The translations under genes were made by a program, and so were the position numbers. From positions 1 to 64,000 of the forward strand of contig OMWB01000002.1 in assembly GCA_900314645.1 (NCBI GenBank): 64,000 nucleotides of DNA. Direction: 5' to 3'. Within the stretch, counting starts at the first letter, position 1, and each line of letters begins with the position of its first letter. Shown here piece after piece: positions 1-64,000 of this stretch. Below the pieces are notes generated by a model. The model was not told the origin of the DNA, did not search any database, and saw nothing but the letters and a program-made list of their open reading frames with translations. Origin of the DNA: an uncultured Actinomycetes bacterium. Its GTDB lineage: Bacteria; Actinomycetota; Coriobacteriia; Coriobacteriales; Atopobiaceae.

Positions 1-12
1 ACCACGACCTGG

Positions 13-43
13 TGGGACAAAGGGGAGTATCCCTTCCGTCCCA
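13..43. repeat. 31-nt TGGGAC/GTCCCA dispersed element, copy A1
   Basis: A 31-nt near-palindrome that begins TGGGACAAAGGG and ends GTCCCA lies just past the dapB stop codon. It matches the copy at 5175-5205 in 29 of 31 positions. Its place just downstream of a minus-strand operon end suggests it can fold as an RNA hairpin and may help end transcription, although no strong U-tract follows within the window. Confidence 0.75.
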
Positions 44-49
44 GAAACG

Positions 50-781
50 TTACAGCATCAGGCCTTCGAAGGTGTAGCGTCCGGGCTCACGACCAGCTAG
101 CCGCTTGGCTGCGGCAACGGCACCGTTGACGAAGATCTGACGGCTCGTTGCGCGATGCGTGAGGCAGACCTCCTCATCGGGACCAAAGAAGTGCACCTCA
201 TGCGTGCCAGCAACGGTGCCACCGCGCAGCGCATGCATGCCCACCTCGCGAGCAGGACGTGCACCGACCATACCATTACGGCCATTGGCAACGGTGCAAG
301 CCCCTTCGGGATCTACCGCGGCAAGCAGCAGCTTTGCGGTGCCACTTGGCGCATCGGCCTTCTGATTGTGGTGCGTCTCGACGATCTCGACGTCAAAGCC
401 CTCAAGAGCCTGAGCGGCCTCGGCCACCAGACGACGCAGAACGGCGACGCCCAGCGAGTAGTTGGCACTCCACATGACGGGCATCTGAGCGGCCAGCTCG
501 TCAATAAGGGCGAACTCCTGCTTGCCCAGTCCGGTTGTGCCGCTCACCACTGCTGCGGGATTCCGACGCAGGTAGGCCGCAAGATGCGGAAGCATCGCCA
601 CGTTGGTGAAGTCGATCACGAGGTCAGCTGCAGGAACTGCGTCTCCGGCATCCAGCGCGTCGACGTCCTCGATACCGACCTGTCCTACCAGCTCAAACGC
701 CGCATCGGCCTCGACGGCCGCACGTACGAGCGCGCCCATGCGGCCATTGCCGCAGACGAGCGTACGAATCGCGTTATCCAA
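50..781 (-). CDS. dapB: 4-hydroxy-tetrahydrodipicolinate reductase
   Basis: Cytoplasmic enzyme of the diaminopimelate/lysine pathway that reduces the DapA product with NAD(P)H. The 243-residue protein is of usual family length. An N-terminal Rossmann glycine motif (VCGNGRMGALV) is followed by DFTN, a GTTGL segment, the conserved ETHHNQKADAPSGTA stretch carrying the catalytic histidines and lysine, and the C-terminal LTHRATSR segment. The start is a TTG codon at 781, with GGGAG about ten bases upstream. It overlaps the end of dapA by 8 bases, so the two genes are translationally coupled and share the lysine riboswitch upstream of dapA. An ATG start is not available at this point, so the rare TTG start is inferred from the family N-terminus (xxxxVCGxGRMG). 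Confidence 0.95.
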   Translation of the reverse strand: MDNAIRTLVCGNGRMGALVRAAVEADAAFELVGQVGIEDVDALDAGDAVPAADLVIDFTNVAMLPHLAAYLRRNPAAVVSGTTGLGKQEFALIDELAAQMPVMWSANYSLGVAVLRRLVAEAAQALEGFDVEIVETHHNQKADAPSGTAKLLLAAVDPEGACTVANGRNGMVGARPAREVGMHALRGGTVAGTHEVHFFGPDEEVCLTHRATSRQIFVNGAVAAAKRLAGREPGRYTFEGLML

Positions 782-1664
782 GGAGACCAGCTCCCTTCAG
801 AGCGGCCTCGACGCGCGCCTCGTTGGCGGGCTCCATCGGCCAGAGCGGCTGACGGTAGATGGGGCTGATAAGGCCCATCTTGCCCAGCGCGGCCTTCACA
901 GGAATGGGGTTGACCTCGCAGAAGAGCGAGTGGATGAGCTCGAGATTCTCGATCTGAGTCTTGCGCGCCTTCTCGACGTTGCCCGCAAGGTAGTCCGCGC
1001 AGAGGTCATGCACGGTCTGCGGCGCGATGTTGGCCCACACGCTGATGACGCCCGAGCCACCCAGCGACATGAGCGGCACGATGATGTCGTCGTTGCCCGA
1101 GAACATCTTGAAGTCGCTGCCGAGGTACTGAGCGCACATGGTGGCATAGCTGATGGAGCCCGACGCCTCCTTGATGGCCCACGCATTGGGATGCTCGCGC
1201 AGGCGGGCAAGGTTGCGCTCGCTGATGGAGCAGCCGGTACGTCCGGGGATGTTGTAGAGGATGCAGGGCACGCTCACCTGGTCCATGACCGTGGTGAAGT
1301 GGCGATAGATGCCCTCCTCGTTGGACTTGTTGTAGTACGGCGTGATGAGGAGCAGGCCGTCGATGCCGCGCTCGACGAGGCCGAGCGACTTGTTCATGGA
1401 CTCAGCGGTGGAGTTGGAGCCGGAGCCGCCGATGACGGGGATGCGGCCCGCGACGTGATCGATGACGAACTTCGCAACCTCAAAGTCTTCTCGGTCGGTC
1501 ATCGTGGAGCTCTCACCCGTGGTTCCCAGCACGAGGATGGCATCGGTGCCGTTCTCCAGGTGAAAGTTGACGAGGCGGTCAAGGGCCTCCCAGTCAACGG
1601 ACTTGTCCTCCTTGAACGGGGTGACGAGGGCGACGATCGAGCCGGTGAGGTTGGTCATATCCAT
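774..1664 (-). CDS. dapA: 4-hydroxy-tetrahydrodipicolinate synthase
   Basis: Condenses pyruvate with aspartate semialdehyde, the first committed step to diaminopimelate and lysine. The 296-residue protein has the TIM-barrel signatures of the DapA family: GTTGESSTM near residue 50, the IPGRTG stretch with the catalytic tyrosine region (LYNIPGRTG), and the Schiff-base lysine in AIKEASG around residue 165. Start ATG at 1664 is preceded by AAGGAG at good spacing; an in-frame ATG two codons later is an alternative. The gene is first in a dapA-dapB unit and follows a lysine riboswitch at about 1853-2013, so feedback repression of this step by lysine is expected. Confidence 0.96.
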   Translation of the reverse strand: MDMTNLTGSIVALVTPFKEDKSVDWEALDRLVNFHLENGTDAILVLGTTGESSTMTDREDFEVAKFVIDHVAGRIPVIGGSGSNSTAESMNKSLGLVERGIDGLLLITPYYNKSNEEGIYRHFTTVMDQVSVPCILYNIPGRTGCSISERNLARLREHPNAWAIKEASGSISYATMCAQYLGSDFKMFSGNDDIIVPLMSLGGSGVISVWANIAPQTVHDLCADYLAGNVEKARKTQIENLELIHSLFCEVNPIPVKAALGKMGLISPIYRQPLWPMEPANEARVEAALKGAGLLG

Positions 1665-1852
1665 GAGGTTCTCCTTCTTGAACAGGCATGTATTGAGAAA
1701 GTGGTACTACGAGAATCTACGTCCAAGGGGCTTCAACCTTTGGACGCGCGGCAAAAAGCCGTCATGTATATGCCACGTGTGTCCCATGATCCATCCCCTC
1801 CTTCACGCCGGTGCCGCTGGGCGCCGACCTCCATCCCAAACCGGGAATGAGG

Positions 1853-2013
1853 GGATAGCGCTCCCGCAGGCAGTCCTGCAGACAGTCCTGAGGGTATTCC
1901 CCGCAGGCCCACCTCGCGGCTGCGCCCAGACACGAAGTTCGGCGGATTAGGCCTCCCGCGAGGTCATTGCCTGCCGGCTCGCTCGCGCTCATCCTTTCCG
2001 CGCCTCTATCACT
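1853..2013 (-). promoter_or_regulatory. lysine riboswitch (L box) upstream of dapA
   Basis: Read on the minus strand, the 436-bp gene-free leader of dapA holds the L-box landmarks: GATAGAGGCGC at 2010-2000, GCCGAA at 1943-1938, GACTGTC further on, and a closing strand with CTATC at 1858-1854 that pairs with GATAG as helix P1. A second strand, GAGGGGATGG at 1800-1791, can pair with 1858-1849 (CTATCCCCTC, one G-U) and so competes with P1, which is a plausible switch. A hairpin at about 1746-1720 precedes the dapA RBS, but a clean U-tract terminator is not obvious, so the expression platform is unresolved. The rest of 1665-1852 is leader; 2014-2100 should hold the promoter, which I could not fix. 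Confidence 0.85.
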
Positions 2014-2100
2014 GATGCAACCATACCGCGCGTGGGGTACGGGTGGTTGGGGTGGTTACATGATGGAAGCAAAAGGCGACGATATAGCCCGTGTTTTGCG

Positions 2101-2532
2101 TTACGCCTCGTCGTTATCGAGGTCGAAAATCTTAATGGTGACTCCTCCCGGCGCGGGATGGCCCTCAGCACGGAAGTGCGCGCGGTGGAAGTACGGCGCC
2201 AGCGTGGGGCTGTCCGTCATGAACGTGGGCGCGGCGTGGAAGGGCGAAGGTTTGCTCCCCCGCTCGAAGTAGGCGTTGTTCTCAACGTACAGATGGCACG
2301 GTGCGCCAGCGCTGTCCGTGCCCTCAATCACGTAACGGGCGCACATGTGGCGCACACCTGCTGCATCCGTCACCTGCACGTCCACGCCTCCAGGACGTAC
2401 CGTGCCGGTGATGATGCCCGTCGCCTCGCCCGCAAAGGGAATCATAGTCACCTTGCCATTGCAGGTCTCGAACGAGGTACAGTCCTCGCGACGGATGGAA
2501 ACGGCAATCTCCAGGACGGGTTCTGCAGGCAT
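2101..2532 (-). CDS. DUF3237 family protein
   Basis: A 143-residue protein that resembles the DUF3237 family, small single-domain barrel proteins of unknown function. Features seen are an N-terminal strand rich segment, the FAGEATG-I-TGTVRPGGVDVQ stretch, ARYVIEGTDSAG, and a C-terminal TLAPYFHRAHFRAEGHPA region typical of the family. The start chosen is ATG at 2532, preceded by AAAGGAG; a longer reading frame begins further upstream but lacks an RBS. The gene stands alone between the dap leader and the hydrolase gene and is probably its own transcript. No catalytic residues can be assigned with confidence. Confidence 0.75.
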   Translation of the reverse strand: MPAEPVLEIAVSIRREDCTSFETCNGKVTMIPFAGEATGIITGTVRPGGVDVQVTDAAGVRHMCARYVIEGTDSAGAPCHLYVENNAYFERGSKPSPFHAAPTFMTDSPTLAPYFHRAHFRAEGHPAPGGVTIKIFDLDNDEA

Positions 2533-2662
2533 GTCTGGCTCCTTTGGGTGGAAGATGGCGTGCTGGTACCTCATGAAACTGTACATTTGCTTGTAGTAAT
2601 TTGGGCTCTTTCCAGAAAGCCCGAATAACCTGGTTTACATGCACACTTTGACGCGCCGCCGA

Positions 2663-3589
2663 TCACAGGCCTTCTGCCAGCGAGACGATGGCATCCACCG
2701 TCTCGCGCTGCTGATCCTCGCGCAAAATGGATGCCGCACCATCGCCCTTTTGCGCCCCATAGTTACCAAAGTAGGCATGGTTGCCGCCAACAATGACGAG
2801 CTCTTGCGCTGTCGATGGGAGCCACGCGCGGCCTTCCTCGTAAGCAACTCGATTGAGCACTTTGTCCTCGCTGCCCACGATGGATAGGGCCGATCCGGCA
2901 AAGCTCGAGAGGTCAGAAGCGGGATAGGAGCTCAAGAAGACCAAGGCATCAACGTCCTCAGGATTCTTGGCAACATACTGAGCTGCAGCAACGCCGCCCA
3001 GCGAATGGCCGACCAGAATCCACTTCTGCATATCAGGAAACTGGGCCATAGCACCTTGCGCCGCCGCTACGTCAAGCAGCGCAAAGTTGAGCGGTGGCCT
3101 GACAAGTACGCACAGCACCCCTCGCTCCGCACAGCTTCTGAGCAGCGGCGCATATGCTTCTGGCTGGACCTTCGCACCAGGATAGAACACGAGGCCGACC
3201 GTCGGACTATGAGGAACAAACGCCAAACCACCCGTCGAGAGCGTCCGCACCTCCACATCCTCAGAGGAGACGATTGCCGCGCTGGCCTCACCATCGGCGT
3301 GGTAGTAGTCACTGAAATAAAGCGCTCCCCCACCCACGACGAGAGTCAGCACCAGCGCAATCGGAACCACAATTCGGAACCGCAACTTGCGCGTCTTGTG
3401 GTGAAAGACGAGCATGCCCAGGAGCGCCCCAAGACCGCCACCTAAGAGCGCGATTGCCAGAAGGGTGCGTTCAGCGATGCGCCACAGCCCGCGCTGTGCC
3501 CGACGCTTGTCCGATCCATACATCACAAACGCCGCCACGTTAACAAACGCGAGGTAGATGCCTATCGCAATGGTCTCAACGCTCACCAC
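2663..3589 (-). CDS. DUF1294 membrane domain fused to alpha/beta hydrolase
   Basis: A 308-residue protein made of two parts. Residues 1-75 carry the DUF1294 pattern, a small two-helix membrane domain with YGSDKRRAQ, WRIAERTLL, LGGGLGALLGM and HHKTRKLRFR. A further hydrophobic helix follows (about 73-92). Residues 115-308 look like an alpha/beta hydrolase of the Abhydrolase_5 type: GLVFYPGAKV, nucleophile elbow GHSLGG with the catalytic serine, VGSEDKV with a likely acid, and GGNHAYFGNYG with the histidine. The hydrolase half is expected outside or at the outer membrane face. The start is GTG at 3589 behind GAAAGGG. It ends next to the GH13 operon but runs separately. The substrate is unknown; the hydrolase assignment is firm, the fusion is unusual. 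Confidence 0.8.
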   Translation of the reverse strand: MVSVETIAIGIYLAFVNVAAFVMYGSDKRRAQRGLWRIAERTLLAIALLGGGLGALLGMLVFHHKTRKLRFRIVVPIALVLTLVVGGGALYFSDYYHADGEASAAIVSSEDVEVRTLSTGGLAFVPHSPTVGLVFYPGAKVQPEAYAPLLRSCAERGVLCVLVRPPLNFALLDVAAAQGAMAQFPDMQKWILVGHSLGGVAAAQYVAKNPEDVDALVFLSSYPASDLSSFAGSALSIVGSEDKVLNRVAYEEGRAWLPSTAQELVIVGGNHAYFGNYGAQKGDGAASILREDQQRETVDAIVSLAEGL

Positions 3590-3603
3590 GACACCCTTTC
3601 AGA

Positions 3604-5160
3604 TCACACGCTGGCAAGCACGGCAAAGCTCTGGCCGGGCATTGTCAGACACCCGTCCTCAACAGACGGCTGGCCAATCTGATACACCAGCCGCTTCCCA
3701 AGGAGGAGCTCGCCCTCGTAGCGCTTTTCCTCAGATGAGGGATTGACCGCCAAGAGCAGCTCTCCCCTGCCGTACACAAACGGAGCAGCGGCCTCGTCAT
3801 CATTAATCACCGCAAACGGAGCGTCGGCCTGAAGGTCTTCGTTCGCATGACGCAGCGCAACCAGCCTGCGAACCTCCGAAAGCAAGGAGCTGTCGTCTGC
3901 TCGCTGCTCCTCAACACATGGCGCACCCTGCGACGCGTCTACCGGCAGATAGAGCTGGTCAGGCGCCGCGTTGGAAAAGCCCATGTTCTCACCGCGACTC
4001 CACTGCATGGGCGAGCGGCTACCCGTCCTCTGATAGCCACCCTCCTTGGTGCGCAGGTCAAGGTAGCGCATACCAATCTCGTCCCCGTAGTAGATGAAGG
4101 GCACGCCAGGCATGGTGAGGATGAAGGCGTAGGCAAGCTTCAGCTCTGCTGGCGAGAGCGTCCGAGCGGGACGCGGCGTGTCATGGTTGCAGGTGATGAA
4201 GCTTATGTAGCCATGCTCCCGCGTGCGCTCGTATTTGGGCAGGTAATCCTGCAAAAAGCGCCGAATGTCGCCGCCCGCGTCGCAACGGAAATAGCTGTGG
4301 TCGCCTCCCTCGGTCTCATAATCGCGCAGCAAGGTGTTGTAACCATTGCGCTGGTGGTCTAGGTAGAAGTCCATGTGGAAGCCCGCCTGACAGAGGGCCT
4401 GATCTGGATTTGACCACTCGCTGACCAACGCGGCATCGGGATAGTCGCGATCCATCATCTCGCAAATCTCTCGCCAGATGGCAGACGTCGCGCTCTTGCG
4501 CTCGTCATCGTTCTTTACCAGCGAGTCGGCCATGTCCACGCGATAGCCGTCGCAACCGGCATCCAGCCAGAAGCGCATCACGTCTTTGATAGCCTCGATG
4601 GTTGCACGAGCCTCGGGTGAGTCCGTTGCGCTCATCCAGTGCTTGTAGGGGTCCAGCCATCCGTAGTTAAGCGCAGGCTGAGAGGCGAAGAAGTTGAGCA
4701 TGTAGGCGCCAGAGCGCTCCGTCATGCCGGCAATGTACGGTCGCCCCTCCATGCCCCAGAGCGCCTCGTCGGTCCAGATATAGCGGGCGGAGTACTCGTT
4801 GGGATCGGCCTTGGCAGACTCCTTGAACCACGGATGCTGGTCGGAGGTATGGCCCGGCACAAGGTCGAGCAGAACGCGGATTCCGCGAGCATGCGCCTCG
4901 TCGAAGAGCCGTATCAGGTCCTCGTTCGTGCCGTACCTCGGTGCGACCTGCTTGTAGTCACGCACGTCGTAGCCTGCATCCATGAACGGTGAGTCAAAGC
5001 AGGGGTTGATCCACAAGGCATTGCAACCCAGTTCAGAGACGTAGTCCAGACGCTGGATGATTCCTTGCAAGTCCCCAATGCCATCGCTGTTCGAGTCTTG
5101 GAATGACTGCGGATAAATCTCGTAGAACACCGCGTCCTTCAGCCACTTTGGTCCCATCAT
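3604..5160 (-). CDS. GH13 alpha-glucosidase, cytoplasmic
   Basis: A 518-residue family GH13 enzyme without a signal peptide, expected to cleave imported malto- or isomalto-oligosaccharides to glucose. The barrel opens with VFYEIYPQSFQDSNSDGIGDL. Catalytic residues are visible as the aspartate nucleophile in GYRVDMAD, the acid/base glutamate in LVSEWSNP, and the transition-state aspartate in CNHDTPR. The C-terminus is a beta-sandwich domain (about 440-518). Start ATG at 5160 follows GGGAGGAG; the reading frame upstream of it runs through a repeat element and is not coding. It is the last gene of the operon that starts with the LacI regulator at 12845. Exact linkage specificity cannot be told from the sequence; an amylosucrase or trehalose phosphate hydrolase role is less likely. 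Confidence 0.9.
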   Translation of the reverse strand: MMGPKWLKDAVFYEIYPQSFQDSNSDGIGDLQGIIQRLDYVSELGCNALWINPCFDSPFMDAGYDVRDYKQVAPRYGTNEDLIRLFDEAHARGIRVLLDLVPGHTSDQHPWFKESAKADPNEYSARYIWTDEALWGMEGRPYIAGMTERSGAYMLNFFASQPALNYGWLDPYKHWMSATDSPEARATIEAIKDVMRFWLDAGCDGYRVDMADSLVKNDDERKSATSAIWREICEMMDRDYPDAALVSEWSNPDQALCQAGFHMDFYLDHQRNGYNTLLRDYETEGGDHSYFRCDAGGDIRRFLQDYLPKYERTREHGYISFITCNHDTPRPARTLSPAELKLAYAFILTMPGVPFIYYGDEIGMRYLDLRTKEGGYQRTGSRSPMQWSRGENMGFSNAAPDQLYLPVDASQGAPCVEEQRADDSSLLSEVRRLVALRHANEDLQADAPFAVINDDEAAAPFVYGRGELLLAVNPSSEEKRYEGELLLGKRLVYQIGQPSVEDGCLTMPGQSFAVLASV

Positions 5161-5174
5161 CGCTCCTCCCACGC

Positions 5175-5205
5175 TGGGACAAAGGGGAGTATCCCTTTTG
5201 TCCCA
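5175..5205. repeat. 31-nt TGGGAC/GTCCCA dispersed element, copy A2
   Basis: A 31-nt near-perfect hairpin (TGGGACAAAGGG ... TTTTGTCCCA) fills almost the whole gap between the two GH13 genes. It differs from copy A1 (13-43) at only two adjacent positions, and both changes improve pairing of the arms. Being inside an operon, it may tune expression of the downstream glucosidase or protect the upstream mRNA. Confidence 0.8.
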
Positions 5206-5207
5206 CG

Positions 5208-6854
5208 TCACTGCTCAGCGCCAAACGTCAGCACGGCAATGCTGTAGGCCGGCAGGCTCAGGCTGCCGTTCTCATATGTTATCTGCTCCTCGCTCGTGCC
5301 GAGCACCGCCGCTAAGCTCAAGTTGTCGCCCACTACCGACAGATTCTTCTCAGCAGGTTGGTCGCGCAGATTCATGACCACCAGAACGTCCTCGTAGTCG
5401 GCACAACGTCTAATGAATGCCGCAACGCTCTCGTCGCTGACGGATTCCACTGCCTCGGTCTTTCCACGAGCAATTGCAGGGAAGGCCCGGCGCACCTTGA
5501 TGACCTCGGTAAACCATCGCCACAAGGAAAGATCGTCCGTCATCTGTTCTTCCAAGGAGGGGAACTTCATCTGCACCTCATCCATGCCGGATGGCCCAGC
5601 GCACATGCCCGGCGCGTTTGGATCGTCGCTCCAGTACATGGGCGCGCGCTTGTTCTCGTCCTTGCCTGAGCCCTTCATGCCCAGCTCCTCGCCGTAGTAC
5701 ATGAAGGAATCGCCCGGCATGAGCAGGCTCAAAGCGTAGGCCATCTTGGTGACCGGTCCGTCATCAAGGGCGTAGTACCCCGCGCTTCTTCCCATGTCAT
5801 GGTTGGTGTAGAACGGCGCGTCCACATACTCCGCGTTGGCCTCGCGATACGCCGCCTCCGCTCGTATCATTGCCTGGACATAGTCCGAAGCCGCATAGCT
5901 TCCGGCCATGACAGAACGAATGATGCCCTCGGAATCAGCAAACGGGAAATCAAAGAGCGAATCAATGCCACTTGCGTACAGGGCCGCGATGGAAGCACGG
6001 TCTGTCCAGGCCTCCCCCACCAGATAGCAGTTAGGGTTGATGCTCTTGCAGGTCTCTCCCAGATAGCGCAGGAAGTCGATGTTGCCTTCAGGGCTTCCCG
6101 TCACGTAGGAGGTCACGGCATCCAGCCTGAAGCCGTCCACGCCTTTGTCGAGCCAGAAGCGCACGATGTTGGCAACCTCATCACGGACCACTTGGTTGCC
6201 CAGATTGAGGTCCGGCATCTCCGACCAGAAGCGTGCCTCGTAATACCACGACGTTCCCTCCAGCGGAACGAAGCCGTCATAGGGCTCTCGAGAGAAGACG
6301 TAGTACCACACGTACGGACAGTCCTCGAACACAGGGTCTTGGTCGGGCGGAAGCGTGCGCAGGTAGTCCGTTGCCGCGCGGAACCACGGATGCGTATCGG
6401 AGGTGTGATTAAGCACCAAATCAAGCAGGACGCGCATCCCACGTGCGTGACACTCCTGAAGCAGGGCCTCATAGTCCTCCATCGTCCCGAAGCTGGGGTC
6501 AATCGCACAGTAGTCATCCACGTCGTATTTGTGATAGGTGTCCGAGGGATGCACCGGGGTCAACCACAACTGGTCAAAGCCCATGTCGCTGATATAGTCC
6601 AGCTTTTCGCGAATACCGTTCAGATCCCCGATGCCATCGCCGTTTGAGTCACAGAACGAGTAGACGAAGATCTCGTACGTCGTGCGGTAGTCGTCATCTA
6701 TCACCGCAGGCACAAGGCCCTTGTTGTAATCGATCATCTGGACAGGAGAGGTCGGCAGCACCACATTGCCCTGCCCCTGGTTCGCACCGTATGCCAACAG
6801 GAACAGCAACGCACACACAAACGTTGCCACCCACTCTTTGAAGCGTTTCAACAT
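5208..6854 (-). CDS. exported GH13 alpha-amylase
   Basis: A 548-residue GH13 enzyme with an N-terminal export signal: a basic start (MLKRFKEW), a hydrophobic core VATFVCALLFLLAYG, then a polar stretch. No lipobox is visible, so it is either secreted or held by an uncleaved anchor. Catalytic residues sit in GFRLDAVTS (nucleophile), LVGEAWTD (acid/base) and TNHDMGR. It would cut starch- or glycogen-like glucans outside the cell and feed the adjacent MalEFG importer. The start ATG at 6854 has only a weak GGGTGGG site; a GTG nine bases upstream (6863) is an alternative. It lies between the permease genes and the cytoplasmic glucosidase in the same direction. Confidence 0.9.
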   Translation of the reverse strand: MLKRFKEWVATFVCALLFLLAYGANQGQGNVVLPTSPVQMIDYNKGLVPAVIDDDYRTTYEIFVYSFCDSNGDGIGDLNGIREKLDYISDMGFDQLWLTPVHPSDTYHKYDVDDYCAIDPSFGTMEDYEALLQECHARGMRVLLDLVLNHTSDTHPWFRAATDYLRTLPPDQDPVFEDCPYVWYYVFSREPYDGFVPLEGTSWYYEARFWSEMPDLNLGNQVVRDEVANIVRFWLDKGVDGFRLDAVTSYVTGSPEGNIDFLRYLGETCKSINPNCYLVGEAWTDRASIAALYASGIDSLFDFPFADSEGIIRSVMAGSYAASDYVQAMIRAEAAYREANAEYVDAPFYTNHDMGRSAGYYALDDGPVTKMAYALSLLMPGDSFMYYGEELGMKGSGKDENKRAPMYWSDDPNAPGMCAGPSGMDEVQMKFPSLEEQMTDDLSLWRWFTEVIKVRRAFPAIARGKTEAVESVSDESVAAFIRRCADYEDVLVVMNLRDQPAEKNLSVVGDNLSLAAVLGTSEEQITYENGSLSLPAYSIAVLTFGAEQ

Positions 6855-6886
6855 AAGACCCACCCAAGGTATCGAGAGCCTAAAAC

Positions 6887-6934
6887 AAAGGGGTACCCCC
6901 TTCCGATATATAACCGAAAGAGAGTACCCCCTTC
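6887..6934. repeat. direct repeat and palindrome in the malG-amylase gap
   Basis: The gap between malG and the exported amylase contains GTACCCCCTTC twice (6893-6903 and 6924-6934) and the perfect palindrome GGGGTACCCC (6890-6899). The sequence is loosely like the centre of the A-type 31-nt element (AAAGGGGAGTATCCCTT). It probably folds in the mRNA; its role is unknown. Confidence 0.5.
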
Positions 6935-6953
6935 AATGCGTCATATATGCTGC

Positions 6954-7829
6954 CTAGCCCTTGACCGCGCCAGACATGCCTTCCACGTAGAACTTCTGCA
7001 TGTACAGGAACAGAATGGCGATGGGGATGGAGATCAGCACCGCGCCTGCCGCGAAGCAGGTGTACCACTGATAGATGTACTCCTTCTGCAACATGTTCCA
7101 CAGGCCAATTGCCACGGTGAACTGGCTCGAGTTCGCGCGGCACAGGACCTTTGCAAAGATGAAGTCGACCCATGGCGCCATAAACGACGTCATGACGGTA
7201 TAGATGACGATGGGCTTTGCCAAAGGAAGGGTGATGCGCGTAAACACCTGCCACTTGGTGGCACCGTCGATGATGGCCGCCTCATCGATGGACCGTGGGA
7301 TGGTGTCGAAGAAGCCCTTCGAGATCTGGAACCCCAGACCGGTGCAGGCACAGTACACCACGATGAGGCCAATCCTGATGGCCGATCCCTCCGTCAGACC
7401 CATGGACTTGAGGATGAAGTACTGGGCGATCATCGTCATGAAGCCAGGGAAGAGACCCAGAATCATGGCCATGTTCATATAGGTCTTCCGGAAGCCAAAC
7501 CTCAGTCGGCTGAGCGAGAAAGCCACCGACAGCACAAAGAACGTGCTGATGACGCAGCTGATAACCGAGATGATCAGCGTGTTCTTGAACATGCGGGGGA
7601 AGTTCAAGACGTTGCGGTCGGTCAACAGCTTGATGTAGTTGTTCAGCGTATACCCCTGCGGCAGGAACGTCTTGGTGTAGGCACCAGGCTCAGCGCGGAA
7701 GCTCGTCAGGACGATCCACACGATGGGAAGCAGCCAAATGATTGCCAGCACGGCCAGAAAGACATGCACGAGCAGGTTGATTGCCCTTCTGCGCGGGCTC
7801 AGCTTGTTTCTCTCCAACTGGTTATCCAT
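6954..7829 (-). CDS. maltodextrin-type ABC transporter permease (MalG-like)
   Basis: A 291-residue inner-membrane subunit of a carbohydrate ABC importer (CUT1). Six hydrophobic segments are visible, beginning with LLVHVFLAVLAIIWLLPIVWIVLTSF. The EAA loop that contacts the ATPase is EAAIIDGATKWQVFTRITLPLAKP. The C-terminus ends in YVEGMSGAVKG, the typical MalG/SugB tail. Its ATG at 7829 overlaps the last base of malF, so the two permeases are coupled. Neighbours (binding lipoprotein, ATPase, two GH13 enzymes) point to maltodextrins or related alpha-glucosides. Gene symbol malG would fit by role, though substrate is inferred. Confidence 0.92.
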   Translation of the reverse strand: MDNQLERNKLSPRRRAINLLVHVFLAVLAIIWLLPIVWIVLTSFRAEPGAYTKTFLPQGYTLNNYIKLLTDRNVLNFPRMFKNTLIISVISCVISTFFVLSVAFSLSRLRFGFRKTYMNMAMILGLFPGFMTMIAQYFILKSMGLTEGSAIRIGLIVVYCACTGLGFQISKGFFDTIPRSIDEAAIIDGATKWQVFTRITLPLAKPIVIYTVMTSFMAPWVDFIFAKVLCRANSSQFTVAIGLWNMLQKEYIYQWYTCFAAGAVLISIPIAILFLYMQKFYVEGMSGAVKG

Positions 7830-9184
7830 TACATGAACGCCTCCTCGTTCTTATAGGAGCTGGAATTCCTGTACGTAACCAGCGTGATGATCGTTAGGAT
7901 GACGAAGGTCATGATGCCGATGACTGCGCCGAGGTTGTAGTACTGCTGGTCAATGGTCAGCTTGTAGAGCCAGGTCACGAGCAAGTCTGTCTGGCCGGCC
8001 GTGTCGCCCACCCGCGTGGGACCGCCGCCCGAGAGCAGGTAGATGACGTTGAAGTTGTTGATGTTGCCCACAAAGCTGGAGATGAGGTACGGCGTGGTGA
8101 CAAACAGCATGTACGGCAGGGTGATCTTGAAGAAGATCCTCACCGGACCCGCACCGTCCATCCTCGCCGCTTCATAGAGCTCTGCGGGGATGTTCTGCAG
8201 GATGCCGGTGACCTGCAGCATGGTATACGGGATGCCTACCCACAGGTTGATGAGGATGATCGTGACTCGAGCCAGTGTGGCATTCGTCCAGAACGGGATG
8301 GGCTCGGTAATCAGCCCGAGGTTCTGGAGCAGCACGTTAACCGCACCCGAGGGCTGCAGCATGATGTTCATGATCATCAAGGTGACAAACTGCGGGACGG
8401 CGATGGTCAGCACAAAGCAGAACCTCCAGAACGCCTTGCCCTTGGTGTCTTTGCGGTTAATGACCATGGCAAGCGCCATGCCAAGAATGTAGTTAAGGAA
8501 CGTTGCGAAAATAGCCCAGGTAACCGTCCACGCCAAGACATGCCAGAACTGGCGGCCGATGTTGCCGTTCATGTTCAGCACGCGGATGAACTGGTTGATA
8601 CCGTCCCAGTCAAACAGGATGAGGTGCTCACCTTCCTTGGAATAGGTGGTGAACGCCATCGAAATCATGTAGACCAGCGGCACGATGTTGAAGATGAGGA
8701 TGCCAAGGCACGGAAGGGTCATCAGCGTGATGTGGAGGTTGCCGTTGAAGAGGCTCTTGAGGTCTTCCCTAAAGGTGGGCACCTTGTCGCCCTCTTCGAT
8801 GCGCCTCTGAAGACTGAACGAATGGCGCATCTGAATGACCCAAAGCACCGCAATTCCCGCGAGGACGAAGCAGGTAATAACCCCCGCCAGCAGAATCTGC
8901 TGTGAGTTGTCGCCCGTGGAGTACTCGTAAATCTGCTTTGCCTCGTTCCAGACCTTACCTTGTGCCTCCGTTCCGAGGCTGGGAAGCATGGCCAGATTGT
9001 GGAAGCCCGTCGTGACCATGTAAAGCCAGAAGGCCACCTCCATGAGGAGCACCAAGATGCCCTTCACGATCTGCCGATGCCCCAGCATTCCCGCCCCCAT
9101 GATAACGGCAGACAGCTTGGTGTAGAGATCACCATCTCTCAGGGCTTCGCGTACAGTGATACGGTCTTCATTCATAGTTTCCAA
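7829..9184 (-). CDS. maltodextrin-type ABC transporter permease (MalF-like)
   Basis: A 451-residue permease, partner of the MalG-like subunit. It has an N-terminal region with two extra hydrophobic segments (about 40-75 and 110-135), then the CUT1 core with the EAA loop YEAARMDGAGPVRIFFKITLPYM near residue 340 and the MalF-like NNFNVIYLLSGGGPT segment. The length is close to that of other large MalF/GanP-type subunits. The start ATG at 9184 lies about 75 bases after the malE stop, and a strong hairpin occupies that gap. It forms the membrane channel with MalG and would be powered by the ATPase at 10593-11798. Confidence 0.92.
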   Translation of the reverse strand: METMNEDRITVREALRDGDLYTKLSAVIMGAGMLGHRQIVKGILVLLMEVAFWLYMVTTGFHNLAMLPSLGTEAQGKVWNEAKQIYEYSTGDNSQQILLAGVITCFVLAGIAVLWVIQMRHSFSLQRRIEEGDKVPTFREDLKSLFNGNLHITLMTLPCLGILIFNIVPLVYMISMAFTTYSKEGEHLILFDWDGINQFIRVLNMNGNIGRQFWHVLAWTVTWAIFATFLNYILGMALAMVINRKDTKGKAFWRFCFVLTIAVPQFVTLMIMNIMLQPSGAVNVLLQNLGLITEPIPFWTNATLARVTIILINLWVGIPYTMLQVTGILQNIPAELYEAARMDGAGPVRIFFKITLPYMLFVTTPYLISSFVGNINNFNVIYLLSGGGPTRVGDTAGQTDLLVTWLYKLTIDQQYYNLGAVIGIMTFVILTIITLVTYRNSSSYKNEEAFM

Positions 9185-9213
9185 CCTTGTTTTCTATGAA
9201 CACGATGACGAGT

Positions 9214-9240
9214 GGCGGCCGGGCCGTTAGCCCGGCCGCC
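9214..9240 (-). terminator. intra-operon hairpin after malE
   Basis: A perfect 11-bp GC stem (GGCGGCCGGGC) with a 5-nt loop lies between malE and malF and has no U-tract. Such hairpins after binding-protein genes usually stabilise the upstream mRNA or reduce read-through, giving more binding protein than permease. That role is inferred. Confidence 0.7.
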
Positions 9241-9258
9241 GGGTAAAGCAAACTGGTC

Positions 9259-10518
9259 TTACTGAACCGCGGAGGTATTCATGGCAGTGTTCATGGCCTC
9301 GGTCTTCTCGGCGGCGTTGTCATGCGTGACGGAGCCAGCGACGAGCTCCTTGCCCATGGACTCAGCGGGAGTCCAGTAGTTGCCCATATCGGCCTGGAGC
9401 GGCTGAACGATGGAGGCGTACGACATGGTGTCCATCTGGGCCTGAGCAAGTGCGTCATCAACCGTGATGTTGACGTCGGTCGGGATGATGTTGCGCAGCT
9501 CGAAGTGAGCCTGCTGTGCCTCGGTGCCGCCAAGGTAAGCAGCGAGGGCAACGGCAACCTCGGGATGCGTGCCATACAGAGCGCCAGCCGGGTTGACGCC
9601 AACGGCCTTGGAGCCAGCGAAGGACTTCATCTGCTTGAGCTCGCCATCGATGGTGATGGAGGGAGCCGGAGCGATGCCCAGGTTCTCACCGTAGGCATCC
9701 AGAGCCTTCTGGTAATCCCACGTGCCAGAGAAGAAGGCCTTGGCGTCAGCGTTGGTGCCCACGTCACCATTGGCGAAGTTCTTGTTGGCCACCAGGTCAA
9801 CGAGGTAGTTGGTGACTGCAACGGCCTTGTCGCCACTGAAGTCGAAGCCAGCAGCCGCGTCGCCGCCGTCGGCGCCGAAGAGCGTGCATCCGTTGGCAAC
9901 ATAGAAGGATGCGATGTACCAGGAGTTGTCCAACGGGAAGGCCACCTTACCCTTCTCCAGCATGGCATCAAGCGACTTGACATCCTCGTCGGAGAAGACG
10001 GACTTGTCGTAGTACATGAACCACGTGTTGCCCGTGAAGGGGACGCCGTACACGGCACCGTCGTAGGTGACGGTGTTGACCGTGGTCTCGGAGTTGTTGG
10101 CCTTGATAGCGTCGAGTGTCGAGCCGCCAAACTCAGCGATGCCGCCAGACTTGAGCAGGTCGGGGATCTGGTCGTTTGCAAACAGGTACACGTCGGCGCC
10201 GGCGCTGGGGTCGGTACCGATATTGGTCTTGGCGTCGCCCTCGGAGCACACGCCGTACTTGAAGGTGAGCGTCCAATCCGGGTGAGCAGCCGCAAAGGCA
10301 TCGCACTGGGTCTGGAGCCACTTGCCGTTATCGTCGGACTGGTCCTCCTGCGGACCCCACACGGTGACCGTAGCCTCAACCTTCTCATCGCCACCGCCAG
10401 CGTTTCCGCCACCGCTGTTGCCACCACCACAGGCGGCAAGGGCCATCGTAGCGGCGCCCGACAGACCAAGCGCGAGGGCCTGACGACGGTTGAGCATCAT
10501 GTTCTCGAACTTCTTCAT
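9259..10518 (-). CDS. maltodextrin-type substrate-binding lipoprotein (MalE-like)
   Basis: A 419-residue solute-binding protein. The N-terminus has a lipoprotein signal: NRRQALALGLSGAATMALAAC, where LAAC is the lipobox and the cysteine would be lipidated; a glycine/asparagine-rich linker follows. The two arginines before the hydrophobic core could also act as a Tat-like signal. The mature part starts VTVWGPQEDQ and contains GVPFTGNTWFMYYDKS, as in family 1 sugar-binding proteins. Start ATG at 10518 is preceded by AAAGGGAG; the longer frame from 10536 is not supported. It delivers glucose oligomers to the permeases encoded next. Confidence 0.93.
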   Translation of the reverse strand: MKKFENMMLNRRQALALGLSGAATMALAACGGGNSGGGNAGGGDEKVEATVTVWGPQEDQSDDNGKWLQTQCDAFAAAHPDWTLTFKYGVCSEGDAKTNIGTDPSAGADVYLFANDQIPDLLKSGGIAEFGGSTLDAIKANNSETTVNTVTYDGAVYGVPFTGNTWFMYYDKSVFSDEDVKSLDAMLEKGKVAFPLDNSWYIASFYVANGCTLFGADGGDAAAGFDFSGDKAVAVTNYLVDLVANKNFANGDVGTNADAKAFFSGTWDYQKALDAYGENLGIAPAPSITIDGELKQMKSFAGSKAVGVNPAGALYGTHPEVAVALAAYLGGTEAQQAHFELRNIIPTDVNITVDDALAQAQMDTMSYASIVQPLQADMGNYWTPAESMGKELVAGSVTHDNAAEKTEAMNTAMNTSAVQ

Positions 10519-10551
10519 TTTCTCCCTTTCTAACACGCGTCTTTTTTCACT

Positions 10552-10578
10552 CCGGACATCAGGCAGTCCTGTGCCCGG
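10552..10578 (-). terminator. intra-operon hairpin before malE
   Basis: An imperfect hairpin with CCGG/CCGG ends and an AGG/CCT inner stem sits between the ATPase gene and malE, followed on the minus strand by an A-rich rather than U-rich stretch. It may be a processing or stability element separating lacI-ATPase from the malE message. Confidence 0.4.
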
Positions 10579-10592
10579 TTATTGCTGAAACA

Positions 10593-11798
10593 TTAGATGC
10601 ACTCGAGGTTCTTCTCGGTCTCTGGGTCAAACACGTGGACGGCATTCGGAGCGAAGGTGAACCGCACCGTCGAACCAACTGCCAACCCGCCCGCGTCGAG
10701 CTCCAACCTCGGCGCGATAATGATGCAGTCCTTCCCGTTCACGTTGACGTGAAGATGCACGGAACTACCCATCATCTCGGTGACGTCCACGACGCCCTCG
10801 ACCATGCAGCCGGGCTTCTCGTCCAGCGTGATGTGCTCGGGCCTTGCTCCGACGGTGACCTTCTGCGGCTTGGCGTTCCTATCAGCCAGGTTCTTCTGCT
10901 TCTCCTCGGAGAGGGTGATCTCGGCCCCACCCACACGAACGGCGTATTTGCCGTCCTTCAAGATGAGCTCGCCATCGAACAGGTTCATCTGGGGCATGCC
11001 AATGAATCCTGCGACAAACAGGTTAACGGGGTGGTCGAACACCTGCTGAGGTGTGCCAATCTGCTGCACGTCGCCATCCTTCATGATGACGATGCGATCA
11101 CCAAGGGTCATTGCCTCGGTCTGGTCATGCGTGACGTAGATGAAGGTGGCGTTCAGGCGCGACCTCAGCTTGATAATCTCGGCGCGCATCTGGTTGCGGA
11201 GCTTTGCGTCCAGGTTTGACAGGGGCTCGTCCATCAGGAGCACCTGAGGGTCGCGCACGATGGCACGGCCGATGGCTACGCGCTGACGCTGGCCGCCCGA
11301 CAAGGCCTTGGGTTTACGGGGCAGGTAGGGAGTGATGCCAAGGACGTCGGCAGCCCACTCGACCTTGCGATCCTTCTCCTCCTTGGAGATGTTTCTAATG
11401 TCCAGCGGGAACTCAAGGTTCTGGCGTACGGTCATGTGGGGATACAAGGCGTAGTTCTGGAAAACCATGGCAATGTCGCGGTCCTTGGGATCCACGTTGT
11501 TAACCAGCTGCCCATTGATGTAGAGCTCGCCTCTGGTGATGTCCTCGAGACCGGCAATCATGCGAAGCGTCGTCGACTTTCCGCAGCCCGAGGGGCCAAC
11601 GAAGACGATGAACTCCTTGTCCGCGATCTCAAGGTTGAAGTCGTCCACAGCCACGACGCCTTCGTCAGTAATCTTGAGATTTGAGGGCTTCTTTTTCTCG
11701 GGCTCGTCACCCTTCTTCTTTTTCTTCTTCCGGTCCTCCTTGTCCTCATCCCTCATTGGGTAAATCTTTTGGACGTGCCTCAAGCTCAAGGTTGCCAA
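10593..11798 (-). CDS. ABC transporter ATPase, MsmK/UgpC family
   Basis: A 401-residue ATPase that energises the MalFG channel. Walker A is GPSGCGKST, the signature is LSGGQRQRVAIGRA, Walker B is VLLMDEPLSNLD with the D-loop, and the switch histidine is in YVTHDQTEA. Residues about 235-400 form the regulatory OB-fold domain of the CUT1 ATPases. An oddity is a lysine-rich insertion at about residues 15-45 (KKKKKKGDEP then EKKKPSNLKI), placed between the first strand and the A-loop region of the usual fold, which lengthens the protein beyond the typical 360-375 residues. The gene follows the LacI gene by 15 bases and precedes malE, so each importer part is encoded together. Confidence 0.93.
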   Translation of the reverse strand: MATLSLRHVQKIYPMRDEDKEDRKKKKKKGDEPEKKKPSNLKITDEGVVAVDDFNLEIADKEFIVFVGPSGCGKSTTLRMIAGLEDITRGELYINGQLVNNVDPKDRDIAMVFQNYALYPHMTVRQNLEFPLDIRNISKEEKDRKVEWAADVLGITPYLPRKPKALSGGQRQRVAIGRAIVRDPQVLLMDEPLSNLDAKLRNQMRAEIIKLRSRLNATFIYVTHDQTEAMTLGDRIVIMKDGDVQQIGTPQQVFDHPVNLFVAGFIGMPQMNLFDGELILKDGKYAVRVGGAEITLSEEKQKNLADRNAKPQKVTVGARPEHITLDEKPGCMVEGVVDVTEMMGSSVHLHVNVNGKDCIIIAPRLELDAGGLAVGSTVRFTFAPNAVHVFDPETEKNLECI

Positions 11799-11813
11799 TG
11801 TCGTTCCCCCTTC

Positions 11814-12845
11814 TTACTCCCGCGGCTGAGCAACGCTCTCGCCATTGACATACAGATACGGAATCTTCTCGTGCACCGCCGTGCGTTCATAGCTGATTCT
11901 CATGAGCAGGTCATCGACGCTCTTGTTGGCAAGCAACGTTGCGTCTTGCTGGATGGTGGCGAGTCTGGGCACCGAATACTTCGCAGCAGTAATGCCGTCG
12001 AAGCCCACCACTGAAATGTCTTCCGGTACGCGCAGACCCATGTCGCGGAAGGCACGCATCGCACCGATCGCTATCGAGTCGCTGATAGCGAAGATAGCCG
12101 TGAGGTCTGGCGTTCGTAGGAGCAGCTTCTCTGCGGTATGGTAACCACCCTCTGCCGAGAAGGGGCTCTCCTCGTAATCCCGCTCGAGGTCGAACGCTAT
12201 TCCGCTCTTTTCCAACTCCTCCAGCGCTCCCCGAATGCGCTGGGCTGGGCTGTCATTGGGCCGCATTCCTTCGGCGTCTCCCGGGTAACCTCCCAAGATG
12301 CCAATCCGACGATGTCCTTGTGAAACCAGCTCACCAACTGCACGAGCGGCGGCGTTGACATCGTCAGTCGTGAAGCTCGACAGGTTATCAAACCCCAGGC
12401 CGCTTGCGTCAGCAGAGATGAGGACGCTCGGCACGTTGATCTTCGAGAAGTCCTCTTGGAAGTTCTTCGTGCTACCACCCAAGAAAATGAGTCCCTTTGG
12501 CTTCAGGTTCTGCAGAACCTGAACCGCCACTGCCACCTCGTCATCCGTCTCCCTGATGAACTGCACGTTTGCAATCTCGCCGTTATCCCTGATGCGAATC
12601 TGTACTCCCTCGAGCAACGACTGCAGGAAGACGTTTCTCACACCGCGGACAACGATGGAGATTTCTGAGGAGATAGACTGCCTGAGCATGCGGGCGCTGG
12701 AATTGGGTTGGTAGTTCTGCTCCCGTACGACTTCTTCAATCTTGCGCCTCGCTTCGGCGCTCACGTCTGCGCGGTTGTTGATGACTCTGGACACCGTTCC
12801 AATGCTGTAGCCGGATATCCGCGCGATGTCTTGAATGGTGGCCAT
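11814..12845 (-). CDS. LacI-family repressor of the alpha-glucan operon
   Basis: A 343-residue LacI/GalR regulator. The N-terminal helix-turn-helix and hinge read ATIQDIARISGYSIGTVSRVINNR and RMLRQSIS, followed by a periplasmic-binding-protein-like effector domain (FDGITAAKYSVPRLATIQQD near the end). Start ATG at 12845 has a perfect AAGGGAGGTGAC site; the longer frame from 12917 would read through the operators and is rejected. It is first in a run of seven minus-strand genes (regulator, ATPase, malE, malF, malG, two GH13), with overlapping operators just upstream, so autoregulation of the whole operon is likely. The inducer is probably a maltooligosaccharide, by context only. Confidence 0.92.
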   Translation of the reverse strand: MATIQDIARISGYSIGTVSRVINNRADVSAEARRKIEEVVREQNYQPNSSARMLRQSISSEISIVVRGVRNVFLQSLLEGVQIRIRDNGEIANVQFIRETDDEVAVAVQVLQNLKPKGLIFLGGSTKNFQEDFSKINVPSVLISADASGLGFDNLSSFTTDDVNAAARAVGELVSQGHRRIGILGGYPGDAEGMRPNDSPAQRIRGALEELEKSGIAFDLERDYEESPFSAEGGYHTAEKLLLRTPDLTAIFAISDSIAIGAMRAFRDMGLRVPEDISVVGFDGITAAKYSVPRLATIQQDATLLANKSVDDLLMRISYERTAVHEKIPYLYVNGESVAQPRE

Positions 12846-12860
12846 GTCACCTCCCTTACG

Positions 12861-12912
12861 GTTGACCGTAAACAGTTCCGCGAACGTTATCGTGAACGTT
12901 ACCGTAAACGTT
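12861..12912 (-). promoter_or_regulatory. stacked LacI-type operators and promoter
   Basis: Two 18-bp copies of AACGTTAYCGTRAACGTT (12883-12900 and 12895-12912) overlap with a 12-base offset, and a weaker third copy with core GACCGTAAAC lies at 12861-12877. The motif is the semi-palindrome with a central CG typical of LacI-family sites. On the minus strand TTGGAA and CACGAT, 17 bases apart, could be the -35 and -10 boxes inside the array, so a bound repressor would block the promoter. The rest of 12913-13061 shows nothing else clear. Confidence 0.75.
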
Positions 12913-13061
12913 TCCAACCCTACAGATACGCTGGTAGAAGGCTTGAAGGCTACCGCGCCCCGATGAGTGGTTGGTATTCGTCGCTGGAAGGCGAGGAGCG
13001 ACGGAGGGTACGATTCAGCCGTCCCATTTGACCATCAAACAGCCGGGGTGGTGCTCCCCGC

Positions 13062-13931
13062 TTACTCCGCCAGCTGTCTCCAACAATACACGGCGAGCAG
13101 CATGGTGGGGATGCCTGCCACGAGCCCCAAAGCTGACGGCCCATACAACGTGGCACCTGCTGTGCTAAAAAGCACCCCAGCATTGGTGATGGCGTTGATG
13201 GCGCCATGGGCCACCGCACACGGCCACACACTCCCCGACCGCAGACGCAGCCACGAAACCAGGCAGCCTATGGACGTGCAGGCAACCACCATGGTGAGGA
13301 TGCCCGTGACGGGGAACCCGGGATAACTCATCCCATAGTTGTGGCCCATCGCGATGATAGGTGCATGCCAAAGTCCCCAGATGATGCCGCTTACGATGGC
13401 GGCGCGGCGCTCCGACATGCGTTCACAGAGGAGCGGCAACAACATGCCTCGCCAGCCAACTTCCTCACCCAGCGAGGGGATGGTGTTGATGAGCGGGCCC
13501 ACCGTGATGGCAGCCAACAACTGCCCCATGACGATGAGGCCAAGCTGATCGGCCGGCACACCGGATGCCTCAAGCGCACTGCGCAGCTGCGTGGCATCCC
13601 TGTCAAAGAGCTGCGGAAACACGAGAAAGAACAAAGCCCCGCCGATGAAGGTGAGCACCGCAGGCAGCAGCCAAGCCGACGCATAGAGACGACCGTTACC
13701 TTTTATGCGGGGCCTCAGGCAAAGATCTATGCGCTGTTCCATTGGCGCGGCGGCATTGGCTGCAAACGCACCAACGAGCGGGAAGAACATGCTCACCGCG
13801 ACTATGACCACCATGGGCATTGAGGCAGAGACTCCCTGTGTCGCGGCGCCCGTGATGATGCTCGCGATGGCCCACGTAGTCCAGCTCAGACCAAACGTGA
13901 CGCCCAGGAAAACTGCAAGCCGCTTGTCCAT
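13062..13931 (-). CDS. CPBP-family intramembrane metalloprotease
   Basis: A 289-residue polytopic membrane protein of the CAAX protease/bacteriocin-processing (Abi) family. The family motif EEVGWRGMLLP (about residues 160-170) gives the paired glutamates and arginine, and the second motif IWGLWHAPII supplies a histidine; a third histidine-containing helix follows (AVAHGAINA). About eight hydrophobic segments are seen. Possible roles are peptide processing, bacteriocin self-immunity or prenyl-protein cleavage; no substrate is encoded next to it. Start ATG at 13931 is preceded by GAGAGGAGAAGC. It has its own promoter within a 12-bp inverted repeat and lies downstream of an XRE regulator gene that ends in a terminator. 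Confidence 0.88.
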   Translation of the reverse strand: MDKRLAVFLGVTFGLSWTTWAIASIITGAATQGVSASMPMVVIVAVSMFFPLVGAFAANAAAPMEQRIDLCLRPRIKGNGRLYASAWLLPAVLTFIGGALFFLVFPQLFDRDATQLRSALEASGVPADQLGLIVMGQLLAAITVGPLINTIPSLGEEVGWRGMLLPLLCERMSERRAAIVSGIIWGLWHAPIIAMGHNYGMSYPGFPVTGILTMVVACTSIGCLVSWLRLRSGSVWPCAVAHGAINAITNAGVLFSTAGATLYGPSALGLVAGIPTMLLAVYCWRQLAE

Positions 13932-13950
13932 TGCTTCTCCTCTCAGCAGT

Positions 13951-13989
13951 TGTTCTATTTGTTATAGTATATCTAGCACAAATAGAACA
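13951..13989 (-). promoter_or_regulatory. 12-bp inverted-repeat operator over the CPBP promoter
   Basis: TGTTCTATTTGT (13951-13962) and its exact reverse complement (13978-13989) flank 15 bases that contain an AT-rich core. On the minus strand TTGTGT and TACTAT, 17 bases apart, form a plausible promoter spanning the repeat. A dimeric or tetrameric repressor is expected to bind; the XRE protein encoded just upstream is the obvious candidate. Confidence 0.75.
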
Positions 13990-14011
13990 CAAGGGTCCAG
14001 CCGAGCACGCA

Positions 14012-14049
14012 ACAAAAGAACGGGCCAGCACCTCGATTGGTGCTGGCCC
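14012..14049 (-). terminator. Rho-independent terminator after the XRE gene
   Basis: On the minus strand a perfect stem GGGCCAGCACC / GGTGCTGGCCC is followed by GTTCTTTTGTT. It lies 30 bases after the XRE stop and separates that transcript from the CPBP gene. Confidence 0.88.
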
Positions 14050-14080
14050 GCTGTCGTACCGATCGGAGGACGTTGCTCCT

Positions 14081-14593
14081 TTACGCGCTCTTCCGATGCA
14101 GCAAGCGCTGCTTGGCAGCACGAATACGGTCTGCATAGGCACTCGTGAAGATGGCTCCCACAATCAGCATGCCTGCGGAAATACCCAGCCCTACCCCGGC
14201 CACAAAGTCATACGGTTCCGTGTTGGTAAGGTCCATGAACTCGAGGGTCATATACAGAGCCATGGCCACGATGCCTGCCAAGAACATCAGGTGCAGGCGC
14301 TTCGTGAACACGTCGCGCTCGTTGTTGGTGTAGTCGGCAATGCGATAGAGGCTCTCTTCGGTCTGCGTATCCATGCTGGGGCTCCTTTCTGCGGCAAGCA
14401 GCTCGTCGACGCTCACGTCGTAGCGCTTGGCCAACTCAATGAGAAGGTCGAAGTCAGGCATGGTGCGACCGGTCTCCCAGCGACTCACCGAGCGGTTACT
14501 CACGCCAAGCTCGCTGGCGAGCGCCTCTTGCGTGATTCCCTGCGCCTGCCTCAGCTCGCGCAGGAACGCTCCGATACTCTGCTGGTCGATCAT
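14081..14593 (-). CDS. XRE-family regulator with C-terminal membrane helices
   Basis: A 170-residue protein with an N-terminal Cro/CI-type helix-turn-helix (LRELRQAQGITQEALASELGVSNRSVSRWETG, residues about 10-42) and a C-terminal part with two hydrophobic helices (LMFLAGIVAMALYMTLEFM and FVAGVGLGISAGMLIVGAIF) ending in a basic tail. Membrane-tethered XRE proteins of this kind are common in Gram-positive bacteria and often sit beside membrane proteins. Start ATG at 14593 has GAAAGG upstream; the longer frame has no RBS. It probably controls the CPBP gene downstream through the inverted repeat there, which is inference. Confidence 0.85.
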   Translation of the reverse strand: MIDQQSIGAFLRELRQAQGITQEALASELGVSNRSVSRWETGRTMPDFDLLIELAKRYDVSVDELLAAERSPSMDTQTEESLYRIADYTNNERDVFTKRLHLMFLAGIVAMALYMTLEFMDLTNTEPYDFVAGVGLGISAGMLIVGAIFTSAYADRIRAAKQRLLHRKSA

Positions 14594-14839
14594 GTCGCAC
14601 CGCCTTTCCTCGCATCCCACCATGGCATGGCGGTGACGCAATGTCCACGACAGCCCCTGAGAGTCGCCATCTACCTGCATATTCTCGCATAGTGAGACGG
14701 GACCACAAGGTCCGACCCTCTGGTTCGGAGGATGCCCAAGTGTACATCCTGGTGCGTCTATTCGGGCTCTCTCAGGAAAGACCGAGTTCCTTCGACAGCG
14801 TGCACACTTTCCGCATCGAACAGCCGCTAAACGCGGACT

Positions 14840-15841
14840 CTACCCCAGCCGGTCGTGATTGATGGGGAGCTGGAACAGCTTCCCCAGCTGGTGTTGGCCG
14901 CTTGCCACCCCGCACGCCCACATCGTCTTGGCCACGAGCGCCTCAACGGTCATATCGTCGCCCAAGAGAATGCCCGGGTGCTCCGCATACGCGCGACCAA
15001 CCTCATAGATGCCGAGGTCGAGCCCCTCCTCGGGCACCTGTGTGGTCAGCACCAACGTATGCCCCGCATCCACCCAGCTGAAGAGCGTCTCCTCAAAGCC
15101 GTCTGGAATGCCACCGATACCAAAGGTCTCAAGAATCACGGCAGAGCTCGCACCTGCAAGCGCGCTAAACACCTCCGGGCCCAACCCAGGAGTCAGCTTC
15201 AGCACCACCACGCGTTCGTCCAGACGGTGATAGAAGGTCGGACGGTCTGACCCCTGTGTAAGGAGGCCGCCACCCAACTCGCGCACCACGCGATCGCCTC
15301 GTATGAGCGCCGCAAGCGGCCAGTTCACACTGGTAAAGGCGTTGTAACTCATCGTGCGCTGCTTGTGGGCACGGGTTCCCACAATCACCTTGCCGTCGAA
15401 CACCACATGTACGTCACGCGCCGCATCGTCACACGCCCACAACAGGCTCTGATACAGGTTGAGCTTGGCGTCAGTGAAGGGCGCGCTCATAGGCTGCTGG
15501 GACCCGGTAAGCACGATGGGCTTGGGACTTCCCTGCACCAGATACGAAAGCGCCGCTGCCGTATAGGCCATCGTATCGGTCCCATGGAGCACGACGAAGC
15601 CATCGTAATCGTCGTAGGCGCGCTCAATCTCTGCCGCAATAGCCAACCAACCCGACGGATGCATGTTGGTCGAGTCAATGTTCATGGGTTGCACCACGTC
15701 GATGATGCAGAGGTCCTCGACGAGCGGCACGCGCGCAACCAGCTCGGCTCCGGTAAGCACCGGGGCAAGTCCACCCGCACCATCCTCTGTCGGCAGGGAG
15801 GCGATAGTACCACCTGTGGCTATGACCAGAATGCGCTTCAT
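14840..15841 (-). CDS. ansA: L-asparaginase, type I (cytoplasmic)
   Basis: A 333-residue asparaginase that hydrolyses asparagine to aspartate and ammonia. The first catalytic threonine lies in IATGGTIAS at the N-terminus and the second in VLHGTDTMAYTAAALS (around residue 90), with a conserved lysine further on. No signal peptide is present, so it is the low-affinity cytoplasmic form. Start ATG at 15841 is preceded by AGGGGAAAC; an upstream extension to 15874 is rejected. It appears monocistronic, between the XRE gene and a divergent membrane-protein gene. Glutaminase side activity cannot be judged from sequence. Confidence 0.92.
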   Translation of the reverse strand: MKRILVIATGGTIASLPTEDGAGGLAPVLTGAELVARVPLVEDLCIIDVVQPMNIDSTNMHPSGWLAIAAEIERAYDDYDGFVVLHGTDTMAYTAAALSYLVQGSPKPIVLTGSQQPMSAPFTDAKLNLYQSLLWACDDAARDVHVVFDGKVIVGTRAHKQRTMSYNAFTSVNWPLAALIRGDRVVRELGGGLLTQGSDRPTFYHRLDERVVVLKLTPGLGPEVFSALAGASSAVILETFGIGGIPDGFEETLFSWVDAGHTLVLTTQVPEEGLDLGIYEVGRAYAEHPGILLGDDMTVEALVAKTMWACGVASGQHQLGKLFQLPINHDRLG

Positions 15842-15946
15842 GTTTCCCCTCTCGCTCAGCGCCCATCCTAGCAAAGGGGCCCGCGGATAGCGATGTCCAT
15901 CTGGTAAGCTTTTGATACGCGCACCAAGAGATGACGAGGCACCCTT

Positions 15947-16573
15947 ATGGTATCAATCCTGCTTAATATAGCCATCGCAATCATCTCGGTACTTGCCTGG
16001 CTTTCAGTGGTGCAGGGACACGGGGATGACCGCAACCTCATGGCCCACGGGCTGCGCAGCCTCAAGTACTACACGGTGCTCTCCAACCTGTTTTCGGGAC
16101 TCATCTCTGCGCTGTATGTTGCGGAGATGCTTCTCTCTCACGGCTCCCCGGACAGCTGGATACTCGTGCTTAAGCTTGCCGCCGCCTCCGTAGTGATGAT
16201 TACGTTTCTTACGGTGATGCTCTTTCTTGGGCCCACCATGGGCTGGGAGTACATGTTCAAGGCGGGGAACTTCTGGCTACACTTGGCGCTTCCCCTTGCT
16301 GCCGCGGCGGATGTTTGCCTCTTCACACAGGTGGGGGCGCTCCCCTTCCTCGCGACACTGGCGCCTGTGGTTTTCACAGCGGCCTACGGCGTGTTCTACC
16401 TCGGCCGCATCCTGCTCTATGGGCGAGAGCGCGACGGCGTGGTCTACGATTTCTACGGCTTTCTGCGAACGGGTGAGGACAAAGCCGCGGTTGTTGTCGT
16501 CGTCATGCTGACGGGCACCTGGCTCATCGCCATTGCGTTGTGGTTCATCAGCAGACTCATCGGACTCGCCTAG
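15947..16573 (+). CDS. predicted integral membrane protein, Pr6Pr-like
   Basis: A 208-residue protein with about six hydrophobic helices, starting MVSILLNIAIAIISVLAWLSVV. Charged residues are few and lie in loops (GDDRNLMAHGLRSLKYYTVLSN, YGRERDGVVYDFYGF). The overall pattern, with a tight LKYYTVLSNLFSG segment after the first helix, is like the Pr6Pr/FAR-17a-type membrane proteins of unknown function; that match is tentative. It is divergent from the asparaginase gene and its 3' end overlaps the convergent HAD gene by 17 bases, so transcripts from both sides overlap. No enzymatic motif is seen. Confidence 0.7.
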   Translation: MVSILLNIAIAIISVLAWLSVVQGHGDDRNLMAHGLRSLKYYTVLSNLFSGLISALYVAEMLLSHGSPDSWILVLKLAAASVVMITFLTVMLFLGPTMGWEYMFKAGNFWLHLALPLAAAADVCLFTQVGALPFLATLAPVVFTAAYGVFYLGRILLYGRERDGVVYDFYGFLRTGEDKAAVVVVVMLTGTWLIAIALWFISRLIGLA

Positions 16574-17231
16574 CCCTCAGTGACCGATCGACACGTCCCC
16601 GGAAGGTGGGCAGCTCGAGCAAGTCGGCAAGTACCTCAATGACCTCGTGTGCCTCGGACTGGTCGGTGCCTGGTGCCACGAACTGCTCGAGCGCCACCAC
16701 ATGCGCCCCACTGGCAACCCCAGAGGATATTCCCGTAGGAGAATCCTCCACCACAACACACTCCCCCGGAGCCACCCCGAGCTTCTCCATGCAGGCAAGA
16801 TATACGTCTGGCGCGGGCTTATGGCGAGCCACGTCATGACCGCTCACGTAGGCGTCCACCAAACCACCCATCCCGGTCTCTGCCAGCATACGGCAGATCA
16901 TGGACACTTCGGATGACGAGGCTATGCCAACGTGAAGCCCCACTTCGTGCAGTTTGGTCAGCACCTCAAACGCATACGGGTTTACGAGCTCGGCATAGTT
17001 CTCGCGATGCACAGCTCGATAGGCGTCATAGCCTGCATGCAAGCGCTCTCGCAGCTCGACGTCATCCGGCACGATGGCCTCCCAAATGGCCCGGTCGTTC
17101 GAGCCCGCAAAGTCCCACGGGCCATCAAAACTAGGATACGCATCGGCCAAATAAGCCGCACGCCTACGGTTGTAGAAACCCTCCGTATCAACCAGCACAC
17201 CGTCCATGTCAAAGATTACTGCCCTCAGCAT
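16557..17231 (-). CDS. HAD-superfamily phosphatase / beta-phosphoglucomutase-like
   Basis: A 224-residue HAD hydrolase of subfamily IA. Motif I is VIFDMDGVLVDTEG with the aspartate nucleophile, motif II is GIASSSEVS, the lysine motif is in HDVARHKPAPDVYLACM, and motif III is VVVEDSPTGISSG, which is typical of beta-phosphoglucomutase and related sugar-phosphate enzymes. A helical cap lies at about 15-85. Start ATG at 17231 follows TGGAGGGG. It sits just downstream of the SIS/PTS operon, behind the hairpin at 17250-17276, so some read-through could link it to that operon. Substrate unknown; a sugar phosphate is likely. Confidence 0.85.
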   Translation of the reverse strand: MLRAVIFDMDGVLVDTEGFYNRRRAAYLADAYPSFDGPWDFAGSNDRAIWEAIVPDDVELRERLHAGYDAYRAVHRENYAELVNPYAFEVLTKLHEVGLHVGIASSSEVSMICRMLAETGMGGLVDAYVSGHDVARHKPAPDVYLACMEKLGVAPGECVVVEDSPTGISSGVASGAHVVALEQFVAPGTDQSEAHEVIEVLADLLELPTFRGRVDRSLRARRVR

Positions 17232-17241
17232 TGCCCCTCCA

Positions 17242-17280
17242 AGAAAAGAGGGCGGGTCGCCCAAGGCAACCCGCCCTTTT
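17242..17280 (-). terminator. terminator of the SIS/PTS operon
   Basis: GGGCGGGT ... ACCCGCCC stem (17250-17276) with pyrimidine tracts on both sides (TCTTTTCT on the minus strand, TTTT on the plus strand). It ends the minus-strand operon that finishes with the SIS gene at 17301. Confidence 0.85.
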
Positions 17281-17300
17281 AACCGCTCGTCGTAAATCGT

Positions 17301-18287
17301 TTAGTACTCAAGCTTCCACATGTAGCGGCGGACGGTCAGCGGGTGCTGGCGCTCCTCGGCCAGAGCCTCGGCGTAGGTGCGGAACACGGCCGTGTGCACC
17401 ATGGGGTTGAAGTAGGTAGCCACGCAGCCAGGAACCACGCCAGACAGCGCGTAATCCTTGGCGTCGACCACGGTCACCTTCGCGTCAAAGCGGTTGAGGA
17501 AGGTGAGGGCGCGCGCGTCGATGTTGCGGGTCTTGCCATCGTTCATGAGCAGGACGAAGGGGACGTCCTTGTCGACGATCTCGAACGGGCCGTGGAAGAA
17601 CTCGCCGGAGTGGAAGCTACCGGAGTTGACCCACTGCATCTCCATCATGAGGCAGATGGAGCTGGAGTACGCAACGTTCAGAGAGGCGCCAGAGCTCATG
17701 TAGTAGATGACCTCGTCGTCCTTGTAGGCGCGGCCGAACTCGGCGGCAAAGCCCTTGGCGTGATTGGCAGCCTCCTCGCAGAGGTCGAAGATCTTGTCGA
17801 AGCCCTCGATCATGGCGTCGTAGTTATCGTAGCCCTCGGTCTGGTTGAGCAGCTCGACGGCCAGGGCGATGACGTAGCCCATCTTCTCGACCTTGGCGGC
17901 ATAGTTGCGCTCGAAGTCGTGGACGATGACGTAGTCGGCCTCCTTGGTGAGGGCAGAGCCCGCAGCGTGCGTCACGGCGATGACGGTTGCGCCAAGCTCC
18001 TTGGCAACATGGTTGGACTTGACGGTCTCGGGGGTGCCACCGCCCAGGGAGCAGGTGATGATAACGGCGTTCTCGTTCACCCAAGCAGGGGTGTCGTCGT
18101 TGAATTCAGCCGCGGTGTAGTGGAACGGACGAAGCTCCTGGGCGGCGTCCTTCAGGAAGTAGTAGCCGGGATACAGCTCGGAGCTGGAGGCACCGCATCC
18201 CACGAAGGCGACGGTCTTGATGTCGTGGGCGGCAACGATCTGGGAGACGATGTTCTTCACGTTGGCAAGGTCAATGGTGTTATGCAT
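17301..18287 (-). CDS. SIS-domain sugar isomerase / fructosamine-6-phosphate deglycase-like
   Basis: A 328-residue protein with two SIS (sugar isomerase) domains, related to FrlB/GfrF and to the isomerase half of GlmS. The first domain shows VAFVGCGASSSELYPG and VIITCSLGGGTPETV (phosphosugar-binding serines), the second YYMSSGASLNVAYSSSICLMMEM and the NSGSFHSGEFFHGPFEI stretch with a likely catalytic glutamate. It is encoded at the far end of the mannose-family PTS operon and has a paralogue at 22240-23232. Together with the PTS this suggests a sugar-amine phosphate is cleaved after import. Start ATG at 18287 has AAGGA thirteen bases upstream; a TTG at 18296 is possible but less likely. Confidence 0.88.
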   Translation of the reverse strand: MHNTIDLANVKNIVSQIVAAHDIKTVAFVGCGASSSELYPGYYFLKDAAQELRPFHYTAAEFNDDTPAWVNENAVIITCSLGGGTPETVKSNHVAKELGATVIAVTHAAGSALTKEADYVIVHDFERNYAAKVEKMGYVIALAVELLNQTEGYDNYDAMIEGFDKIFDLCEEAANHAKGFAAEFGRAYKDDEVIYYMSSGASLNVAYSSSICLMMEMQWVNSGSFHSGEFFHGPFEIVDKDVPFVLLMNDGKTRNIDARALTFLNRFDAKVTVVDAKDYALSGVVPGCVATYFNPMVHTAVFRTYAEALAEERQHPLTVRRYMWKLEY

Positions 18288-18345
18288 TTCGTTCAAATCC
18301 TTTCTTGTGTGGCCACCATCTCTTGATGGCCTTGTCTTTTCTGGT

Positions 18346-18381
18346 GGGGCTCTCGCCTGGGAAGGGGAGGGCGAGAACCCC
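18346..18381 (-). terminator. intra-operon hairpin between IID and SIS genes
   Basis: GGGGCTCTCGCC and GGCGAGAACCCC pair with one mismatch around an 12-nt loop. No U-tract follows on the minus strand. A smaller CCATC/GATGG hairpin lies next to it at 18311-18331. Likely an mRNA stability or partial termination element. Confidence 0.6.
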
Positions 18382-18397
18382 GTGAATCGTCAACCGA

Positions 18398-19234
18398 CTA
18401 GGCAAGCAGGCCAAAGGCGCTGAGGGCGATGCCGCCAAGGATGCAGATCGCAAGCATCCAGGTAGTCTTGACGTTGCGCTTGATGAGGTAGTACATGCCC
18501 ATGACGGCGCCAAGGTCGAGGACCATCGGCACGATGCCGTTCAGGATGTCCTGAAGAACGACGGTGCCCTCGGAGAAGGTGAGCGGGGTGGTGATGCCAA
18601 TGAGGGTGGCGACCATACCGCCGATGGCCATCAGGCCGACAATGCCGCAGGCGTACATGATCTTCTCCATGGCGCCAGACTGCAGGCGCTCCAGGAAGCT
18701 ATTGCCCATCTCGTAGCCAAACTTGCCGGCATACCAAGTGATAGGCACCGAGAAGGCCGCGGAGATGACCATGGCCAGCACCGGGCCAAGGATGGAGCCC
18801 TGCATGGCAAGGGCGGTGCCCAGGCCGAAGGCGATGGTACGGATGGTGCCCTGGAAGAACGAGTCACCGATGCCGGAAAGCGGGCCCATGAGGGAGGTCT
18901 TCACGGCGTTGATGGTCTCGGGGTCGAAGTTCTCGGGGTCACGGGCGTACTCCTCCTCCATCGAGGAGGCCAGGCCCAGCACGAAGGCGCTCGTCTGCGG
19001 AGTGCAGTTGTAGAAGGCCATGTGACGCTCGTAAGCCTCCTTGCGCTTTGCGACCTGCTCGGGATCGTTCTCGTCAGGATAGAGGCGGTCGATGGTCGGG
19101 GCGATGCCGTACAGGAAGCCCATGTTCATCTGGCGCTCGTAGTTCCAAGAGTCCTGGATGGCCCAGCTGCGCCAGAAGTACTGGGAGTAACGCTTGTTGG
19201 GTGACACCTGGATGGCGGTGGTGTTATCAGTCAT
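18398..19234 (-). CDS. mannose-family PTS component IID
   Basis: A 278-residue membrane component of a mannose/fructose/sorbose-family phosphotransferase system. It starts with the IID hallmark SQYFWRSWAIQDSWNYERQMNMGFLY, followed by PDENDPEQVAKRKEAYERHMAFYNCTP and the MEEEYARD and ALMGPLSGIGDSFFQGTIRTI stretches; the C-terminal third is hydrophobic. Together with IIC it forms the sugar channel. It is separated from IIC by 14 bases and precedes a SIS gene. The family imports and phosphorylates mannose, fructose, sorbose or Amadori compounds such as fructoselysine; the two SIS partners favour the latter. Confidence 0.94.
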   Translation of the reverse strand: MTDNTTAIQVSPNKRYSQYFWRSWAIQDSWNYERQMNMGFLYGIAPTIDRLYPDENDPEQVAKRKEAYERHMAFYNCTPQTSAFVLGLASSMEEEYARDPENFDPETINAVKTSLMGPLSGIGDSFFQGTIRTIAFGLGTALAMQGSILGPVLAMVISAAFSVPITWYAGKFGYEMGNSFLERLQSGAMEKIMYACGIVGLMAIGGMVATLIGITTPLTFSEGTVVLQDILNGIVPMVLDLGAVMGMYYLIKRNVKTTWMLAICILGGIALSAFGLLA

Positions 19235-19248
19235 CGGTCTAGTCCTCC

Positions 19249-20043
19249 TTAAAAGTCTTCGTCCTCAAGCGGGTCATAGTCGTCGTCGACGCCGGCGGCT
19301 GCAGCGCTGCCAGACCCCTTGACGCTCAGCAGGATGAGTGCAAGCAGCACGCCAAAGATGGAGATGCCCGTCACGTCAAGGCCGAGGTAGGCGCAGGCAA
19401 AGAAGCCGAGCAGGAAGAAGACCATCATGCCCTTGCTTGCCATCATCGACAGAAGCAGTGCAAGTCCGTAAGCGGTCAGAAGCTTTGCGGCAAAGTTGAG
19501 GCCGGCAGTGATCCAAGCGGGAATGGCGTCAACCACAGCCTGGACGAAATCAGTGCCCAGATAGATGGCGAGGAACACGGGGACGAAGTACATCGTCGAG
19601 TACAGGATGGTGCCCCACAGGATGTGGTAGTTGGTTGCCTCGCGGAAGTTGCCCTTTTCGATTGCGGCATCAGCGCGGTGGCCGAGGGCGGCGATGATGG
19701 TTCGGAACGTGACACCAAGAAGCTGGCCGAGCACTGCGATGGGGATGGCGATGGCCACGGCAGTCTCAGGATCGGACCCCGTAAGGATGGCGAAGCTCGT
19801 GGCGATGATGCCGCCCATGACCATGTCGGGCGGGGTTGCCGCACCGACCTGCACAAGGCCCATGCTCATGAGCTCGATGGTGGCGCCGGAGGCAAGACCA
19901 GCAGCGGGATTGCCCAACAGGATGCCGATGATGGTCGAGGTGATGAGCGGCTGTTCGAAGTTCAGGCGCCCCAGCAGGCGCGAGTCAAGCATTGCGAAGA
20001 CGGCGACCAGGCCAATGAGTACTGCCATGCCGATGGAATTCAT
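19249..20043 (-). CDS. mannose-family PTS component IIC
   Basis: A 264-residue polytopic membrane component. Family landmarks are RPLITSTIIG-like FEQPLITSTIIGILLGNPAAGLASGATIELM near residue 35-60 and GAATPPDMVMGGIIATSFAI. The C-terminus is acidic (DDDYDPLEDED) and probably cytoplasmic. Start ATG at 20043 follows GAAAGGAG; the frame upstream of it is not coding. It would form the translocation pore with IID and receive phosphoryl groups through IIA and IIB encoded upstream. Confidence 0.93.
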   Translation of the reverse strand: MNSIGMAVLIGLVAVFAMLDSRLLGRLNFEQPLITSTIIGILLGNPAAGLASGATIELMSMGLVQVGAATPPDMVMGGIIATSFAILTGSDPETAVAIAIPIAVLGQLLGVTFRTIIAALGHRADAAIEKGNFREATNYHILWGTILYSTMYFVPVFLAIYLGTDFVQAVVDAIPAWITAGLNFAAKLLTAYGLALLLSMMASKGMMVFFLLGFFACAYLGLDVTGISIFGVLLALILLSVKGSGSAAAAGVDDDYDPLEDEDF

Positions 20044-20106
20044 GTCGTCAACGCTCCTTTCATTTTGTCTCTTGCGTACGAAATTTGACAAAGCTGTCCT
20101 ATGCCA

Positions 20107-20130
20107 TGCCCGGTGGTTCCTTGCCGGGCA
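20107..20130 (-). terminator. intra-operon hairpin between IIB and IIC
   Basis: TGCCCGG and CCGGGCA arms around a 10-nt loop lie in the 135-base gap between the IIB stop and the IIC start. No U-tract; probably an mRNA stability element that separates the soluble from the membrane components. Confidence 0.6.
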
Positions 20131-20178
20131 ATGGTTTCGAGGTTGGCGCGACGCGCACGTCGCTATGCCGGTGGTTAC

Positions 20179-20646
20179 TTAGATGCTGGTTACGTCAGTG
20201 CGGGTGTGCGACGGCGTCTGCTGGCTGTAGATCTTGACGCCAGTTGCCAGAATGGTGCGGGTGTCCTCAATCTCGGAGGGAAGCAGGAAGACGGACTGGT
20301 CGAGCTGCGTTGCGCCGGGGCGATTGGCGGTCGCACCATAGTTGACCTCTCCAACCTCGGGATGAGCCTGGCAGAAGGTTGCCAGGTCGTGCACATCACC
20401 AAAGATGACGATGATGTTCTCGTTCAGCTGCTTGACCTTGGGCATCTTGGCGAGTATCTGCTCGAGAGTGAACACATTCAGGCGAACGCCCTGGGGCTTG
20501 GCCAACTTAAGCGCGCTCTTCTTGAGATCGTCGTTGGCGCTGGCGTCGTCCACGATGATGACGCGGTTGGCGCTGACATGCTGGACCCACGTGAAGCAGA
20601 CCTGTCCATGGAGCAGGCGGTAGTCCAGACGTACAAGTTTGATCAT
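20179..20646 (-). CDS. mannose-family PTS component IIB
   Basis: A 155-residue soluble phosphocarrier. The phosphorylated histidine is His13 in LDYRLLHGQVCFTWV, the family signature, followed by NRVIIVDDASAND and the KxxG-like NVFTLEQ region. It passes phosphate from IIA to the incoming sugar. The ATG overlaps the IIA stop codon (ATGA), so IIA and IIB are translationally coupled. A missing fusion with IIA is common in this family and here both are separate proteins. Confidence 0.93.
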   Translation of the reverse strand: MIKLVRLDYRLLHGQVCFTWVQHVSANRVIIVDDASANDDLKKSALKLAKPQGVRLNVFTLEQILAKMPKVKQLNENIIVIFGDVHDLATFCQAHPEVGEVNYGATANRPGATQLDQSVFLLPSEIEDTRTILATGVKIYSQQTPSHTRTDVTSI

Positions 20647-21065
20647 AGGTCATCCTCCTCTTCCTCAGCCTGCATGCGCAGGGCCTTGCTGCAGTTCTTG
20701 ATGGACTCGGCCGCCATGAAAATGACCTCGTCGACCTCCTCCTCGGTCGCGGGACCTTCATCCATGACGAGCGTGATCACCAGCGGCAGGTTCATTCCGC
20801 TGATAAGCGTGACGTTGGGATAGGAACCCAGCAGACCAACCATGTCGTTGTTGACGCTGCTGCCGACCATATCGGTGCAGATAAAGACCTCGTCGGAGGC
20901 GTCATACCTGTCGAGCTCACGACGCACCTGGTTAGAGATGGGGTCCATGTCGTCGCGCTCGAGCACGTAGGTGGTAAGGTTTGTTACCTCGCCGACGATC
21001 ATGCCGATGGTGTCGGCCATCCCCCGTGCCAGATTCCCGTGTGATGCTAGGATCACGTGCCTCAC
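20643..21065 (-). CDS. mannose-family PTS component IIA
   Basis: A 140-residue IIA domain of the EIIA-man fold. The active-site histidine is His9 in ILASHGNLARGM, and the second landmark is FICTDMVGSSVNNDM, followed by SGMNLPLVITLV. It accepts phosphate from HPr. Translation starts at GTG 21065, preceded by GGAAGGGAG at seven bases. It is the first gene of the PTS operon; just upstream lie ACTTGTA/TACAAGT half-sites like those near the GntR gene. Confidence 0.93.
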   Translation of the reverse strand: MRHVILASHGNLARGMADTIGMIVGEVTNLTTYVLERDDMDPISNQVRRELDRYDASDEVFICTDMVGSSVNNDMVGLLGSYPNVTLISGMNLPLVITLVMDEGPATEEEVDEVIFMAAESIKNCSKALRMQAEEEEDDL

Positions 21066-21077
21066 TTGTTTGCTCCC

Positions 21078-21145
21078 TTCCTTACTTGTATCTTCCGTGA
21101 TTCATTTATACCATACAAGTTCGTGACAATCAGTAACAAGTTACA
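21078..21145 (-). promoter_or_regulatory. putative GntR operators upstream of the PTS operon
   Basis: The 118-base gap before IIA contains TACTTGTATC (about 21084-21093), ATACAAGTTC (about 21113-21122) and GTAACAAGTTAC (about 21133-21144). The shared ACTTGTA/TACAAGT core also recurs upstream of the SIS and GntR genes. This suggests one regulator controls both promoters. The exact -35 and -10 boxes were not fixed. Confidence 0.6.
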
Positions 21146-21182
21146 GACAACCACTTATCCTTCATAACATACCGTTCGCGGG

Positions 21183-22211
21183 CTATTGGCGCCTTGCCAT
21201 GCGCTCCCTGCGCTCGCGCACGCTATTCACTGCTGCGTCCAGATCAGTCTCGACGCCGTACGCAGTTCGCAGTTGTTCCGCGGTGAGGAGCATATGCACG
21301 CCATATATCTCACCGGCACGTGCATTAAGGTTCATGAGCACGATGGACGCAAGAACGCACCCAATGCCAACGAGTGTCACCAGCGAAAACGGCTCCCCCA
21401 GCACAATCGTCCCCACACATGAGGACACAGCCACCTCGACCGAGGTAATGACGGCCACCTGGGAGGTTTCGACCCCCTTGGCCATGCCCCGCTGGTACAC
21501 GAAGTACGCCACCACGGTCGAAAGAACGCCGTACAGGAGCGTCGCGGCAGCAACGGTCGGCTGTGCCAACAGCATCAATTCCATCGATCCGAGCGCCGGA
21601 AGCGCCAATACCGCACAAGCCGTCAATGACCCATAAAACACCACGGTAAGTGGGTGGCATTTCCCTGCGATGGGACGGTTGAGGATGGCCATGAGCGAAT
21701 AGGCGAACCCGTTTGCCAACCCGGCAGCTATGCCCAAGCCCACCGATCCCCCTCCACCAAGGTCTCCACCCGCAGCCACCACCAACACGACTCCGATGAA
21801 GTTGCTGATTATGGCAGCAAGCTTCGCGGGACCCATGCTTTCCCCGAACAAGCGCCAGGACATGACGCAGCCAAAGACGGGAGCCGTGTACAGGAGCACC
21901 GTGTTGACCGACACGCCCACCTGCGAAATCGCATAGGCCGAGAGCACGTTCCCCAATGCGTTGCATACCAAACCCATGCCCACACAGCAGGCAACGAACT
22001 GGGGAGCGATGGCGAGCACATCGCGGTGGCTCCGCTTGGAAACAACGGAGACAATCGGGACGAGCATAAACAGGGCGCAGAGGTAGCGCACGAACACGAT
22101 GGTGGTTGGGCTCATGCCTGCACGTGCGAGCACTTGTACGTACAAGCCGTTGAACCCCCACAGAATGCCGGCAACCAGAAGCAGCAGCACCCCCTGCGCA
22201 CGCTGCCCCAT
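21183..22211 (-). CDS. EamA/DMT-family permease
   Basis: A 342-residue protein with ten hydrophobic helices arranged as two EamA repeats (each about 140 residues); the repeats carry ILWGFNGLYVQVLARAGMSP and LGEPFSLVTLVGIGCVLASIVLMNL. A soluble tail of about 50 residues rich in charged amino acids follows. Such drug/metabolite transporters export amino acids or other small metabolites. It lies between the PTS operon and the second SIS gene in the same direction. One attractive idea is that it exports an amine or amino acid released by the deglycases, but that is speculation. Start ATG at 22211 follows GGGAGTGG; ATG 22235 is four bases past the SIS stop but has a weak RBS. Confidence 0.87.
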   Translation of the reverse strand: MGQRAQGVLLLLVAGILWGFNGLYVQVLARAGMSPTTIVFVRYLCALFMLVPIVSVVSKRSHRDVLAIAPQFVACCVGMGLVCNALGNVLSAYAISQVGVSVNTVLLYTAPVFGCVMSWRLFGESMGPAKLAAIISNFIGVVLVVAAGGDLGGGGSVGLGIAAGLANGFAYSLMAILNRPIAGKCHPLTVVFYGSLTACAVLALPALGSMELMLLAQPTVAAATLLYGVLSTVVAYFVYQRGMAKGVETSQVAVITSVEVAVSSCVGTIVLGEPFSLVTLVGIGCVLASIVLMNLNARAGEIYGVHMLLTAEQLRTAYGVETDLDAAVNSVRERRERMARRQ

Positions 22212-22239
22212 TGCCACTCCCGACTCTCGCGCCATGCGC

Positions 22240-23232
22240 CTAGTACCGCACCTTCCACATGTAACGGCGCGTCATGTAGTCCTTATGCGTGACCGCCGAC
22301 AGGGCACGCATGTACACGTTGTTAAGGATGGGGCTGAAGATGAGGTGGTTAAAGTACTCGGAGACGGCATCGTCGATGTCATTCAGACCCAGTTCTTTGC
22401 CGTCGAGCACGTACACGCGCTCGCCACCATATCGCTGAAGGAACTCGATGGCGCGCTCATCGTTGGCGCGGCTGCGACCAACGCCCATAAGCAGGAAGAC
22501 GCTCGTGCGCTTGTCGAGAATCTCAAACGGACCATGGAAGAACTCGCAGCAGTTGGTAGTCACCGAGTCTATCTGCAGCATCTCTTGAATATTGCAGATA
22601 GAAAAGACGTAGGCGGCTCCGAAGGCAGGGCCGGAGCCCATGACGTTCACGGTCGGGCGATCGGCATTCTGCGCCGCCCAGGCAGAGGCAAGCGGCTGGC
22701 AGTAATCAAAGGCCTTTCGGTAGATGGGCTCCACCAGGTCAAACGCAGCCATGGCCTTGTCATGCTGGGCGTATCCCTCCGTCTGATGCACGAGCTCCAT
22801 GGCAAGAGCAAGCACTACCGCTGAGTTGGTTCGCCCCATGTCAGAGGCATCGACCGCCAGGCTGTCGTACTTGATGGCGTAGTCACAGACATCGGTCAGA
22901 CCGGACTCGTCAACATATACGGCCACCGTCGCGGCACCAAGGGACTTCGCCACGCGAGCCGCCTCGATGGTCTCGGCGGTACCACGCATGGACACCACCA
23001 CGGCCAAGGTATTCTCGCCGACAAAGCGCGGAGTTGCCCGCACGAACTCGTTAGACGTATAGGCATGGCTCACTACCTGCGTTGACTCATGCTCCATGAA
23101 GTACTGCGCCGGATAGTTGCCACCGTTAGAACCGCCAGCAGCCACCCACACGACGTTTGCGATCCCCCCAACGCCCTCCTTCTTCGCAAGGATCTCTGAG
23201 ACAAGTTTGGCGACTTCCTCTGTGAGCTTCAT
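22240..23232 (-). CDS. second SIS-domain sugar isomerase / deglycase-like
   Basis: A 330-residue paralogue of the SIS protein at 17301-18287. Matching landmarks are VWVAAGGSNGGNYPAQYFMEHESTQ, LAVVVSMRGTAETIEAARVAKSLGA, VMGSGPAFGAAYVFSICNIQEML and NCCEFFHGPFEILD, with the conserved YMWKVRY C-terminus (YMWKLEY in the other copy). Two such proteins with one mannose-family PTS match the arrangement of gfrABCDEF in Salmonella, where GfrE and GfrF cleave glucoselysine 6-phosphate and fructoselysine 6-phosphate. Start ATG at 23232 follows AGAAGGGAAG. It is divergent from the GntR gene and shares the operator-rich region. Confidence 0.88.
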   Translation of the reverse strand: MKLTEEVAKLVSEILAKKEGVGGIANVVWVAAGGSNGGNYPAQYFMEHESTQVVSHAYTSNEFVRATPRFVGENTLAVVVSMRGTAETIEAARVAKSLGAATVAVYVDESGLTDVCDYAIKYDSLAVDASDMGRTNSAVVLALAMELVHQTEGYAQHDKAMAAFDLVEPIYRKAFDYCQPLASAWAAQNADRPTVNVMGSGPAFGAAYVFSICNIQEMLQIDSVTTNCCEFFHGPFEILDKRTSVFLLMGVGRSRANDERAIEFLQRYGGERVYVLDGKELGLNDIDDAVSEYFNHLIFSPILNNVYMRALSAVTHKDYMTRRYMWKVRY

Positions 23233-23451
23233 GGTCTTCCCTTCTCTTGCTCCGCCTGACTTGTAATCTACCTGTATCTAAACATACAAACAAGTAGGTA
23301 ACAAGTATATTTTTCATGTTGTGGAGAAGACATGAAGCTATACCACTTGTGGATTAGAAATAGCTCCTTAGACCTGTGGTTCGATGGTATTTCGCTTTAG
23401 GTATACTTGTATGTAGTTCCCCCGTTGAAATGATTGGATGCGTACAACCTC
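23233..23451. promoter_or_regulatory. divergent GntR-controlled promoter region
   Basis: The 219 bases between the divergent SIS and GntR genes hold several ACTTGTA-type half-sites: GACTTGTAATC (about 23258), ACAAGTAGGTAACAAGTATA (about 23291-23310), CCACTTGTGG (about 23343) and GTATACTTGTATG (about 23401). The same core is found upstream of the PTS IIA gene. Spacing and the palindromic TATACTTGTATG form suit a HutC-type GntR dimer. Confidence 0.65.
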
Positions 23452-24198
23452 ATGACAGCAGAAGCCCTTAGCGCAAACCCCCTTTACATGGAACTTGCTG
23501 ACAAGTTGCGCGGAGACATCAGGTCTGGTGCCTATAGCCCAGGTGACCGTATGCCGAGCGAGCCCACGCTGTGTGACGCCACCGGCTATTCGCGCAGTAC
23601 GGTGCGCAAGGCGCTGCAGCTCCTTGTCGATGAGGGCTACGTGACACGCTCCCAAGGCAAAGGGACGTTTGTGTCCGAGCACATTCAGCAACAAGAACCT
23701 GACGACGTAGTGGGTCCGACATTCCTCAGCTTTACCGAAAACGTTCGATCCCTTGGCTCGACGCCCTCGACTCGCACCGTCGATGTACGCTCGGTCTCCC
23801 CCACGCCTGGACTGGCAGAATTCTTCGACATCTCGGCTGAAGACGAAGTCTTTGAGGTAACGCGTCTGCGCTACGTCGATGGCGAGCCCGTCATGCTCGA
23901 AACCATATGGCTTCCCATGGTCTACGCCGACCTGACGAGAGACGAGCTCAATGGCTCGCTCTATCAGGCGCTCAAGGCGCACTATGGTGTCGAGCCAAAC
24001 AACGGGACAGAGTCGATCGGCATCTGCCACGCCACAAGCCGCGAAGCTTTCCAGCTCGGCGTGCCGCGCGATTCCGCGCTCATGCTCATAGAGGACCACG
24101 TCTACGACCAGTCTGGTGCCCCGTTGCACGTATCAAAGCAGGTCGTACCTAGCGACAAGTACCAGTACAGCATCAGCATGCCGCGCGTAGTTGGGTGA
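23452..24198 (+). CDS. GntR-family regulator, HutC/UTRA type
   Basis: A 248-residue regulator. Residues about 8-75 form the winged helix (PLYMELADKLRGDIRSGAYSPGDRMPSEPTLCDATGYSRSTVRKAL and a wing with GKGTFVSE). The rest is a UTRA effector domain, ending with DQSGAPLHVSKQVVPSDKYQYSI. UTRA regulators sense sugar phosphates and amines, which fits a PTS substrate. It is divergent from the SIS gene and convergent with trpA. Start ATG at 23452 has no strong RBS; a TTG at 23434 is an alternative. It is the likely regulator of the PTS/SIS genes. Confidence 0.9.
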   Translation: MTAEALSANPLYMELADKLRGDIRSGAYSPGDRMPSEPTLCDATGYSRSTVRKALQLLVDEGYVTRSQGKGTFVSEHIQQQEPDDVVGPTFLSFTENVRSLGSTPSTRTVDVRSVSPTPGLAEFFDISAEDEVFEVTRLRYVDGEPVMLETIWLPMVYADLTRDELNGSLYQALKAHYGVEPNNGTESIGICHATSREAFQLGVPRDSALMLIEDHVYDQSGAPLHVSKQVVPSDKYQYSISMPRVVG

Positions 24199-24250
24199 GC
24201 CGAACGAAGCTCTCCCCTATAGATTGTTTCCGCTGGAGAGAAAGGCTGAC

Positions 24251-25042
24251 CTAGAGCGCGTGCACTGCCTCGGCCATCTCGCGCACGTAGGCCTTCACGG
24301 GCTCCACGCAGCCCTCGCCTAGCTCGCCGATCATGCGCACGATGGCAGAGCCCACGATGGCGCCGTCGCTCTTTGCGGCCATGCTCGCCGCCTGCTCGGG
24401 CGTTGAGATGCCAAATCCCACGGCACACGGGATGTCAGGGTTAGCTGACCGAATCAGCTTCACCATCCCCGCAATGTCGCTCGTAATCTCGCTACGAACG
24501 CCCGTCACGCCGAGCGAGCTCACGATGTAGACGAAGCCAGTCGCGTCGCTTGCAATCTCGCGGATGCGCTCATGGGAGGTCGGAGCGATCAGGCTCACCA
24601 CGTCGAGACCGTAAGCGGAAAAGACCTCGGCAAACTCGACCTTTTCCTCGTGAGGCACGTCGGGAAGAATCACGCCAGCCAGACCCACCTCACGCTCCCG
24701 CGCAGCAAAACGGTCGATGCCGTAGCTGAACACCACGTTGGCATACGTCATGATGACGAGCGGAACGTCGCAGCCGTTCGCACGGAGGCGACCGACCATG
24801 TCGAATACGTCGTCCGTGGTGACGCGGTTCTTGAGAGCACGGATGTTGGCGTCTTGGATAACCGGACCCTCCGCCGTGGGATCCGAGAAGGGAACGCCCA
24901 ACTCGATGAGGTCGGCACCGGCATCAGCCATAGCTACCACCAGGCGCTCGGTCACCTCAAGTGTGGGGTCTCCCGCGGTAATGAAGGGGATGAACGCCTT
25001 TCCGTTGGAGCTCTTCGCAAATGCGTCCTTGATGCTACTCAT
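24251..25042 (-). CDS. trpA: tryptophan synthase alpha subunit
   Basis: A 263-residue TIM-barrel subunit that splits indole-3-glycerol phosphate. Landmarks are the catalytic glutamate in [20 protein letters not shown], the aspartate in [24 protein letters not shown] and the phosphate-binding [13 protein letters not shown]. The ATG at 25042 overlaps the end of trpB by 8 bases. It is the last gene of the trpDCFBA run and is convergent with the GntR gene. Confidence 0.97.
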
Positions 25043-26234
25043 GAAGGTCCTCCCCGCGATAGCGTGCGATAGCAGCAACGTCTTTGTCGCCGCGACCGCT
25101 CAACGTCACAATGATTACCTGCTCAGGGGCCATGGTTGGCGCCAGTTTGATAGCGTGCGCCACGGCATGGGCGCTCTCAATAGCTGGAATCACGCCCTCG
25201 GTACGGCTTAGGTATTCAAAGGCCCGCACTGCCTCTTCGTCAGTCACCGGCACGTATTCGGCACGTCCGCTGTCGTGCAGCATCGCGTGCTCCGGCCCAA
25301 CACCCGGGTAGTCCAGTCCCGCGCTGATGGAATAGACCGGAGCGATCTGCCCGTATTCGTCTTGGCAGAAGTAGCTCTTCATACCGTGGAAGATGCCGAG
25401 CTTACCCACGTTCATCGTCGCCGCAGTCTCCCAAGTATCGATGCCACGGCCCGCCGCCTCGCAGCCGATGAGCCGCACGCCTTCGTCGCCGATGAAGTGG
25501 TAGAAGCTGCCGATGGCGTTGGATCCACCGCCCACACAAGCGAGCACGGCATCCGGGAGCTTTCCTTCAGCCTCAAGAATCTGAGCGCGCGCCTCACGGC
25601 TGATGACGGCCTGGAAGTCACGCACGATGGTGGGGAACGGATGCGGCCCCATTACGGAGCCCAGGCAGTAGTGGGTATCGTCAATGCGGTTAGTCCACTC
25701 GCGGAAGGTCTCGCTCACCGCGTCCTTCAAAGTTCCCGTTCCCGCAGCAACACCGCGAACCTCAGCGCCCAGGAGCCGCATGCGATAGACGTTCAAGGCC
25801 TGACGCTCCATGTCCTCAACGCCCATGTACACCACGCACTCCATGCCAAAGAGCGCCGCTGCCGTTGCGGTGGCAACACCATGCTGACCGGCGCCGGTCT
25901 CAGCAATGAGGCGCGTCTTACCCATGCGCTTAGCCAAGAGCGCCTGGCCGAGCACGTTATTGATCTTGTGCGCGCCTGTGTGGTTAAGGTCCTCTCGCTT
26001 GAGGTACACCTTCGCGCCGCCAAGGTCGGCCGTCATGTTTGCGGCAAAGTACAGAAGGCTCGGACGCCCGGCGTAGCTGTTGAACAGGCTGGCGAGTTCT
26101 GCGTTGAAGTCCGGATCGTCTTTGTAGCGGTCGTAGGCCTCCTCGAGCTCGATGACCGCATTCATCAGGGTCTCAGGAATGTACTGGCCACCGTGAATGC
26201 CAAACCGCCCGCGCGACGTCGGCGAATTGCTCAT
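25035..26234 (-). CDS. trpB: tryptophan synthase beta subunit
   Basis: A 399-residue PLP enzyme that joins indole and serine. The N-terminus reads [16 protein letters not shown]. The PLP lysine is in [15 protein letters not shown], the glutamate in [10 protein letters not shown], and the phosphate-binding loop is [10 protein letters not shown]. Normal family length indicates the TrpB1 type that pairs with TrpA. Start ATG at 26234 overlaps the trpF stop; a longer frame beginning at 26327 has no support. Confidence 0.97.
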
Positions 26235-26914
26235 GATGCGCTCCTCACTGCGGCAACGGTCGCCGCCATCTTTCTTGAATCCTTCACTCGGTCGGTCTCG
26301 ATACCGCTGCTCAGGTCCACGCCCCAAGGATGCAGCGCACCGATAGCCTCAGAAACATTCTCCGGCGTCAGGCCGCCGGCAAGTATGAACGGCCGCCGTG
26401 CGCCAAAGCCATCGATGAGTGACCAGTCAAACTGGGTGCCACTCCCTGTTCCCGCGTCGAGCAGAACCATGTCGGCAGTCGAGGTCAGTGCACGCTCGAC
26501 ATCCGCCTTCGACCGAATCCGAAAGGCCTGGATGATTCCCGCCCGCGTCCGCATGCGCACACCCTGGAGGTAAAGGTCGTCCTCATCTCCGTGCAACTGA
26601 ACGATGTCCACGTGGTTGTTTGCGTTGTGTGCCACGCGGCCGAAGGGAAGGTTGACCGACACGCCGACCCGATACACGCGCTCGTCAACCATCTGCGCAA
26701 GGCGCTTGAGCTCGGGCGGTTCCACGTTGCGGTGGCTCTTCGGGAAGCTCGTGATGAAACCCATCATGTCGGGAAGACAGGCGTTAACTGCCTCTATGTC
26801 CTGGTCACGGAACATGCCGCAAAGCTTCACGCGGCACGGTCCGCCCTCCTGGAGCAACCACGCGCGAGCGGCCTCGCGACGCGCTTCTAGAAACATGCGA
26901 TCCACGCCGCTCAT
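26231..26914 (-). CDS. trpF: phosphoribosylanthranilate isomerase
   Basis: A 227-residue TIM barrel. After an N-terminal extension of about 28 residues comes the family start [26 protein letters not shown] with the catalytic cysteine, then [14 protein letters not shown] and the catalytic aspartate in [10 protein letters not shown], followed by [11 protein letters not shown]. The ATG overlaps the trpC stop codon (ATGA). The extension may be real, since the overlap with trpC supports this start, but a shorter protein cannot be excluded. Confidence 0.94.
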
Positions 26915-27732
26915 CGCGCGTCTCCCCTCAGCTCCGCAAGCATGGCGGCTTTGTCCTCTGCGCGCATGAGCGTCTCCCCTATCAGCACGGCATCGACGTG
27001 CGCCTCCTCGAGACGGGCGATGTCATCACGTGTCCGCACTCCGCTCTCCGAGACAAACAGGCGGTCCGCCCCAACGAGCCCGCGCAGGCGCGTGCTGTTC
27101 TCAAAGTCCACCGAGAAGGACCGGAGGTCGCGGTTGTTGACGCCAACTACTCGCGCGCCAGCGGCAAGAGCCCGCGTCACCTCGTCCTCTGAATACACCT
27201 CTACCAGCGCGGACATGCCCAGCTCGTGGGCAAGGTCCACACAGGAGCGAAGCCGCTCATCATCAAGGATGGCAACGATGAGCAGCACTGCGGCGGCCCC
27301 AAGCGTCTTTGCCTCGTAGACCATGTACTCGTCAACGACGAAGTCCTTGCGCAGAACGGGGATGGACACCTCTTGGGCAATGGCCCTCAGATACTCGTCC
27401 GAGCCCAAGAACCAATACGGCTCGGTCAGACAGCTAATGGCAGCCGCGCCAGCCGCCTCGTAGTCCCGCGCAATCTGAAGATACGGAAAGTCCTCCGCGA
27501 TGACGCCCTTGCTGGGGCTTGCCTTCTTTGCCTCGCAGATGAACGACATCCCAGGCCTGCGCAGCGCCTCCTCAAACGGAAACGCAAATGAACCGCTGGT
27601 AGACAGCTCGTTTTCAGCCAACGCACGCGCGGCGTCAGCGACGTCTGCAAGCGGCCGAGCATCTTTGCGCTCCGCCACTCGCTCACGAGTGCGTGCCGCG
27701 ATAGTCTGAAGGATGTTGGTCATGTCTGCCAT
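26911..27732 (-). CDS. trpC: indole-3-glycerol phosphate synthase
   Basis: A 273-residue TIM barrel. Catalytic landmarks are the lysine in FICEAKKASPSKG, PVLRKDFVVDEYMVYEAKTLGA with the second lysine, VGVNNRDLRSF and the C-terminal VSESGVRTRDD followed by LIGETLMRA. Start ATG at 27732 follows TGAGGGG. It forms part of trpDCFBA, coupled to trpF by an overlapping start and stop. Confidence 0.96.
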   Translation of the reverse strand: MADMTNILQTIAARTRERVAERKDARPLADVADAARALAENELSTSGSFAFPFEEALRRPGMSFICEAKKASPSKGVIAEDFPYLQIARDYEAAGAAAISCLTEPYWFLGSDEYLRAIAQEVSIPVLRKDFVVDEYMVYEAKTLGAAAVLLIVAILDDERLRSCVDLAHELGMSALVEVYSEDEVTRALAAGARVVGVNNRDLRSFSVDFENSTRLRGLVGADRLFVSESGVRTRDDIARLEEAHVDAVLIGETLMRAEDKAAMLAELRGDAR

Positions 27733-27778
27733 GGTGACCCCTCAATGCTCGGACAGAAGCCTCCGTCCTGATTGTCCG

Positions 27779-28801
27779 TTAGGCGTTGGAGCAGGCGATG
27801 AACTGCTCGAGCACGAGCTTGACCGCGCCACTATCCAGCAGATCCTGAGCCATCTGCACGCCTTCCTTCACCGACGCAGCACGGCCCGTCACATACAGCG
27901 CCGCACCCGCGTTGTACACGGCAGCGTCGCGCTTGGGACCGCGCTCTTCGCCCGCAACGATGGCGCGCACCGTCGCCGCATTCTCCTCGGGCGTGCCACC
28001 AAGCAGGGCGACCTTCTCGCACCGCGTCAGGCCCACCTCTTCAGGCGTCAGCACGAAGGAGCGGTAATAGCCTTCCTTGATCTCGCACACGGTGCTCGCA
28101 GAAGACAGCGACAGCTCGTCCATCTTGTCCTGGCCATACACCACAAAGCCGCGACGCACGCCGAGAGAGGTGAGCACCTTCGCCACGGGCTCGACGAGGT
28201 ACTCGTCGTAGACGCCCAGCAGGAAGTACTCGGGTCGCGCGGGATTCGTCAGCGGACCTAGGATGTTGAACACCGTACGGAAGCCCAGCTCACGACGAAT
28301 CGGACCGACATAGCGCATCGCAGGATGATACTTCTGGGCAAAGAGGAAGCACATGCCCACCTCAGACAGTAGCTTCCGGCAGAGCTCGGGATCCTGGTTG
28401 ATGTTCACGCCCAGCGCCTCGAGGCAGTCAGCGGTGCCGCAGCGCGAGCTTGCGGCTCGGTTGCCGTGCTTGGCAACCTTCACGCCCGCGGCCGCGACAA
28501 TCAGCGCCGTCGTCGTCGAGATATTAAAGGTGTTTGCGCGATCTCCGCCGGTACCGACAATCTCGAGCACCTCCATACCCGGATGCTCAACAGGGGTCGC
28601 AAGCTCACGCATGGCGGTTGCGCAGCCGGAAATCTCGTCGATGGTCTCCGCCTTGGTGCTCTTGGTGGACAGCGCAGCCAGAAACGCGGCGTTCTGCGTC
28701 GCGCTGGTCTCTCCGCGCATAATCTCACCCATCACCGTATAGGCCTCGTCGAACGTGAGGTCGCCCTTCATGACGATCTTTTCGATGGCTTCCTTGATCA
28801 T
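27779..28801 (-). CDS. trpD: anthranilate phosphoribosyltransferase
   Basis: A 340-residue enzyme that adds phosphoribose to anthranilate. Landmarks are the phosphate-binding [46 protein letters not shown] region with GTGGD and the KHGNR motif, and the [27 protein letters not shown] stretch. Start ATG at 28801 follows GAGAGG and a small GATGCC-TTCG-GGCATC hairpin. It is the first gene after the Trp T-box, so the anthranilate synthase genes trpE and trpG are not part of this operon. The trpG-trpD fusion seen in some bacteria is not present. Confidence 0.96.
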
Positions 28802-28846
28802 GTCGACCCTCTCTTCCTGATGCCCGAAGGCATCCTTGCGGGGCAA

Positions 28847-29150
28847 GAAAAACCCGCCCCTAGACTGATGTGTCCAAGGACGGGCTCGAAGGGAGCTCGC
28901 GGTGCCACCTTGGTTCGCAGATACCTGCGCCCTTTCGCGGAATGCTTTGACAAGACGGCGACCTATGGTCTTCCAGGATGCCAACACACCCCTGGCACGT
29001 GACGTGTGCCTGACGTCGCAGCCTACTGGGTCCCCCGTTCGGTGCGCCCTCCGCGGCCCATTCGACGAACTCGCATCTCGTCCTGGATCTCACCGTCCCA
29101 GGCTCTCTGTACGCGCGTACGAACGTCTACTCTTCCGCGTCATTGGTTTG
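28847..29150 (-). promoter_or_regulatory. Trp-specific T-box leader of the trp operon
   Basis: On the minus strand this 459-bp gene-free region shows an almost complete T-box RNA: Stem I with AGTA near 29130 and the distal GAGAGCC / GGTGAGA loops, a specifier loop GAATGGGC in which UGG (29060-29058) is the Trp codon, and the T-box sequence AAGGTGGCACCGCG (28911-28898). It ends in a terminator with a 13-bp stem (28884-28872 with 28865-28853) and UUUUU at 28852-28848. Uncharged tRNA-Trp should stabilise the antiterminator and switch on trpDCFBA. Bases 29151-29260 hold the promoter, not resolved; an AACGTT-containing inverted repeat lies at about 29213-29231. Confidence 0.92.
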
Positions 29151-29260
29151 GTGGAGCTATGCGATTGGGTAGTACTCTACTTCACTTGTTTTAAGACATA
29201 CTACGAGTTTTGCAACTGGAAACGTTTGCATCGAACAAGGCGAAAGCTCGCGATGCGTTC

Positions 29261-30274
29261 TTATCTCTGCGGCGCTTGTGCCACGGTTTTGCGCTCAACA
29301 ATCATTCCGGGCACAAGGATATGCGGTGGTTCCTTGCCCTCCGGCGGATTGGTGGCCAGATCGAAGGCAATGCTGCCCACCTGCCTGTCATTAAAGCGAT
29401 ACGAGGTCAAATCCAGGTGCGGAATCACGCCCTCAAGAGAGTCGTCTACCCCTATGACGCTCACATCTTCAGGCACGCGAAGACCGGCATCGCGCAAGGC
29501 ATAGATGACCCCGACGGCAATGGCGTCGTTGGAAGCGTAAACCGCCGTGCAGGCCCGATCCTGTACGAGGCGCATGCCCAATTCGTAACCACTATCCGCC
29601 GTCCAGTCGCCATGCATGGGCTCAACCACACGCAGTCCACGCGTTCGCAGCGCCTGCTCCCAGCCCTTCTGCCGGCTGATATTGGAATACGAGTCCCGTC
29701 GTCCTCCGACGAAGCGAATCTCGCGATGGCCCTTCTTGATGAAGTAGTCCACGATAGAGACTGAGCAGCCCATCTGGTCGTTGCTGACGGTGGCGCAACG
29801 GGGGTGGTGCCGGGTACTGATGATGACAGTCGGAAGCGTCGAAGGCGGCTCAAAGGTGGCAAAGTCCTCCGTACTCGAGCCAAGGTAGAGGATCTGTCCG
29901 TCAACGGGCAGGCAACTCATGCGAGACGAGGCTTCCCCAAGCGTCGCCTCTTCGTCCTCGAGCAGAATCAGCGTCATGGCGTAGCGACGCTTTGCCGCAG
30001 CCACCGCCACCCCTTCGCGCTGAAGACGCCTTCCGGTAGCAGCGATGTCTCCTGACATGGCCAATCCCACACTGTAGTAGCAGCCAGCACGGAGACTTCG
30101 CGCGGCAAAACTAGGACGGTAACCAAGCTCGTCCATAGCCGCCAACACGCGCTTTCTAGTCTCAGGACGCACAGCGTCCGAACAGTTAGCGACCCTCGAT
30201 ACCGTTTGTGCCGATACGCCAGCAAGCTTTGCGACGTCGGCAAGCGACACGCCTGACCCAGAGCCATGTGCCAT
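29261..30274 (-). CDS. LacI-family repressor of the lac/gal cluster
   Basis: A 337-residue LacI/GalR regulator. The DNA-binding part reads SLADVAKLAGVSAQTVSRVANCSDAVRPETRKRV, with the hinge helix region RSLRAGCYYSVGL; the effector domain includes VIGVDDSLEGVIPHLDLTSYRFNDRQVG. The gene is divergent from lacF, and the space between contains two identical operators. The ATG at 30274 has GGGAATCACC upstream. In most Firmicutes the lac PTS is controlled by a DeoR-type LacR; a LacI-type protein here is a difference. It ends just before the trp leader. Confidence 0.92.
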   Translation of the reverse strand: MAHGSGSGVSLADVAKLAGVSAQTVSRVANCSDAVRPETRKRVLAAMDELGYRPSFAARSLRAGCYYSVGLAMSGDIAATGRRLQREGVAVAAAKRRYAMTLILLEDEEATLGEASSRMSCLPVDGQILYLGSSTEDFATFEPPSTLPTVIISTRHHPRCATVSNDQMGCSVSIVDYFIKKGHREIRFVGGRRDSYSNISRQKGWEQALRTRGLRVVEPMHGDWTADSGYELGMRLVQDRACTAVYASNDAIAVGVIYALRDAGLRVPEDVSVIGVDDSLEGVIPHLDLTSYRFNDRQVGSIAFDLATNPPEGKEPPHILVPGMIVERKTVAQAPQR

Positions 30275-30396
30275 AGGTGATTCCCTTCTCTACAGCACAG
30301 ATGGTACCGCAGCTTTAGGACGGGCGCATGGGACCCCCGCCACTCGCCCGCCCAAAACGAGCGCTCGCGGTGTTGATACGGTGGATATGACACCTG

Positions 30397-30435
30397 ATGT
30401 TAACGTAAACATCAACGGAATGTTAACGTAAACAT
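30397..30435. promoter_or_regulatory. two identical LacI operators before lacF
   Basis: ATGTTAACGTAAACAT occurs twice, at 30397-30412 and 30420-30435, spaced 23 bases start to start, about two helical turns, so two dimers could bind the same DNA face. The semi-palindrome fits a LacI-type regulator. They lie between the divergent LacI and lacF genes. The remaining part of 30275-30487 shows no other feature I can name. Confidence 0.85.
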
Positions 30436-30487
30436 TACTCAGACGAGGTGTTTTAGCGGGGAATTCTCACAGAAGGGATTAACCATC

Positions 30488-30793
30488 ATGACAGCCGATG
30501 AACTCGAGATCACCATGATTGAAATCGTCGCCCTATCAGGCGATGCGCGCACGAAGCTGCTCAACGCCGTGAAGGAAGCGAAGGCCGGTAACTTCGACCG
30601 AGCGCGAAATCTCGTGACCCATGCGCAGGAGCTGCTCAACGAGGCGCATGACTCTCAGACCGCACTGCTCACCGCCGAGGCGCGCGGCGAGCTGACAACG
30701 CCGACGGTCCTGCTCGTACATGCCCAAGACCACCTTATGACCTCGCTGCTTTTGCGTGACGTCATCGAGTCCCTCATCGACATCTATCGATAG
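30488..30793 (+). CDS. lacF: PTS lactose/cellobiose component IIA
   Basis: A 101-residue soluble phosphocarrier of the lactose/N,N'-diacetylchitobiose PTS family, an all-helical trimeric protein. The active-site histidine is His78 in LLVHAQDHLMTS, matching its position in staphylococcal LacF, with a conserved aspartate at 81. It takes phosphate from HPr and passes it to the IIB domain of the next gene. Start ATG at 30488 follows AGAAGGGA. The lactose rather than cellobiose role is argued from the following LacG-type enzyme. Confidence 0.93.
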   Translation: MTADELEITMIEIVALSGDARTKLLNAVKEAKAGNFDRARNLVTHAQELLNEAHDSQTALLTAEARGELTTPTVLLVHAQDHLMTSLLLRDVIESLIDIYR

Positions 30794-30823
30794 CCCACAC
30801 GAGCGACCACTAGGAGAGGTGTC

Positions 30824-32575
30824 ATGGAAAAGCTCATCGCAACCATTCAGAAGGGCAAACCGTTTTTTGACAAGGTTGCTCGCAACAAGTACCTCAAGGC
30901 CGTCAAGGACGGCTTCATCTCGTGCATGCCCATCGTCATTTTCTCGTCCATATTCCTGCTCGTAGCGTACGTGCCCAACATCTGGGGCTTTACGTGGCCG
31001 GCAAACATCGAGGCCATCATCACGAAGCCCTACAACTACTCTATGGGAATCCTCTCGGTGGTGGTCGCAGCCAGCACGGCGAAGCATTTCACCGACAGCC
31101 TCAACCGCGACATGCCGCGCAACAACCAGATCAACTTCCTCTCCACCATGGTATGTGCGACGGTGGGCCTGTTCATTCTCGCGTCAGATCCCATCGACGG
31201 CGGTTTCGCAGCAGACTGCCTTGGCAGCAAGGGCCTGCTCACCGCCTTCATTGCCGCGTTTGTGGTCGGCGGCATCTATAAGTTCTGCGTCTCGCGCAAC
31301 ATCACCATCCACATGCCCGAGCAGGTGCCGCCAAACATCTCGCAGACCTTTAAGGACATCATCCCGTTCTCCATCTCGGTCTTGCTGTTCTGGGTGGTCG
31401 ACATCGTTGTTCGCTCCCTCACCGGCGCCTGTGTGGCAGAGGGAATCATCCACCTGTTCCAGCCCATCTTCTCGGCTGCTGACAGCTACCTTGGCATTGC
31501 GATCATCTATGGCGCCATGTCTCTCTTCTGGTTCGTTGGTGTGCATGGTCCCTCAATCGTGGAGCCCGCCGTTGAAGTCGCCCTTCTCGCGGGCATGACC
31601 GAGAACCTTGCCGCCTTCCAGGCAGGCATGCATGCGAATCACGCTCTGAGCCTTGACCTGCAGTACTTCGTCGTGACCATGGGCGGCACGGGTGCCACGC
31701 TCGTCCCCTGCATGATGTTCGCCTTCCTCGCAAGATCCAAAGAGCTGCGTGCCGTGGGCCGTGCCTCTGCCATCCCCGTGACCTTTGGCGTCAACGAGCC
31801 CTTCCTCTTTGGTGCCCCGATGGTTCTCAACCCCGTGTTTCTCATTCCGTTTGTCGTGGCGCCAGTCGCCAACGCCTGGGTGTTCAAGCTCTTTATTGAC
31901 GTGCTGGGCATGAACGGCTTTCTGTACACGCTGCCCTGGACCACACCGGCACCGTTGGGCATCGTGCTCGGCTGCGGACTCACCGCCCTCTCCTTCGTGT
32001 ATGTGGCCGTTGCCCTTGTGATGGACTTCGTCATCTACTACCCCTTCTTCAAGATGTATGACCTCGAGAAGTGCGAGGAAGAAGCCCAGATCGAAGCCGC
32101 GGAGCTCGAGGAGCGCGCCGCCCAGAAGGCCGCGCGCATGAACGACGCCTTCCAGGGCAGGGCTGATGCTGCCACGCTTGCCGAGTCTGCCAAGCCTGCC
32201 GAAGAGACCGTCACGAAGCCGGCTCCAAGCGCTCCGTCTGCAGACCCCACCAAACTCTCGGGCAAGAAGGTGCTGGTACTCTGCGCGGGTGGCGGTACGT
32301 CGGGCCTGCTTGCCAACGCCCTCGCAAGAGCAGCGCGGGACCACAACATCGACCTCGAGAGTGCGGCTGGCGCCTACGGCTCGCACTTGGACATCATGCC
32401 CGACTTCGACCTTGTCATCTTGGCGCCCCAGGTGGCCTCGTATTACGAGGACCTGAAGGTTGATGCCGACCGTATGGGAGTCAAGGCAGCAGCCTGTGAG
32501 GGACGACAGTACATCGCCCTCACGCGTAACGGCGACGACGCGCTTGCGTTCGTGCGCGACCAACTTGCGGGATGA
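30824..32575 (+). CDS. lacE: PTS lactose component IICB
   Basis: A 583-residue fusion of the membrane channel IIC and the soluble IIB domain. Residues about 20-425 are hydrophobic with the family segments TVGLFILASDP, FWFVGVHGPSIVEP and PVTFGVNEPFLFGAPMVLNPVFLIPF. A charged linker with many alanines follows (about 430-475). IIB begins KKVLVLCAGGGTSGLL, with the phosphorylated cysteine Cys487. The length and the order IIC-IIB match LacE. It imports and phosphorylates a beta-galactoside with LacF. It is 30 bases downstream of lacF, with GAGAGG before the ATG. Confidence 0.93.
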   Translation: MEKLIATIQKGKPFFDKVARNKYLKAVKDGFISCMPIVIFSSIFLLVAYVPNIWGFTWPANIEAIITKPYNYSMGILSVVVAASTAKHFTDSLNRDMPRNNQINFLSTMVCATVGLFILASDPIDGGFAADCLGSKGLLTAFIAAFVVGGIYKFCVSRNITIHMPEQVPPNISQTFKDIIPFSISVLLFWVVDIVVRSLTGACVAEGIIHLFQPIFSAADSYLGIAIIYGAMSLFWFVGVHGPSIVEPAVEVALLAGMTENLAAFQAGMHANHALSLDLQYFVVTMGGTGATLVPCMMFAFLARSKELRAVGRASAIPVTFGVNEPFLFGAPMVLNPVFLIPFVVAPVANAWVFKLFIDVLGMNGFLYTLPWTTPAPLGIVLGCGLTALSFVYVAVALVMDFVIYYPFFKMYDLEKCEEEAQIEAAELEERAAQKAARMNDAFQGRADAATLAESAKPAEETVTKPAPSAPSADPTKLSGKKVLVLCAGGGTSGLLANALARAARDHNIDLESAAGAYGSHLDIMPDFDLVILAPQVASYYEDLKVDADRMGVKAAACEGRQYIALTRNGDDALAFVRDQLAG

Positions 32576-32602
32576 GGTCCTACCCCTTCCCCTTCCTCCC
32601 GC

Positions 32603-32638
32603 GTGGGTGCCCCGGCCTCCTCCTGCTGAGGCACCCAC
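32603..32638 (+). terminator. intra-operon hairpin between lacE and lacG
   Basis: GTGGGTGCC and GGCACCCAC form a 9-bp stem with an 18-nt loop in the 98-base gap between lacE and lacG. There is no U-tract. A role in mRNA processing or partial termination is likely. Confidence 0.6.
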
Positions 32639-32673
32639 ACCGCAATCACCCCTTCTGCAAAAGGAGCATACGC

Positions 32674-34092
32674 ATGGAACTTGCACCAACGTTTCCTAAG
32701 GGCTTCGTTTTCGGAGGAGCTACGGCCGCTTACCAGTGTGAAGGCGAGACCCATGGCCATGGAAAGGGCGAGGTCTCTTGGGACCCCTTCCTCGCCGAGA
32801 AGGGCCGATTCTCGGCAGATCCCGCTTCCGATTTCTATCACCACTACGAGCATGACCTTGCGCTGTGCGAGCGCTTTGGAATCAATGGCATTCGCATCTC
32901 CATTGCGTGGAGCCGCATCTTTCCCCAAGGCGTCGGAGAGGTGAATCCCGAGGGCGTCGCGTTCTACCATGACGTTTTCCGCGCATGCCGAGCTCACGGT
33001 GTCGAGCCGTACATCACGCTCCATCACTTTGATACGCCGCTTGCCCTGTTCGGCAAGGGCGGGTTCATGAACCGCGACACCATCGATGCCTTCGAGGAAT
33101 ATGCGCGCTTCTGCTTCGAGGAGTATCACGACGAGGTGGCCAACTGGATTACCTTCAACGAGATCTGGGCAGTTTCCAGCAACACCTTCATTGAGGGCAC
33201 CTTCCCTCCGGGCGGAATAACCGGCGAAGTGGGCAAGGCACTGCAGCTTAACCACAACATGATGCTTGCCCATGCTCGAGCCGTGCTCGCCTTCCACGAG
33301 GGGAACTACCCCGGCAAAATCGGCGTAGTCCATACGCTCGAAGGCAAGTATCCCTTCGATCAGAACAGCCCTGCGGACATTCAGGCGGCAAAGAACGAGG
33401 ACGTGCTGCAGAACCAGTTCCTGCTTGATGCCACCTTCCGCGGTGACTACGCGCTTGATACGCTCGAGTGCGCCCATCGTCTTGCAGCGCTCTCGAACTA
33501 CGAGCTCGACATTCGAGACGAAGACCTCACATGCATGCGCGAGGCAGCGCTTCATAACGATTTCCTCGGCATCAACTACTACCAGAGTCGCTTCCTGCGC
33601 GCCTACGACGGTCCCACCGTACTGCACCACAATGCAACGGGCGACAAGGGTACCGAACGCTATGCCCTGAGCGGTGTCGGAGAGCGCATGAACAAGGAGG
33701 GCATCCCCCGTACCGATTGGGACTGGCTCATTTACCCCGAGGGCATGTACGACCTGCTCGTTCGCATCCGGCTGCAGTATCCCAACTACAACGAGATCCT
33801 TATCACCGAGAACGGCATGGGCGCGAAGGACGAGATGGTCGAGGACTTCATCGATGACTCGTACCGCATTGACTACGTGCGCGCGCACCTGCAGTGGCTG
33901 CTTCGGGCCGTGGACGCAGGGGTCAACGTGACGGGCTACTTCCTGTGGTCGCTGATGGATATGTTCAGCTGGACCAATGGCTACAACAAGCGTTACGGGT
34001 TCTTCTACGTCGAGTTCCAGACACAGAGGCGCATACCCAAAGCGTCCGCCTATTGGTTCGCACAGGTAGCTCGAACAGGCAGGCTCGTATAG
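32674..34092 (+). CDS. lacG: 6-phospho-beta-galactosidase, GH1
   Basis: A 472-residue GH1 enzyme, close to streptococcal and staphylococcal LacG along its whole length: FGGATAAYQCEGETH, NGIRISIAWSRIFPQG, EPYITLHHFDTP, and VPRTDWDWL-like IPRTDWDWLIYPEGMYDL. The acid/base glutamate lies in TFNEIW and the nucleophile in ITENGMG. It splits lactose 6-phosphate to glucose and galactose 6-phosphate. Start ATG at 32674 follows AAAAGGAG. It is third in lacFEG and is followed by Leloir genes, not the tagatose-6-phosphate genes that usually use galactose 6-phosphate. Confidence 0.93.
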   Translation: MELAPTFPKGFVFGGATAAYQCEGETHGHGKGEVSWDPFLAEKGRFSADPASDFYHHYEHDLALCERFGINGIRISIAWSRIFPQGVGEVNPEGVAFYHDVFRACRAHGVEPYITLHHFDTPLALFGKGGFMNRDTIDAFEEYARFCFEEYHDEVANWITFNEIWAVSSNTFIEGTFPPGGITGEVGKALQLNHNMMLAHARAVLAFHEGNYPGKIGVVHTLEGKYPFDQNSPADIQAAKNEDVLQNQFLLDATFRGDYALDTLECAHRLAALSNYELDIRDEDLTCMREAALHNDFLGINYYQSRFLRAYDGPTVLHHNATGDKGTERYALSGVGERMNKEGIPRTDWDWLIYPEGMYDLLVRIRLQYPNYNEILITENGMGAKDEMVEDFIDDSYRIDYVRAHLQWLLRAVDAGVNVTGYFLWSLMDMFSWTNGYNKRYGFFYVEFQTQRRIPKASAYWFAQVARTGRLV

Positions 34093-34134
34093 GCAGCCGC
34101 CTCGGCTTGTCTCGTTCCGGAAAGGACCACATAC

Positions 34135-35331
34135 ATGAAAGATGTCCAAGAGATCGCGGAGCGCTTGGGTGACTACCTTGTCCAAAAGGCAGGGAGCCCC
34201 ACCAGGGCGGTTCTCGCCGTACGGGCGCCCGCGCGCAGCGAAATCGCCGGTAACCATACCGACCATGAAGGCGGTCACGTCATCGCAGCCGCCCTCGACC
34301 GCAGCATCACCTGTCTTGCAACGGCCCACGACGAACCCACCATCAACGTGTTCAGCAAAGGCTTTGAACCTGTGTCCGTGACGCTCGACACCTTGGATCC
34401 ACGCGAGGATGAGCGTGTGTCCTCCGCAGGGCTCGTACGCGGCATGGCAGCACAGATGGTCGCAACCGGCCGTACGCCCCAGGGCTTTGACATGGTTATG
34501 ACAAGCGACATCCCCTCTGGCGGAGGCCTCTCTTCTTCCGCTGCATACGAGCTGGCCCTCTGCCGTGCCATGGAAGCCCTCTGGTCTGGCCCATCCATCG
34601 ATGCGGTTACCGCAGCCAAGATGGCTCAGCGCGTGGAGCAAGACTGGTTCGGCAAGCCCTGCGGGCTCATGGACCAGCTTGCCGTGAGCTTGGGCGGGCT
34701 CTCGTTCATGGACTTCAAGAACGATGAGCCAACGACCGAACGGCTGGCCTTTGATTTCGAGGAGCACGGCTACACCTTGACTCTCACCGACGTAGGCTGC
34801 GATCACAGCGCCTACACCGACGAATACGCCGCCGTCCCATCCGAGATGAAAGCTGTCGCTCAGGCTTTGGGAGCGGAGCGTCTCTGTGAGGTCAGCGCAC
34901 AAACGCTCCTTGCTCACCTACACGGACTCCGCGGCACGCTCGGCGACCGACCCGTGCTGCGCGCACTGCACTACTACCTTGAAATGGGCTTGGTCGATGC
35001 ACGGTGGGCGGCGCTCAAGTCAACGGACCTGGATCGCTTCCTCGAGCTGACGCAGCGATCGGGGGCCAGTTCGGCAATGTTTTTACAGAACGTAAGCGCA
35101 CGCGATGCACGCACGCAGGATTGCATGGTAGCTCTCGCCCTCTCGGAATGGCTCTTGCAGGGGCGCGGAGCGACTCGCATCCACGGTGGCGGCTTTGGCG
35201 GCTCTATCCAGGCGTTTGTTCCCAATGATCTTTTGGATTTCTATCGGGAAAGCATGGATGAGTGGCTTGGGACGGGGGCGTGCAAGGTGTACGCAGTATC
35301 CGATGAGGGGGCGAAGGCACAATGGTTGTAG
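34135..35331 (+). CDS. galK: galactokinase
   Basis: A 398-residue GHMP kinase that phosphorylates galactose at C1. Landmarks are RAPARSEIAGNHTDHEGGHVI, a variant of the galactokinase signature GRVNLIGEHTDY, the ATP loop PSGGGLSSSAAYE, and GAGFGG-like HGGGFGGSIQAFVP. The R-S-E-I-A-G-N-H-T-D-H signature is the variant found in many Firmicutes and Coriobacteria. It overlaps galT by 10 bases. Galactose-1-phosphate then goes to GalT. Confidence 0.93.
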   Translation: MKDVQEIAERLGDYLVQKAGSPTRAVLAVRAPARSEIAGNHTDHEGGHVIAAALDRSITCLATAHDEPTINVFSKGFEPVSVTLDTLDPREDERVSSAGLVRGMAAQMVATGRTPQGFDMVMTSDIPSGGGLSSSAAYELALCRAMEALWSGPSIDAVTAAKMAQRVEQDWFGKPCGLMDQLAVSLGGLSFMDFKNDEPTTERLAFDFEEHGYTLTLTDVGCDHSAYTDEYAAVPSEMKAVAQALGAERLCEVSAQTLLAHLHGLRGTLGDRPVLRALHYYLEMGLVDARWAALKSTDLDRFLELTQRSGASSAMFLQNVSARDARTQDCMVALALSEWLLQGRGATRIHGGGFGGSIQAFVPNDLLDFYRESMDEWLGTGACKVYAVSDEGAKAQWL

Positions 35332-36731
35332 CACAAAGCGTAGCGGCATTAGTTTCGTACGTCGCACGAGGCGCAATCATCAGTCCCGATGACAGGACGT
35401 GGGCGTACAACCGCCTGCTGAGCGCTTTGCGCAAGACTGGTCCTGCACCGGCTTGGGACACCGTAGATATGGAAGGGTTCGATCTCGAGGCCGTCATGGC
35501 GCAGTTGAGCGCTGCGGGAGTTGAAGCAGGAATCGACGAGGATACGCCTTCGGGGCACGACCGCATCGAGACCGAGCTCATGGGACTGCTGTTGGGCCGC
35601 CCCAGCACCATCAACAAGCGGTTTCACGAGTTGCGGCAGACCGAGGGGCCACAGGCCGCAACAGACTGGTTCTATCGCCTATGCTGCGACGCGCGCTATG
35701 TGCGCGAGGCGGCGATTGCAAAGAACGTGAGCTGGACGACCCCTACCACCTGGGGCGATCTTGAGATCACCATCAACCTCTCGAAGCCCGAAAAGGACCC
35801 CGAGGCCATCGCTGCAGCGGGGAAGGCGCTCGTTGGCGCACAGTATCCCGCCTGTCAGCTGTGCATCGAGAACGAGGGCTACTATGGCCGCGGTGCCGGG
35901 GCGGCCTTCGGGGCCCATCCAGCACGGCAGAACCTCCGTGTGGTGCCCATCGAACTTGGTCAAGAGCCTTGGGGCTTCCAATACAGCCCCTATGCCTACT
36001 TCGAGGAGCACTGCATCGCCATGAGCGCCGAGCATCGACCTATGGTCGTAAGCCGCGCGAACATTGCGCGCCTCTTTGACTTCGTGGACCTGTTCCCACA
36101 CTACTTCATAGGGTCGAACGCGGACCTGCCCATCGTAGGCGGCTCCATCCTGAGCCACGACCACTTCCAAGGTGGACGGCACGAGTTCCCCATGATGCGC
36201 GCCGAGGCTGACGCCACGGTCGAGCTCCCTGGCTTCTCGCGCGTTACGTGCGAAGTGCTTCGCTGGCCCATCTCGGTGCTGCACATGCGCAGCACCAATC
36301 GTAGCGAGCTACTTGATGCCGCATGCTACGTGACGAGGGTCTGGCGCACATGGAATGATCAGGAAGTTGGAATCGTGGCATACAGCCCAGATGGGACCCC
36401 CCACAACACCGTAACGCCCGTGGTTCGCAAGCACGAAGGCGTCTACGAGCTGTACCTTGCCCTGCGTTGCAATGTGACAACCGCAGAGCACCCCTTGGGA
36501 GTGTTCCATCCCCATAAGGACAAGTGGCACGTCAAGAAGGAAAATATCGGACTCATCGAGGTCATGGGCATGGCCATCCTACCGCCACGCCTGCTCGACG
36601 AGCTTGACGCAGGCACGCTCACGCGCAACGAGATCGGCCAGGTATTCGCTGGCGTGCTCGAGGACGCGGGCGTGTTCAAGTGGGACGACGGGGGTCGCGC
36701 AGCCCTCGAAAGGTTCCTGCAGAGTCTGTAG
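35322..36731 (+). CDS. galT: UDP-glucose--hexose-1-phosphate uridylyltransferase, class II
   Basis: A 469-residue class II GalT, the Gram-positive type, distinct from the HIT-fold E. coli enzyme by length and order. It contains the active site GGSILSHDHFQGGRHEFPM near residue 285, with histidines that carry the uridylyl group. It swaps UMP from UDP-glucose to galactose-1-phosphate. The ATG at 35322 lies inside galK, so the two are coupled. A terminator follows immediately. Confidence 0.94.
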   Translation: MVVAQSVAALVSYVARGAIISPDDRTWAYNRLLSALRKTGPAPAWDTVDMEGFDLEAVMAQLSAAGVEAGIDEDTPSGHDRIETELMGLLLGRPSTINKRFHELRQTEGPQAATDWFYRLCCDARYVREAAIAKNVSWTTPTTWGDLEITINLSKPEKDPEAIAAAGKALVGAQYPACQLCIENEGYYGRGAGAAFGAHPARQNLRVVPIELGQEPWGFQYSPYAYFEEHCIAMSAEHRPMVVSRANIARLFDFVDLFPHYFIGSNADLPIVGGSILSHDHFQGGRHEFPMMRAEADATVELPGFSRVTCEVLRWPISVLHMRSTNRSELLDAACYVTRVWRTWNDQEVGIVAYSPDGTPHNTVTPVVRKHEGVYELYLALRCNVTTAEHPLGVFHPHKDKWHVKKENIGLIEVMGMAILPPRLLDELDAGTLTRNEIGQVFAGVLEDAGVFKWDDGGRAALERFLQSL

Positions 36732-36734
36732 ATT

Positions 36735-36764
36735 GGGGCAGCCTTGCGCTGCCCCCTCTTTTCC
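36735..36764 (+). terminator. Rho-independent terminator after galT
   Basis: GGGGCAGC-CTTGC-GCTGCCCC, a perfect 8-bp stem, followed by CTCTTTTCC. It lies three bases past the galT stop, so the HAD and galE genes may have lower expression or their own promoter. Confidence 0.88.
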
Positions 36765-36809
36765 AAGTCGCCCATATGAGGCGTCCCAATCGAGAAACTG
36801 GAGGACGAG

Positions 36810-37673
36810 ATGATCAAGCTTGCCTTGACCGATCTTGACAACACGCTCATCCCCATGGGGGCACCACATGCAAGCGTACGAGCCATCGCCGCCATACACG
36901 CGATGCTCGACGCAGGCCTGCACTTTGGCCCCGTATCGGGCAGGGTTCCTGCCGCCATGCGCTGGATGTTCGGCGGTGACGAAGTATGCAGCAAAACCGG
37001 TGCCTTCGTCAACGGACAGCTGGTGTACGTGGATGGACAGCTCATACACCAAGAGGTGCTGTCAGGGTCAGACCTTGCCGATGTTGGTGTACATCTTCGC
37101 AGGCATGAGGGCTGTGCGCTCGTGATTTACGACCTCGACGACATCACCGAGACAACCGACGGCACCGCCTACCTCCTTGGCATGACGGCAGAGGAGCTGG
37201 CACGCCATGAGACCGCATTTGGACGGCATCCCCATCTAATCGAGCACCTCAGTCGCTCGACGTACATCAAGTCAAACGTACGCTGTGACCTACCCTGGGA
37301 CCAGATGATCGCACTTCGCGACGAGCTGCGAGCACAGTTCCCCCAGCTCGACTTCGTCTTCCCCACCCTCTACGGACCGTTCATCGACATCCTTCCCAAG
37401 GGATGGAGCAAGGGCCGGGCCGTGGAGGTCATCGCCGACCATCTGGGGCTCTCGCTTGACGAGGTCGCGGTTTTCGGCGACTCCGAGAACGACGTATCCA
37501 TGCTCGAAGCGGTGCACCACTCCGTGGTCGTGCGCAACGCAAGCAAGGAGGCCATGGACGCAGCCAACTACCGCATTGGCCTTTCTGCTGACGATGCCGT
37601 GGCTGACGCGCTCTTCGAGCTGGCGAAGGCTGCGGAAACGGGCGAACGCCCCGCATTCCTGAACCCCCTATAG
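36810..37673 (+). CDS. Cof-type HAD phosphatase in the gal cluster
   Basis: A 287-residue HAD hydrolase of the Cof/YidA class (IIB cap). Motif I is LALTDLDNTLIPMG with the aspartate pair, motif III is AVFGDSENDVSML with the catalytic acid pair, and the conserved lysine is in LPKGWSKGRAVEV. It is highly similar to the protein at 47367-48221. Start ATG at 36810 follows GGAGGACGAG. Placed between galT and galE, it could dephosphorylate a hexose phosphate, for instance galactose 6-phosphate made by LacG, and so supply galactose to GalK. This is inference from location only. Confidence 0.85.
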   Translation: MIKLALTDLDNTLIPMGAPHASVRAIAAIHAMLDAGLHFGPVSGRVPAAMRWMFGGDEVCSKTGAFVNGQLVYVDGQLIHQEVLSGSDLADVGVHLRRHEGCALVIYDLDDITETTDGTAYLLGMTAEELARHETAFGRHPHLIEHLSRSTYIKSNVRCDLPWDQMIALRDELRAQFPQLDFVFPTLYGPFIDILPKGWSKGRAVEVIADHLGLSLDEVAVFGDSENDVSMLEAVHHSVVVRNASKEAMDAANYRIGLSADDAVADALFELAKAAETGERPAFLNPL

Positions 37674-37692
37674 ATACGAAAGGGAGAACGTC

Positions 37693-38751
37693 ATGAGTAG
37701 AACTGACGAAGTATCCAATGATGGCTGCGTACTCGTCACGGGCGGCTGCGGATTCATCGGTAGCCACACGGTTGTCGAGCTGCTCGAAAAGGGTTACGAG
37801 GTGCTCGTGATAGACGACCTCTCCAACTCAAGTAAAGCCGTACTCGAGCGCGTCGGCCAGATCGTTGGTCCGGACGCCATGCAACGTCTGAGCTTCTACC
37901 GCGCCAACGTGAACGACCGAGAGACACTTGACGGCATCTTCACGCATCACCGGATTGATACTGTCATCCACTTCGCCGGCTTCAAGGCTGTCGGAGAAAG
38001 CGTATCTAAACCCATTGAGTATTTCTCGAACAACATCGGATGCACGCTGACGCTCGTTGACATGATGCGCACGTACGATTGCAAGAACATCATCTTCAGC
38101 AGCTCTGCCACCGTGTACGGCGATCCTGACGAGCTGCCGTTGACGGAGGAGTCACCAAAGAAGCCAGCCACCAACCCGTACGGTTGGACGAAATGGATGA
38201 TCGAGGAAATCCTGCGCTCGCTCGTCGTAGCTGACCCAACATGGAATGTGGTCTTGCTACGCTACTTCAATCCCATCGGCGCGCACCCGAGCGGGCTCAT
38301 CGGCGAGGATCCCAAAGGCATCCCCAACAACCTGGTCCCCTATGTGGCACAGGTTGCCGTAGGTCGCCGTGCCGTAGTGCATGTCTATGGCAATGACTAC
38401 GACACACCTGACGGCACCGGCGTCCGTGACTACATCCACGTGGTGGACCTCGCTCGCGGTCATGTGGCGGCACTGGAGTGGATGGCGCACCGCAGTGGTT
38501 GCGAGGTGTTCAACCTCGGCACCGGCAAGGGCACAAGCGTGCTCGACGTCATCAAGGCCTATTCAGCAGCTTGTGGAACAGACCTCCCCTACGTCGTCGA
38601 GCCGCGTCGTCCAGGCGACGTCACGGCAAATTGGGCCGACTGCACCAAGGCCAAGGAACTGCTGGGCTGGGAGGCTCAGTATGACATCGAGGAGATGTGC
38701 CGGGATAGCTGGAGATGGCAGAGCAACAACCCCTACGGCTACGAAAGGTAA
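37693..38751 (+). CDS. galE: UDP-glucose 4-epimerase
   Basis: A 352-residue NAD-dependent epimerase of the short-chain dehydrogenase family. The NAD motif is GGCGFIGSHTVVEL, the catalytic serine lies in SSSATVYG and the tyrosine-lysine pair in NPYGWTKWMIEE, followed by RYFNPIGAHPSGLIGEDP. It interconverts UDP-galactose and UDP-glucose and completes the Leloir set with galK and galT. Start ATG at 37693 has AAAGGGAG upstream and a 19-base gap from the HAD gene, so those two are co-transcribed. Confidence 0.96.
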   Translation: MSRTDEVSNDGCVLVTGGCGFIGSHTVVELLEKGYEVLVIDDLSNSSKAVLERVGQIVGPDAMQRLSFYRANVNDRETLDGIFTHHRIDTVIHFAGFKAVGESVSKPIEYFSNNIGCTLTLVDMMRTYDCKNIIFSSSATVYGDPDELPLTEESPKKPATNPYGWTKWMIEEILRSLVVADPTWNVVLLRYFNPIGAHPSGLIGEDPKGIPNNLVPYVAQVAVGRRAVVHVYGNDYDTPDGTGVRDYIHVVDLARGHVAALEWMAHRSGCEVFNLGTGKGTSVLDVIKAYSAACGTDLPYVVEPRRPGDVTANWADCTKAKELLGWEAQYDIEEMCRDSWRWQSNNPYGYER

Positions 38752-38852
38752 GCAGCGGAGCGCGTCATGACAAGGTGGCGGGGCATTCGTTGTAGTCTCG
38801 CGAGGTCCGCGCCACCAAAGAAAGGAGTGACGGATGGACCTCGGAGGACCTG

Positions 38853-39215
38853 CTAACCCAACAAACGTGCCGCCCAGTCGGCCTCCTTGAAGCCCACCAG
38901 CACAAAGTCATCGCCCACCACGATCGGCCGCTTGACCATCATGCCGTTGGTGGAGAGCAGCGCAAACATCTCGTCTTCCGTCATGCCTGCATCGAGCTGC
39001 TCTTTGATGCGGAGCTCGCGATACAGCTTGCCGCTCGTGTTGAAGAAGCGGCGCGCAGCCAGGCCACTCTGTGCATGCCAGGCAGCCAGCTCCTCTGCGG
39101 AGGGATTATCCTCCACGATGTGACGATCGACATACTCGACACCCTGCTCGTCGAGCCACTTCTTGGCCTTGCGGCAGGTGGAGCACTTCGGATACTCAAC
39201 AAACAGAACGGCCAT
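38853..39215 (-). CDS. ArsC/Spx-family protein
   Basis: A 120-residue thioredoxin-fold protein of the ArsC/Spx superfamily. A CxxC pair is visible at residues 11-14 (EYPKCSTCRKAKKWL), and the C-terminus has NGMMVKRPIVVGDDFVLVGFKEADW, as in the YffB/Spx-like group. True arsenate reductases use other cysteines, and Spx binds RNA polymerase; either role is possible, so no symbol is given. It is convergent with galE; the 101-base gap includes a GGTGGCG/CGCCACC inverted repeat. Confidence 0.85.
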   Translation of the reverse strand: MAVLFVEYPKCSTCRKAKKWLDEQGVEYVDRHIVEDNPSAEELAAWHAQSGLAARRFFNTSGKLYRELRIKEQLDAGMTEDEMFALLSTNGMMVKRPIVVGDDFVLVGFKEADWAARLLG

Positions 39216-39278
39216 GACAGCCTCTCCTCTCAGTGGGAACGCAGCATCCCAGATGACTCTAGCAGAAGATTTCCGCCG

Positions 39279-39881
39279 CTACAGAAGCTCGTCGAGCGTG
39301 CGGCCGTACGAGGGCAGGAACTCGTCCATAAAGTCTCCCACCTCAGGATGCGTCACGCGCATTTTCTCGAGCGCCGCAAGCGTTGACGTAGCTGCGGTAC
39401 GAAACTCGGCGTTACCCGACGACTCTTCCTCAAGGCACTTGATGTAGGCAGAGAGCTTGTCCGCAGCCTTAACCAGCTCGTGCAGGTAGGCGTCATCAGC
39501 GTCTCCCGCCCACGTTGAGAAGACATCTTCAAACGCGGGGCGAAGGTCATCTGGCAGAGTTGCGAGCAGCTCCTTCTCGGCCTCGTTCTCTACCTCTTTG
39601 TAGGCGCCGCGCAGCCGTTCGTTGCGATACTTGACCGGTGTGGGCATGTCACCAGTAATGATCTCTGATGCGTCATGGTACAAGCCGACCACTGCGGCAC
39701 GGCTCGCATCGAGCGTGCGGCCGTAGCGCACATTGGCAATGGTGCAGAGCGCGTGCGCAATCATGGAGACTTCCAACGAATGCTCTGAGAGGTTCTCGGC
39801 GCGCGCATTGCGCATAAGGGCCCACCGCTCGATGTACTTCATCCTTGAGACGATTGCAAAGAAATGTGCTTCGTTATCCAT
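39279..39881 (-). CDS. HD-domain 5'-nucleotidase, YfbR-like
   Basis: A 200-residue HD-superfamily phosphohydrolase. Metal-binding residues are seen in ENLSEHSLEVSMIAH and GLYHDASEIITGDMPTPVKY, which closely match YfbR, a 5'-deoxynucleotidase for dNMPs. Start ATG at 39881 follows AAAGGAAG. It lies 63 bases upstream of the ArsC/Spx gene in the same direction; they may share a transcript. The role is nucleotide recycling. Confidence 0.9.
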   Translation of the reverse strand: MDNEAHFFAIVSRMKYIERWALMRNARAENLSEHSLEVSMIAHALCTIANVRYGRTLDASRAAVVGLYHDASEIITGDMPTPVKYRNERLRGAYKEVENEAEKELLATLPDDLRPAFEDVFSTWAGDADDAYLHELVKAADKLSAYIKCLEEESSGNAEFRTAATSTLAALEKMRVTHPEVGDFMDEFLPSYGRTLDELL

Positions 39882-40046
39882 TCTTCTTCCTTTCATCTGA
39901 GTGTGTTCATGGTAGCTCAGAGCCAGGACACATACTCGCAGTTAGGTCAAACGGAAACGTCACCAACATCATCCCATTGGTATCAATGTTGCAAGGAATA
40001 TTGTTTTACTATTGATTTCTTTCGCTCCTATTGCCGTCTACAACAA

Positions 40047-40063
40047 TGTTCCAATATGGAACA
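40047..40063 (+). promoter_or_regulatory. 17-bp palindromic operator
   Basis: TGTTCCA-ATA-TGGAACA, a perfect 7-bp inverted repeat, lies 28 bases before the ATG of the XRE gene and just after an AT-rich promoter-like stretch (ATTGTTTTACTATTG, about 40002-40016). It is the likely autoregulatory site of that XRE protein. Confidence 0.7.
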
Positions 40064-40090
40064 TTTCGCTCTTGGCGCTACCGTCGGGCT

Positions 40091-40405
40091 ATGAAGAAGA
40101 GCCGCATTACAAGAAGACAGCGCTACCTAGACCTCGATGCCCGTTTTGGCCTGAGGTTGGCTGCAATTCGCGAAGAAATGGGGCTTTCGCAAGATCAGGT
40201 TGCCCAGGCGATGCGCTTTGTCCGTCCCGTGGTAAGCAAGATCGAGCACGGACAACGCGCTCTCACAGCACTCGAGATTTGCGATTACGCACGTGCCCTG
40301 AACGTCGAACCGGAGTTGCTTTTCGACGAGCTTAAGCATGTCGTGTTTGAATACGACACTTCCCCGCAGTCAGTGTCCGATGAACATGCCGAGAGCGTGT
40401 CTTAA
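40091..40405 (+). CDS. XRE-family transcriptional regulator
   Basis: A 104-residue protein with a single Cro/CI-type helix-turn-helix: FGLRLAAIREEMGLSQDQVAQAMRFVRPVVSKIEHGQRALTALEI (about residues 15-60), then a short acidic tail. The start ATG at 40091 lacks a strong RBS, and a second ATG at 40046 would place the operator inside the coding region; a leaderless or overlapping arrangement is possible. It is convergent with the ABC-F gene, whose stop lies within its end. No adjacent toxin gene is seen, so a simple repressor role is assumed. Confidence 0.8.
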   Translation: MKKSRITRRQRYLDLDARFGLRLAAIREEMGLSQDQVAQAMRFVRPVVSKIEHGQRALTALEICDYARALNVEPELLFDELKHVVFEYDTSPQSVSDEHAESVS

Positions 40406-42081
40406 TCTCGCGTCAGCTTGCGATGCAGGCGATGCGGCTTGGCCGCTTCGGCGCCAAGACGCTTGATCTTGTCCTTCTCGTAGCTCTCAAAGTTGCCTTC
40501 AAACCAGTGCCAGCGTCCAGGCTCCTCGTCGGTTCCCTCCCACGCCAGGATGTGCGTGGCGATGCGGTCAAGGAACCAGCGGTCGTGACTGGTGATGACG
40601 GCGCATCCCGGGAAGGCGATGAGCGCCTCCTCAAGGCTCTCGAGGGTCTCCACATCGAGGTCGTTGGTTGGCTCGTCAAGCAGCAGCACATTGCCGCCCT
40701 GCTTCAGCGTCAACGCAAGGTTGAGTCGGTTGCGCTCGCCGCCCGAAAGCACGCCCGCGCGCTTTTGCTGGTCTTGTCCCTTAAAGCCAAAACTCGCCAC
40801 GTACGCGCGGCTCGGAATCTCCGTCTTCCCCACCTGAAGCGTGTCAAGACCGCCTGAGACTACCTCCCAGAGCGTCTTGTCAGGATCGAGGCCAGCACGC
40901 GTCTGATCAACATAAGAGATGGTTACCGTCTCGCCAATCTCAAGCGTACCGGAATCAACCGGCTCTTGGCCCATGATCATCTTGAAGAGCGTCGTCTTGC
41001 CCACGCCGTTGGGGCCAATCACGCCCACGATGCCGTTGCGCGGCAGGTCGAAGGAGAGGTCGTCAATCAACACACGGTCACCGAAGGCCTTGTGCAGATG
41101 CTTTGCCTGAATGACCTTGTTGCCTAGGCGCGGACCGGCAGGAATCTGAATCTCTGAGAAGTCGAGCTTGCGCGTCCGTTCCGCCTCGGCAGCCATCTGC
41201 TCATAGCGCTCAAGACGCGCCTTGTTCTTTGCCTGGCGTGCCTTGGGGCTGCTGCGGACCCAGTCAAGCTCGGCACGCAGTTTCTTGGCGCGCTTCGCGT
41301 CCTGCTGTCCCTGCATCTCAAGGCGCTTTGCCTTGGTCTCAAGGTAGGTGGAGTAGTTGCCCTCGTACGGGTACAGACGACCGCGGTCAACTTCGCAGAT
41401 CCACTGCGCGACGTTGTCCAAGAAGTAGCGGTCGTGCGTCACGGCAAGCACCGCTCCAGGGTAATTGTGCAGGAACTGCTCGAGCCAGAGCACGCTTTCG
41501 GCATCCAGGTGGTTAGTCGGCTCGTCCAAAAGCAGCAAATCTGGCGCCTCGAGCAACAGGCGACACAAGGCAACGCGACGACGCTCGCCTCCTGACAGCA
41601 CGCTCACCGGCGCGTCAGGATCGGGGCACTGCAGGGCGTCCATCGCCTGTGAGAGCTGGCTCTCAAGATCCCAGCCGTTTGCCGCATCAATCTCGTCCTG
41701 CAGACGTCCCATCTCTTCCATGAGGGCATCGAAGTCTGCATCGGGGTCAGCCATCTCCTCACCGATAGCATTGAAGCGGTCCACCTTTGCGATGGTGTCG
41801 GCAAAGGCCTGCTCGATGTTCTGGATGACGGTCTTGTCCTCATCAAGCGGAGGCTCTTGCTGCAGGATTCCCACCGTGTATCCTGGGGACAGTCTCGCCT
41901 CGCCTGCCGTCACTTCCTCCATGCCAGCCATGACCTTCAGAAGCGTGGTCTTTCCCATCCCGTTGGGGCCAACCACACCGATCTTTGCGCCAGGGAAGAA
42001 TCCCATCGTGACGTCATCAAGGATTACCTTATCCCCATGCGCCCTGCGCGCACGATACATTTGGTAGATGAACTCTGCCAT
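40402..42081 (-). CDS. ettA: ABC-F ribosomal ATPase, EttA-like
   Basis: A 559-residue soluble protein with two ABC domains and no membrane part. Walker A motifs are GPNGMGKTT (about residue 40) and GPNGVGKTT (about 355); signatures are LSGGERRRVALCR and LSGGERNRLNLAL; both Walker B are followed by DEPTNHLD/DEPTNDLD. The linker carries the basic P-site tRNA interaction motif (TKAKRLEMQGQQDAKRAKKLRAEL). The length, the N-terminal EFIYQMYRARRAHGDKVIL and the arm match EttA, which gates ribosome entry into elongation in response to ATP. Start ATG at 42081 follows GGGAG. Confidence 0.93.
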   Translation of the reverse strand: MAEFIYQMYRARRAHGDKVILDDVTMGFFPGAKIGVVGPNGMGKTTLLKVMAGMEEVTAGEARLSPGYTVGILQQEPPLDEDKTVIQNIEQAFADTIAKVDRFNAIGEEMADPDADFDALMEEMGRLQDEIDAANGWDLESQLSQAMDALQCPDPDAPVSVLSGGERRRVALCRLLLEAPDLLLLDEPTNHLDAESVLWLEQFLHNYPGAVLAVTHDRYFLDNVAQWICEVDRGRLYPYEGNYSTYLETKAKRLEMQGQQDAKRAKKLRAELDWVRSSPKARQAKNKARLERYEQMAAEAERTRKLDFSEIQIPAGPRLGNKVIQAKHLHKAFGDRVLIDDLSFDLPRNGIVGVIGPNGVGKTTLFKMIMGQEPVDSGTLEIGETVTISYVDQTRAGLDPDKTLWEVVSGGLDTLQVGKTEIPSRAYVASFGFKGQDQQKRAGVLSGGERNRLNLALTLKQGGNVLLLDEPTNDLDVETLESLEEALIAFPGCAVITSHDRWFLDRIATHILAWEGTDEEPGRWHWFEGNFESYEKDKIKRLGAEAAKPHRLHRKLTRD

Positions 42082-42123
42082 TACAAACTCCCTCGCTGAG
42101 TGCCTCGTCTGCAACAAGTCCAT

Positions 42124-42345
42124 TGTACGGGAAGAATACGTAAGGTCTAAGACCTCCTTACCTCAAATTTAAATAAACACGAGGTAAAACGGCCTGTTTT
42201 CAAAACATGCCAAAATGTCTCAAGAAAACGTGTAAAACGAGTGATTTTGAGATGTTTTTAAATAAACAGCAGGTAAACCATAGTATTCCACAGTAATGCT
42301 CAAATACTTAACAAAAGCAAATGACCGCTCACCGCCATATATGCC
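42124..42345. promoter_or_regulatory. AT-rich region with 23-bp direct repeats
   Basis: This stretch is much richer in A and T than its surroundings. A 23-bp repeat with TTTAAATAAACA and AGGTAAA occurs at 42168-42190 and 42257-42279 (21 of 23 identical). The first copy also lies in a TTACCTC/GAGGTAA inverted repeat (42158-42187), and TCTCAA/TTTGAGA pair between the copies. It lies between ettA (minus) and the candidate RNA (plus), so it is a regulatory or curved promoter region. No gene is seen here. Confidence 0.6.
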
Positions 42346-42394
42346 CCTCTCGCGAAACGTCCTTGTAACAGTGACCTTCTTGGGTTATCTTCAC

Positions 42395-42761
42395 ATCAAG
42401 CAAAGGAACTCGACGAGATCGAGACGACCAAGGGGGTGATGCCAATGGGCTCAGAAATCATAGCAGGGCGTTCCGCGGTTGGCATCGCGAGTCCCGTTTC
42501 TCTCCGGTAGTCCTCAGTAGCTAGGACATGTTGAGCGGCACAGGCGCCGCAGAGCCAGACAGAGTCGGTAAACGGATGTACCAATGCCACCGCGTAGAAT
42601 CCCAGAGCGCCACCCGATGAGGCGCTGTAGCACCACCAGACATTCTGAGTCTGAAGAGTCCCGTTCCTACAGAGGTGAAAAGGAATTCCAGTGGACTAGA
42701 TGAGCCCAAGAAGGGCACTAAGCGACTCGGGCGGGCGACCGAAAGGTCGCCCGCTTTTTGT
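42395..42761 (+). ncRNA. candidate structured non-coding RNA
   Basis: About 365 bases with no credible reading frame. It starts after a possible promoter (TTGTAA, 17-base gap, TATCTT at about 42363-42390). It has paired segments such as GATGCCAA/TTGGCATC (42438-42486), GCGGC/GCCGC near 42540, AGCGCC/GGCGCT near 42610, and ends with the strong terminator GCGGGCGACC-GAAA-GGTCGCCCGC followed by TTTTTG (42730-42761). It did not match my memory of tmRNA, RNase P, SRP, 6S or a known riboswitch. A minus-strand ORF in the same place has no RBS. Identity unknown. Confidence 0.55.
42730..42761 (+). terminator. Rho-independent terminator of the candidate RNA
   Basis: A GC-rich stem around a GAAA tetraloop (GGCGACC-GAAA-GGTCGCC core) followed by a five-T tract. 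On the minus strand it could also end the small-protein gene at 42820, but the U-tract favours the plus strand. Confidence 0.88.
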
Positions 42762-42819
42762 GTCGATCGCTCATGCCAGTCCTGAAGCTCGCCCCTACCG
42801 ACATCGGCAAACGCAAACG

Positions 42820-43062
42820 CTAATGGGTCAGCTCCGCACGTACAACTTCGCGCAGATGCTCTTCTGCCTCTGCCTCGGCAGCCTTGTCACCGCTCGCCCG
42901 CGCCGCCCGAAACGCACTCATGGCAGCAAAGAAGTCACCGAAGCCCTCGTCCTCCGAGGACTCATCCTTCTTTGCATCGTCATCATCGAGGGCACTGCGG
43001 TAGCCCGTCATGCCCAGCATGCCCTTCAGCTCCTTTACGAGCTGCTCGTCACTCGCGTCCAT
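42820..43062 (-). CDS. small acidic protein
   Basis: An 80-residue, strongly charged protein: an N-terminal MDASDEQLVKELKGMLGM, an acidic middle DDDDAKKDESSEDEG, then a helical, alanine-rich end with AMSAFRAARASGDKAAEAEAEEHL. It has no recognised domain. The start ATG at 43062 has AGGGGC upstream; the longer frame to 43155 overlaps the next gene. It is just 8 bases downstream of the 82-residue gene and probably co-transcribed. Function unknown. Confidence 0.65.
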   Translation of the reverse strand: MDASDEQLVKELKGMLGMTGYRSALDDDDAKKDESSEDEGFGDFFAAMSAFRAARASGDKAAEAEAEEHLREVVRAELTH

Positions 43063-43070
43063 GCCAGCCC

Positions 43071-43319
43071 CTAATTGCCCATGATGCACGAACCAGTGCT
43101 GGGACGATCGCGGTCGCTCTTGACGTACTTCGTTGCTGCGCTGCGCCTGTTGCATTCGGCAAGCTCAAGCTCGCCATCGATGTAGGGCTGATACATTTCG
43201 TCAACGCCACTCGAAAGCCCCGAGACGCTGTCGCAGTCGTCTCCCCACGAGAGCGCGTTCTGGACGATCTTGATGCGCTCCTCGCGCGTGGTGTCCTTGA
43301 TCAGAATCTTGCGTGCCAT
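43071..43319 (-). CDS. small conserved hypothetical protein
   Basis: An 82-residue protein beginning MARKILIKDTTREERIKIVQ and containing CDSVSG, YQPYIDGELELAECNRR and a C-terminal CIMGN. I recall short proteins of similar sequence in clostridia and Coriobacteria, sometimes mislabelled as purine biosynthesis proteins, but the function is unknown and the recall is not verified. Three cysteines could bind metal. Start ATG at 43319 is preceded by AAAGGTTTTGGTGGCCAC; it is 22 bases past the GH2 stop. Confidence 0.7.
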   Translation of the reverse strand: MARKILIKDTTREERIKIVQNALSWGDDCDSVSGLSSGVDEMYQPYIDGELELAECNRRSAATKYVKSDRDRPSTGSCIMGN

Positions 43320-43341
43320 GTGGCCACCAAAACCTTTCTGC

Positions 43342-45246
43342 TTACCGCAGCTTGCGGACCCTACGGTCATACGTGAGGAGACCGTTGGTCTCTTCCTCAA
43401 CATCCGTAAGCTGCGTATACACAAAGCCAGACAGGCCTTCGTTTTCAAGTAGGTCAACGTTGTCGAGCAGCTCTGCCACCGCTGTCTGCCAAGCTTCCTC
43501 GGAGCCAAATTCCGCATAGCCGTAGCTCACGGGATACATGCTGTGATCCGCCACATGCCACACCAGGCCACCCATCTCCGAGACGACCTGTGCACGTGTT
43601 CTGCGAGCCTTGGTAAATGCCAGGCGGACACCCTTTCTGTTCTCCAAGGCCGACTGCTCCCTCACAGAGCCCTTCCCCGCAAACGTGTCGGTAAACATGT
43701 GGGTGCCGCGGAAGTAGTTGTGCACGCCGTGGATGTCTCCCGTACCCTGATCGTACCAGCCGCTCGCGGAGAGCACCGGGCGCGTGGAATCAAGCTCCCA
43801 CGCTTGCTGGGTTGCAGAGCCCGCGTCGAACTGGCCCCACGACTCGTTGAAAAGCACCCATGCCGCGATGCACGGATGGTTTGCAAGACGCGTAATGGTG
43901 TCGCGCATGGTCTCGGTCCACTCTTGGCGATACCGCTCGTCGGCAGAGCCAAGCAGCTTATAGCTGAACTCGTCGTCACTGAAGGCGTGCCAGGAGTACT
44001 TGAAGAGCGTAGGGATGTTGCGCGCAAACCAGTCTCCCGGGTTCGCTCCGCCCGAAGGCATGTCTTGCCATACCAACAGGCCAAGTCGGTCGCAATGCCA
44101 GTACCAGCGTTCAGGCTCGACCTTGATGTGCTTGCGAACCATGTTGAAGCCCATCTCACGGACCGCTTGGATGTCGGCGACCATGGCGGCGTCAGACGGA
44201 GGTGTCATCAGTCCATCGGGCCAATAGCCTTGGTCAAGCAGTCCCCGGAAGAAGAACGGTTCGTGGTTCAGGCAGAGGCGCGTCACCCCTTGTGCGTCCT
44301 GCTCGACGCTGATGGTGCGGAACGCGCAGTAACTCTGAATCTCGTCATCCCCATACGTGAGGCGCAGCCGATACAGATAGGGGTCATCGGGCCTCCAGAG
44401 ACGGGGGTACTCGAGCGGGATGACCGCCGTTGCCATCCTTGTGCTTTCGATAGGCTCGACCTCGGTGCTTGCCACCGGCAGCCCAGCATCGTCAAACACG
44501 CTCACGACAAATGACGCGTCGCCCTCAAGCCATGCCGTGACCACCAGCTCGCCGTGGTCGGCATCCGCGTTGATTCGCACACGATCAATGTGATTCTGCG
44601 GAACCACCTCGAGCCAAACCGTCTGCCAAATGCCAGATTGGGCCGTATACCACATGCCCCCATGCGCAAGACGCTGCTTTCCACGAAGCTGCGTTCCCGT
44701 CTCGCTGGGGTCATAGACGCACACCTGAAGCATCGACTCGCCCGCTGCAAACAGGTCGGTCACGTCAAAGGAAAATGGCTGGTAGGCACCCTCATGCGTG
44801 CCGAGCAGGTGCTGTCCAAGATAGACCGCACAGCTATAGTCCACCCCATCAAAGTGAAGCATGCACCGCTCGCCCTCCGCAAGCTCGGGGACGCCCAGTC
44901 GGCAGCGGTACCACAGGAGTTGGTCTGGTGTCAGCTGCTGTCCCACGCCAGAGAGCCACGCCTCGGGCGAGAACGGCACGCGAATCTGTCCCTGCATCTT
45001 CTCGGGAGCCCGAGCGGTTCGCCATGCAACTGCTGCTTCTTCGCTGGGAACAAACGCATACTGCCACCAGCCGTTCAGCACCCAAACGCGCCTTCGCGCA
45101 AACTGGGGGCGCGGGTGCTCGGCAAGCGGCACCGTTTCAAGCTCTGACGAAAGCTCCTCTCCCCACGTAGTGACCAGCTGAGAGGGCTCGAGCTCCTCGT
45201 GCTTCTTGGGAATGCTCTTGATCACACGTGCGATGTCGAGGTCCAT
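43342..45246 (-). CDS. GH2 glycoside hydrolase (beta-galactosidase/glucuronidase-like)
   Basis: A 634-residue cytoplasmic GH2 enzyme. It has the N-terminal sugar-binding jelly roll (LNGWWQYAFVPSEE to about 190, including DYSCAVYLGQHLLGTHEGAYQPFSFDVTD), an immunoglobulin-like middle, and a barrel (about 290 on). The acid/base glutamate is in CIAAWVLFNESWGQFD and the nucleophile is probably the glutamate in VVSEMGGLVW. The length suits the shorter GH2 members. No signal peptide. Specificity, galactosidase, glucuronidase or mannosidase, cannot be fixed. Start ATG at 45246 follows GAGAAAGG. It leads a minus-strand unit with the two small genes. Confidence 0.88.
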   Translation of the reverse strand: MDLDIARVIKSIPKKHEELEPSQLVTTWGEELSSELETVPLAEHPRPQFARRRVWVLNGWWQYAFVPSEEAAVAWRTARAPEKMQGQIRVPFSPEAWLSGVGQQLTPDQLLWYRCRLGVPELAEGERCMLHFDGVDYSCAVYLGQHLLGTHEGAYQPFSFDVTDLFAAGESMLQVCVYDPSETGTQLRGKQRLAHGGMWYTAQSGIWQTVWLEVVPQNHIDRVRINADADHGELVVTAWLEGDASFVVSVFDDAGLPVASTEVEPIESTRMATAVIPLEYPRLWRPDDPYLYRLRLTYGDDEIQSYCAFRTISVEQDAQGVTRLCLNHEPFFFRGLLDQGYWPDGLMTPPSDAAMVADIQAVREMGFNMVRKHIKVEPERWYWHCDRLGLLVWQDMPSGGANPGDWFARNIPTLFKYSWHAFSDDEFSYKLLGSADERYRQEWTETMRDTITRLANHPCIAAWVLFNESWGQFDAGSATQQAWELDSTRPVLSASGWYDQGTGDIHGVHNYFRGTHMFTDTFAGKGSVREQSALENRKGVRLAFTKARRTRAQVVSEMGGLVWHVADHSMYPVSYGYAEFGSEEAWQTAVAELLDNVDLLENEGLSGFVYTQLTDVEEETNGLLTYDRRVRKLR

Positions 45247-45563
45247 GGTTGCCTTTCTCCAGCGATAACAACACTAAGCTAGAATAGGCCATTTTTGTTC
45301 GGGCTACGCGATGACATTTCCTCTTTAAACAAAGTGGTAGGAGTTGCCAATTCTTAGCCCAGGATTCATGGCGCCACTGGTCGACTTATCAGCATCGCCA
45401 GCAATTTGCACGCCCTCGAGCTCTGAGCATACAACCCAGCACAACGGCCGCTTCATCCCCATTATCGCCCGATTGCCGAGCCGTTTGCCATCCCCAACTC
45501 TTACAAAGCTCAGCAAGTGAGAGTATTCATGCATCTATCTGTGACTACAGCAAGGAGATAACC
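45247..45563. other. 317-bp gap with an unassigned 69-codon frame
   Basis: The gap between the divergent GH2 and pyrophosphatase genes carries an open frame on the minus strand (45325-45534) that ends LRIGNSYHFV and includes PLCWVVCSELEGVQIAG. It has no RBS at its ATG. It may be a remnant or a repeated short ORF; I could not assign it. The promoters of both flanking genes must lie here too. Confidence 0.35.
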
Positions 45564-47234
45564 ATGCCTCAGGGGATTCGAAAAGTAAACGTTGTTGGCC
45601 ACCAGCACCCCGACACCGACAGTATCTGCGCTGCCATTTCCTACGCCTACCTGAAGTCGCAGGTGGATCCGGACACCGAGTATGAAGCTCGCCGCGCCGG
45701 TGCCATCAACCGCGAGACCGCCTTCGTGCTGCAGCACTTTGGGTTCAAGGAGCCGCGCCTCATCACCGACGCGAGCCCGCAGATCAAGGACACCAACTAC
45801 AACAAGACGCCCGCCATCGGTGGCGAGACCAGCCTGTATCGTGCGTGGAACCTCATGCGCGACGACCGCACTTCGACGCTTTGCATCGCTGGAGAGGATG
45901 GCGGCCTGCAAGGCCTTATCACCGTAAAAGACATCGCCAACGCCAACATGGACATCCTGGACAGCGAGGTCATCGCCCGTTCCGACACCCGCTTCTCCAA
46001 CATTGTTGATACTCTTGAGGGCGAGCTTGTTGTTGGCGATCCCGACGGCGCCGTTACCAAGGGCCACGTCATCGTCGGTACCAGCCCCGAGATGATGGAG
46101 GACGTCCTCGTAAAGGGCGATGTCGTCCTGACCACCAACCGTTACGAGACGCAGGACTACGCAGTGCGCGCAGGAGCAAGCCTGCTGATCGTCTGCGGCA
46201 ATGCCCGCGTCTCGGCCGTGGTACGCGAAGTGGCCGAGGAGCGCGGATGCGCCATCATCGCCACCAAGTTCGACACCTACGCTGCATCACGTCTGGTCAC
46301 CATGGCCATCCCCGTACGCGCGAAGATGCTCAGCGCCGATGTCATCGACCGCTTCTCGGTCAACACCGCCGTTGAAGACGCTCAGAAGGTCGTCGCCCGC
46401 ACCGGCCATCGCTTCTTCCCGGTCCTCGACGAGAACGGCAGCTATTCTGGCATCATCACCTCGTCTGACATGATCGCCCCGCGCAAGAAGCACATGATCC
46501 TCGTTGACCACAACGAGCGTGGCCAGGCAGTCTATGGTATCGAGCAGGCCGAGATCATGGAGATCATCGACCACCACCGCATCGGCTCTGTCGAGACCAG
46601 CGGTCCGGTCATGTTCCGCAACATGCCCGTTGGCTGCACCAACACCATCATCTATGACATGTACCAGGAAAACGGCGTTGAGATTCCGCCCAAGATTGCT
46701 GGCCTGATGCTCTCCGCCATCCTGTCCGACACGCTGTGCTTCCGTTCGCCCACCTGCACCCCGCGCGACAAGTACGTTGGCCTCGAGCTTGCCAAGATTT
46801 GCGGAGAGGACGCCGACACCTACGCCGACCAGATGTTCGACGCGGGTGCAGACCTTACCGGCCGCACCGCGGACGAGGTCTTCAACTCTGACTTCAAGGT
46901 CTTCAGCCGTGGCAACGTCCGCTTCGGTGTTGGCCAGGGCTCGTTCATGACCGAGACCTCCCGTAAGGCCGCCGAGGACCTCGTTGGTCCGTACCTGCGC
47001 GATGGTGCCGCTATCAACGAGCTGCCGATGGTCTTCTACCTCTTCACCGACGTGAAGAGCCAGGCCTCCGACATGCTGTACTGGGGCGCCGCGGCAGAAG
47101 AGGTCGCAAGCCGCGCGTTTGGCGTCACTCCGGTTGACGGCGTTGCCGTGCTGCCTGGCGTCGTGAGCCGCAAGAAGCAGGTCATCCCCGCCCTCATGGA
47201 GACCCTCCAGCGCATGCAGGAGGAGCAGGAGTAA
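45564..47234 (+). CDS. manganese-dependent inorganic pyrophosphatase with CBS and DRTGG domains
   Basis: A 556-residue family II pyrophosphatase. The DHH domain starts with VVGHQHPDTDSICAAISYAYL, and the metal motif DHHRIG appears near residue 335; the C-terminal DHHA2 part has GAADLT-like GADLTGRTAD and SRKKQVIP near the end. The insertion between about 70 and 310 carries two CBS repeats (TLCIAGEDGGLQGLITVKDIAN and RFFPVLDENGSYSGIITSSDM) with a DRTGG domain between. Such CBS-PPases are regulated by adenine nucleotides and by diadenosine polyphosphates. It removes PPi from biosynthesis. Start ATG at 45564 follows AAGGAGATAACC. Confidence 0.93.
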   Translation: MPQGIRKVNVVGHQHPDTDSICAAISYAYLKSQVDPDTEYEARRAGAINRETAFVLQHFGFKEPRLITDASPQIKDTNYNKTPAIGGETSLYRAWNLMRDDRTSTLCIAGEDGGLQGLITVKDIANANMDILDSEVIARSDTRFSNIVDTLEGELVVGDPDGAVTKGHVIVGTSPEMMEDVLVKGDVVLTTNRYETQDYAVRAGASLLIVCGNARVSAVVREVAEERGCAIIATKFDTYAASRLVTMAIPVRAKMLSADVIDRFSVNTAVEDAQKVVARTGHRFFPVLDENGSYSGIITSSDMIAPRKKHMILVDHNERGQAVYGIEQAEIMEIIDHHRIGSVETSGPVMFRNMPVGCTNTIIYDMYQENGVEIPPKIAGLMLSAILSDTLCFRSPTCTPRDKYVGLELAKICGEDADTYADQMFDAGADLTGRTADEVFNSDFKVFSRGNVRFGVGQGSFMTETSRKAAEDLVGPYLRDGAAINELPMVFYLFTDVKSQASDMLYWGAAAEEVASRAFGVTPVDGVAVLPGVVSRKKQVIPALMETLQRMQEEQE

Positions 47235-47261
47235 CTTATCTCCCTGCGCTATTCTCCCCGC

Positions 47262-47356
47262 GCTATTGTTGACGTAAACGGGCCCCTCCCGGTCAACATC
47301 AGCATTGAAACACAGCTGATGTTGACCGGGAGGGGCCCGTTTACGTCAACAATAGC
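47262..47356. repeat. long perfect inverted repeat (42-bp arms)
   Basis: Arms 47262-47303 and 47315-47356 are exact reverse complements over 42 bases, with an 11-base loop (ATTGAAACACA). It fills the gap between two convergent genes. The outer part is GCTATTGTTGACGTAAAC and the inner part is GC-rich. It would fold into a very stable hairpin and can end transcription from both sides, although no U-tract follows. Confidence 0.95.
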
Positions 47357-47366
47357 CTTCTTCGTA

Positions 47367-48221
47367 TTACGGCCGCATAAAGGAGGGCATTTCGCCCGTG
47401 GATGCTGCGGCAGCTATGGCGAGGAGCGCGTCAGCCACGCCCTCGTCGTCGGAGCGACCGCATTCCCACCGTGCCGCCGCCTTTGCCTCGTCACTTGCGT
47501 TGGCAACGGCAACGGAGTTTGGCACTGCCGCCAACATGATGAGGTCGTTTTCGGAGTCGCCAAAGACCGCGACCTCGTCGATGCCGATACCGAGCGCGTC
47601 GGCGAGGATCACGGAAGCGCTGCCCTTCCCATAGCCCTTAGGCGTGACGTCGATGAGCGGCGCGGTGTTGCTGGGGAAAACAAAGTCCAGCTCAGGCACC
47701 TCGCGACGCAGCAGGTCGCGAATCTCTATGTGACGCTCACGAGAAAGTGACGACAGCACGTGTACGTTGGCCTTGAGCATCGGCCCCTTCACGTGAGCCA
47801 TGGTGTGATAGTTGTTCAGCTGCCAGCCAAAGCCGTTTTCGCAGCGCCCCGGGTCACGCGACACAAACCATCCGGATCGATCGGGGCCATCAACGTCGTA
47901 GACTGCGAGTGCGCCTTCGCCCAGCTCGTCCATGACCTCAGCAACATGCTGCAGCGCCTCCGCGGAGCACCACTCCTTGTGGATGACCTCGCCGTCCAAC
48001 ATCACAATCTGGCCGTTGGCATAGGCGCCAGTGGCAAAGCAGCGCTCGTCCCCATGAAACGTCTGATAGACACCAGAGGGCGTGCGCCCGGTCACCGGGC
48101 CAAAGTGAAGTCCCGCATCAAGCATCGCGTGGATTGCCTCGATGGTTCTCTCTGAGGCAGATCCCCGGTGTGCCAACGGAATGAGCGTGTCGTCAAGGTC
48201 AGTCAGCGCAAGCTTGATCAT
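47367..48221 (-). CDS. Cof-type HAD phosphatase (paralogue)
   Basis: A 284-residue HAD hydrolase, close in sequence to the gal-cluster protein at 36810-37673: LALTDLDDTLIPLAHRG (motif I), LHFGPVTGRTP, the lysine in VTPKGYGKGSASV, and VAVFGDSENDLIML (motif III). The start ATG at 48221 has GGGAGG; the longer frame reads through non-coding sequence. It is in reverse orientation to the pyrophosphatase and separated by the long inverted repeat. Substrate unknown, likely a sugar or nucleotide phosphate. Confidence 0.85.
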   Translation of the reverse strand: MIKLALTDLDDTLIPLAHRGSASERTIEAIHAMLDAGLHFGPVTGRTPSGVYQTFHGDERCFATGAYANGQIVMLDGEVIHKEWCSAEALQHVAEVMDELGEGALAVYDVDGPDRSGWFVSRDPGRCENGFGWQLNNYHTMAHVKGPMLKANVHVLSSLSRERHIEIRDLLRREVPELDFVFPSNTAPLIDVTPKGYGKGSASVILADALGIGIDEVAVFGDSENDLIMLAAVPNSVAVANASDEAKAAARWECGRSDDEGVADALLAIAAAASTGEMPSFMRP

Positions 48222-48297
48222 GCGAGCCTCCCAGATATCTCCCTCTTGTGTCCTTAGGGGTAGCCCCTTTTGGCCACGTCTAGTGTAGAACGCGGAA

Positions 48298-48326
48298 GGG
48301 TCGCCAGCCCATAAGGCCAGCGACCC
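48298..48326 (-). terminator. hairpin between the gpx and HAD genes
   Basis: GGGTCGC and GCGACCC arms with a partly paired inner loop, 29 bases long, lie 39 bases after the glutathione peroxidase stop. The downstream sequence (TTCCGCGTTCT) is only weakly U-rich, so termination is uncertain. Confidence 0.55.
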
Positions 48327-48364
48327 TCCACGACAGTTAGATGAGATATCTTCCCGTACGCGCC

Positions 48365-48910
48365 TTATCCAACAAGCTCGCGGATATAAGCGACGACCTC
48401 GTCCATGTTGGCGGTGGGCTCGAAGCGCGCAAGCACGTTGCCCTCGCGGTCGACGACAAACTTGGTGAAGTTCCACTTGATGTCAGAGTTGTTCTGGAAG
48501 TCGGGGTCAATCTTGGCCAGATGCTGGTTCATAAAGCCAGCCATCTCGCTATCGCCAAAGCCCTCGAAGCCCTTCTGCTCCTTCAGCCACGTGAAGAGCG
48601 GAAGCGCGTTCTCGCCGTTGACGTCAGACTTGTGCATCTGCGGGAACGTGGTGTTGTAGTGCAGGGTGCAGAACTCGTGCACGTCGTCGTCCGAACCCGG
48701 GGTCTGGGCGCCAAACTGGTTGCAGGGGACGCCCAGAATCTCGAGGCCCTTGTCATGCAGCTCCTCATAGAGCGCCTCGATTGGGGCATAGTGCGGCGTG
48801 AATCCGCAGCCGGTGGCGGTGTTTACCACCAGCACGATCTTGCCCTTCAGATCGGCGGTCTTGACCTCGTTGCCCTTGCCATCCAGAAGCGTGAAATCGT
48901 AAAAGCCCAT
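48365..48910 (-). CDS. glutathione peroxidase family protein (Cys type)
   Basis: A 181-residue thioredoxin-fold peroxidase of the GPx/BsaA family. The peroxidatic residue is cysteine, in NTATGCGFTPHYAPIEALYEEL, followed by GVPCNQFGAQTPGS and KWNFTKFVVDREGNVLARF, the glutamine and tryptophan of the active site. In bacteria these enzymes usually use thioredoxin rather than glutathione, which fits with a thioredoxin reductase gene 70 bases upstream in the same direction. Start ATG at 48910 follows TAGGAGAAGG. Role: removal of peroxides. Confidence 0.93.
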   Translation of the reverse strand: MGFYDFTLLDGKGNEVKTADLKGKIVLVVNTATGCGFTPHYAPIEALYEELHDKGLEILGVPCNQFGAQTPGSDDDVHEFCTLHYNTTFPQMHKSDVNGENALPLFTWLKEQKGFEGFGDSEMAGFMNQHLAKIDPDFQNNSDIKWNFTKFVVDREGNVLARFEPTANMDEVVAYIRELVG

Positions 48911-48980
48911 GTCCTTCTCCTATCTTTCCGTCGCAAGCGTTACCGCTGCAACACAGTTACCATCTCATGCCGCCCGTTAC

Positions 48981-49925
48981 CTAGCTGGCCACCGGGTGAC
49001 CGAGGTACGCAGAAACCGAGGTTGCCGCGATGGCGCCGTCGGCTGCCGCCGTGACGATCTGGCGCAGCGACTTCTGACGCACATCGCCCGCCACAAAGAG
49101 GCCCGGGGTTGCCGTAGAGAGATCCTCATTGGCAATGACGTAGCCGTTCTGGTCAAGCTCAACCAGATCTCCCACCAGAGCGCTCGCAGGAACGCGGCCT
49201 ACGAAGACGAAGACGCCCACGTTCTGGTCAAATGTCTCGACCGTCTCCTCGCCCGTGGTATTGTCACGCAGGGTGACTTCGGTAATCATGCCGTCGCCAT
49301 CAATCTTGGTGATGCTTGTGAGATAGCGAACCTCAACCTTGGGGTTCTCGGCCAACTCCTTGCCGACCGACGCCTGGGCGCGCAGGTGGTCCTTACGAAC
49401 CACCACGACGACCTTGCTCGCAAAGCGCGTGAGGAAGAGCGCCTCTTCTGCGGCAGAGTTGCCACCGCCAATAACAAAGACCTGCTTACCACGGTAGAAC
49501 ATGCCGTCGCAGGTGGCGCAATAGCTAACGCCTTTGCCGCCAAACTCCTCCTCGCCGGCGAATCCGGCATGGCGCGGCGTAGCGCCACCAGCGAGAATGA
49601 CTGCCTTGGTCTGATAGACCTTGCCCGGAACGGTGACCGCAAAGGTCTCGTCCTCGTTGCGCTCGATGCGCAGGACGTTTTCCATGACCACCTTGGCGCC
49701 GAGGTCCTCGGCCTGACGCTGCATAGCGTCTACCAGCGAGAATCCATCCGTGTGCGGGACGCCCGGATAGTTGTCCACCTCAGACGTGAGGATGACCTGG
49801 CCACCAACCGCCTCCTGCTCGAGCACAATCGAGTTCAGCATGGCGCGCTGGGCATAGATCGCAGCGGAAAGGCCTGCAGGGCCGGCACCAACAATTACAA
49901 GGTCGAGCACTTCGTTCTCTGACAT
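48981..49925 (-). CDS. trxB: thioredoxin reductase
   Basis: A 314-residue flavoprotein. The FAD motif is VGAGPAGLSAAIYAQRA at the N-terminus, the redox cysteine pair is CATCDGMF around residue 140, and the NADPH motif is VIGGGNSAAEEALFL, with the C-terminal FVAGDVRQKSLRQIVTAAADGA for FAD. It reduces thioredoxin with NADPH and so could drive the peroxidase encoded downstream. Start ATG at 49925 follows GAAAGGGG. An inverted repeat upstream suggests regulation. Confidence 0.95.
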   Translation of the reverse strand: MSENEVLDLVIVGAGPAGLSAAIYAQRAMLNSIVLEQEAVGGQVILTSEVDNYPGVPHTDGFSLVDAMQRQAEDLGAKVVMENVLRIERNEDETFAVTVPGKVYQTKAVILAGGATPRHAGFAGEEEFGGKGVSYCATCDGMFYRGKQVFVIGGGNSAAEEALFLTRFASKVVVVVRKDHLRAQASVGKELAENPKVEVRYLTSITKIDGDGMITEVTLRDNTTGEETVETFDQNVGVFVFVGRVPASALVGDLVELDQNGYVIANEDLSTATPGLFVAGDVRQKSLRQIVTAAADGAIAATSVSAYLGHPVAS

Positions 49926-49965
49926 CTGAAACCCCTTTCTACGTATTCTTTGCTTTGTCTATTAC

Positions 49966-49992
49966 ATTGTACACTATTCATTTGTATACAAT
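49966..49992 (-). promoter_or_regulatory. inverted repeat in the trxB promoter region
   Basis: ATTGTACAC and GTATACAAT (8 of 9 complementary) flank 9 AT-rich bases about 40 bases before the trxB ATG. It is a likely operator for a redox or peroxide-sensing regulator controlling trxB and gpx; which regulator is not clear. Confidence 0.55.
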
Positions 49993-50044
49993 CTAGTATC
50001 TACACAGAATTTTTGCTAAGGATATCCCCTCTTCGTCATCCCCT

Positions 50045-50066
50045 GAGTGCCAGCCAGCAGGCACTC
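50045..50066 (-). terminator. hairpin after the GNAT gene
   Basis: GAGTGCC and GGCACTC arms with an 8-nt loop, eleven bases past the acetyltransferase stop codon. The U-tract is missing, so it is a weak terminator or a 3'-end protector. Confidence 0.5.
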
Positions 50067-50077
50067 GGTAAGGGGCG

Positions 50078-50524
50078 CTACAAGTCGCTGCTTAGAGGCT
50101 GTGTAAAGCCCACGTGGCTCTGCGTCATCTGCTCGCGAGCGTAGAAGCGGTGCGCATCCAAGCGCCGACGGTTTGAGACCAGCTCGATCTGTACGCATCC
50201 CTGCACCCGCGCCACCTCTCGCGCCGCATCGAGCAGCTGCCGTCCGATGCCTTTGCCTCGGGCCTCTGGAGAGACTACCAGCTCCATGACCTCGGCAATG
50301 CGAGCTGCGTGATGCAGCTGCCACTCCATGCGCATATTGAGCACTCCAACCGCATTTCCGCCTTCCTCTGCTATGAGACAGCGATAGCGCGGGTCCTCGC
50401 GTTGTAGGGTAAAGGCATGATCAAACCCCGCATGCGAGAGCTCGCACTGCTCTAACTCGCAGATGAGTGCGTAGATCGGCTCGAGGTCCGCGGCTGTTGC
50501 CTCCCGTATCGTGATCATGTCCAT
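50078..50524 (-). CDS. GNAT-family N-acetyltransferase
   Basis: A 148-residue acetyltransferase. The acetyl-CoA site is LVVSPEARGKGIGRQLLDAA, and the C-terminus holds IELVSNRRRLDAHRFYAREQM, a common GNAT pattern with a tyrosine. Start ATG at 50524 follows GGGGAGGGGG; an ATG two codons later is also possible. It is divergent from the next gene. The substrate, small molecule or protein, cannot be told. Confidence 0.88.
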   Translation of the reverse strand: MDMITIREATAADLEPIYALICELEQCELSHAGFDHAFTLQREDPRYRCLIAEEGGNAVGVLNMRMEWQLHHAARIAEVMELVVSPEARGKGIGRQLLDAAREVARVQGCVQIELVSNRRRLDAHRFYAREQMTQSHVGFTQPLSSDL

Positions 50525-50678
50525 GACCCCCTCCCCTGCGTCATTCACCAGCCAGCATACCGCTCAGCCTTGCCCAACGGGCACTGATGATGGCAGGCGG
50601 CATGGACGCCGACTGTCGCTGCTGGGGTTTTCCAGTACCATGCTCTTCAAGGACAGCGTGCAGCAAGGAGGAGCAACC

Positions 50679-51185
50679 ATGCGCACCCGACGCCGCCCCG
50701 CGTTCTACAACGTCATGTTTCCTCTGTGGATGCTCATCTGGTTTCCCAGCTGGCTCTGGCTGTTGCTGATTCCAGCCAACTACCTTATTGACCGTCTCGT
50801 GCTGTGGTGGAGCTTGGGAAGCGCAGAAGACCGTCAGCAGTTCTGCCGCCAGCATACCTGGAAGATCTGCCTTGCGGGCTTTGCGTCAGATTTCGCAGGG
50901 AGCTTGCTTCTGCTGGGAGCGTACCTCTCCCTCTCCTCGTATGACGGAGGCTGGGTACAGGATATCGTCTGGGGACTTGGCTTCAATCCGTTTTCGAGCG
51001 TTGTCGGCTTCCTCGTCACCGCCGCCGCCATCGCGTTGTCAGGAGCGTGCATCTATGCCCTTGACCTGCGCATCATTCGCAAGACTGGATTGAGCGAGGA
51101 CCAATCACGGCATTCGGCCCTCATGCTTGCGGTCTGTACGGCACCGTATCTCTTTCTTATCCCCTCGCAATTGCTTTACCAATAA
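50679..51185 (+). CDS. predicted membrane protein
   Basis: A 168-residue protein with four hydrophobic segments: FPLWMLIWFPSWLWLLLIPANYLI, WKICLAGFASDFAGSLLLLGAYLSL, SVVGFLVTAAAIALSGACIYAL and a C-terminal SALMLAVCTAPYLFLIPS. The loops are short. No family is recognised. Start ATG at 50679 has AAGGAGGAGC; the longer frame upstream is not coding. Function unknown. Confidence 0.7.
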   Translation: MRTRRRPAFYNVMFPLWMLIWFPSWLWLLLIPANYLIDRLVLWWSLGSAEDRQQFCRQHTWKICLAGFASDFAGSLLLLGAYLSLSSYDGGWVQDIVWGLGFNPFSSVVGFLVTAAAIALSGACIYALDLRIIRKTGLSEDQSRHSALMLAVCTAPYLFLIPSQLLYQ

Positions 51186-51271
51186 GTGACTTAATTTATG
51201 CAAATGCCTACCTTTCTCCTTCCAGAAGAGTACTATCTGCACGTACGCATTCCTTGGAAGGGAGAGCAGCA

Positions 51272-51814
51272 ATGAACGAGACCATCCAGACGCTCAAGGA
51301 GCGTCGTTCCGTTCGCAACTTTACGGATAAGCCGGTGGACAAGGAGCTCATTGAGCAGATCATCGATGCTGGTCTTTGGGCACCCAGTGGCCTTGGGGCC
51401 CAAGCGCCCATCATTTTGGCCATTACCAACAAGGAGCTGCGTGACCGTCTTTCCAAGATGAATGCCGACGTCATGCATGCTGCCGGCCGTGGACCTGCTG
51501 AAGACTTCGACCCGTTTTATGGTGGCCCTGTCGTGCTGGTGGTTCTTTCCGACAAGGCCGTTCCTACCTACGTCTATGACGGTGCCCTCGTGATGGGCAA
51601 TCTCATGAACGCCGCAAAGTCCCTCGGCGTCGACTCCATCTGGGTACATCGCGCCAAGGAGGAGTTCGAGTCTGAGGAAGGTAAGGCCATCCTCGCCGAG
51701 TTTGGCGTCGACGGCGAGTTTGAGGGCATCGGCCACTGCGTGCTGGGCTATGCTGCCAAGCCCGCTGGCGAAGGTGCCCGTCGCAACGACGGCCGCGTCT
51801 TCTGGGCAGAATAA
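51272..51814 (+). CDS. nitroreductase family protein
   Basis: A 180-residue FMN-dependent oxidoreductase of the nitroreductase fold. Landmarks are LKERRSVRNFTDKPVDKELIEQIIDAGLWAPSG, the FMN-binding arginines and serine, then VVLVVLSDK and GALVMGNLMNAAKSLGVDSIWVHRA, and GHCVLGYAAKP near the end. Start ATG at 51272 follows GAAGGGAGAGC. Its partner substrate is unknown. It is convergent with the sirtuin/macrodomain pair and separated from it by a long inverted repeat. Confidence 0.9.
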   Translation: MNETIQTLKERRSVRNFTDKPVDKELIEQIIDAGLWAPSGLGAQAPIILAITNKELRDRLSKMNADVMHAAGRGPAEDFDPFYGGPVVLVVLSDKAVPTYVYDGALVMGNLMNAAKSLGVDSIWVHRAKEEFESEEGKAILAEFGVDGEFEGIGHCVLGYAAKPAGEGARRNDGRVFWAE

Positions 51815-51817
51815 CCG

Positions 51818-51887
51818 ACCCATACAAATGGGACAGGCACCGTAGTTCAGAAACCCGAACTACGGTGCCTGTCCCATTTGTATGGGT
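51818..51887. repeat. long perfect inverted repeat (31-bp arms)
   Basis: Arms 51818-51848 and 51857-51887 are exact reverse complements over 31 bases around AGAAACCC. The arm contains TGGGACAGGCACCG, and the TGGGAC/GTCCCA pair recalls the ends of the 31-nt elements. It lies three bases after the nitroreductase stop and 17 before the macrodomain gene end, so it could serve as a two-way terminator. REP-like elements with a GGGACAGGCACC core are known to me from other bacteria, but I could not check. Confidence 0.93.
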
Positions 51888-51903
51888 TGCGGCGCTGGCG
51901 TAC

Positions 51904-52714
51904 TTAGACGAGCAGCTGACGATAGAGCTGCTCGTCCCTTTCCAGGAACACGTTGAAAACCACGCGCAGGTCGGAGCCGCTCTGCGCGAGCCATGAGCGA
52001 ACCTCGTCAACTGCCACCCGCGCCGCGGCCTCATTGGGATAGCGGAACACGCCCGTAGAGATGCAGCAAAACGCGAGGGACGAGCAGCCTGCTGCCGCTG
52101 CCGCCTCAAGGCAGTTGCGATAGCATCTGCGAAGCAGCAGCTCTTCACGAGGGCCGGGCCGCCCCGTCGCCACGATGGGCCCCACGGTATGGATGACATG
52201 CGACGCAGGCAGGTTGAAGCCCGGCGTCACCGTCGCCGTTGCCGTGGGCTCTGGGCGCCCACGTTGAGCCATGATCTGAGCACAGGCCAGACGAAGTTGC
52301 ACGCCCGCAAAGGTATGGATGGCGTTGTCAATGCAGTGGTGGCCTGGGACAAAGCAACCCAGCATCTGATCGTTTGCCGCGTTGACGATGGCGTCGGCAG
52401 CGAGCGTGGTGATGTCGCCACGCCACAGATACAGCTGTGCCTTCATCCCCTTCGTTGCCAACGGGCAGCAGGTCAGAGACGTGCGTGACACCTCGCTCGG
52501 CGACGCGCGCGACAAGGTAGGCATCCTGCACCAACAGAAACTCCTCATCCACAGGCTCGGGCGGACGGACGTTCATCAGGGCACGCAGCAGCTCTCGTTG
52601 CTCAGCCTCGCCCTGAGGCACACGCACGTCAGCATACTCGGCACGCTCAGAAAGCAGGCGCTCGATCAGCCAAAGACGTCGCTCGTCTTGGGTCATCTGT
52701 CTTGCGTCACGCAT
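51904..52714 (-). pseudogene. frameshifted macrodomain (ADP-ribose hydrolase) gene
   Basis: A zinc-type macrodomain protein split by a frameshift. The first part, from ATG 52714 (GGAGAGGAG upstream), reads MTQDERRLWLIERLLSERAE and continues to VSDLLPVGNEG. The second, in the next frame, reads MKAQLYLWRGDITTLAADAIVNAANDQMLGC with the macro loop and GCFVPGHHCID zinc-type segment, and ends VFLERDEQLYRQLL. The span of 811 bases is one more than a multiple of three. An extra G in the GGGG run at about 52447-52450 (minus strand) would explain it; removing one restores GNEGMKAQLYLW. It overlaps the sirtuin gene end by 8 bases. Role in an intact gene: removal of ADP-ribose from proteins. Confidence 0.85.
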
Positions 52715-53603
52715 GGGCACTCCTCTCCAGCAGGTCAGAGAGCACCTGGTCAATGTCTGCGTCAATGACGATGGATTGCTCGGCAATCTCCACAGGCGCT
52801 ATGGCCTCACCAAAGTTGACGCAGGCGTAAGTTGCCTGAGGGTTCTGTGCGGTCAGGCGCCAGAACGGATACTTGATGATGGCCGGCGTATTGCCGCCCA
52901 CGCCAAGCTCAAGGTACAGGATGCGCGAACCTGCCCACTTCTCAAGGAAGGTCTGGTAGCGATCGGCCGCGGCATGCCAGCCCTCGTCCTCAACAAAGGT
53001 GTCGTCAGCGCGCAGGTTCATGCTCATGGGTGCCCCGCAGCGCGGGCACACGGGCACCAGCTCACTGGGGACGCAACGATCCTGCTGCTGCTCCACCATA
53101 GCCTTGACCACCTCGTAGTTGTCATACGTCTTCTGGTGGCACGGCACCGAGCACTGCCACAGACCATAGTCGCCCTGCGTGTAGAACAGGCGGCTCTTGT
53201 CCCAGCCTGCCTTCTGGAAACAGTGGTCCACGTTGGTGGTGATGGCAAAGCACTCCTTGCCCTCCATCAGACGGCGCACCTTGTCATAGGTGTCCTTGGG
53301 AGCGTCCTCATAGCGGTTGTGCCAGATGTAGCGGCTCCAGAAGCCCCACCGCTCCTCTGCGGTGGCAAACGGATAGAACCCGGCAGAGTACATGTCGGCA
53401 AATCCGTATGCATCGATGAAGTCACCAAACAGGCGTTGGAAGCGTTCGCCCGTATACGTAAATCCTGCCGAGGTAGAGAGCCCCGCCCCCGCACCAACGA
53501 GCACCGCATCCGCCTCGTCTATGGCCTTACGCAACCGCACGAGCTCATAGCCATAGAGCGAGCTCTCCCTCTTCACGCCGCCCACAACCTGCAACCTTGC
53601 CAT
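52707..53603 (-). CDS. class M sirtuin (SirTM, protein ADP-ribosyltransferase type)
   Basis: A 298-residue Sir2-like protein. The NAD site starts VLVGAGAGLSTSAGFTYTGERF, a class M form of the usual GAGISxxxGIPDFR; the TTNVDHCFQKAG segment replaces the usual TQNIDxLH, so the catalytic histidine context is altered. Two cysteine pairs for zinc are seen in WQCSVPCHQ and VCPRCGAPM. Class M sirtuins modify proteins with ADP-ribose, and a partner macrodomain hydrolase reverses it. Here the macrodomain gene overlaps its 3' end. Other members carry a lipoyl-carrier GcvH-L and a ligase next door, which are absent in this window. Start ATG at 53603 follows GAGAGGAG. Confidence 0.9.
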   Translation of the reverse strand: MARLQVVGGVKRESSLYGYELVRLRKAIDEADAVLVGAGAGLSTSAGFTYTGERFQRLFGDFIDAYGFADMYSAGFYPFATAEERWGFWSRYIWHNRYEDAPKDTYDKVRRLMEGKECFAITTNVDHCFQKAGWDKSRLFYTQGDYGLWQCSVPCHQKTYDNYEVVKAMVEQQQDRCVPSELVPVCPRCGAPMSMNLRADDTFVEDEGWHAAADRYQTFLEKWAGSRILYLELGVGGNTPAIIKYPFWRLTAQNPQATYACVNFGEAIAPVEIAEQSIVIDADIDQVLSDLLERSAHA

Positions 53604-53642
53604 GACGTCTCCTCTCACATCTGTTCGACGATTTGATGGTAG

Positions 53643-53712
53643 AGTATGGTTTACCAAGTTGAAAGTAGGCAGCTTATTGTCAGGTAGGTACCTTTTGGTA
53701 ACTAAGGGATAT
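53643..53712 (+). promoter_or_regulatory. HxlR operator region
   Basis: The inverted pair TTTACCAAGT (about 53650) and CTTTTGGTAACT (about 53693) lies between the divergent sirtuin and HxlR genes, with a GGTACC sequence just inside. It suits a winged-helix dimer and could control both genes. Confidence 0.6.
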
Positions 53713-53715
53713 GTT

Positions 53716-54087
53716 ATGAATCCTGAAGAGTACGTTGAACACAAAAGCGAGACGCTGCGCCCCTACGAGAGCCTCCCGGCATGCCCCGTTGAGACCTGCG
53801 TGCAGATGATGGGTAACAAGTGGCGTCCGCTCATCCTCCGCGACCTTCTTGATGGACCGCGACGCTTTGGTGAGCTTCAGCGCTCGGTAGGCGGCATCTC
53901 GCAGAAAGTGCTCACGCAAAACCTGCGCGACATGGAACTCTCGGGCCTGCTGCTGCGGCGCGTGTACCCCGAGGTTCCGCCACACGTTGAGTATGCGCTC
54001 ACCGATCTTGGCATGAGCCTGGGGCCAGTCATCGACACCATGCGCACTTGGGGAGAGCGCTACCAGCAGATGGCACGCGAGTCTTAG
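53716..54087 (+). CDS. HxlR-family winged-helix regulator
   Basis: A 123-residue HxlR/MarR-like regulator: CPVETCVQMMGNKWRPLILRDLLDGPRRFGELQRSVGGISQKVLTQNLRDMELSGLLLRRVYPEVPPHVEYALTDLG is the full family signature. A cysteine at the start of the domain (PVETC) may sense oxidants or electrophiles, as in YodB/HypR types. Start ATG at 53716 follows AAGGGATATGTT. It is divergent from the sirtuin/macrodomain pair and upstream of the amidohydrolase gene, and may control both. Whether it also controls the nearby nitroreductase is speculation. Confidence 0.92.
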   Translation: MNPEEYVEHKSETLRPYESLPACPVETCVQMMGNKWRPLILRDLLDGPRRFGELQRSVGGISQKVLTQNLRDMELSGLLLRRVYPEVPPHVEYALTDLGMSLGPVIDTMRTWGERYQQMARES

Positions 54088-54170
54088 CGCCTGCGGATTC
54101 TTACGCTCCTTATATGCTCCACGCACAGTATCATCTGATACAGAGCAACCGCTACATGTAAGGGGCCGCC

Positions 54171-55118
54171 ATGACACGCGCAATCGATATGCACGGGCAT
54201 CTGCTCAACCAAGACTACCTTGACCTGCTCTCTGCACACGGTGCCTTGCAGGAAGACGGCTTCCCACTTCCGACCTTTGACGAGGACGGCACCATCGCCT
54301 TTATGGACGAGAACGATATCGAACTGCAACTACTTTCGCTCTCGTCACCGCAGCCGTTCTTTGGCGATGTCGCCGAGTCTGCCGCTTTCTGCCGCCGGTT
54401 CAACGACTGGACGGCCGAAGTCGTCGCTCGCCATCCTGGGCGCTTCGCGTTTTGCGCCGTGCTGCCACTGCCTGACGTGGACGCAGCCTGCGCCGAGGCG
54501 ATCCGCGCTATGGACGAACTGGGCGCCGCTGGCGTCAAGCTGGCGAGCAACTCGCGCGGGCTCTATTTGGGAGACGCAGCGCTCGACCCGCTCTTTGCGG
54601 AGGTCGACAAGCGTGGCAAGCTCGCCATCATTCACCCCCACCGGCCCGAACCGCTACGCGAAGGGCTCTTCACTTCTGGGCCCGTGCCCCTCTACGAGTT
54701 CTTGGCTGACACCACGCGCGCCGTGCTCAACATGATTGCGCACGAGGTACCTGCACGCTTCCCCAATGCGCACATCGTGGTGCCGCACTGCGGGTCGTTC
54801 TTGCCCAACGTCGCGGCACGCATCCAGACGGTACAGCCGCTGCTCGTTGCCATGGGCGCCATGGAGCCCATCGACTTCGCTGGCAATGTGGGCAAGCTGT
54901 ACTTTGACCTCGCGGGCAATCCGGTGCCCACGCTGCTGCCGCTGTTGGCGAGTGTTGCCGATCCCAGTCACATCCTGTATGGAAGCGACTTCCCCTTCAC
55001 CAATGCCGCCATCGCAGGCAAGGGCATCGCAGCGCTGCGCCAATTCTTGGCAAACGACGCCCAGCTCAGCACATATGCTGACGCCATCATGCGCGAAAAC
55101 GCCCTCACGCTTCTCTAG
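54171..55118 (+). CDS. amidohydrolase (Amidohydro_2 / ACMSD-like)
   Basis: A 315-residue metal-dependent hydrolase. Metal ligands are seen as DMHGH at the N-terminus, HPHRPEP in the middle, VPHCGSFLP, and the aspartate in LYGSDFPF. This pattern belongs to the aminocarboxymuconate-semialdehyde decarboxylase/uracil-decarboxylase group of amidohydrolases, which act as decarboxylases or hydrolases on cyclic or aromatic acids. The substrate cannot be predicted. ATG at 54171 follows AAGGGG. Downstream lie two copies of the 31-nt repeat. Confidence 0.87.
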   Translation: MTRAIDMHGHLLNQDYLDLLSAHGALQEDGFPLPTFDEDGTIAFMDENDIELQLLSLSSPQPFFGDVAESAAFCRRFNDWTAEVVARHPGRFAFCAVLPLPDVDAACAEAIRAMDELGAAGVKLASNSRGLYLGDAALDPLFAEVDKRGKLAIIHPHRPEPLREGLFTSGPVPLYEFLADTTRAVLNMIAHEVPARFPNAHIVVPHCGSFLPNVAARIQTVQPLLVAMGAMEPIDFAGNVGKLYFDLAGNPVPTLLPLLASVADPSHILYGSDFPFTNAAIAGKGIAALRQFLANDAQLSTYADAIMRENALTLL

Positions 55119-55147
55119 GACGAGTCCGGCAGACCCCGCCCCCGTTG

Positions 55148-55178
55148 TGGGACACCCAGCCCGGAGGTTTCTGTCCCA
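55148..55178. repeat. 31-nt TGGGAC/GTCCCA dispersed element, copy B1
   Basis: TGGGACACCCAGCC ... CTGTCCCA, 31 bases, 29 bases after the amidohydrolase stop. It is the exact reverse complement of copy B3 at 57224-57254. Confidence 0.9.
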
Positions 55179-55180
55179 CT

Positions 55181-55211
55181 TGGGACACCCAGCCCGGAGG
55201 GTTCCGTCCCA
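55181..55211. repeat. 31-nt TGGGAC/GTCCCA dispersed element, copy B2
   Basis: A second copy two bases after B1, differing from it in only two positions of the right arm (GGGTTCC for GGTTTCT). The tandem pair points to duplication of the element. Confidence 0.88.
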
Positions 55212-55299
55212 CTAAGTTGTAACCCACGATAGACAAGCGTCTCACCTTGTCCGCTAATCACTTCTACATGGCACAGCTCAGAACTAGAAGGAGGCAAGC

Positions 55300-55920
55300 A
55301 TGAACAGCGTCATCTTCCAAGAGCAGACCTTCGTACCCGTCGGGATTAGCGTCGGTCTCACCGAGCTTGACGGCGAGCAGCTCATCCGCGTGGTAAAGCC
55401 CGAGGAAAACGTTGAGCCTGACGTGCCCACGTACGCACGCCTCGTGGGCAGCGACTTCCACAACGGGACCATCGAGGTAGACGTCCGTGCGCGCCTCATG
55501 CATTGGGCCGATATCGACTGCCGCGGGTTCATCGGGTTTGTGTTCCGCGCCAGCGAGGACAATGACCGCTTTGAGAGTTTCTATGTCCGCCCACGCAACG
55601 GCCGCAGCTGCACCGAGCCGCAGCGCCGCATCCATACCATGCAGTACTTCAGCTATCCCGGCTACACCTTCGCGTATTTCCGTGAGCGTGGCATTGCCGA
55701 CTACGAGGCCAAGGCAGACATCGACCTCGATGAGTGGATCCATCTGAAGGGAGAGGTCAACGGCGCCAGCGCCAGCTTCTACGTGGACGACATGGAGACG
55801 CCCGCGCTGGTCGTTGATAAGATGTTTGGCGGCGCCGATCTGCGAGGCGGCGTTGGGTTGTACGTGGACAACGGCACCGAGGGCAACTTCAAGAACCTGC
55901 AGGTCACTTACGCCGACTAG
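55300..55920 (+). CDS. LamG/jelly-roll type protein of unknown function
   Basis: A 206-residue cytoplasmic protein, predicted all-beta. The pattern, with DVPTYARLVGSDFHNGTIEVDVRARL, FIGFVFRASEDNDRFESFYVRP and LRGGVGLYVDNGTEGNFKNLQVTY, matches the concanavalin-like jelly roll found in DUF1080/LamG-type proteins. It has no signal peptide, so a role as an exported sugar-binding protein is not supported. No active site was recognised. The ATG at 55300 has GAAGGAGG. It is the last plus-strand gene before a minus-strand group. Confidence 0.75.
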   Translation: MNSVIFQEQTFVPVGISVGLTELDGEQLIRVVKPEENVEPDVPTYARLVGSDFHNGTIEVDVRARLMHWADIDCRGFIGFVFRASEDNDRFESFYVRPRNGRSCTEPQRRIHTMQYFSYPGYTFAYFRERGIADYEAKADIDLDEWIHLKGEVNGASASFYVDDMETPALVVDKMFGGADLRGGVGLYVDNGTEGNFKNLQVTYAD

Positions 55921-55956
55921 CTCGCCGCGCATGCACCAAGTGAACAGGGGACGGTG

Positions 55957-56832
55957 CTAAGCCACTTCACAGAAACCGCGATAGCACGGGCACCCTGTCT
56001 GCACGATGGTCGTGCGAGTAGGATCAACCGCGGGGTCATCAAAGATAATCTCGCCTATCTTGGGCGCCACAATGCGGCCGTTATACGGGTTCTTCACGCT
56101 CACGATAGGAGTCGTTACTTCCGCGTCCACGTCAGAGCAATACTCGAAGGCAAGATCGGTCTCAATCAGGCGGCAGTTGCGCAAGGTGAGACCTTCGATA
56201 TAACACAGACCCTGCAGGCTCTGAATGGTGCAGTTCTCAAAGCGAACGATCTTGGCATTCCACGCCAAGTATTCGCTGACGATGAACGAGTTGCGCACCA
56301 CCACGTTCTCGCAGTTCCAAAATGCGTCCTTGGTAATGAGACGCGAGCCCTCGATGACCACGTTCTTACAGCCATCGAAGCTGTACTTACCGTCGAGCTG
56401 CAGATTCTTTATGCGAATGTTGCTCGAACCCTGACAGAAGTAGTCGCCCTTTGCGGTAACGTCCTCAAGCTCGATGCCATCATTCCACCAGAGAGTCTCT
56501 TCTGCATTGGACATCTGTACGCGTTCAAGTCTCAAGTCCGTGCACTTACGAAAGCCCTTCGGTCCCTGGTAGGAGCTGTCCGTGACCGTCACGTTGTGGC
56601 TGTACCAGAAGCCCGCTCGAACGCCCTCAAGAAACGCCGTGTTGCGCACTGCCACGTTGTGGCAATACCACAGGGGATACCGCCAACCAAATACGCTATC
56701 AATGACCTTGATGTTGTTGGATTCCTTGAGCGGGGACTCCCCGTCATCGAAGATGGATGCCTCAACGGTGAGGTCACGGCTTTTGAAAAGCGAACGCTCA
56801 CCCGTGAGGTGCTCGTTGATGATCTTCTGCAT
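55957..56832 (-). CDS. DUF3737 family, right-handed beta-helix-like protein
   Basis: A 291-residue protein built from repeating short strands, as in NNIKVIDSVFGWRYPLWYCHNVAVRNTAFLEG, GCKNVVIEGSRLITKDAFWNCENVVVRNS and RIKNLQLDGKYSFDGCKNV, which is the pattern of a beta-helix. The whole sequence resembles the DUF3737 family of Gram-positive bacteria, of unknown function. ATG at 56832 follows AGGTGAAGC. It lies 39 bases downstream of the 73-residue gene and is likely co-transcribed with it. Confidence 0.85.
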   Translation of the reverse strand: MQKIINEHLTGERSLFKSRDLTVEASIFDDGESPLKESNNIKVIDSVFGWRYPLWYCHNVAVRNTAFLEGVRAGFWYSHNVTVTDSSYQGPKGFRKCTDLRLERVQMSNAEETLWWNDGIELEDVTAKGDYFCQGSSNIRIKNLQLDGKYSFDGCKNVVIEGSRLITKDAFWNCENVVVRNSFIVSEYLAWNAKIVRFENCTIQSLQGLCYIEGLTLRNCRLIETDLAFEYCSDVDAEVTTPIVSVKNPYNGRIVAPKIGEIIFDDPAVDPTRTTIVQTGCPCYRGFCEVA

Positions 56833-56871
56833 GATGCTTCACCTGCTCATCTCTGGTAGTACAAGGGGAAT

Positions 56872-57093
56872 CTAGGCCACGCGGGAGCCTTGCTCAAGTT
56901 CATGGATGAGCCAGTCACACACATCGATGGGGCGCTGCGCCTGGTGGAGGGCTTCCACCAGCTCGCAGCGATGACACCGCAGCAGGCGCAGGCACGCATC
57001 GGTTTCTCCAGCCTTCTTCAGGACATCGAGCCTGTCTGCGAGCGTGTTGTTGCATCCCGCCTCAGTAAGCGCCTGCCTCATCGCATGGTCCAT
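56872..57093 (-). CDS. small conserved helical protein
   Basis: A 73-residue protein, mostly helical: MDHAMRQALTEAGCNNTLADRLDVL, AGETDACLRLLRCHRCELVEALHQAQRPIDVCDWLIHELEQ. Proteins with this pattern (cysteine/leucine-rich helices, LLRxHR, LHxxQxxIDxxDWL) are widespread in Firmicutes and Coriobacteria and unassigned. The RBS is a perfect GAGAGGAGAGG. It directly precedes the DUF3737 gene. It may be a small adaptor. The match is from memory. Confidence 0.75.
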   Translation of the reverse strand: MDHAMRQALTEAGCNNTLADRLDVLKKAGETDACLRLLRCHRCELVEALHQAQRPIDVCDWLIHELEQGSRVA

Positions 57094-57223
57094 GACCTCT
57101 CCTCTCGTCTTTGCTGCCTACAACGATACGAGGGTCGCCAAGCGATAGCAAATGCCTATCAAGTATTAGTTGGAATGCATGGTTGTTATAGCTTTTCCGT
57201 CCTGTCCCCAATGTCCCATCATC

Positions 57224-57254
57224 TGGGACAGAAACCTCCGGGCTGGGTGTCCCA
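57224..57254. repeat. 31-nt TGGGAC/GTCCCA dispersed element, copy B3
   Basis: The exact reverse complement of B1, nine bases after the YitT stop codon. TGTCCCA directly before it (57213-57219) makes a further short inverted repeat. Confidence 0.92.
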
Positions 57255-57263
57255 GTGTTTTGG

Positions 57264-58163
57264 TTATGAGCGGGTGCCGGCTTCTTCTGCGGGGAGCGGA
57301 ATGCGTTCGCTGGTGAAGCCGTGGCCGCGCACCTCGTTGATCTGCGCCACGGTGATGAACGCCGACGGGTCGATTGAGCACACCAGCTCCGTCACGTCAT
57401 ACAGCTTTCGCTGCGGAATCACGCAGAGCACACCCCTGCCCTCTTGCCGGAGGAAACCAGACTCGGTCACGAGCATGGTCATTCCCACCTCTGCCTTCCA
57501 CAGCAGGGCATCGCGAATCTCCTCATAGCGTTCCGAGAGAACGAAGAGCTGGATCTGCGCCTTGCCCAGGATCATCGTTCGGTCTAGCAGGATGGTCTCA
57601 AGCACCAGCACGAGCAGGCCCAACAGAATCTGTTCAGGCTTACACATCAGCGCCTGTCCACCCATGACGATGAAGTCCGTCACATAGATGAGCACCGACA
57701 GCGGCCAATGGAACCAGTGGTTGAGCACCAGCGCAACCACGTCCATACCGCCCGTTGAGGAGCCAACGCGCATGACGAGCCCCAGCGCGATGCCCATAAG
57801 GCATCCCGCAAAGATAGCCGCGAGCACGGGGTCATCTGTCATGCAGTCGATTCCAGGGATGCGTTCCATAACGCCCAGAGCCACCGGGTAGATGAGGGAG
57901 CTCGCCACCGTGGTGACAAAGAACTTCTTCCCCAACACAACGAGCCCCACCAGCAGCAACACCATGTTGAGAACGAGCACGACAAGTGCCACGTCAAGGC
58001 CTGGCCAGATGCCGCCAAGCACGATGCCGATACCCGTCGTGCCACCCATGATGATGCCAAACGGCATGATGAACGCAGCCACCAAAAAGGCCAGGAGAGA
58101 GTTGCCAATAAGCAGGCATGCCATAGTCACGAGGGTTCTCGTGTAGCGGGAGTAACGCCACAT
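57264..58163 (-). CDS. YitT family membrane protein
   Basis: A 299-residue protein with five to six N-terminal helices (NSLLAFLVAAFIMPFGIIMGGTTGIGIVLGGI and LALGLVMRVGSSTGGMDVVALVLNHW are the YitT/DUF161 hallmarks) and a soluble C-terminal DUF2179 domain (about residues 205-290, DALLWKAEVGMTMLVTESGFLRQEGRGVLCVIPQRKLYDV). Function is not established; transport or signal sensing have been proposed. ATG at 58163 follows GGAGGATGAG. Its end is next to the B3 repeat. Confidence 0.9.
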   Translation of the reverse strand: MWRYSRYTRTLVTMACLLIGNSLLAFLVAAFIMPFGIIMGGTTGIGIVLGGIWPGLDVALVVLVLNMVLLLVGLVVLGKKFFVTTVASSLIYPVALGVMERIPGIDCMTDDPVLAAIFAGCLMGIALGLVMRVGSSTGGMDVVALVLNHWFHWPLSVLIYVTDFIVMGGQALMCKPEQILLGLLVLVLETILLDRTMILGKAQIQLFVLSERYEEIRDALLWKAEVGMTMLVTESGFLRQEGRGVLCVIPQRKLYDVTELVCSIDPSAFITVAQINEVRGHGFTSERIPLPAEEAGTRS

Positions 58164-58289
58164 CTCATCCTCCACACATGCAATTCTTGTAATTCTTGAT
58201 ATTGGGAAACCCAATCATATGACGGCCTGAACACGCCAATCAAGCCGTCGTGAAAAACGGCACAAACGGGCGAGGCTCCTAGGCCTCGT

Positions 58290-59228
58290 TCAGATCCCGA
58301 GCGTCAGCTGCTGAGACACCAGCAGGCTGCGCTGCTTGGCAAAGCTCACCTCGTCACCGTCGCGAAGATAGCCCAGAAGGAGTGGGCTCTCTGGGTCATG
58401 GTTGTGCTGCCAGTTGTCAAGCGCACGTTCGGGGCTTCTGTTGGCATAGCAGTAGCGGCATCCGTTGGGGCAGCTGTCATACGCACCAATGTCGCGGCTC
58501 TCAAAACAGCCACAGCCCGCACGCTGTCCCTTGTGCCTGAGCTCACGAAACGCGATGTCGTTCGCCGCGCCAAGCATCGCTAAGGTGGTACAGCCGCTGC
58601 AACCGATGCCGTATTGTGGCCACAAACCGTTGTTTCCGCAGGTCTGGATGGGTATGCCATGCTCGGCGGCAATGCGTCCCAGCCCACAGGCAAGCGCGTC
58701 GCGGTCATCCTCGCTCAAAGGGCGAAGCTCCGAGAAGTTGACCTCAAGCTTCTTGTACATCTCGACAAACGAGAAGATGCAGCGGTCTACGTGACCAGCA
58801 AGCTTCCCGCACAGGTAGTCAAAGGTCTGGAGGTGCCGCTCAATGGTGTAGGCGTTCGTCAGCAGCACGGGGTCGTAGCGCCAGCAGATGCGGCGGGCGC
58901 CCACCAAGCGCTCGAGGTCATAGAGCGTCTGTACTGAGTCGTCGAGGCTCGGCACGCGCGGCTCGATATCTGGACCATACGCCGTGATGGTGTAGTGGAA
59001 GTGCGTGTTGAAGCGCTTGAGAATGAAGGGAAGTCCTGGCAGCAGCGGCGCATAGTTCTTCGAGCAAAACTCAACGCAATCCACCACGGCAGGATTCAGC
59101 TCGTAGCGGCTCACCTTATGGGGAAAGAGCGGGTTGCGGACAAACACAAACCCCTCTTCAAAGCGCCTCAGAAGCCACGGCGTGTACCACTGCGCGGTGT
59201 CGGTACGTGCGCCCGTGTTGATGATCAT
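58290..59228 (-). CDS. DUF1848 family radical-SAM-like protein
   Basis: A 312-residue protein of the DUF1848 family. The C-terminal part has a cysteine-rich segment: CGCFESRDIGAYDSCPNGCRYCYANRSP, including the CxxxC/CxYCYA type cluster seen in radical SAM proteins, and an earlier GCSGCTT. N-terminal part is ARTDTAQWYTPWLLRRFEEGFVFVRNPL. It may use an iron-sulphur cluster; the reaction is unknown. Start ATG at 59228 follows GAGGGAGGG. It is divergent from the GGDEF gene. Confidence 0.87.
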   Translation of the reverse strand: MIINTGARTDTAQWYTPWLLRRFEEGFVFVRNPLFPHKVSRYELNPAVVDCVEFCSKNYAPLLPGLPFILKRFNTHFHYTITAYGPDIEPRVPSLDDSVQTLYDLERLVGARRICWRYDPVLLTNAYTIERHLQTFDYLCGKLAGHVDRCIFSFVEMYKKLEVNFSELRPLSEDDRDALACGLGRIAAEHGIPIQTCGNNGLWPQYGIGCSGCTTLAMLGAANDIAFRELRHKGQRAGCGCFESRDIGAYDSCPNGCRYCYANRSPERALDNWQHNHDPESPLLLGYLRDGDEVSFAKQRSLLVSQQLTLGI

Positions 59229-59418
59229 GGCAACCCTCCCTCATCGCCATTGTGACGCACGACAAATACGAACACAAGTACGCACCATGAGGTAACCATG
59301 CGCCTTCCCGCGCATCTTGCCCAAAAAGCTGCCCGCCTGCCGCCCACAACGCGCTGCTCATCTAGCTCGGCGCTACCATGGGAGCATTATTCCTACCAAG
59401 AACTGGTATGTTGCGACG

Positions 59419-60801
59419 ATGACGGAGCAAGCATCCATAGCCAAGCGCATTCGAGGCCTGTTCACGCATGCCCCGCATATCCGCTCAATCAACGCCGTAG
59501 TCATCATCATCGCCTCGGTGCTCTCAATCCTGCTGCTGCAGACGGTTGAGCGCGCAACTGAAGTGAGCGCCATCTTCCGGGAGGTAACCAACGAGCACCT
59601 CGCCTGCAGCGAAGCTGTGAGTAGCCTCAAACAGGCTTCGGACGATCTCACCTCCTCGGCACGACTCTTCACGGTGACGCACGACATCGAGTTCGTGGAG
59701 AAGTACTACGAAGAAGTCAACGTCACGAAACGGCGCGATGCGGCACTCGACGTGCTCAGGTTCTACCTTGAGGATGGTCAGGCAAGTCAGCTGCTCGAGG
59801 TTGCCCTTGAAGAATCCAATGCGCTCGCCGAACAAGAGGGTCATGCTATGCGGCTTGTCGCCGAGGCACAAGACTACCCCATTAGCGGCAGTCTTGAGCC
59901 GCTCGCCAGCTACCCACTTTCTGCCTCCGAGCTCGAATTGGAGCCTGACGAGCAGCTCGCGCTTGCCCAAGAGCTGCTTTTTGGCAAAGAGTATCGAGCA
60001 CGGAAGGCGAGCATCGATGGCAACGTTGATGCCTGCACCTCCCAGCTGCTTCTAAGCATCAACGAGCATCAGAACGAGAGTGCGCAGCTCTTGCAGGTTC
60101 TTCTGACGCGCGAACGCATGCTTACCGTCGCGCTGCTCACCATGGTCGTTCTCACCATCTTCCTCGTCATTTACCTCATCCTGTGGCCTATCGCCTCGTA
60201 CTCGTCGCTCATCGCAGACGGCATGCCACTCATCGCAGCAGGCTCGCAAGAGCTTCGCGACCTCGCTCACGAGTACAACGCCTTGTACGAGGAGAATCGC
60301 CAGCGTGCCGATCATCTGCGCCACAAAGCTGACCATGACCCGCTGACCGGGCTTTTCAACCGCGGCGCCTATGACGATTTCGCCGCTACCTACACTGAGC
60401 ACGTCGCCCTTATGCTGGTAGATGTCGACTACTTCAAGACGGTCAACGACACCTACGGTCACGAAGTGGGAGACCAGATCTTGAAGAAGGTCGCACGCCA
60501 CCTCGACCACGCGTTCCGCGCGTCAGACTTCCCCTGCCGCATAGGCGGAGACGAGTTTGCCGTTGTCATCACCGACATGTCACCGCAGCTCAGGCACGTG
60601 GTGACGAGAAAGATTGGACAGATCGCGCAAGGCATGCTCGACACTTCGGACGGCTTGCCCGCGATCACGCTCTCCATTGGCGTTGCGTTCAGCGAGCAGC
60701 TTGACGCCGATGACACCATCTTTAAGGCGGCAGACCGTGCGCTCTACCTTGCAAAGGAACGTGGCAGAAACGGCTACACGTTCTCAGATGAGGTCGGTTG
60801 A
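59419..60801 (+). CDS. membrane-bound GGDEF diguanylate cyclase
   Basis: A 460-residue protein with a helix at about residues 24-42 (NAVVIIIASVLSILLLQTV), an extracytoplasmic helical sensor part of about 190 residues, a second helix (about 235-260, LTVALLTMVVLTIFLVIYLILW) and a C-terminal GGDEF domain. The active-site loop is RIGGDEFAVV, and RASD (an RxxD inhibitory site) lies five residues before GGDEF, so product feedback by c-di-GMP is likely. Start ATG at 59419 has only a weak RBS (TGTTGCGACG). No partner EAL protein is encoded in the window. Confidence 0.9.
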   Translation: MTEQASIAKRIRGLFTHAPHIRSINAVVIIIASVLSILLLQTVERATEVSAIFREVTNEHLACSEAVSSLKQASDDLTSSARLFTVTHDIEFVEKYYEEVNVTKRRDAALDVLRFYLEDGQASQLLEVALEESNALAEQEGHAMRLVAEAQDYPISGSLEPLASYPLSASELELEPDEQLALAQELLFGKEYRARKASIDGNVDACTSQLLLSINEHQNESAQLLQVLLTRERMLTVALLTMVVLTIFLVIYLILWPIASYSSLIADGMPLIAAGSQELRDLAHEYNALYEENRQRADHLRHKADHDPLTGLFNRGAYDDFAATYTEHVALMLVDVDYFKTVNDTYGHEVGDQILKKVARHLDHAFRASDFPCRIGGDEFAVVITDMSPQLRHVVTRKIGQIAQGMLDTSDGLPAITLSIGVAFSEQLDADDTIFKAADRALYLAKERGRNGYTFSDEVG

Positions 60802-60810
60802 CCTACCTCG

Positions 60811-60846
60811 CGAGGCCCCCTCCATTCGTAAACGGAGGGGGCCTCG
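60811..60846. terminator. hairpin between convergent genes
   Basis: A perfect 13-bp stem (CGAGGCCCCCTCC and its complement) with a 10-nt loop, directly after the GGDEF stop. There is no U-tract on the plus strand; the minus-strand gene ends at 60874. It could stop transcription from either side. Confidence 0.7.
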
Positions 60847-60873
60847 AATCACTTGCGATGTTTTACCGTAATG

Positions 60874-61140
60874 CTATGAGCGCTTAGGAATCCACATGTA
60901 CTGGCCGTGAGGCGTCACGCGGAACATCATGATATTGCCGAGCTCAGAGCGCTTGAGCGTGCTCTTCAAGAAGGGCACGACCTTATCGGGGTCCTCTTCC
61001 GTGCACTCAAAGACGACCGACTGGGCAGCGGTGCCCTTCACGTCGCTGAGCTTGAACGTCATGGGCTCTGCGATGCCCTCAACAATCTCGATGACCTTCG
61101 CCCTGAACGCAGGGTTGACGCCGTCAACATCAACAAGCAT
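60874..61140 (-). CDS. small protein of unknown function
   Basis: An 88-residue protein with alternating strands and helices: MLVDVDGVNPAFRAKVIEIVEGIAEP, FKLSDVKGTAAQSVVFECTEEDPDKVVPFLKSTLKRSELGNIMMFRVTPHGQYMW. The pattern could be an ACT- or ferredoxin-like fold, but I did not recognise the family. ATG at 61140 has AAAGGAGGAGG, an excellent RBS. It stands between the GGDEF gene and the phosphate transporter, probably as its own unit. Confidence 0.7.
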   Translation of the reverse strand: MLVDVDGVNPAFRAKVIEIVEGIAEPMTFKLSDVKGTAAQSVVFECTEEDPDKVVPFLKSTLKRSELGNIMMFRVTPHGQYMWIPKRS

Positions 61141-61275
61141 GGGTCCTCCTCCTTTTGCTCAAACGTCTCGATGGGCTCATCTTACGGCCTAATCTGCCAA
61201 CTGAAGGGGCATATCCACAAGCGGGCATCTTCATGCGCAAGGGGTAACTTGCAACCGGTCACTCACGGGAGGAAC

Positions 61276-62325
61276 TCAGAAAACGTGCAGGAAGATCCAA
61301 GCGAGGACGAACCCCAAAAGGCCACATCCAGGAAACGTGAGAATCCAGGTCATCATCATGTCCCACGCGATCTGCCAGTTGACCGACCTGATGCTCTTCG
61401 CCGAACCAGCGCCCATGATGGCCGAGGACTTGGTGTGCGTTGTGGACACCGGCAAGCCCAGAAGCGTTGAGATAAGCAGGCTGAAGCCGTCACTCATAGA
61501 TGCGGCCGCCCCCTGGTACTTCTCCATGGGGACCATCTTGGTACCGACCGTCAATACGATCTTGCGGCCGCCAACCGCCGTTCCTATCGCCATGATGAGC
61601 GCGCAGGCAACCATGAGCCACATCGGATACCCTTTGACATCTGAGACGCTTCCCCCAGTGGCAAGCATCACCGCAAGCGTTGCCGTCGACATGAACTTCT
61701 GTCCATCCTGGGCGCCGTGCATAAGGGCCCCAAACCCCGCACCGGCTACCTGCAAGCCACCAAACAAGCGATTCATCTTGCTGAGGTTTGCGTAGGCAAA
61801 GATTTCCCTGATAGCTTTGGTAGAAAGAAAGCCCAGCGCAAAGCCCAAGATGGTGGAGAGGACCAGGCCGTAGATCACCTTGATCCACTCGGCCATGTTG
61901 ATTCCCTCAGGCCCACCTGATACCGCGATGGCGGCGCCCGAAAGGCCCGCGATGAGCGCATGGCTCTCGCTCGTGGGAATGCCGAAGTACCAAGCGACCC
62001 CGGCCCACACCACAATGGCCACCATCGCAGCCGCAAGCGAGACGAGCGCGGCATGAGAGTCGCCACCAAAATCGACCATGTGGCTTATGGTGTCTGCCAC
62101 CGCGCCAGAAAGCATGGTGGCCCCCACAAGTCCTACGAAGTTGGCGACGACGGCAAGGATGACAGCATTCTCAAACGTTATGGAGCGCGTTCCGACAGCA
62201 TCTGCTATCGAGTTTGCCGCATCAGTCGACCCGTTCACAAAGATGGTTGCGGCAACCAAGAACATGGTGAGCGCGAGGAGCGGATTGGCTCCCAACATAG
62301 TAAAAAACTCAGGCAAGGATGGCAT
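61276..62325 (-). CDS. PiT-family inorganic phosphate transporter
   Basis: A 349-residue polytopic membrane protein. The PiT family motifs are FVNGSTDAANSIADAVGTRSITFENAVI near the N-terminus and STKAIREIFAYANLSKMNRLFGGLQVAGAGFGALMHGAQDGQKF in the middle, then LGLPVSTTHTKSSAIMG, the second conserved motif. It imports phosphate with H+ or Na+. Start ATG at 62325 follows GAGAGGTGC. It is divergent from a PhoB/PhoR-type pair, which suggests shared phosphate control, although no Pho box was identified. Confidence 0.93.
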   Translation of the reverse strand: MPSLPEFFTMLGANPLLALTMFLVAATIFVNGSTDAANSIADAVGTRSITFENAVILAVVANFVGLVGATMLSGAVADTISHMVDFGGDSHAALVSLAAAMVAIVVWAGVAWYFGIPTSESHALIAGLSGAAIAVSGGPEGINMAEWIKVIYGLVLSTILGFALGFLSTKAIREIFAYANLSKMNRLFGGLQVAGAGFGALMHGAQDGQKFMSTATLAVMLATGGSVSDVKGYPMWLMVACALIMAIGTAVGGRKIVLTVGTKMVPMEKYQGAAASMSDGFSLLISTLLGLPVSTTHTKSSAIMGAGSAKSIRSVNWQIAWDMMMTWILTFPGCGLLGFVLAWIFLHVF

Positions 62326-62540
62326 GGCTGCACCTCTCAGACGAACAGCACCTACAAACCCCGCGGTTCCACCGCCTAGACGGCAGATTAAATATCTTGC
62401 TTATACCCATGGTGGAGTAGTTGTAAATGCGTGTGACAGCGAGGTGAACTCGATTCCACAGAACAAATCAAGGGGGCTTTTTGCCCCGAAGACGTCCTTT
62501 CTTGCGCGAAGATACTTACGGTCACGAAAGGAAGGATACT
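62326..62540. promoter_or_regulatory. divergent promoter region between pit and the response regulator
   Basis: The 215 bases between the two divergent genes contain a short GGGGGC/GCCCC hairpin with a T-rich loop (62471-62486), no open frame, and no motif that I can assign firmly. Direct repeats for PhoB binding were searched for by eye and not found in a clear form. Confidence 0.4.
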
Positions 62541-63230
62541 ATGGCGCACATACTGCTCGTCGAGGATGATAAGTCCATTCGCATGGCGCTCGACTTCGCG
62601 CTCACGCGCGCAGGTTATGAGGTAAGCTGCGCGGCGAACGGCTCCGAGGGGCTGGAGGCGGCCCGAACCGTCAAGCCCGACCTCATCCTCTTGGACGTCC
62701 TGCTTCCGAAGCTTTCCGGAATCGATGTGGCGCGCAACCTGCGCTCGTCGGGCAGCAAGACGCCCATCATCATGCTGACGGCGCTCGATGGCGACGGCGA
62801 CAAGATTGCCGGCCTTGACGCGGGCGCTGACGATTACGTCACCAAGCCGTTCTCCACGCCCGAGTTGCTGGCGCGTATCAGGGCCAACCTCCGCAGGCAG
62901 GGCCTTGGCAATACCCCGAGCGGCACCATAGTGGCCGGACCCCTTACCATCGACATCGACGCGACGCGTGTGACCCTCGACGGCAAGCCCGTCAAGCTTC
63001 GCACCAAGGAGTATGCACTGCTCCTTGCCCTTGCCACGCATCAGGGTGCCCTCTGCACACGGCAGTGGCTTGCACAGGAGGTGTGGGGTGAGGTATTCCT
63101 TCCCACCTCACGCACCATTGACACGCATGTCAGGCGGCTGCGCAAGGCCCTCGACGGGACCTCGTGGACCTTTGTGCAGACCGAGCACGGCATGGGCTAC
63201 CGTTTTGATCCTATTCAGGAGGGAGCATGA
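62541..63230 (+). CDS. OmpR/PhoB-family response regulator
   Basis: A 229-residue regulator. The receiver domain (1-120) has the acidic pocket EDD, phosphorylated aspartate in LILLDVLLP, threonine in IMLTALDG and lysine in YVTKPF. The DNA-binding winged helix (about 140-229) ends with TIDTHVRRLRKALDG and ENGMGYRF-like EHGMGYRF. Start ATG at 62541 follows GAAAGGAAGG. The stop overlaps the kinase start (ATGA). It is divergent from the PiT transporter, so a phosphate role (PhoB/PhoP) is plausible but not shown. Confidence 0.93.
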   Translation: MAHILLVEDDKSIRMALDFALTRAGYEVSCAANGSEGLEAARTVKPDLILLDVLLPKLSGIDVARNLRSSGSKTPIIMLTALDGDGDKIAGLDAGADDYVTKPFSTPELLARIRANLRRQGLGNTPSGTIVAGPLTIDIDATRVTLDGKPVKLRTKEYALLLALATHQGALCTRQWLAQEVWGEVFLPTSRTIDTHVRRLRKALDGTSWTFVQTEHGMGYRFDPIQEGA

Positions 63231-64000
63231 GCCCGTCTTCCAAACGCATGGGAAACTGGCGCACAAGCTTCATCATGGGCTACGCCGTCATCGTCTTGCT
63301 GCTCACCGCGGTGTGGCTCTTCTTCCTGCTTGGACCAGTGAGCCACACGCTCGAAGCGCGGCAACGCGAGGGCCTCGTCTCGGTCGCAAACGCAACCGAG
63401 GTAGCGCTCGAGACGAGCCAGCTGCCCGTTGAGGATGTTCTGGACCGCGTTGCCTCAAGCGACAACCTCCGCTTGACACTCATCTCATCTGATGGCGAGG
63501 TCGTTGCCGACAGCTCCGACGTCGTGGACCCCGTAAGCCATGCACAGCGGCCGGAAGTCGCTGCGGCGTTGCAAGGCTCCTTGGGCTTTGACCGGCGAAT
63601 CTCAGAGTCAGACGGCATTGAGTATCTCTACGTGGCCATTCCCAGCAAGGCCAGGCCCGAAGGTGCCGTGTTGCGCGTCTCGATGCCGGTGACGCAGGCA
63701 CACGCCGCGGTCATGCGCTTCAGATGGACGAGCTTTGCCCTGCTTGCGATTACCTTTACCCTCGCGGCAGGCGGAGCGCTCCTGCTGTTCCTGCGTGCCG
63801 CCGCGCCCGTAAGCAGGCTGGAACGCGTGCGCACAGACTTCGTGGCAAACGCCAGCCACGAGCTGAAGACGCCCGTCGCGGGAATTCGCCTGCTCTCGGA
63901 GTCCATCTCGCTGGCAAGTGAAGAGGGAGACGTCGAGGTCGCAGGAGAGTTTGCCCGTCAACTCTCACACGAGTCAGAGCGGCTCCAGAGCCTCATCACC
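63227..64000 (+). CDS. sensor histidine kinase, partial
   Basis: The first 258 codons of a histidine kinase that runs off the window end. A cytoplasmic start with MSPSSKRMGNWRTSF is followed by helix 1 (about 16-36), an extracytoplasmic sensor domain (about 40-150, with REGLVSVANATEVALETS and VLRVSMPVTQAH), helix 2 (about 165-185) and the dimerisation domain with FVANASHELKTPVAG, where the histidine is the phosphorylation site. The ATG overlaps the response regulator stop (ATGA). The pattern resembles PhoR-type kinases. The ATP-binding part lies outside. Confidence 0.93.
   Translation, partial: MSPSSKRMGNWRTSFIMGYAVIVLLLTAVWLFFLLGPVSHTLEARQREGLVSVANATEVALETSQLPVEDVLDRVASSDNLRLTLISSDGEVVADSSDVVDPVSHAQRPEVAAALQGSLGFDRRISESDGIEYLYVAIPSKARPEGAVLRVSMPVTQAHAAVMRFRWTSFALLAITFTLAAGGALLLFLRAAAPVSRLERVRTDFVANASHELKTPVAGIRLLSESISLASEEGDVEVAGEFARQLSHESERLQSLIT

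Follow-up and report, generated by a model that had tools for sequence, protein, structure and literature searches.

A conserved structured RNA gene of the Coriobacteriales with a short internal reading frame and a LytTR-type repeat upstream of its promoter

What kind of gene occupies the roughly 365 nt beyond an ABC-F-like ATPase gene in the 64,000-nt stretch of an Atopobiaceae genome analysed here (the window)? An earlier note, made from the letters alone, had proposed a structured noncoding RNA that stands alone between a promoter and a terminator, and the comparison with related genomes bears this out, as the whole unit is kept in relatives and its pairs covary. The plus-strand interval 42394-42759 is a stand-alone RNA gene, with a promoter, a structured body and an intrinsic terminator (Table 1), and we see hardly any room for doubt that this gene is real and that its structured RNA is conserved.

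Table 1. Features of the RNA locus and its surroundings (window coordinates).
Feature	Position	Strand	Basis or remark
ABC-F-like ATPase (named by eye), leftward neighbour	40402-42123	-	gene list of the window
Upstream box 1, ACCGCTCAC, LytTR-type direct repeat	42324-42332	+	21-bp-period repeat conserved in relatives
Upstream box 2, CCCTCTCGC, degenerate copy	42345-42353	+	two mismatches to the pair pattern
Promoter TTGTAA - 17 bp - TATCTT	42363-42391	+	position and spacing kept in relatives
RNA gene	42394-42759	+	~365 nt; relatives and model R1
P1, 5' hairpin	42409-42413 with 42419-42423	+	covariation
Motif A, extended Shine-Dalgarno AAGGGGGUGAU and spacer	42430-42444	+	G-rich core nearly invariant
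Short frame ATG...TAG, MGSEIIAGRSAVGIASPVSLR	42445-42510	+	21 codons; stop 42508-42510
PX, long-range helix	42471-42478 with 42590-42594 and 42597-42599	+	overlaps the reading frame
PX extension	42481-42487 with 42582-42588	+	88% paired, 2 double-changed pairs
P5, closes the junction	42494-42499 with 42570-42575	+	comparative alignment
P3, hairpin in P5 junction	42510-42514/42523-42527	+	comparative alignment
P4, hairpin in P5 junction	42535-42539/42546-42550	+	comparative alignment
P6, hairpin in P5 junction	42554-42556/42567-42569	+	comparative alignment
P7, hairpin AGCGCC...GGCGCT	42606-42611/42621-42626	+	both arms change between clades (read by eye)
Motif B region	42679-42696	+	AAGGAATTCCAGTGGACT in the window; GGUGANUCCAAAG... 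in most relatives
Intrinsic terminator	42729-42759	+	present in most relatives

The promoter boxes TTGTAA (42363-42368) and TATCTT (42386-42391) agree with the consensus at 8 of 12 positions, and they are absent from the list of our consensus promoter scan because this count falls below its threshold of 9. The pair singled out in the earlier note nevertheless recurs at the same position in relatives from the genus, likewise with a spacing of 17 bp, and transcription is predicted to start at about 42397-42399. Such a modest consensus match would be as expected for a weak, activator-dependent promoter. The strong GAAA-loop terminator was also correctly recognized; its hairpin (42729-42756) has a 12-pair stem followed by a U-tract, and a similar hairpin ends the RNA in most relatives. 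In the window, the farther genes past the RNA locus are on the minus strand, as is the leftward neighbour.

A DNA search of 60 related genomes returned copies that are 70-95% identical within the genus, plus weaker matches from two other genera, and a profile made from these copies recovered additional relatives. Scanning named genomes for the pattern yielded Olsenella profusa, O. phocaeensis, O. intestinalis, Parafannyhessea umbonata and an Atopobium sp., together with many rumen MAGs (~40 pattern-scan finds were confirmed as relatives). A covariance model built on 41 sequences (R1) matches the window copy, which is one of its own sequences, with E = 2e-49. All the full-length relatives that it detects (E below 1e-18) belong to the Atopobiaceae, the family from which the window comes. 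The weaker matches of R1 are real distant relatives from other Atopobiaceae genera and from a second Coriobacteriales family (labelled f10); they have in common the 5' hairpin, the ribosome-binding site, the short frame, the long-range helix that overlaps this frame, a 3' motif and the terminator. Model R2, which represents the 5' module (76 positions), matches 119 of the 398 genomes of the class, all in these two families barring three weak third-family matches. Among 396 genomes of the phylum, one other match appeared at E <= 1e-6, a partial one (G445, model positions 8-53, E = 3.8e-7) that is rejected as a family member and is probably a chance ribosome-binding site. Judged by these matches, the family is confined to two Coriobacteriales families in the genomes searched. 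Most genomes have one copy and a few have two. In one relative (L137, G274:C1), two good copies ~10.7 kb from each other flank a third one that is degenerate and has a tandem repeat, GGGAGCCTCCCCAACAAA, in place of its 5' part (matches at locus positions 4030-4231, 10734-10861 and 14774-14975, minus strand).

The absence of a match to known classes, for which the earlier note had proposed an Rfam scan as a check, is upheld. At gathering cut-offs, Rfam 15 contains no family that matches the RNA locus in the window or 16 relatives, and a permissive scan gave only chance matches for the interval (Xoo2 and CsrC) and, in the 16 relatives, nothing above chance. RNase P RNA class A (RF00010) is encoded elsewhere in the genome (G000:C19:45473-45838, 282.8 bits) with none at the locus, while the best 6S RNA (RF00013) candidate, also elsewhere (G000:C40:28108-28266, minus strand), scores 30.3 bits, which is below the curated cut-off. 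The only Rfam gathering match in the window, unrelated to the RNA locus, is a lysine riboswitch aptamer at 1848-2016 on the minus strand (81.5 bits). We found no literature on such an RNA. The candidate structured RNAs of two studies that mention Collinsella (PMC2864571, PMC8040213) are the same kind of object, likewise derived from comparative genomics; those of their motifs that are in Rfam give no match here, whereas thousands of unnamed PMC8040213 candidates lie outside this comparison, and an anonymous candidate from a human-gut relative may correspond to the RNA. We take it to be a real, new family, previously uncatalogued, and probably a dual-function regulatory RNA.

Folding of the single sequence gives z = -2.0 on the plus strand and z = -3.4 on the opposite strand. 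Because this energy is mild, and lower still on the other strand, the case for an RNA rests on conservation and covariation. Across the 41 sequences, 87% of the cells in the proposed helices are paired and 23 pairs have changed on both sides, counts that are favoured by deriving the structures from the same alignments. The covariation score of these sequences is 0.292, compared with 0.167 after shuffling (0/500) and 0.036-0.090 when the partners are slid. P1 has two-sided changes at 5/5 modelled pairs in 68 sequences from both families (covariation score 0.456 vs. 0.218 shuffled, 0/500). The strongest helix is PX, with 8 pairs of which 6 have changed on both sides and with 95% of cells paired; the counterpart of PX in the second family is double-changed at 9 of its 12 pairs (covariation 0.262 vs. 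0.150 shuffled). Given the large margin and the independent second family, an alignment artefact would be an unlikely source of the helices. The count for P3 is lowered by a one-column misalignment in the window's clade. The earlier note had named a loss of both sequence and pairing among near relatives as evidence against an RNA; no such loss was observed, and the sequence and the covarying pairs are kept.

Of the two internal stems pointed out previously, AGCGCC/GGCGCT is recovered as P7. The other, GATGCCAA/TTGGCATC, is present (42438-42445/42479-42486), but the comparison favours another partner for TTGGCATC, and the stem would be at most an alternative pairing. A pseudoknot, P2 (GUGAUGCC/GGCAUCGC), was rejected; 98.5% of its cells pair, but it has no double-changed pair. 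Five sequences have an A that disrupts P2, and the nested partner (97-103/208-214), which has two covarying pairs, remains intact in them. P2 could possibly be an alternative state. Motif B resembles motif A without its start codon and is poorly preserved in the window's clade. In the 3' domain of five relatives (L033, L045, L052, L058, L076), motif B gains a start codon, which opens a second frame of 13 codons (e.g., MGSQEESHEATEV).

The most conserved unpaired stretch of the RNA, AAGGRGGUGRU, precedes NCC and a start codon. In nearly all relatives this motif A is the top site for the 3' tail of 16S rRNA (best 14-nt match, -16 to -21 kcal/mol, calculated with an assumed, universal tail sequence rather than this genome's own). 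The interval had been described as lacking coding potential, which does not hold, since the ribosome-binding site and the 21-codon frame behind it are among the best conserved parts. The frame starts with ATG, GTG or TTG in all listed relatives, the first base is never C in the set, and its length is 17-26 codons in most of them. It is conserved as a feature and only weakly as a peptide; pN/pS is 0.63-0.89, a weak purifying signal that is not in every case better than that of other frames. Some members of one clade have indels that shift the frame after approximately codon 8 and leave the pairing intact. An N-terminus M-[NGYD]-[ST]-E recurs, as does FGP[AV] with synonymous changes in the second family. 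From these patterns the frame is likely to be translated, and the simplest reading would be that being translated matters more than the peptide, for which a function is possible. In a further relative (L186, G380:C22), a gene for a short, rubredoxin-like (by eye) protein, MGSEEKTYTFRCTVCGWEYE..., at locus position ~509 is nearly the same as motif A over its ribosome-binding site and first codons.

Upstream of the promoter lies a LytTR-type direct repeat that the earlier note had missed. Its form is ACCGYTCGC-N12-ACCGYTCGC, with a period of exactly 21 bp; box 2 begins 12 bp after box 1, ends 9 bp before the -35 box, and is degenerate in relatives from the genus as it is in the window. In a scan of 58 non-redundant upstream regions, the mean best pair score is 29.5 at period 21, vs. 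21.3-23.4 at the other periods from 10 to 40 and ~19.5 for shuffled sequences; the box motif was picked from the same sequences as were scored, while the period was not built into the score. Both boxes are inverted in one clade. Promoters of the LytTR family have 9-bp direct repeats separated by 12 bp and located ~10 bp before the -35 box (PMC6193735). The sites of AgrA, ComE, HdrR and BrsR share this layout with the repeat described here (PMC6193735) and differ from it in the box itself, which is ACCGYTCGC here and is degenerate in its second copy in the window. LytTR proteins are encoded by the source genome (4) and by 391 of the 398 genomes of the class, and because they are nearly universal, their presence or co-occurrence is uninformative as to the regulator of the RNA. 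Based on the position and period of the repeat, we lean towards LytTR control of the RNA gene.

Genome-wide, the repeat pattern is not enriched over a reversed control. A genome-wide LytTR regulon was rejected, its count being no higher than that of the control, and sites near sugar-uptake operons are leads only. A second copy of the direct repeat in the window, with two mismatches (30339-30368, plus strand), is flanked by a LacI-like regulator on one side and a PTS-like sugar-uptake operon on the other (names by eye), and perfect copies in another genome (G212) flank a locus similar to it. A palindrome (e.g., TGTACA-N8-TGTACA) is found ~15-40 bp ahead of the -10 box in one clade (L043, L069, L073, L134 and others), where it overlaps the -35 region and suggests a second DNA-binding regulator.

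An independent transcription unit, a conserved fold, a repeat with a 21-bp period and a strong ribosome-binding site with a frame of ~20 codons are all shown by the comparison. By a modest preference, we read them as a LytTR-activated, ribosome-engaging and probably dual-function regulatory RNA of a new family. A LytTR-family regulator would bind the direct repeat and recruit RNA polymerase to an otherwise weak promoter, and the RNA would then fold behind its own 5' hairpin, P1. A ribosome would load on motif A and translate the short frame. Because this frame contains the 5' strand of PX, which closes the core, translation and a closed core would be mutually exclusive, giving two forms of the RNA, one translated and open and the other untranslated and closed. 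One of the forms would act in trans on other RNAs or on ribosomes, which it would probably pair with or titrate; this step is modelled on dual-function RNAs such as RNAIII or SgrS, and action in trans is proposed tentatively. It is doubtful, although conceivable, that the fold is itself a switch thrown by translation of the leader frame, in which ribosome loading on the extended Shine-Dalgarno would open the core helix and the LytTR-controlled RNA would report translational capacity, acting either in trans or, by way of motifs A and B, on ribosomes.

Several other explanations bear on the dual-function reading. The locus could be the gene of a micropeptide of ~20 residues, with the RNA serving as a structured, stabilising mRNA with no function of its own. 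The strong ribosome-binding site, the valid start and stop in nearly all relatives and the recurring residues favour such a gene, but the purifying signal is slight, the frame shifts past codon 8 in part of one clade where the RNA pairing is kept, and two thirds of the transcript, with a covarying fold, lie downstream of the stop; we consider it unlikely. Less probable still is a decoy or sponge that would occupy 30S subunits through pairing of the 16S rRNA tail with motif A and with motif B, which is close to the 3' end. In nearly all relatives no site matches this tail, taken as the universal sequence, better than motif A, and motif B often comes next. Against a decoy, much of the second family has an interruption (GGAGGCGAG) in the complementarity that extends past GGAGG, the window's clade has a degraded motif B, and a decoy would need no conserved start codon.

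A leader-like frame that overlaps a long-range helix and is followed by an intrinsic terminator also recalls an attenuator with a leader peptide, acting in cis on a downstream gene. Synteny disfavours this, as the clustered gene neighbourhoods of 41 loci differ between clades, with the downstream gene on either strand and often, including in the window, on the opposite one. The neighbours of distant relatives are likewise variable, and no conserved same-strand downstream gene, by which a cis-acting leader or attenuator is recognized, was found at the 41 loci or in the distant relatives. Since the neighbour genes vary by clade, the RNA is not cis-regulatory on this evidence, and we regard a leader as very improbable. 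A diverged housekeeping RNA (RNase P, tmRNA, 6S or SRP) would be similar in length and would likewise be a stand-alone gene, usually in single copy. With RNase P RNA encoded elsewhere at 283 bits, no tmRNA found by ARAGORN in the 64,000-nt window and no Rfam match in relatives, it is the least credible of the alternatives, and identity with 6S RNA is unlikely because a better candidate lies elsewhere in the genome.

For the preferred dual-function RNA, the working parallel would be RNAIII or SgrS. RNAIII of Staphylococcus aureus, the effector of agr, encodes delta-haemolysin; it is a stand-alone, structured RNA of several hundred nt that has a terminator of its own and contains a short frame, and LytTR-type (AgrA) direct repeats precede its promoter. 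The RNA described here resembles it in being stand-alone and structured, in its terminator, in its short frame and in the LytTR-type repeat upstream of the promoter. Unlike RNAIII, it has no sequence or Rfam relationship beyond chance-level matches below the gathering cut-off, its peptide is not haemolysin-like, and no counterpart of the C-rich target loops is demonstrated in the window RNA. No match to the AgrB protein was found in the source genome, and an agr system behind the RNA was rejected on this ground. SgrS and Spot 42 are dual-function sRNAs of enterobacteria, stand-alone and with a short translated frame; this RNA, probably also regulatory, is similar in being stand-alone and in having a short frame, here predicted to be translated, whereas SgrS and Spot 42 are shorter and Hfq-dependent and have other structures and regulators. 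A link of the present RNA to carbon metabolism is only a lead. Membership in the family of RNAIII or SgrS is not claimed, because there is no homology and no AgrB.

The gene lies outside all Rfam families, yet it is present as one copy in most sampled genomes of several genera (Olsenella, Parafannyhessea and relatives), which are common actinobacteria of the gut and mouth. If the proposed reading is true, these bacteria would own an RNAIII-like effector without an agr system, and the structure of the RNA would be coupled to translation of its internal frame. As the relatives include cultured strains, this prediction is directly testable.
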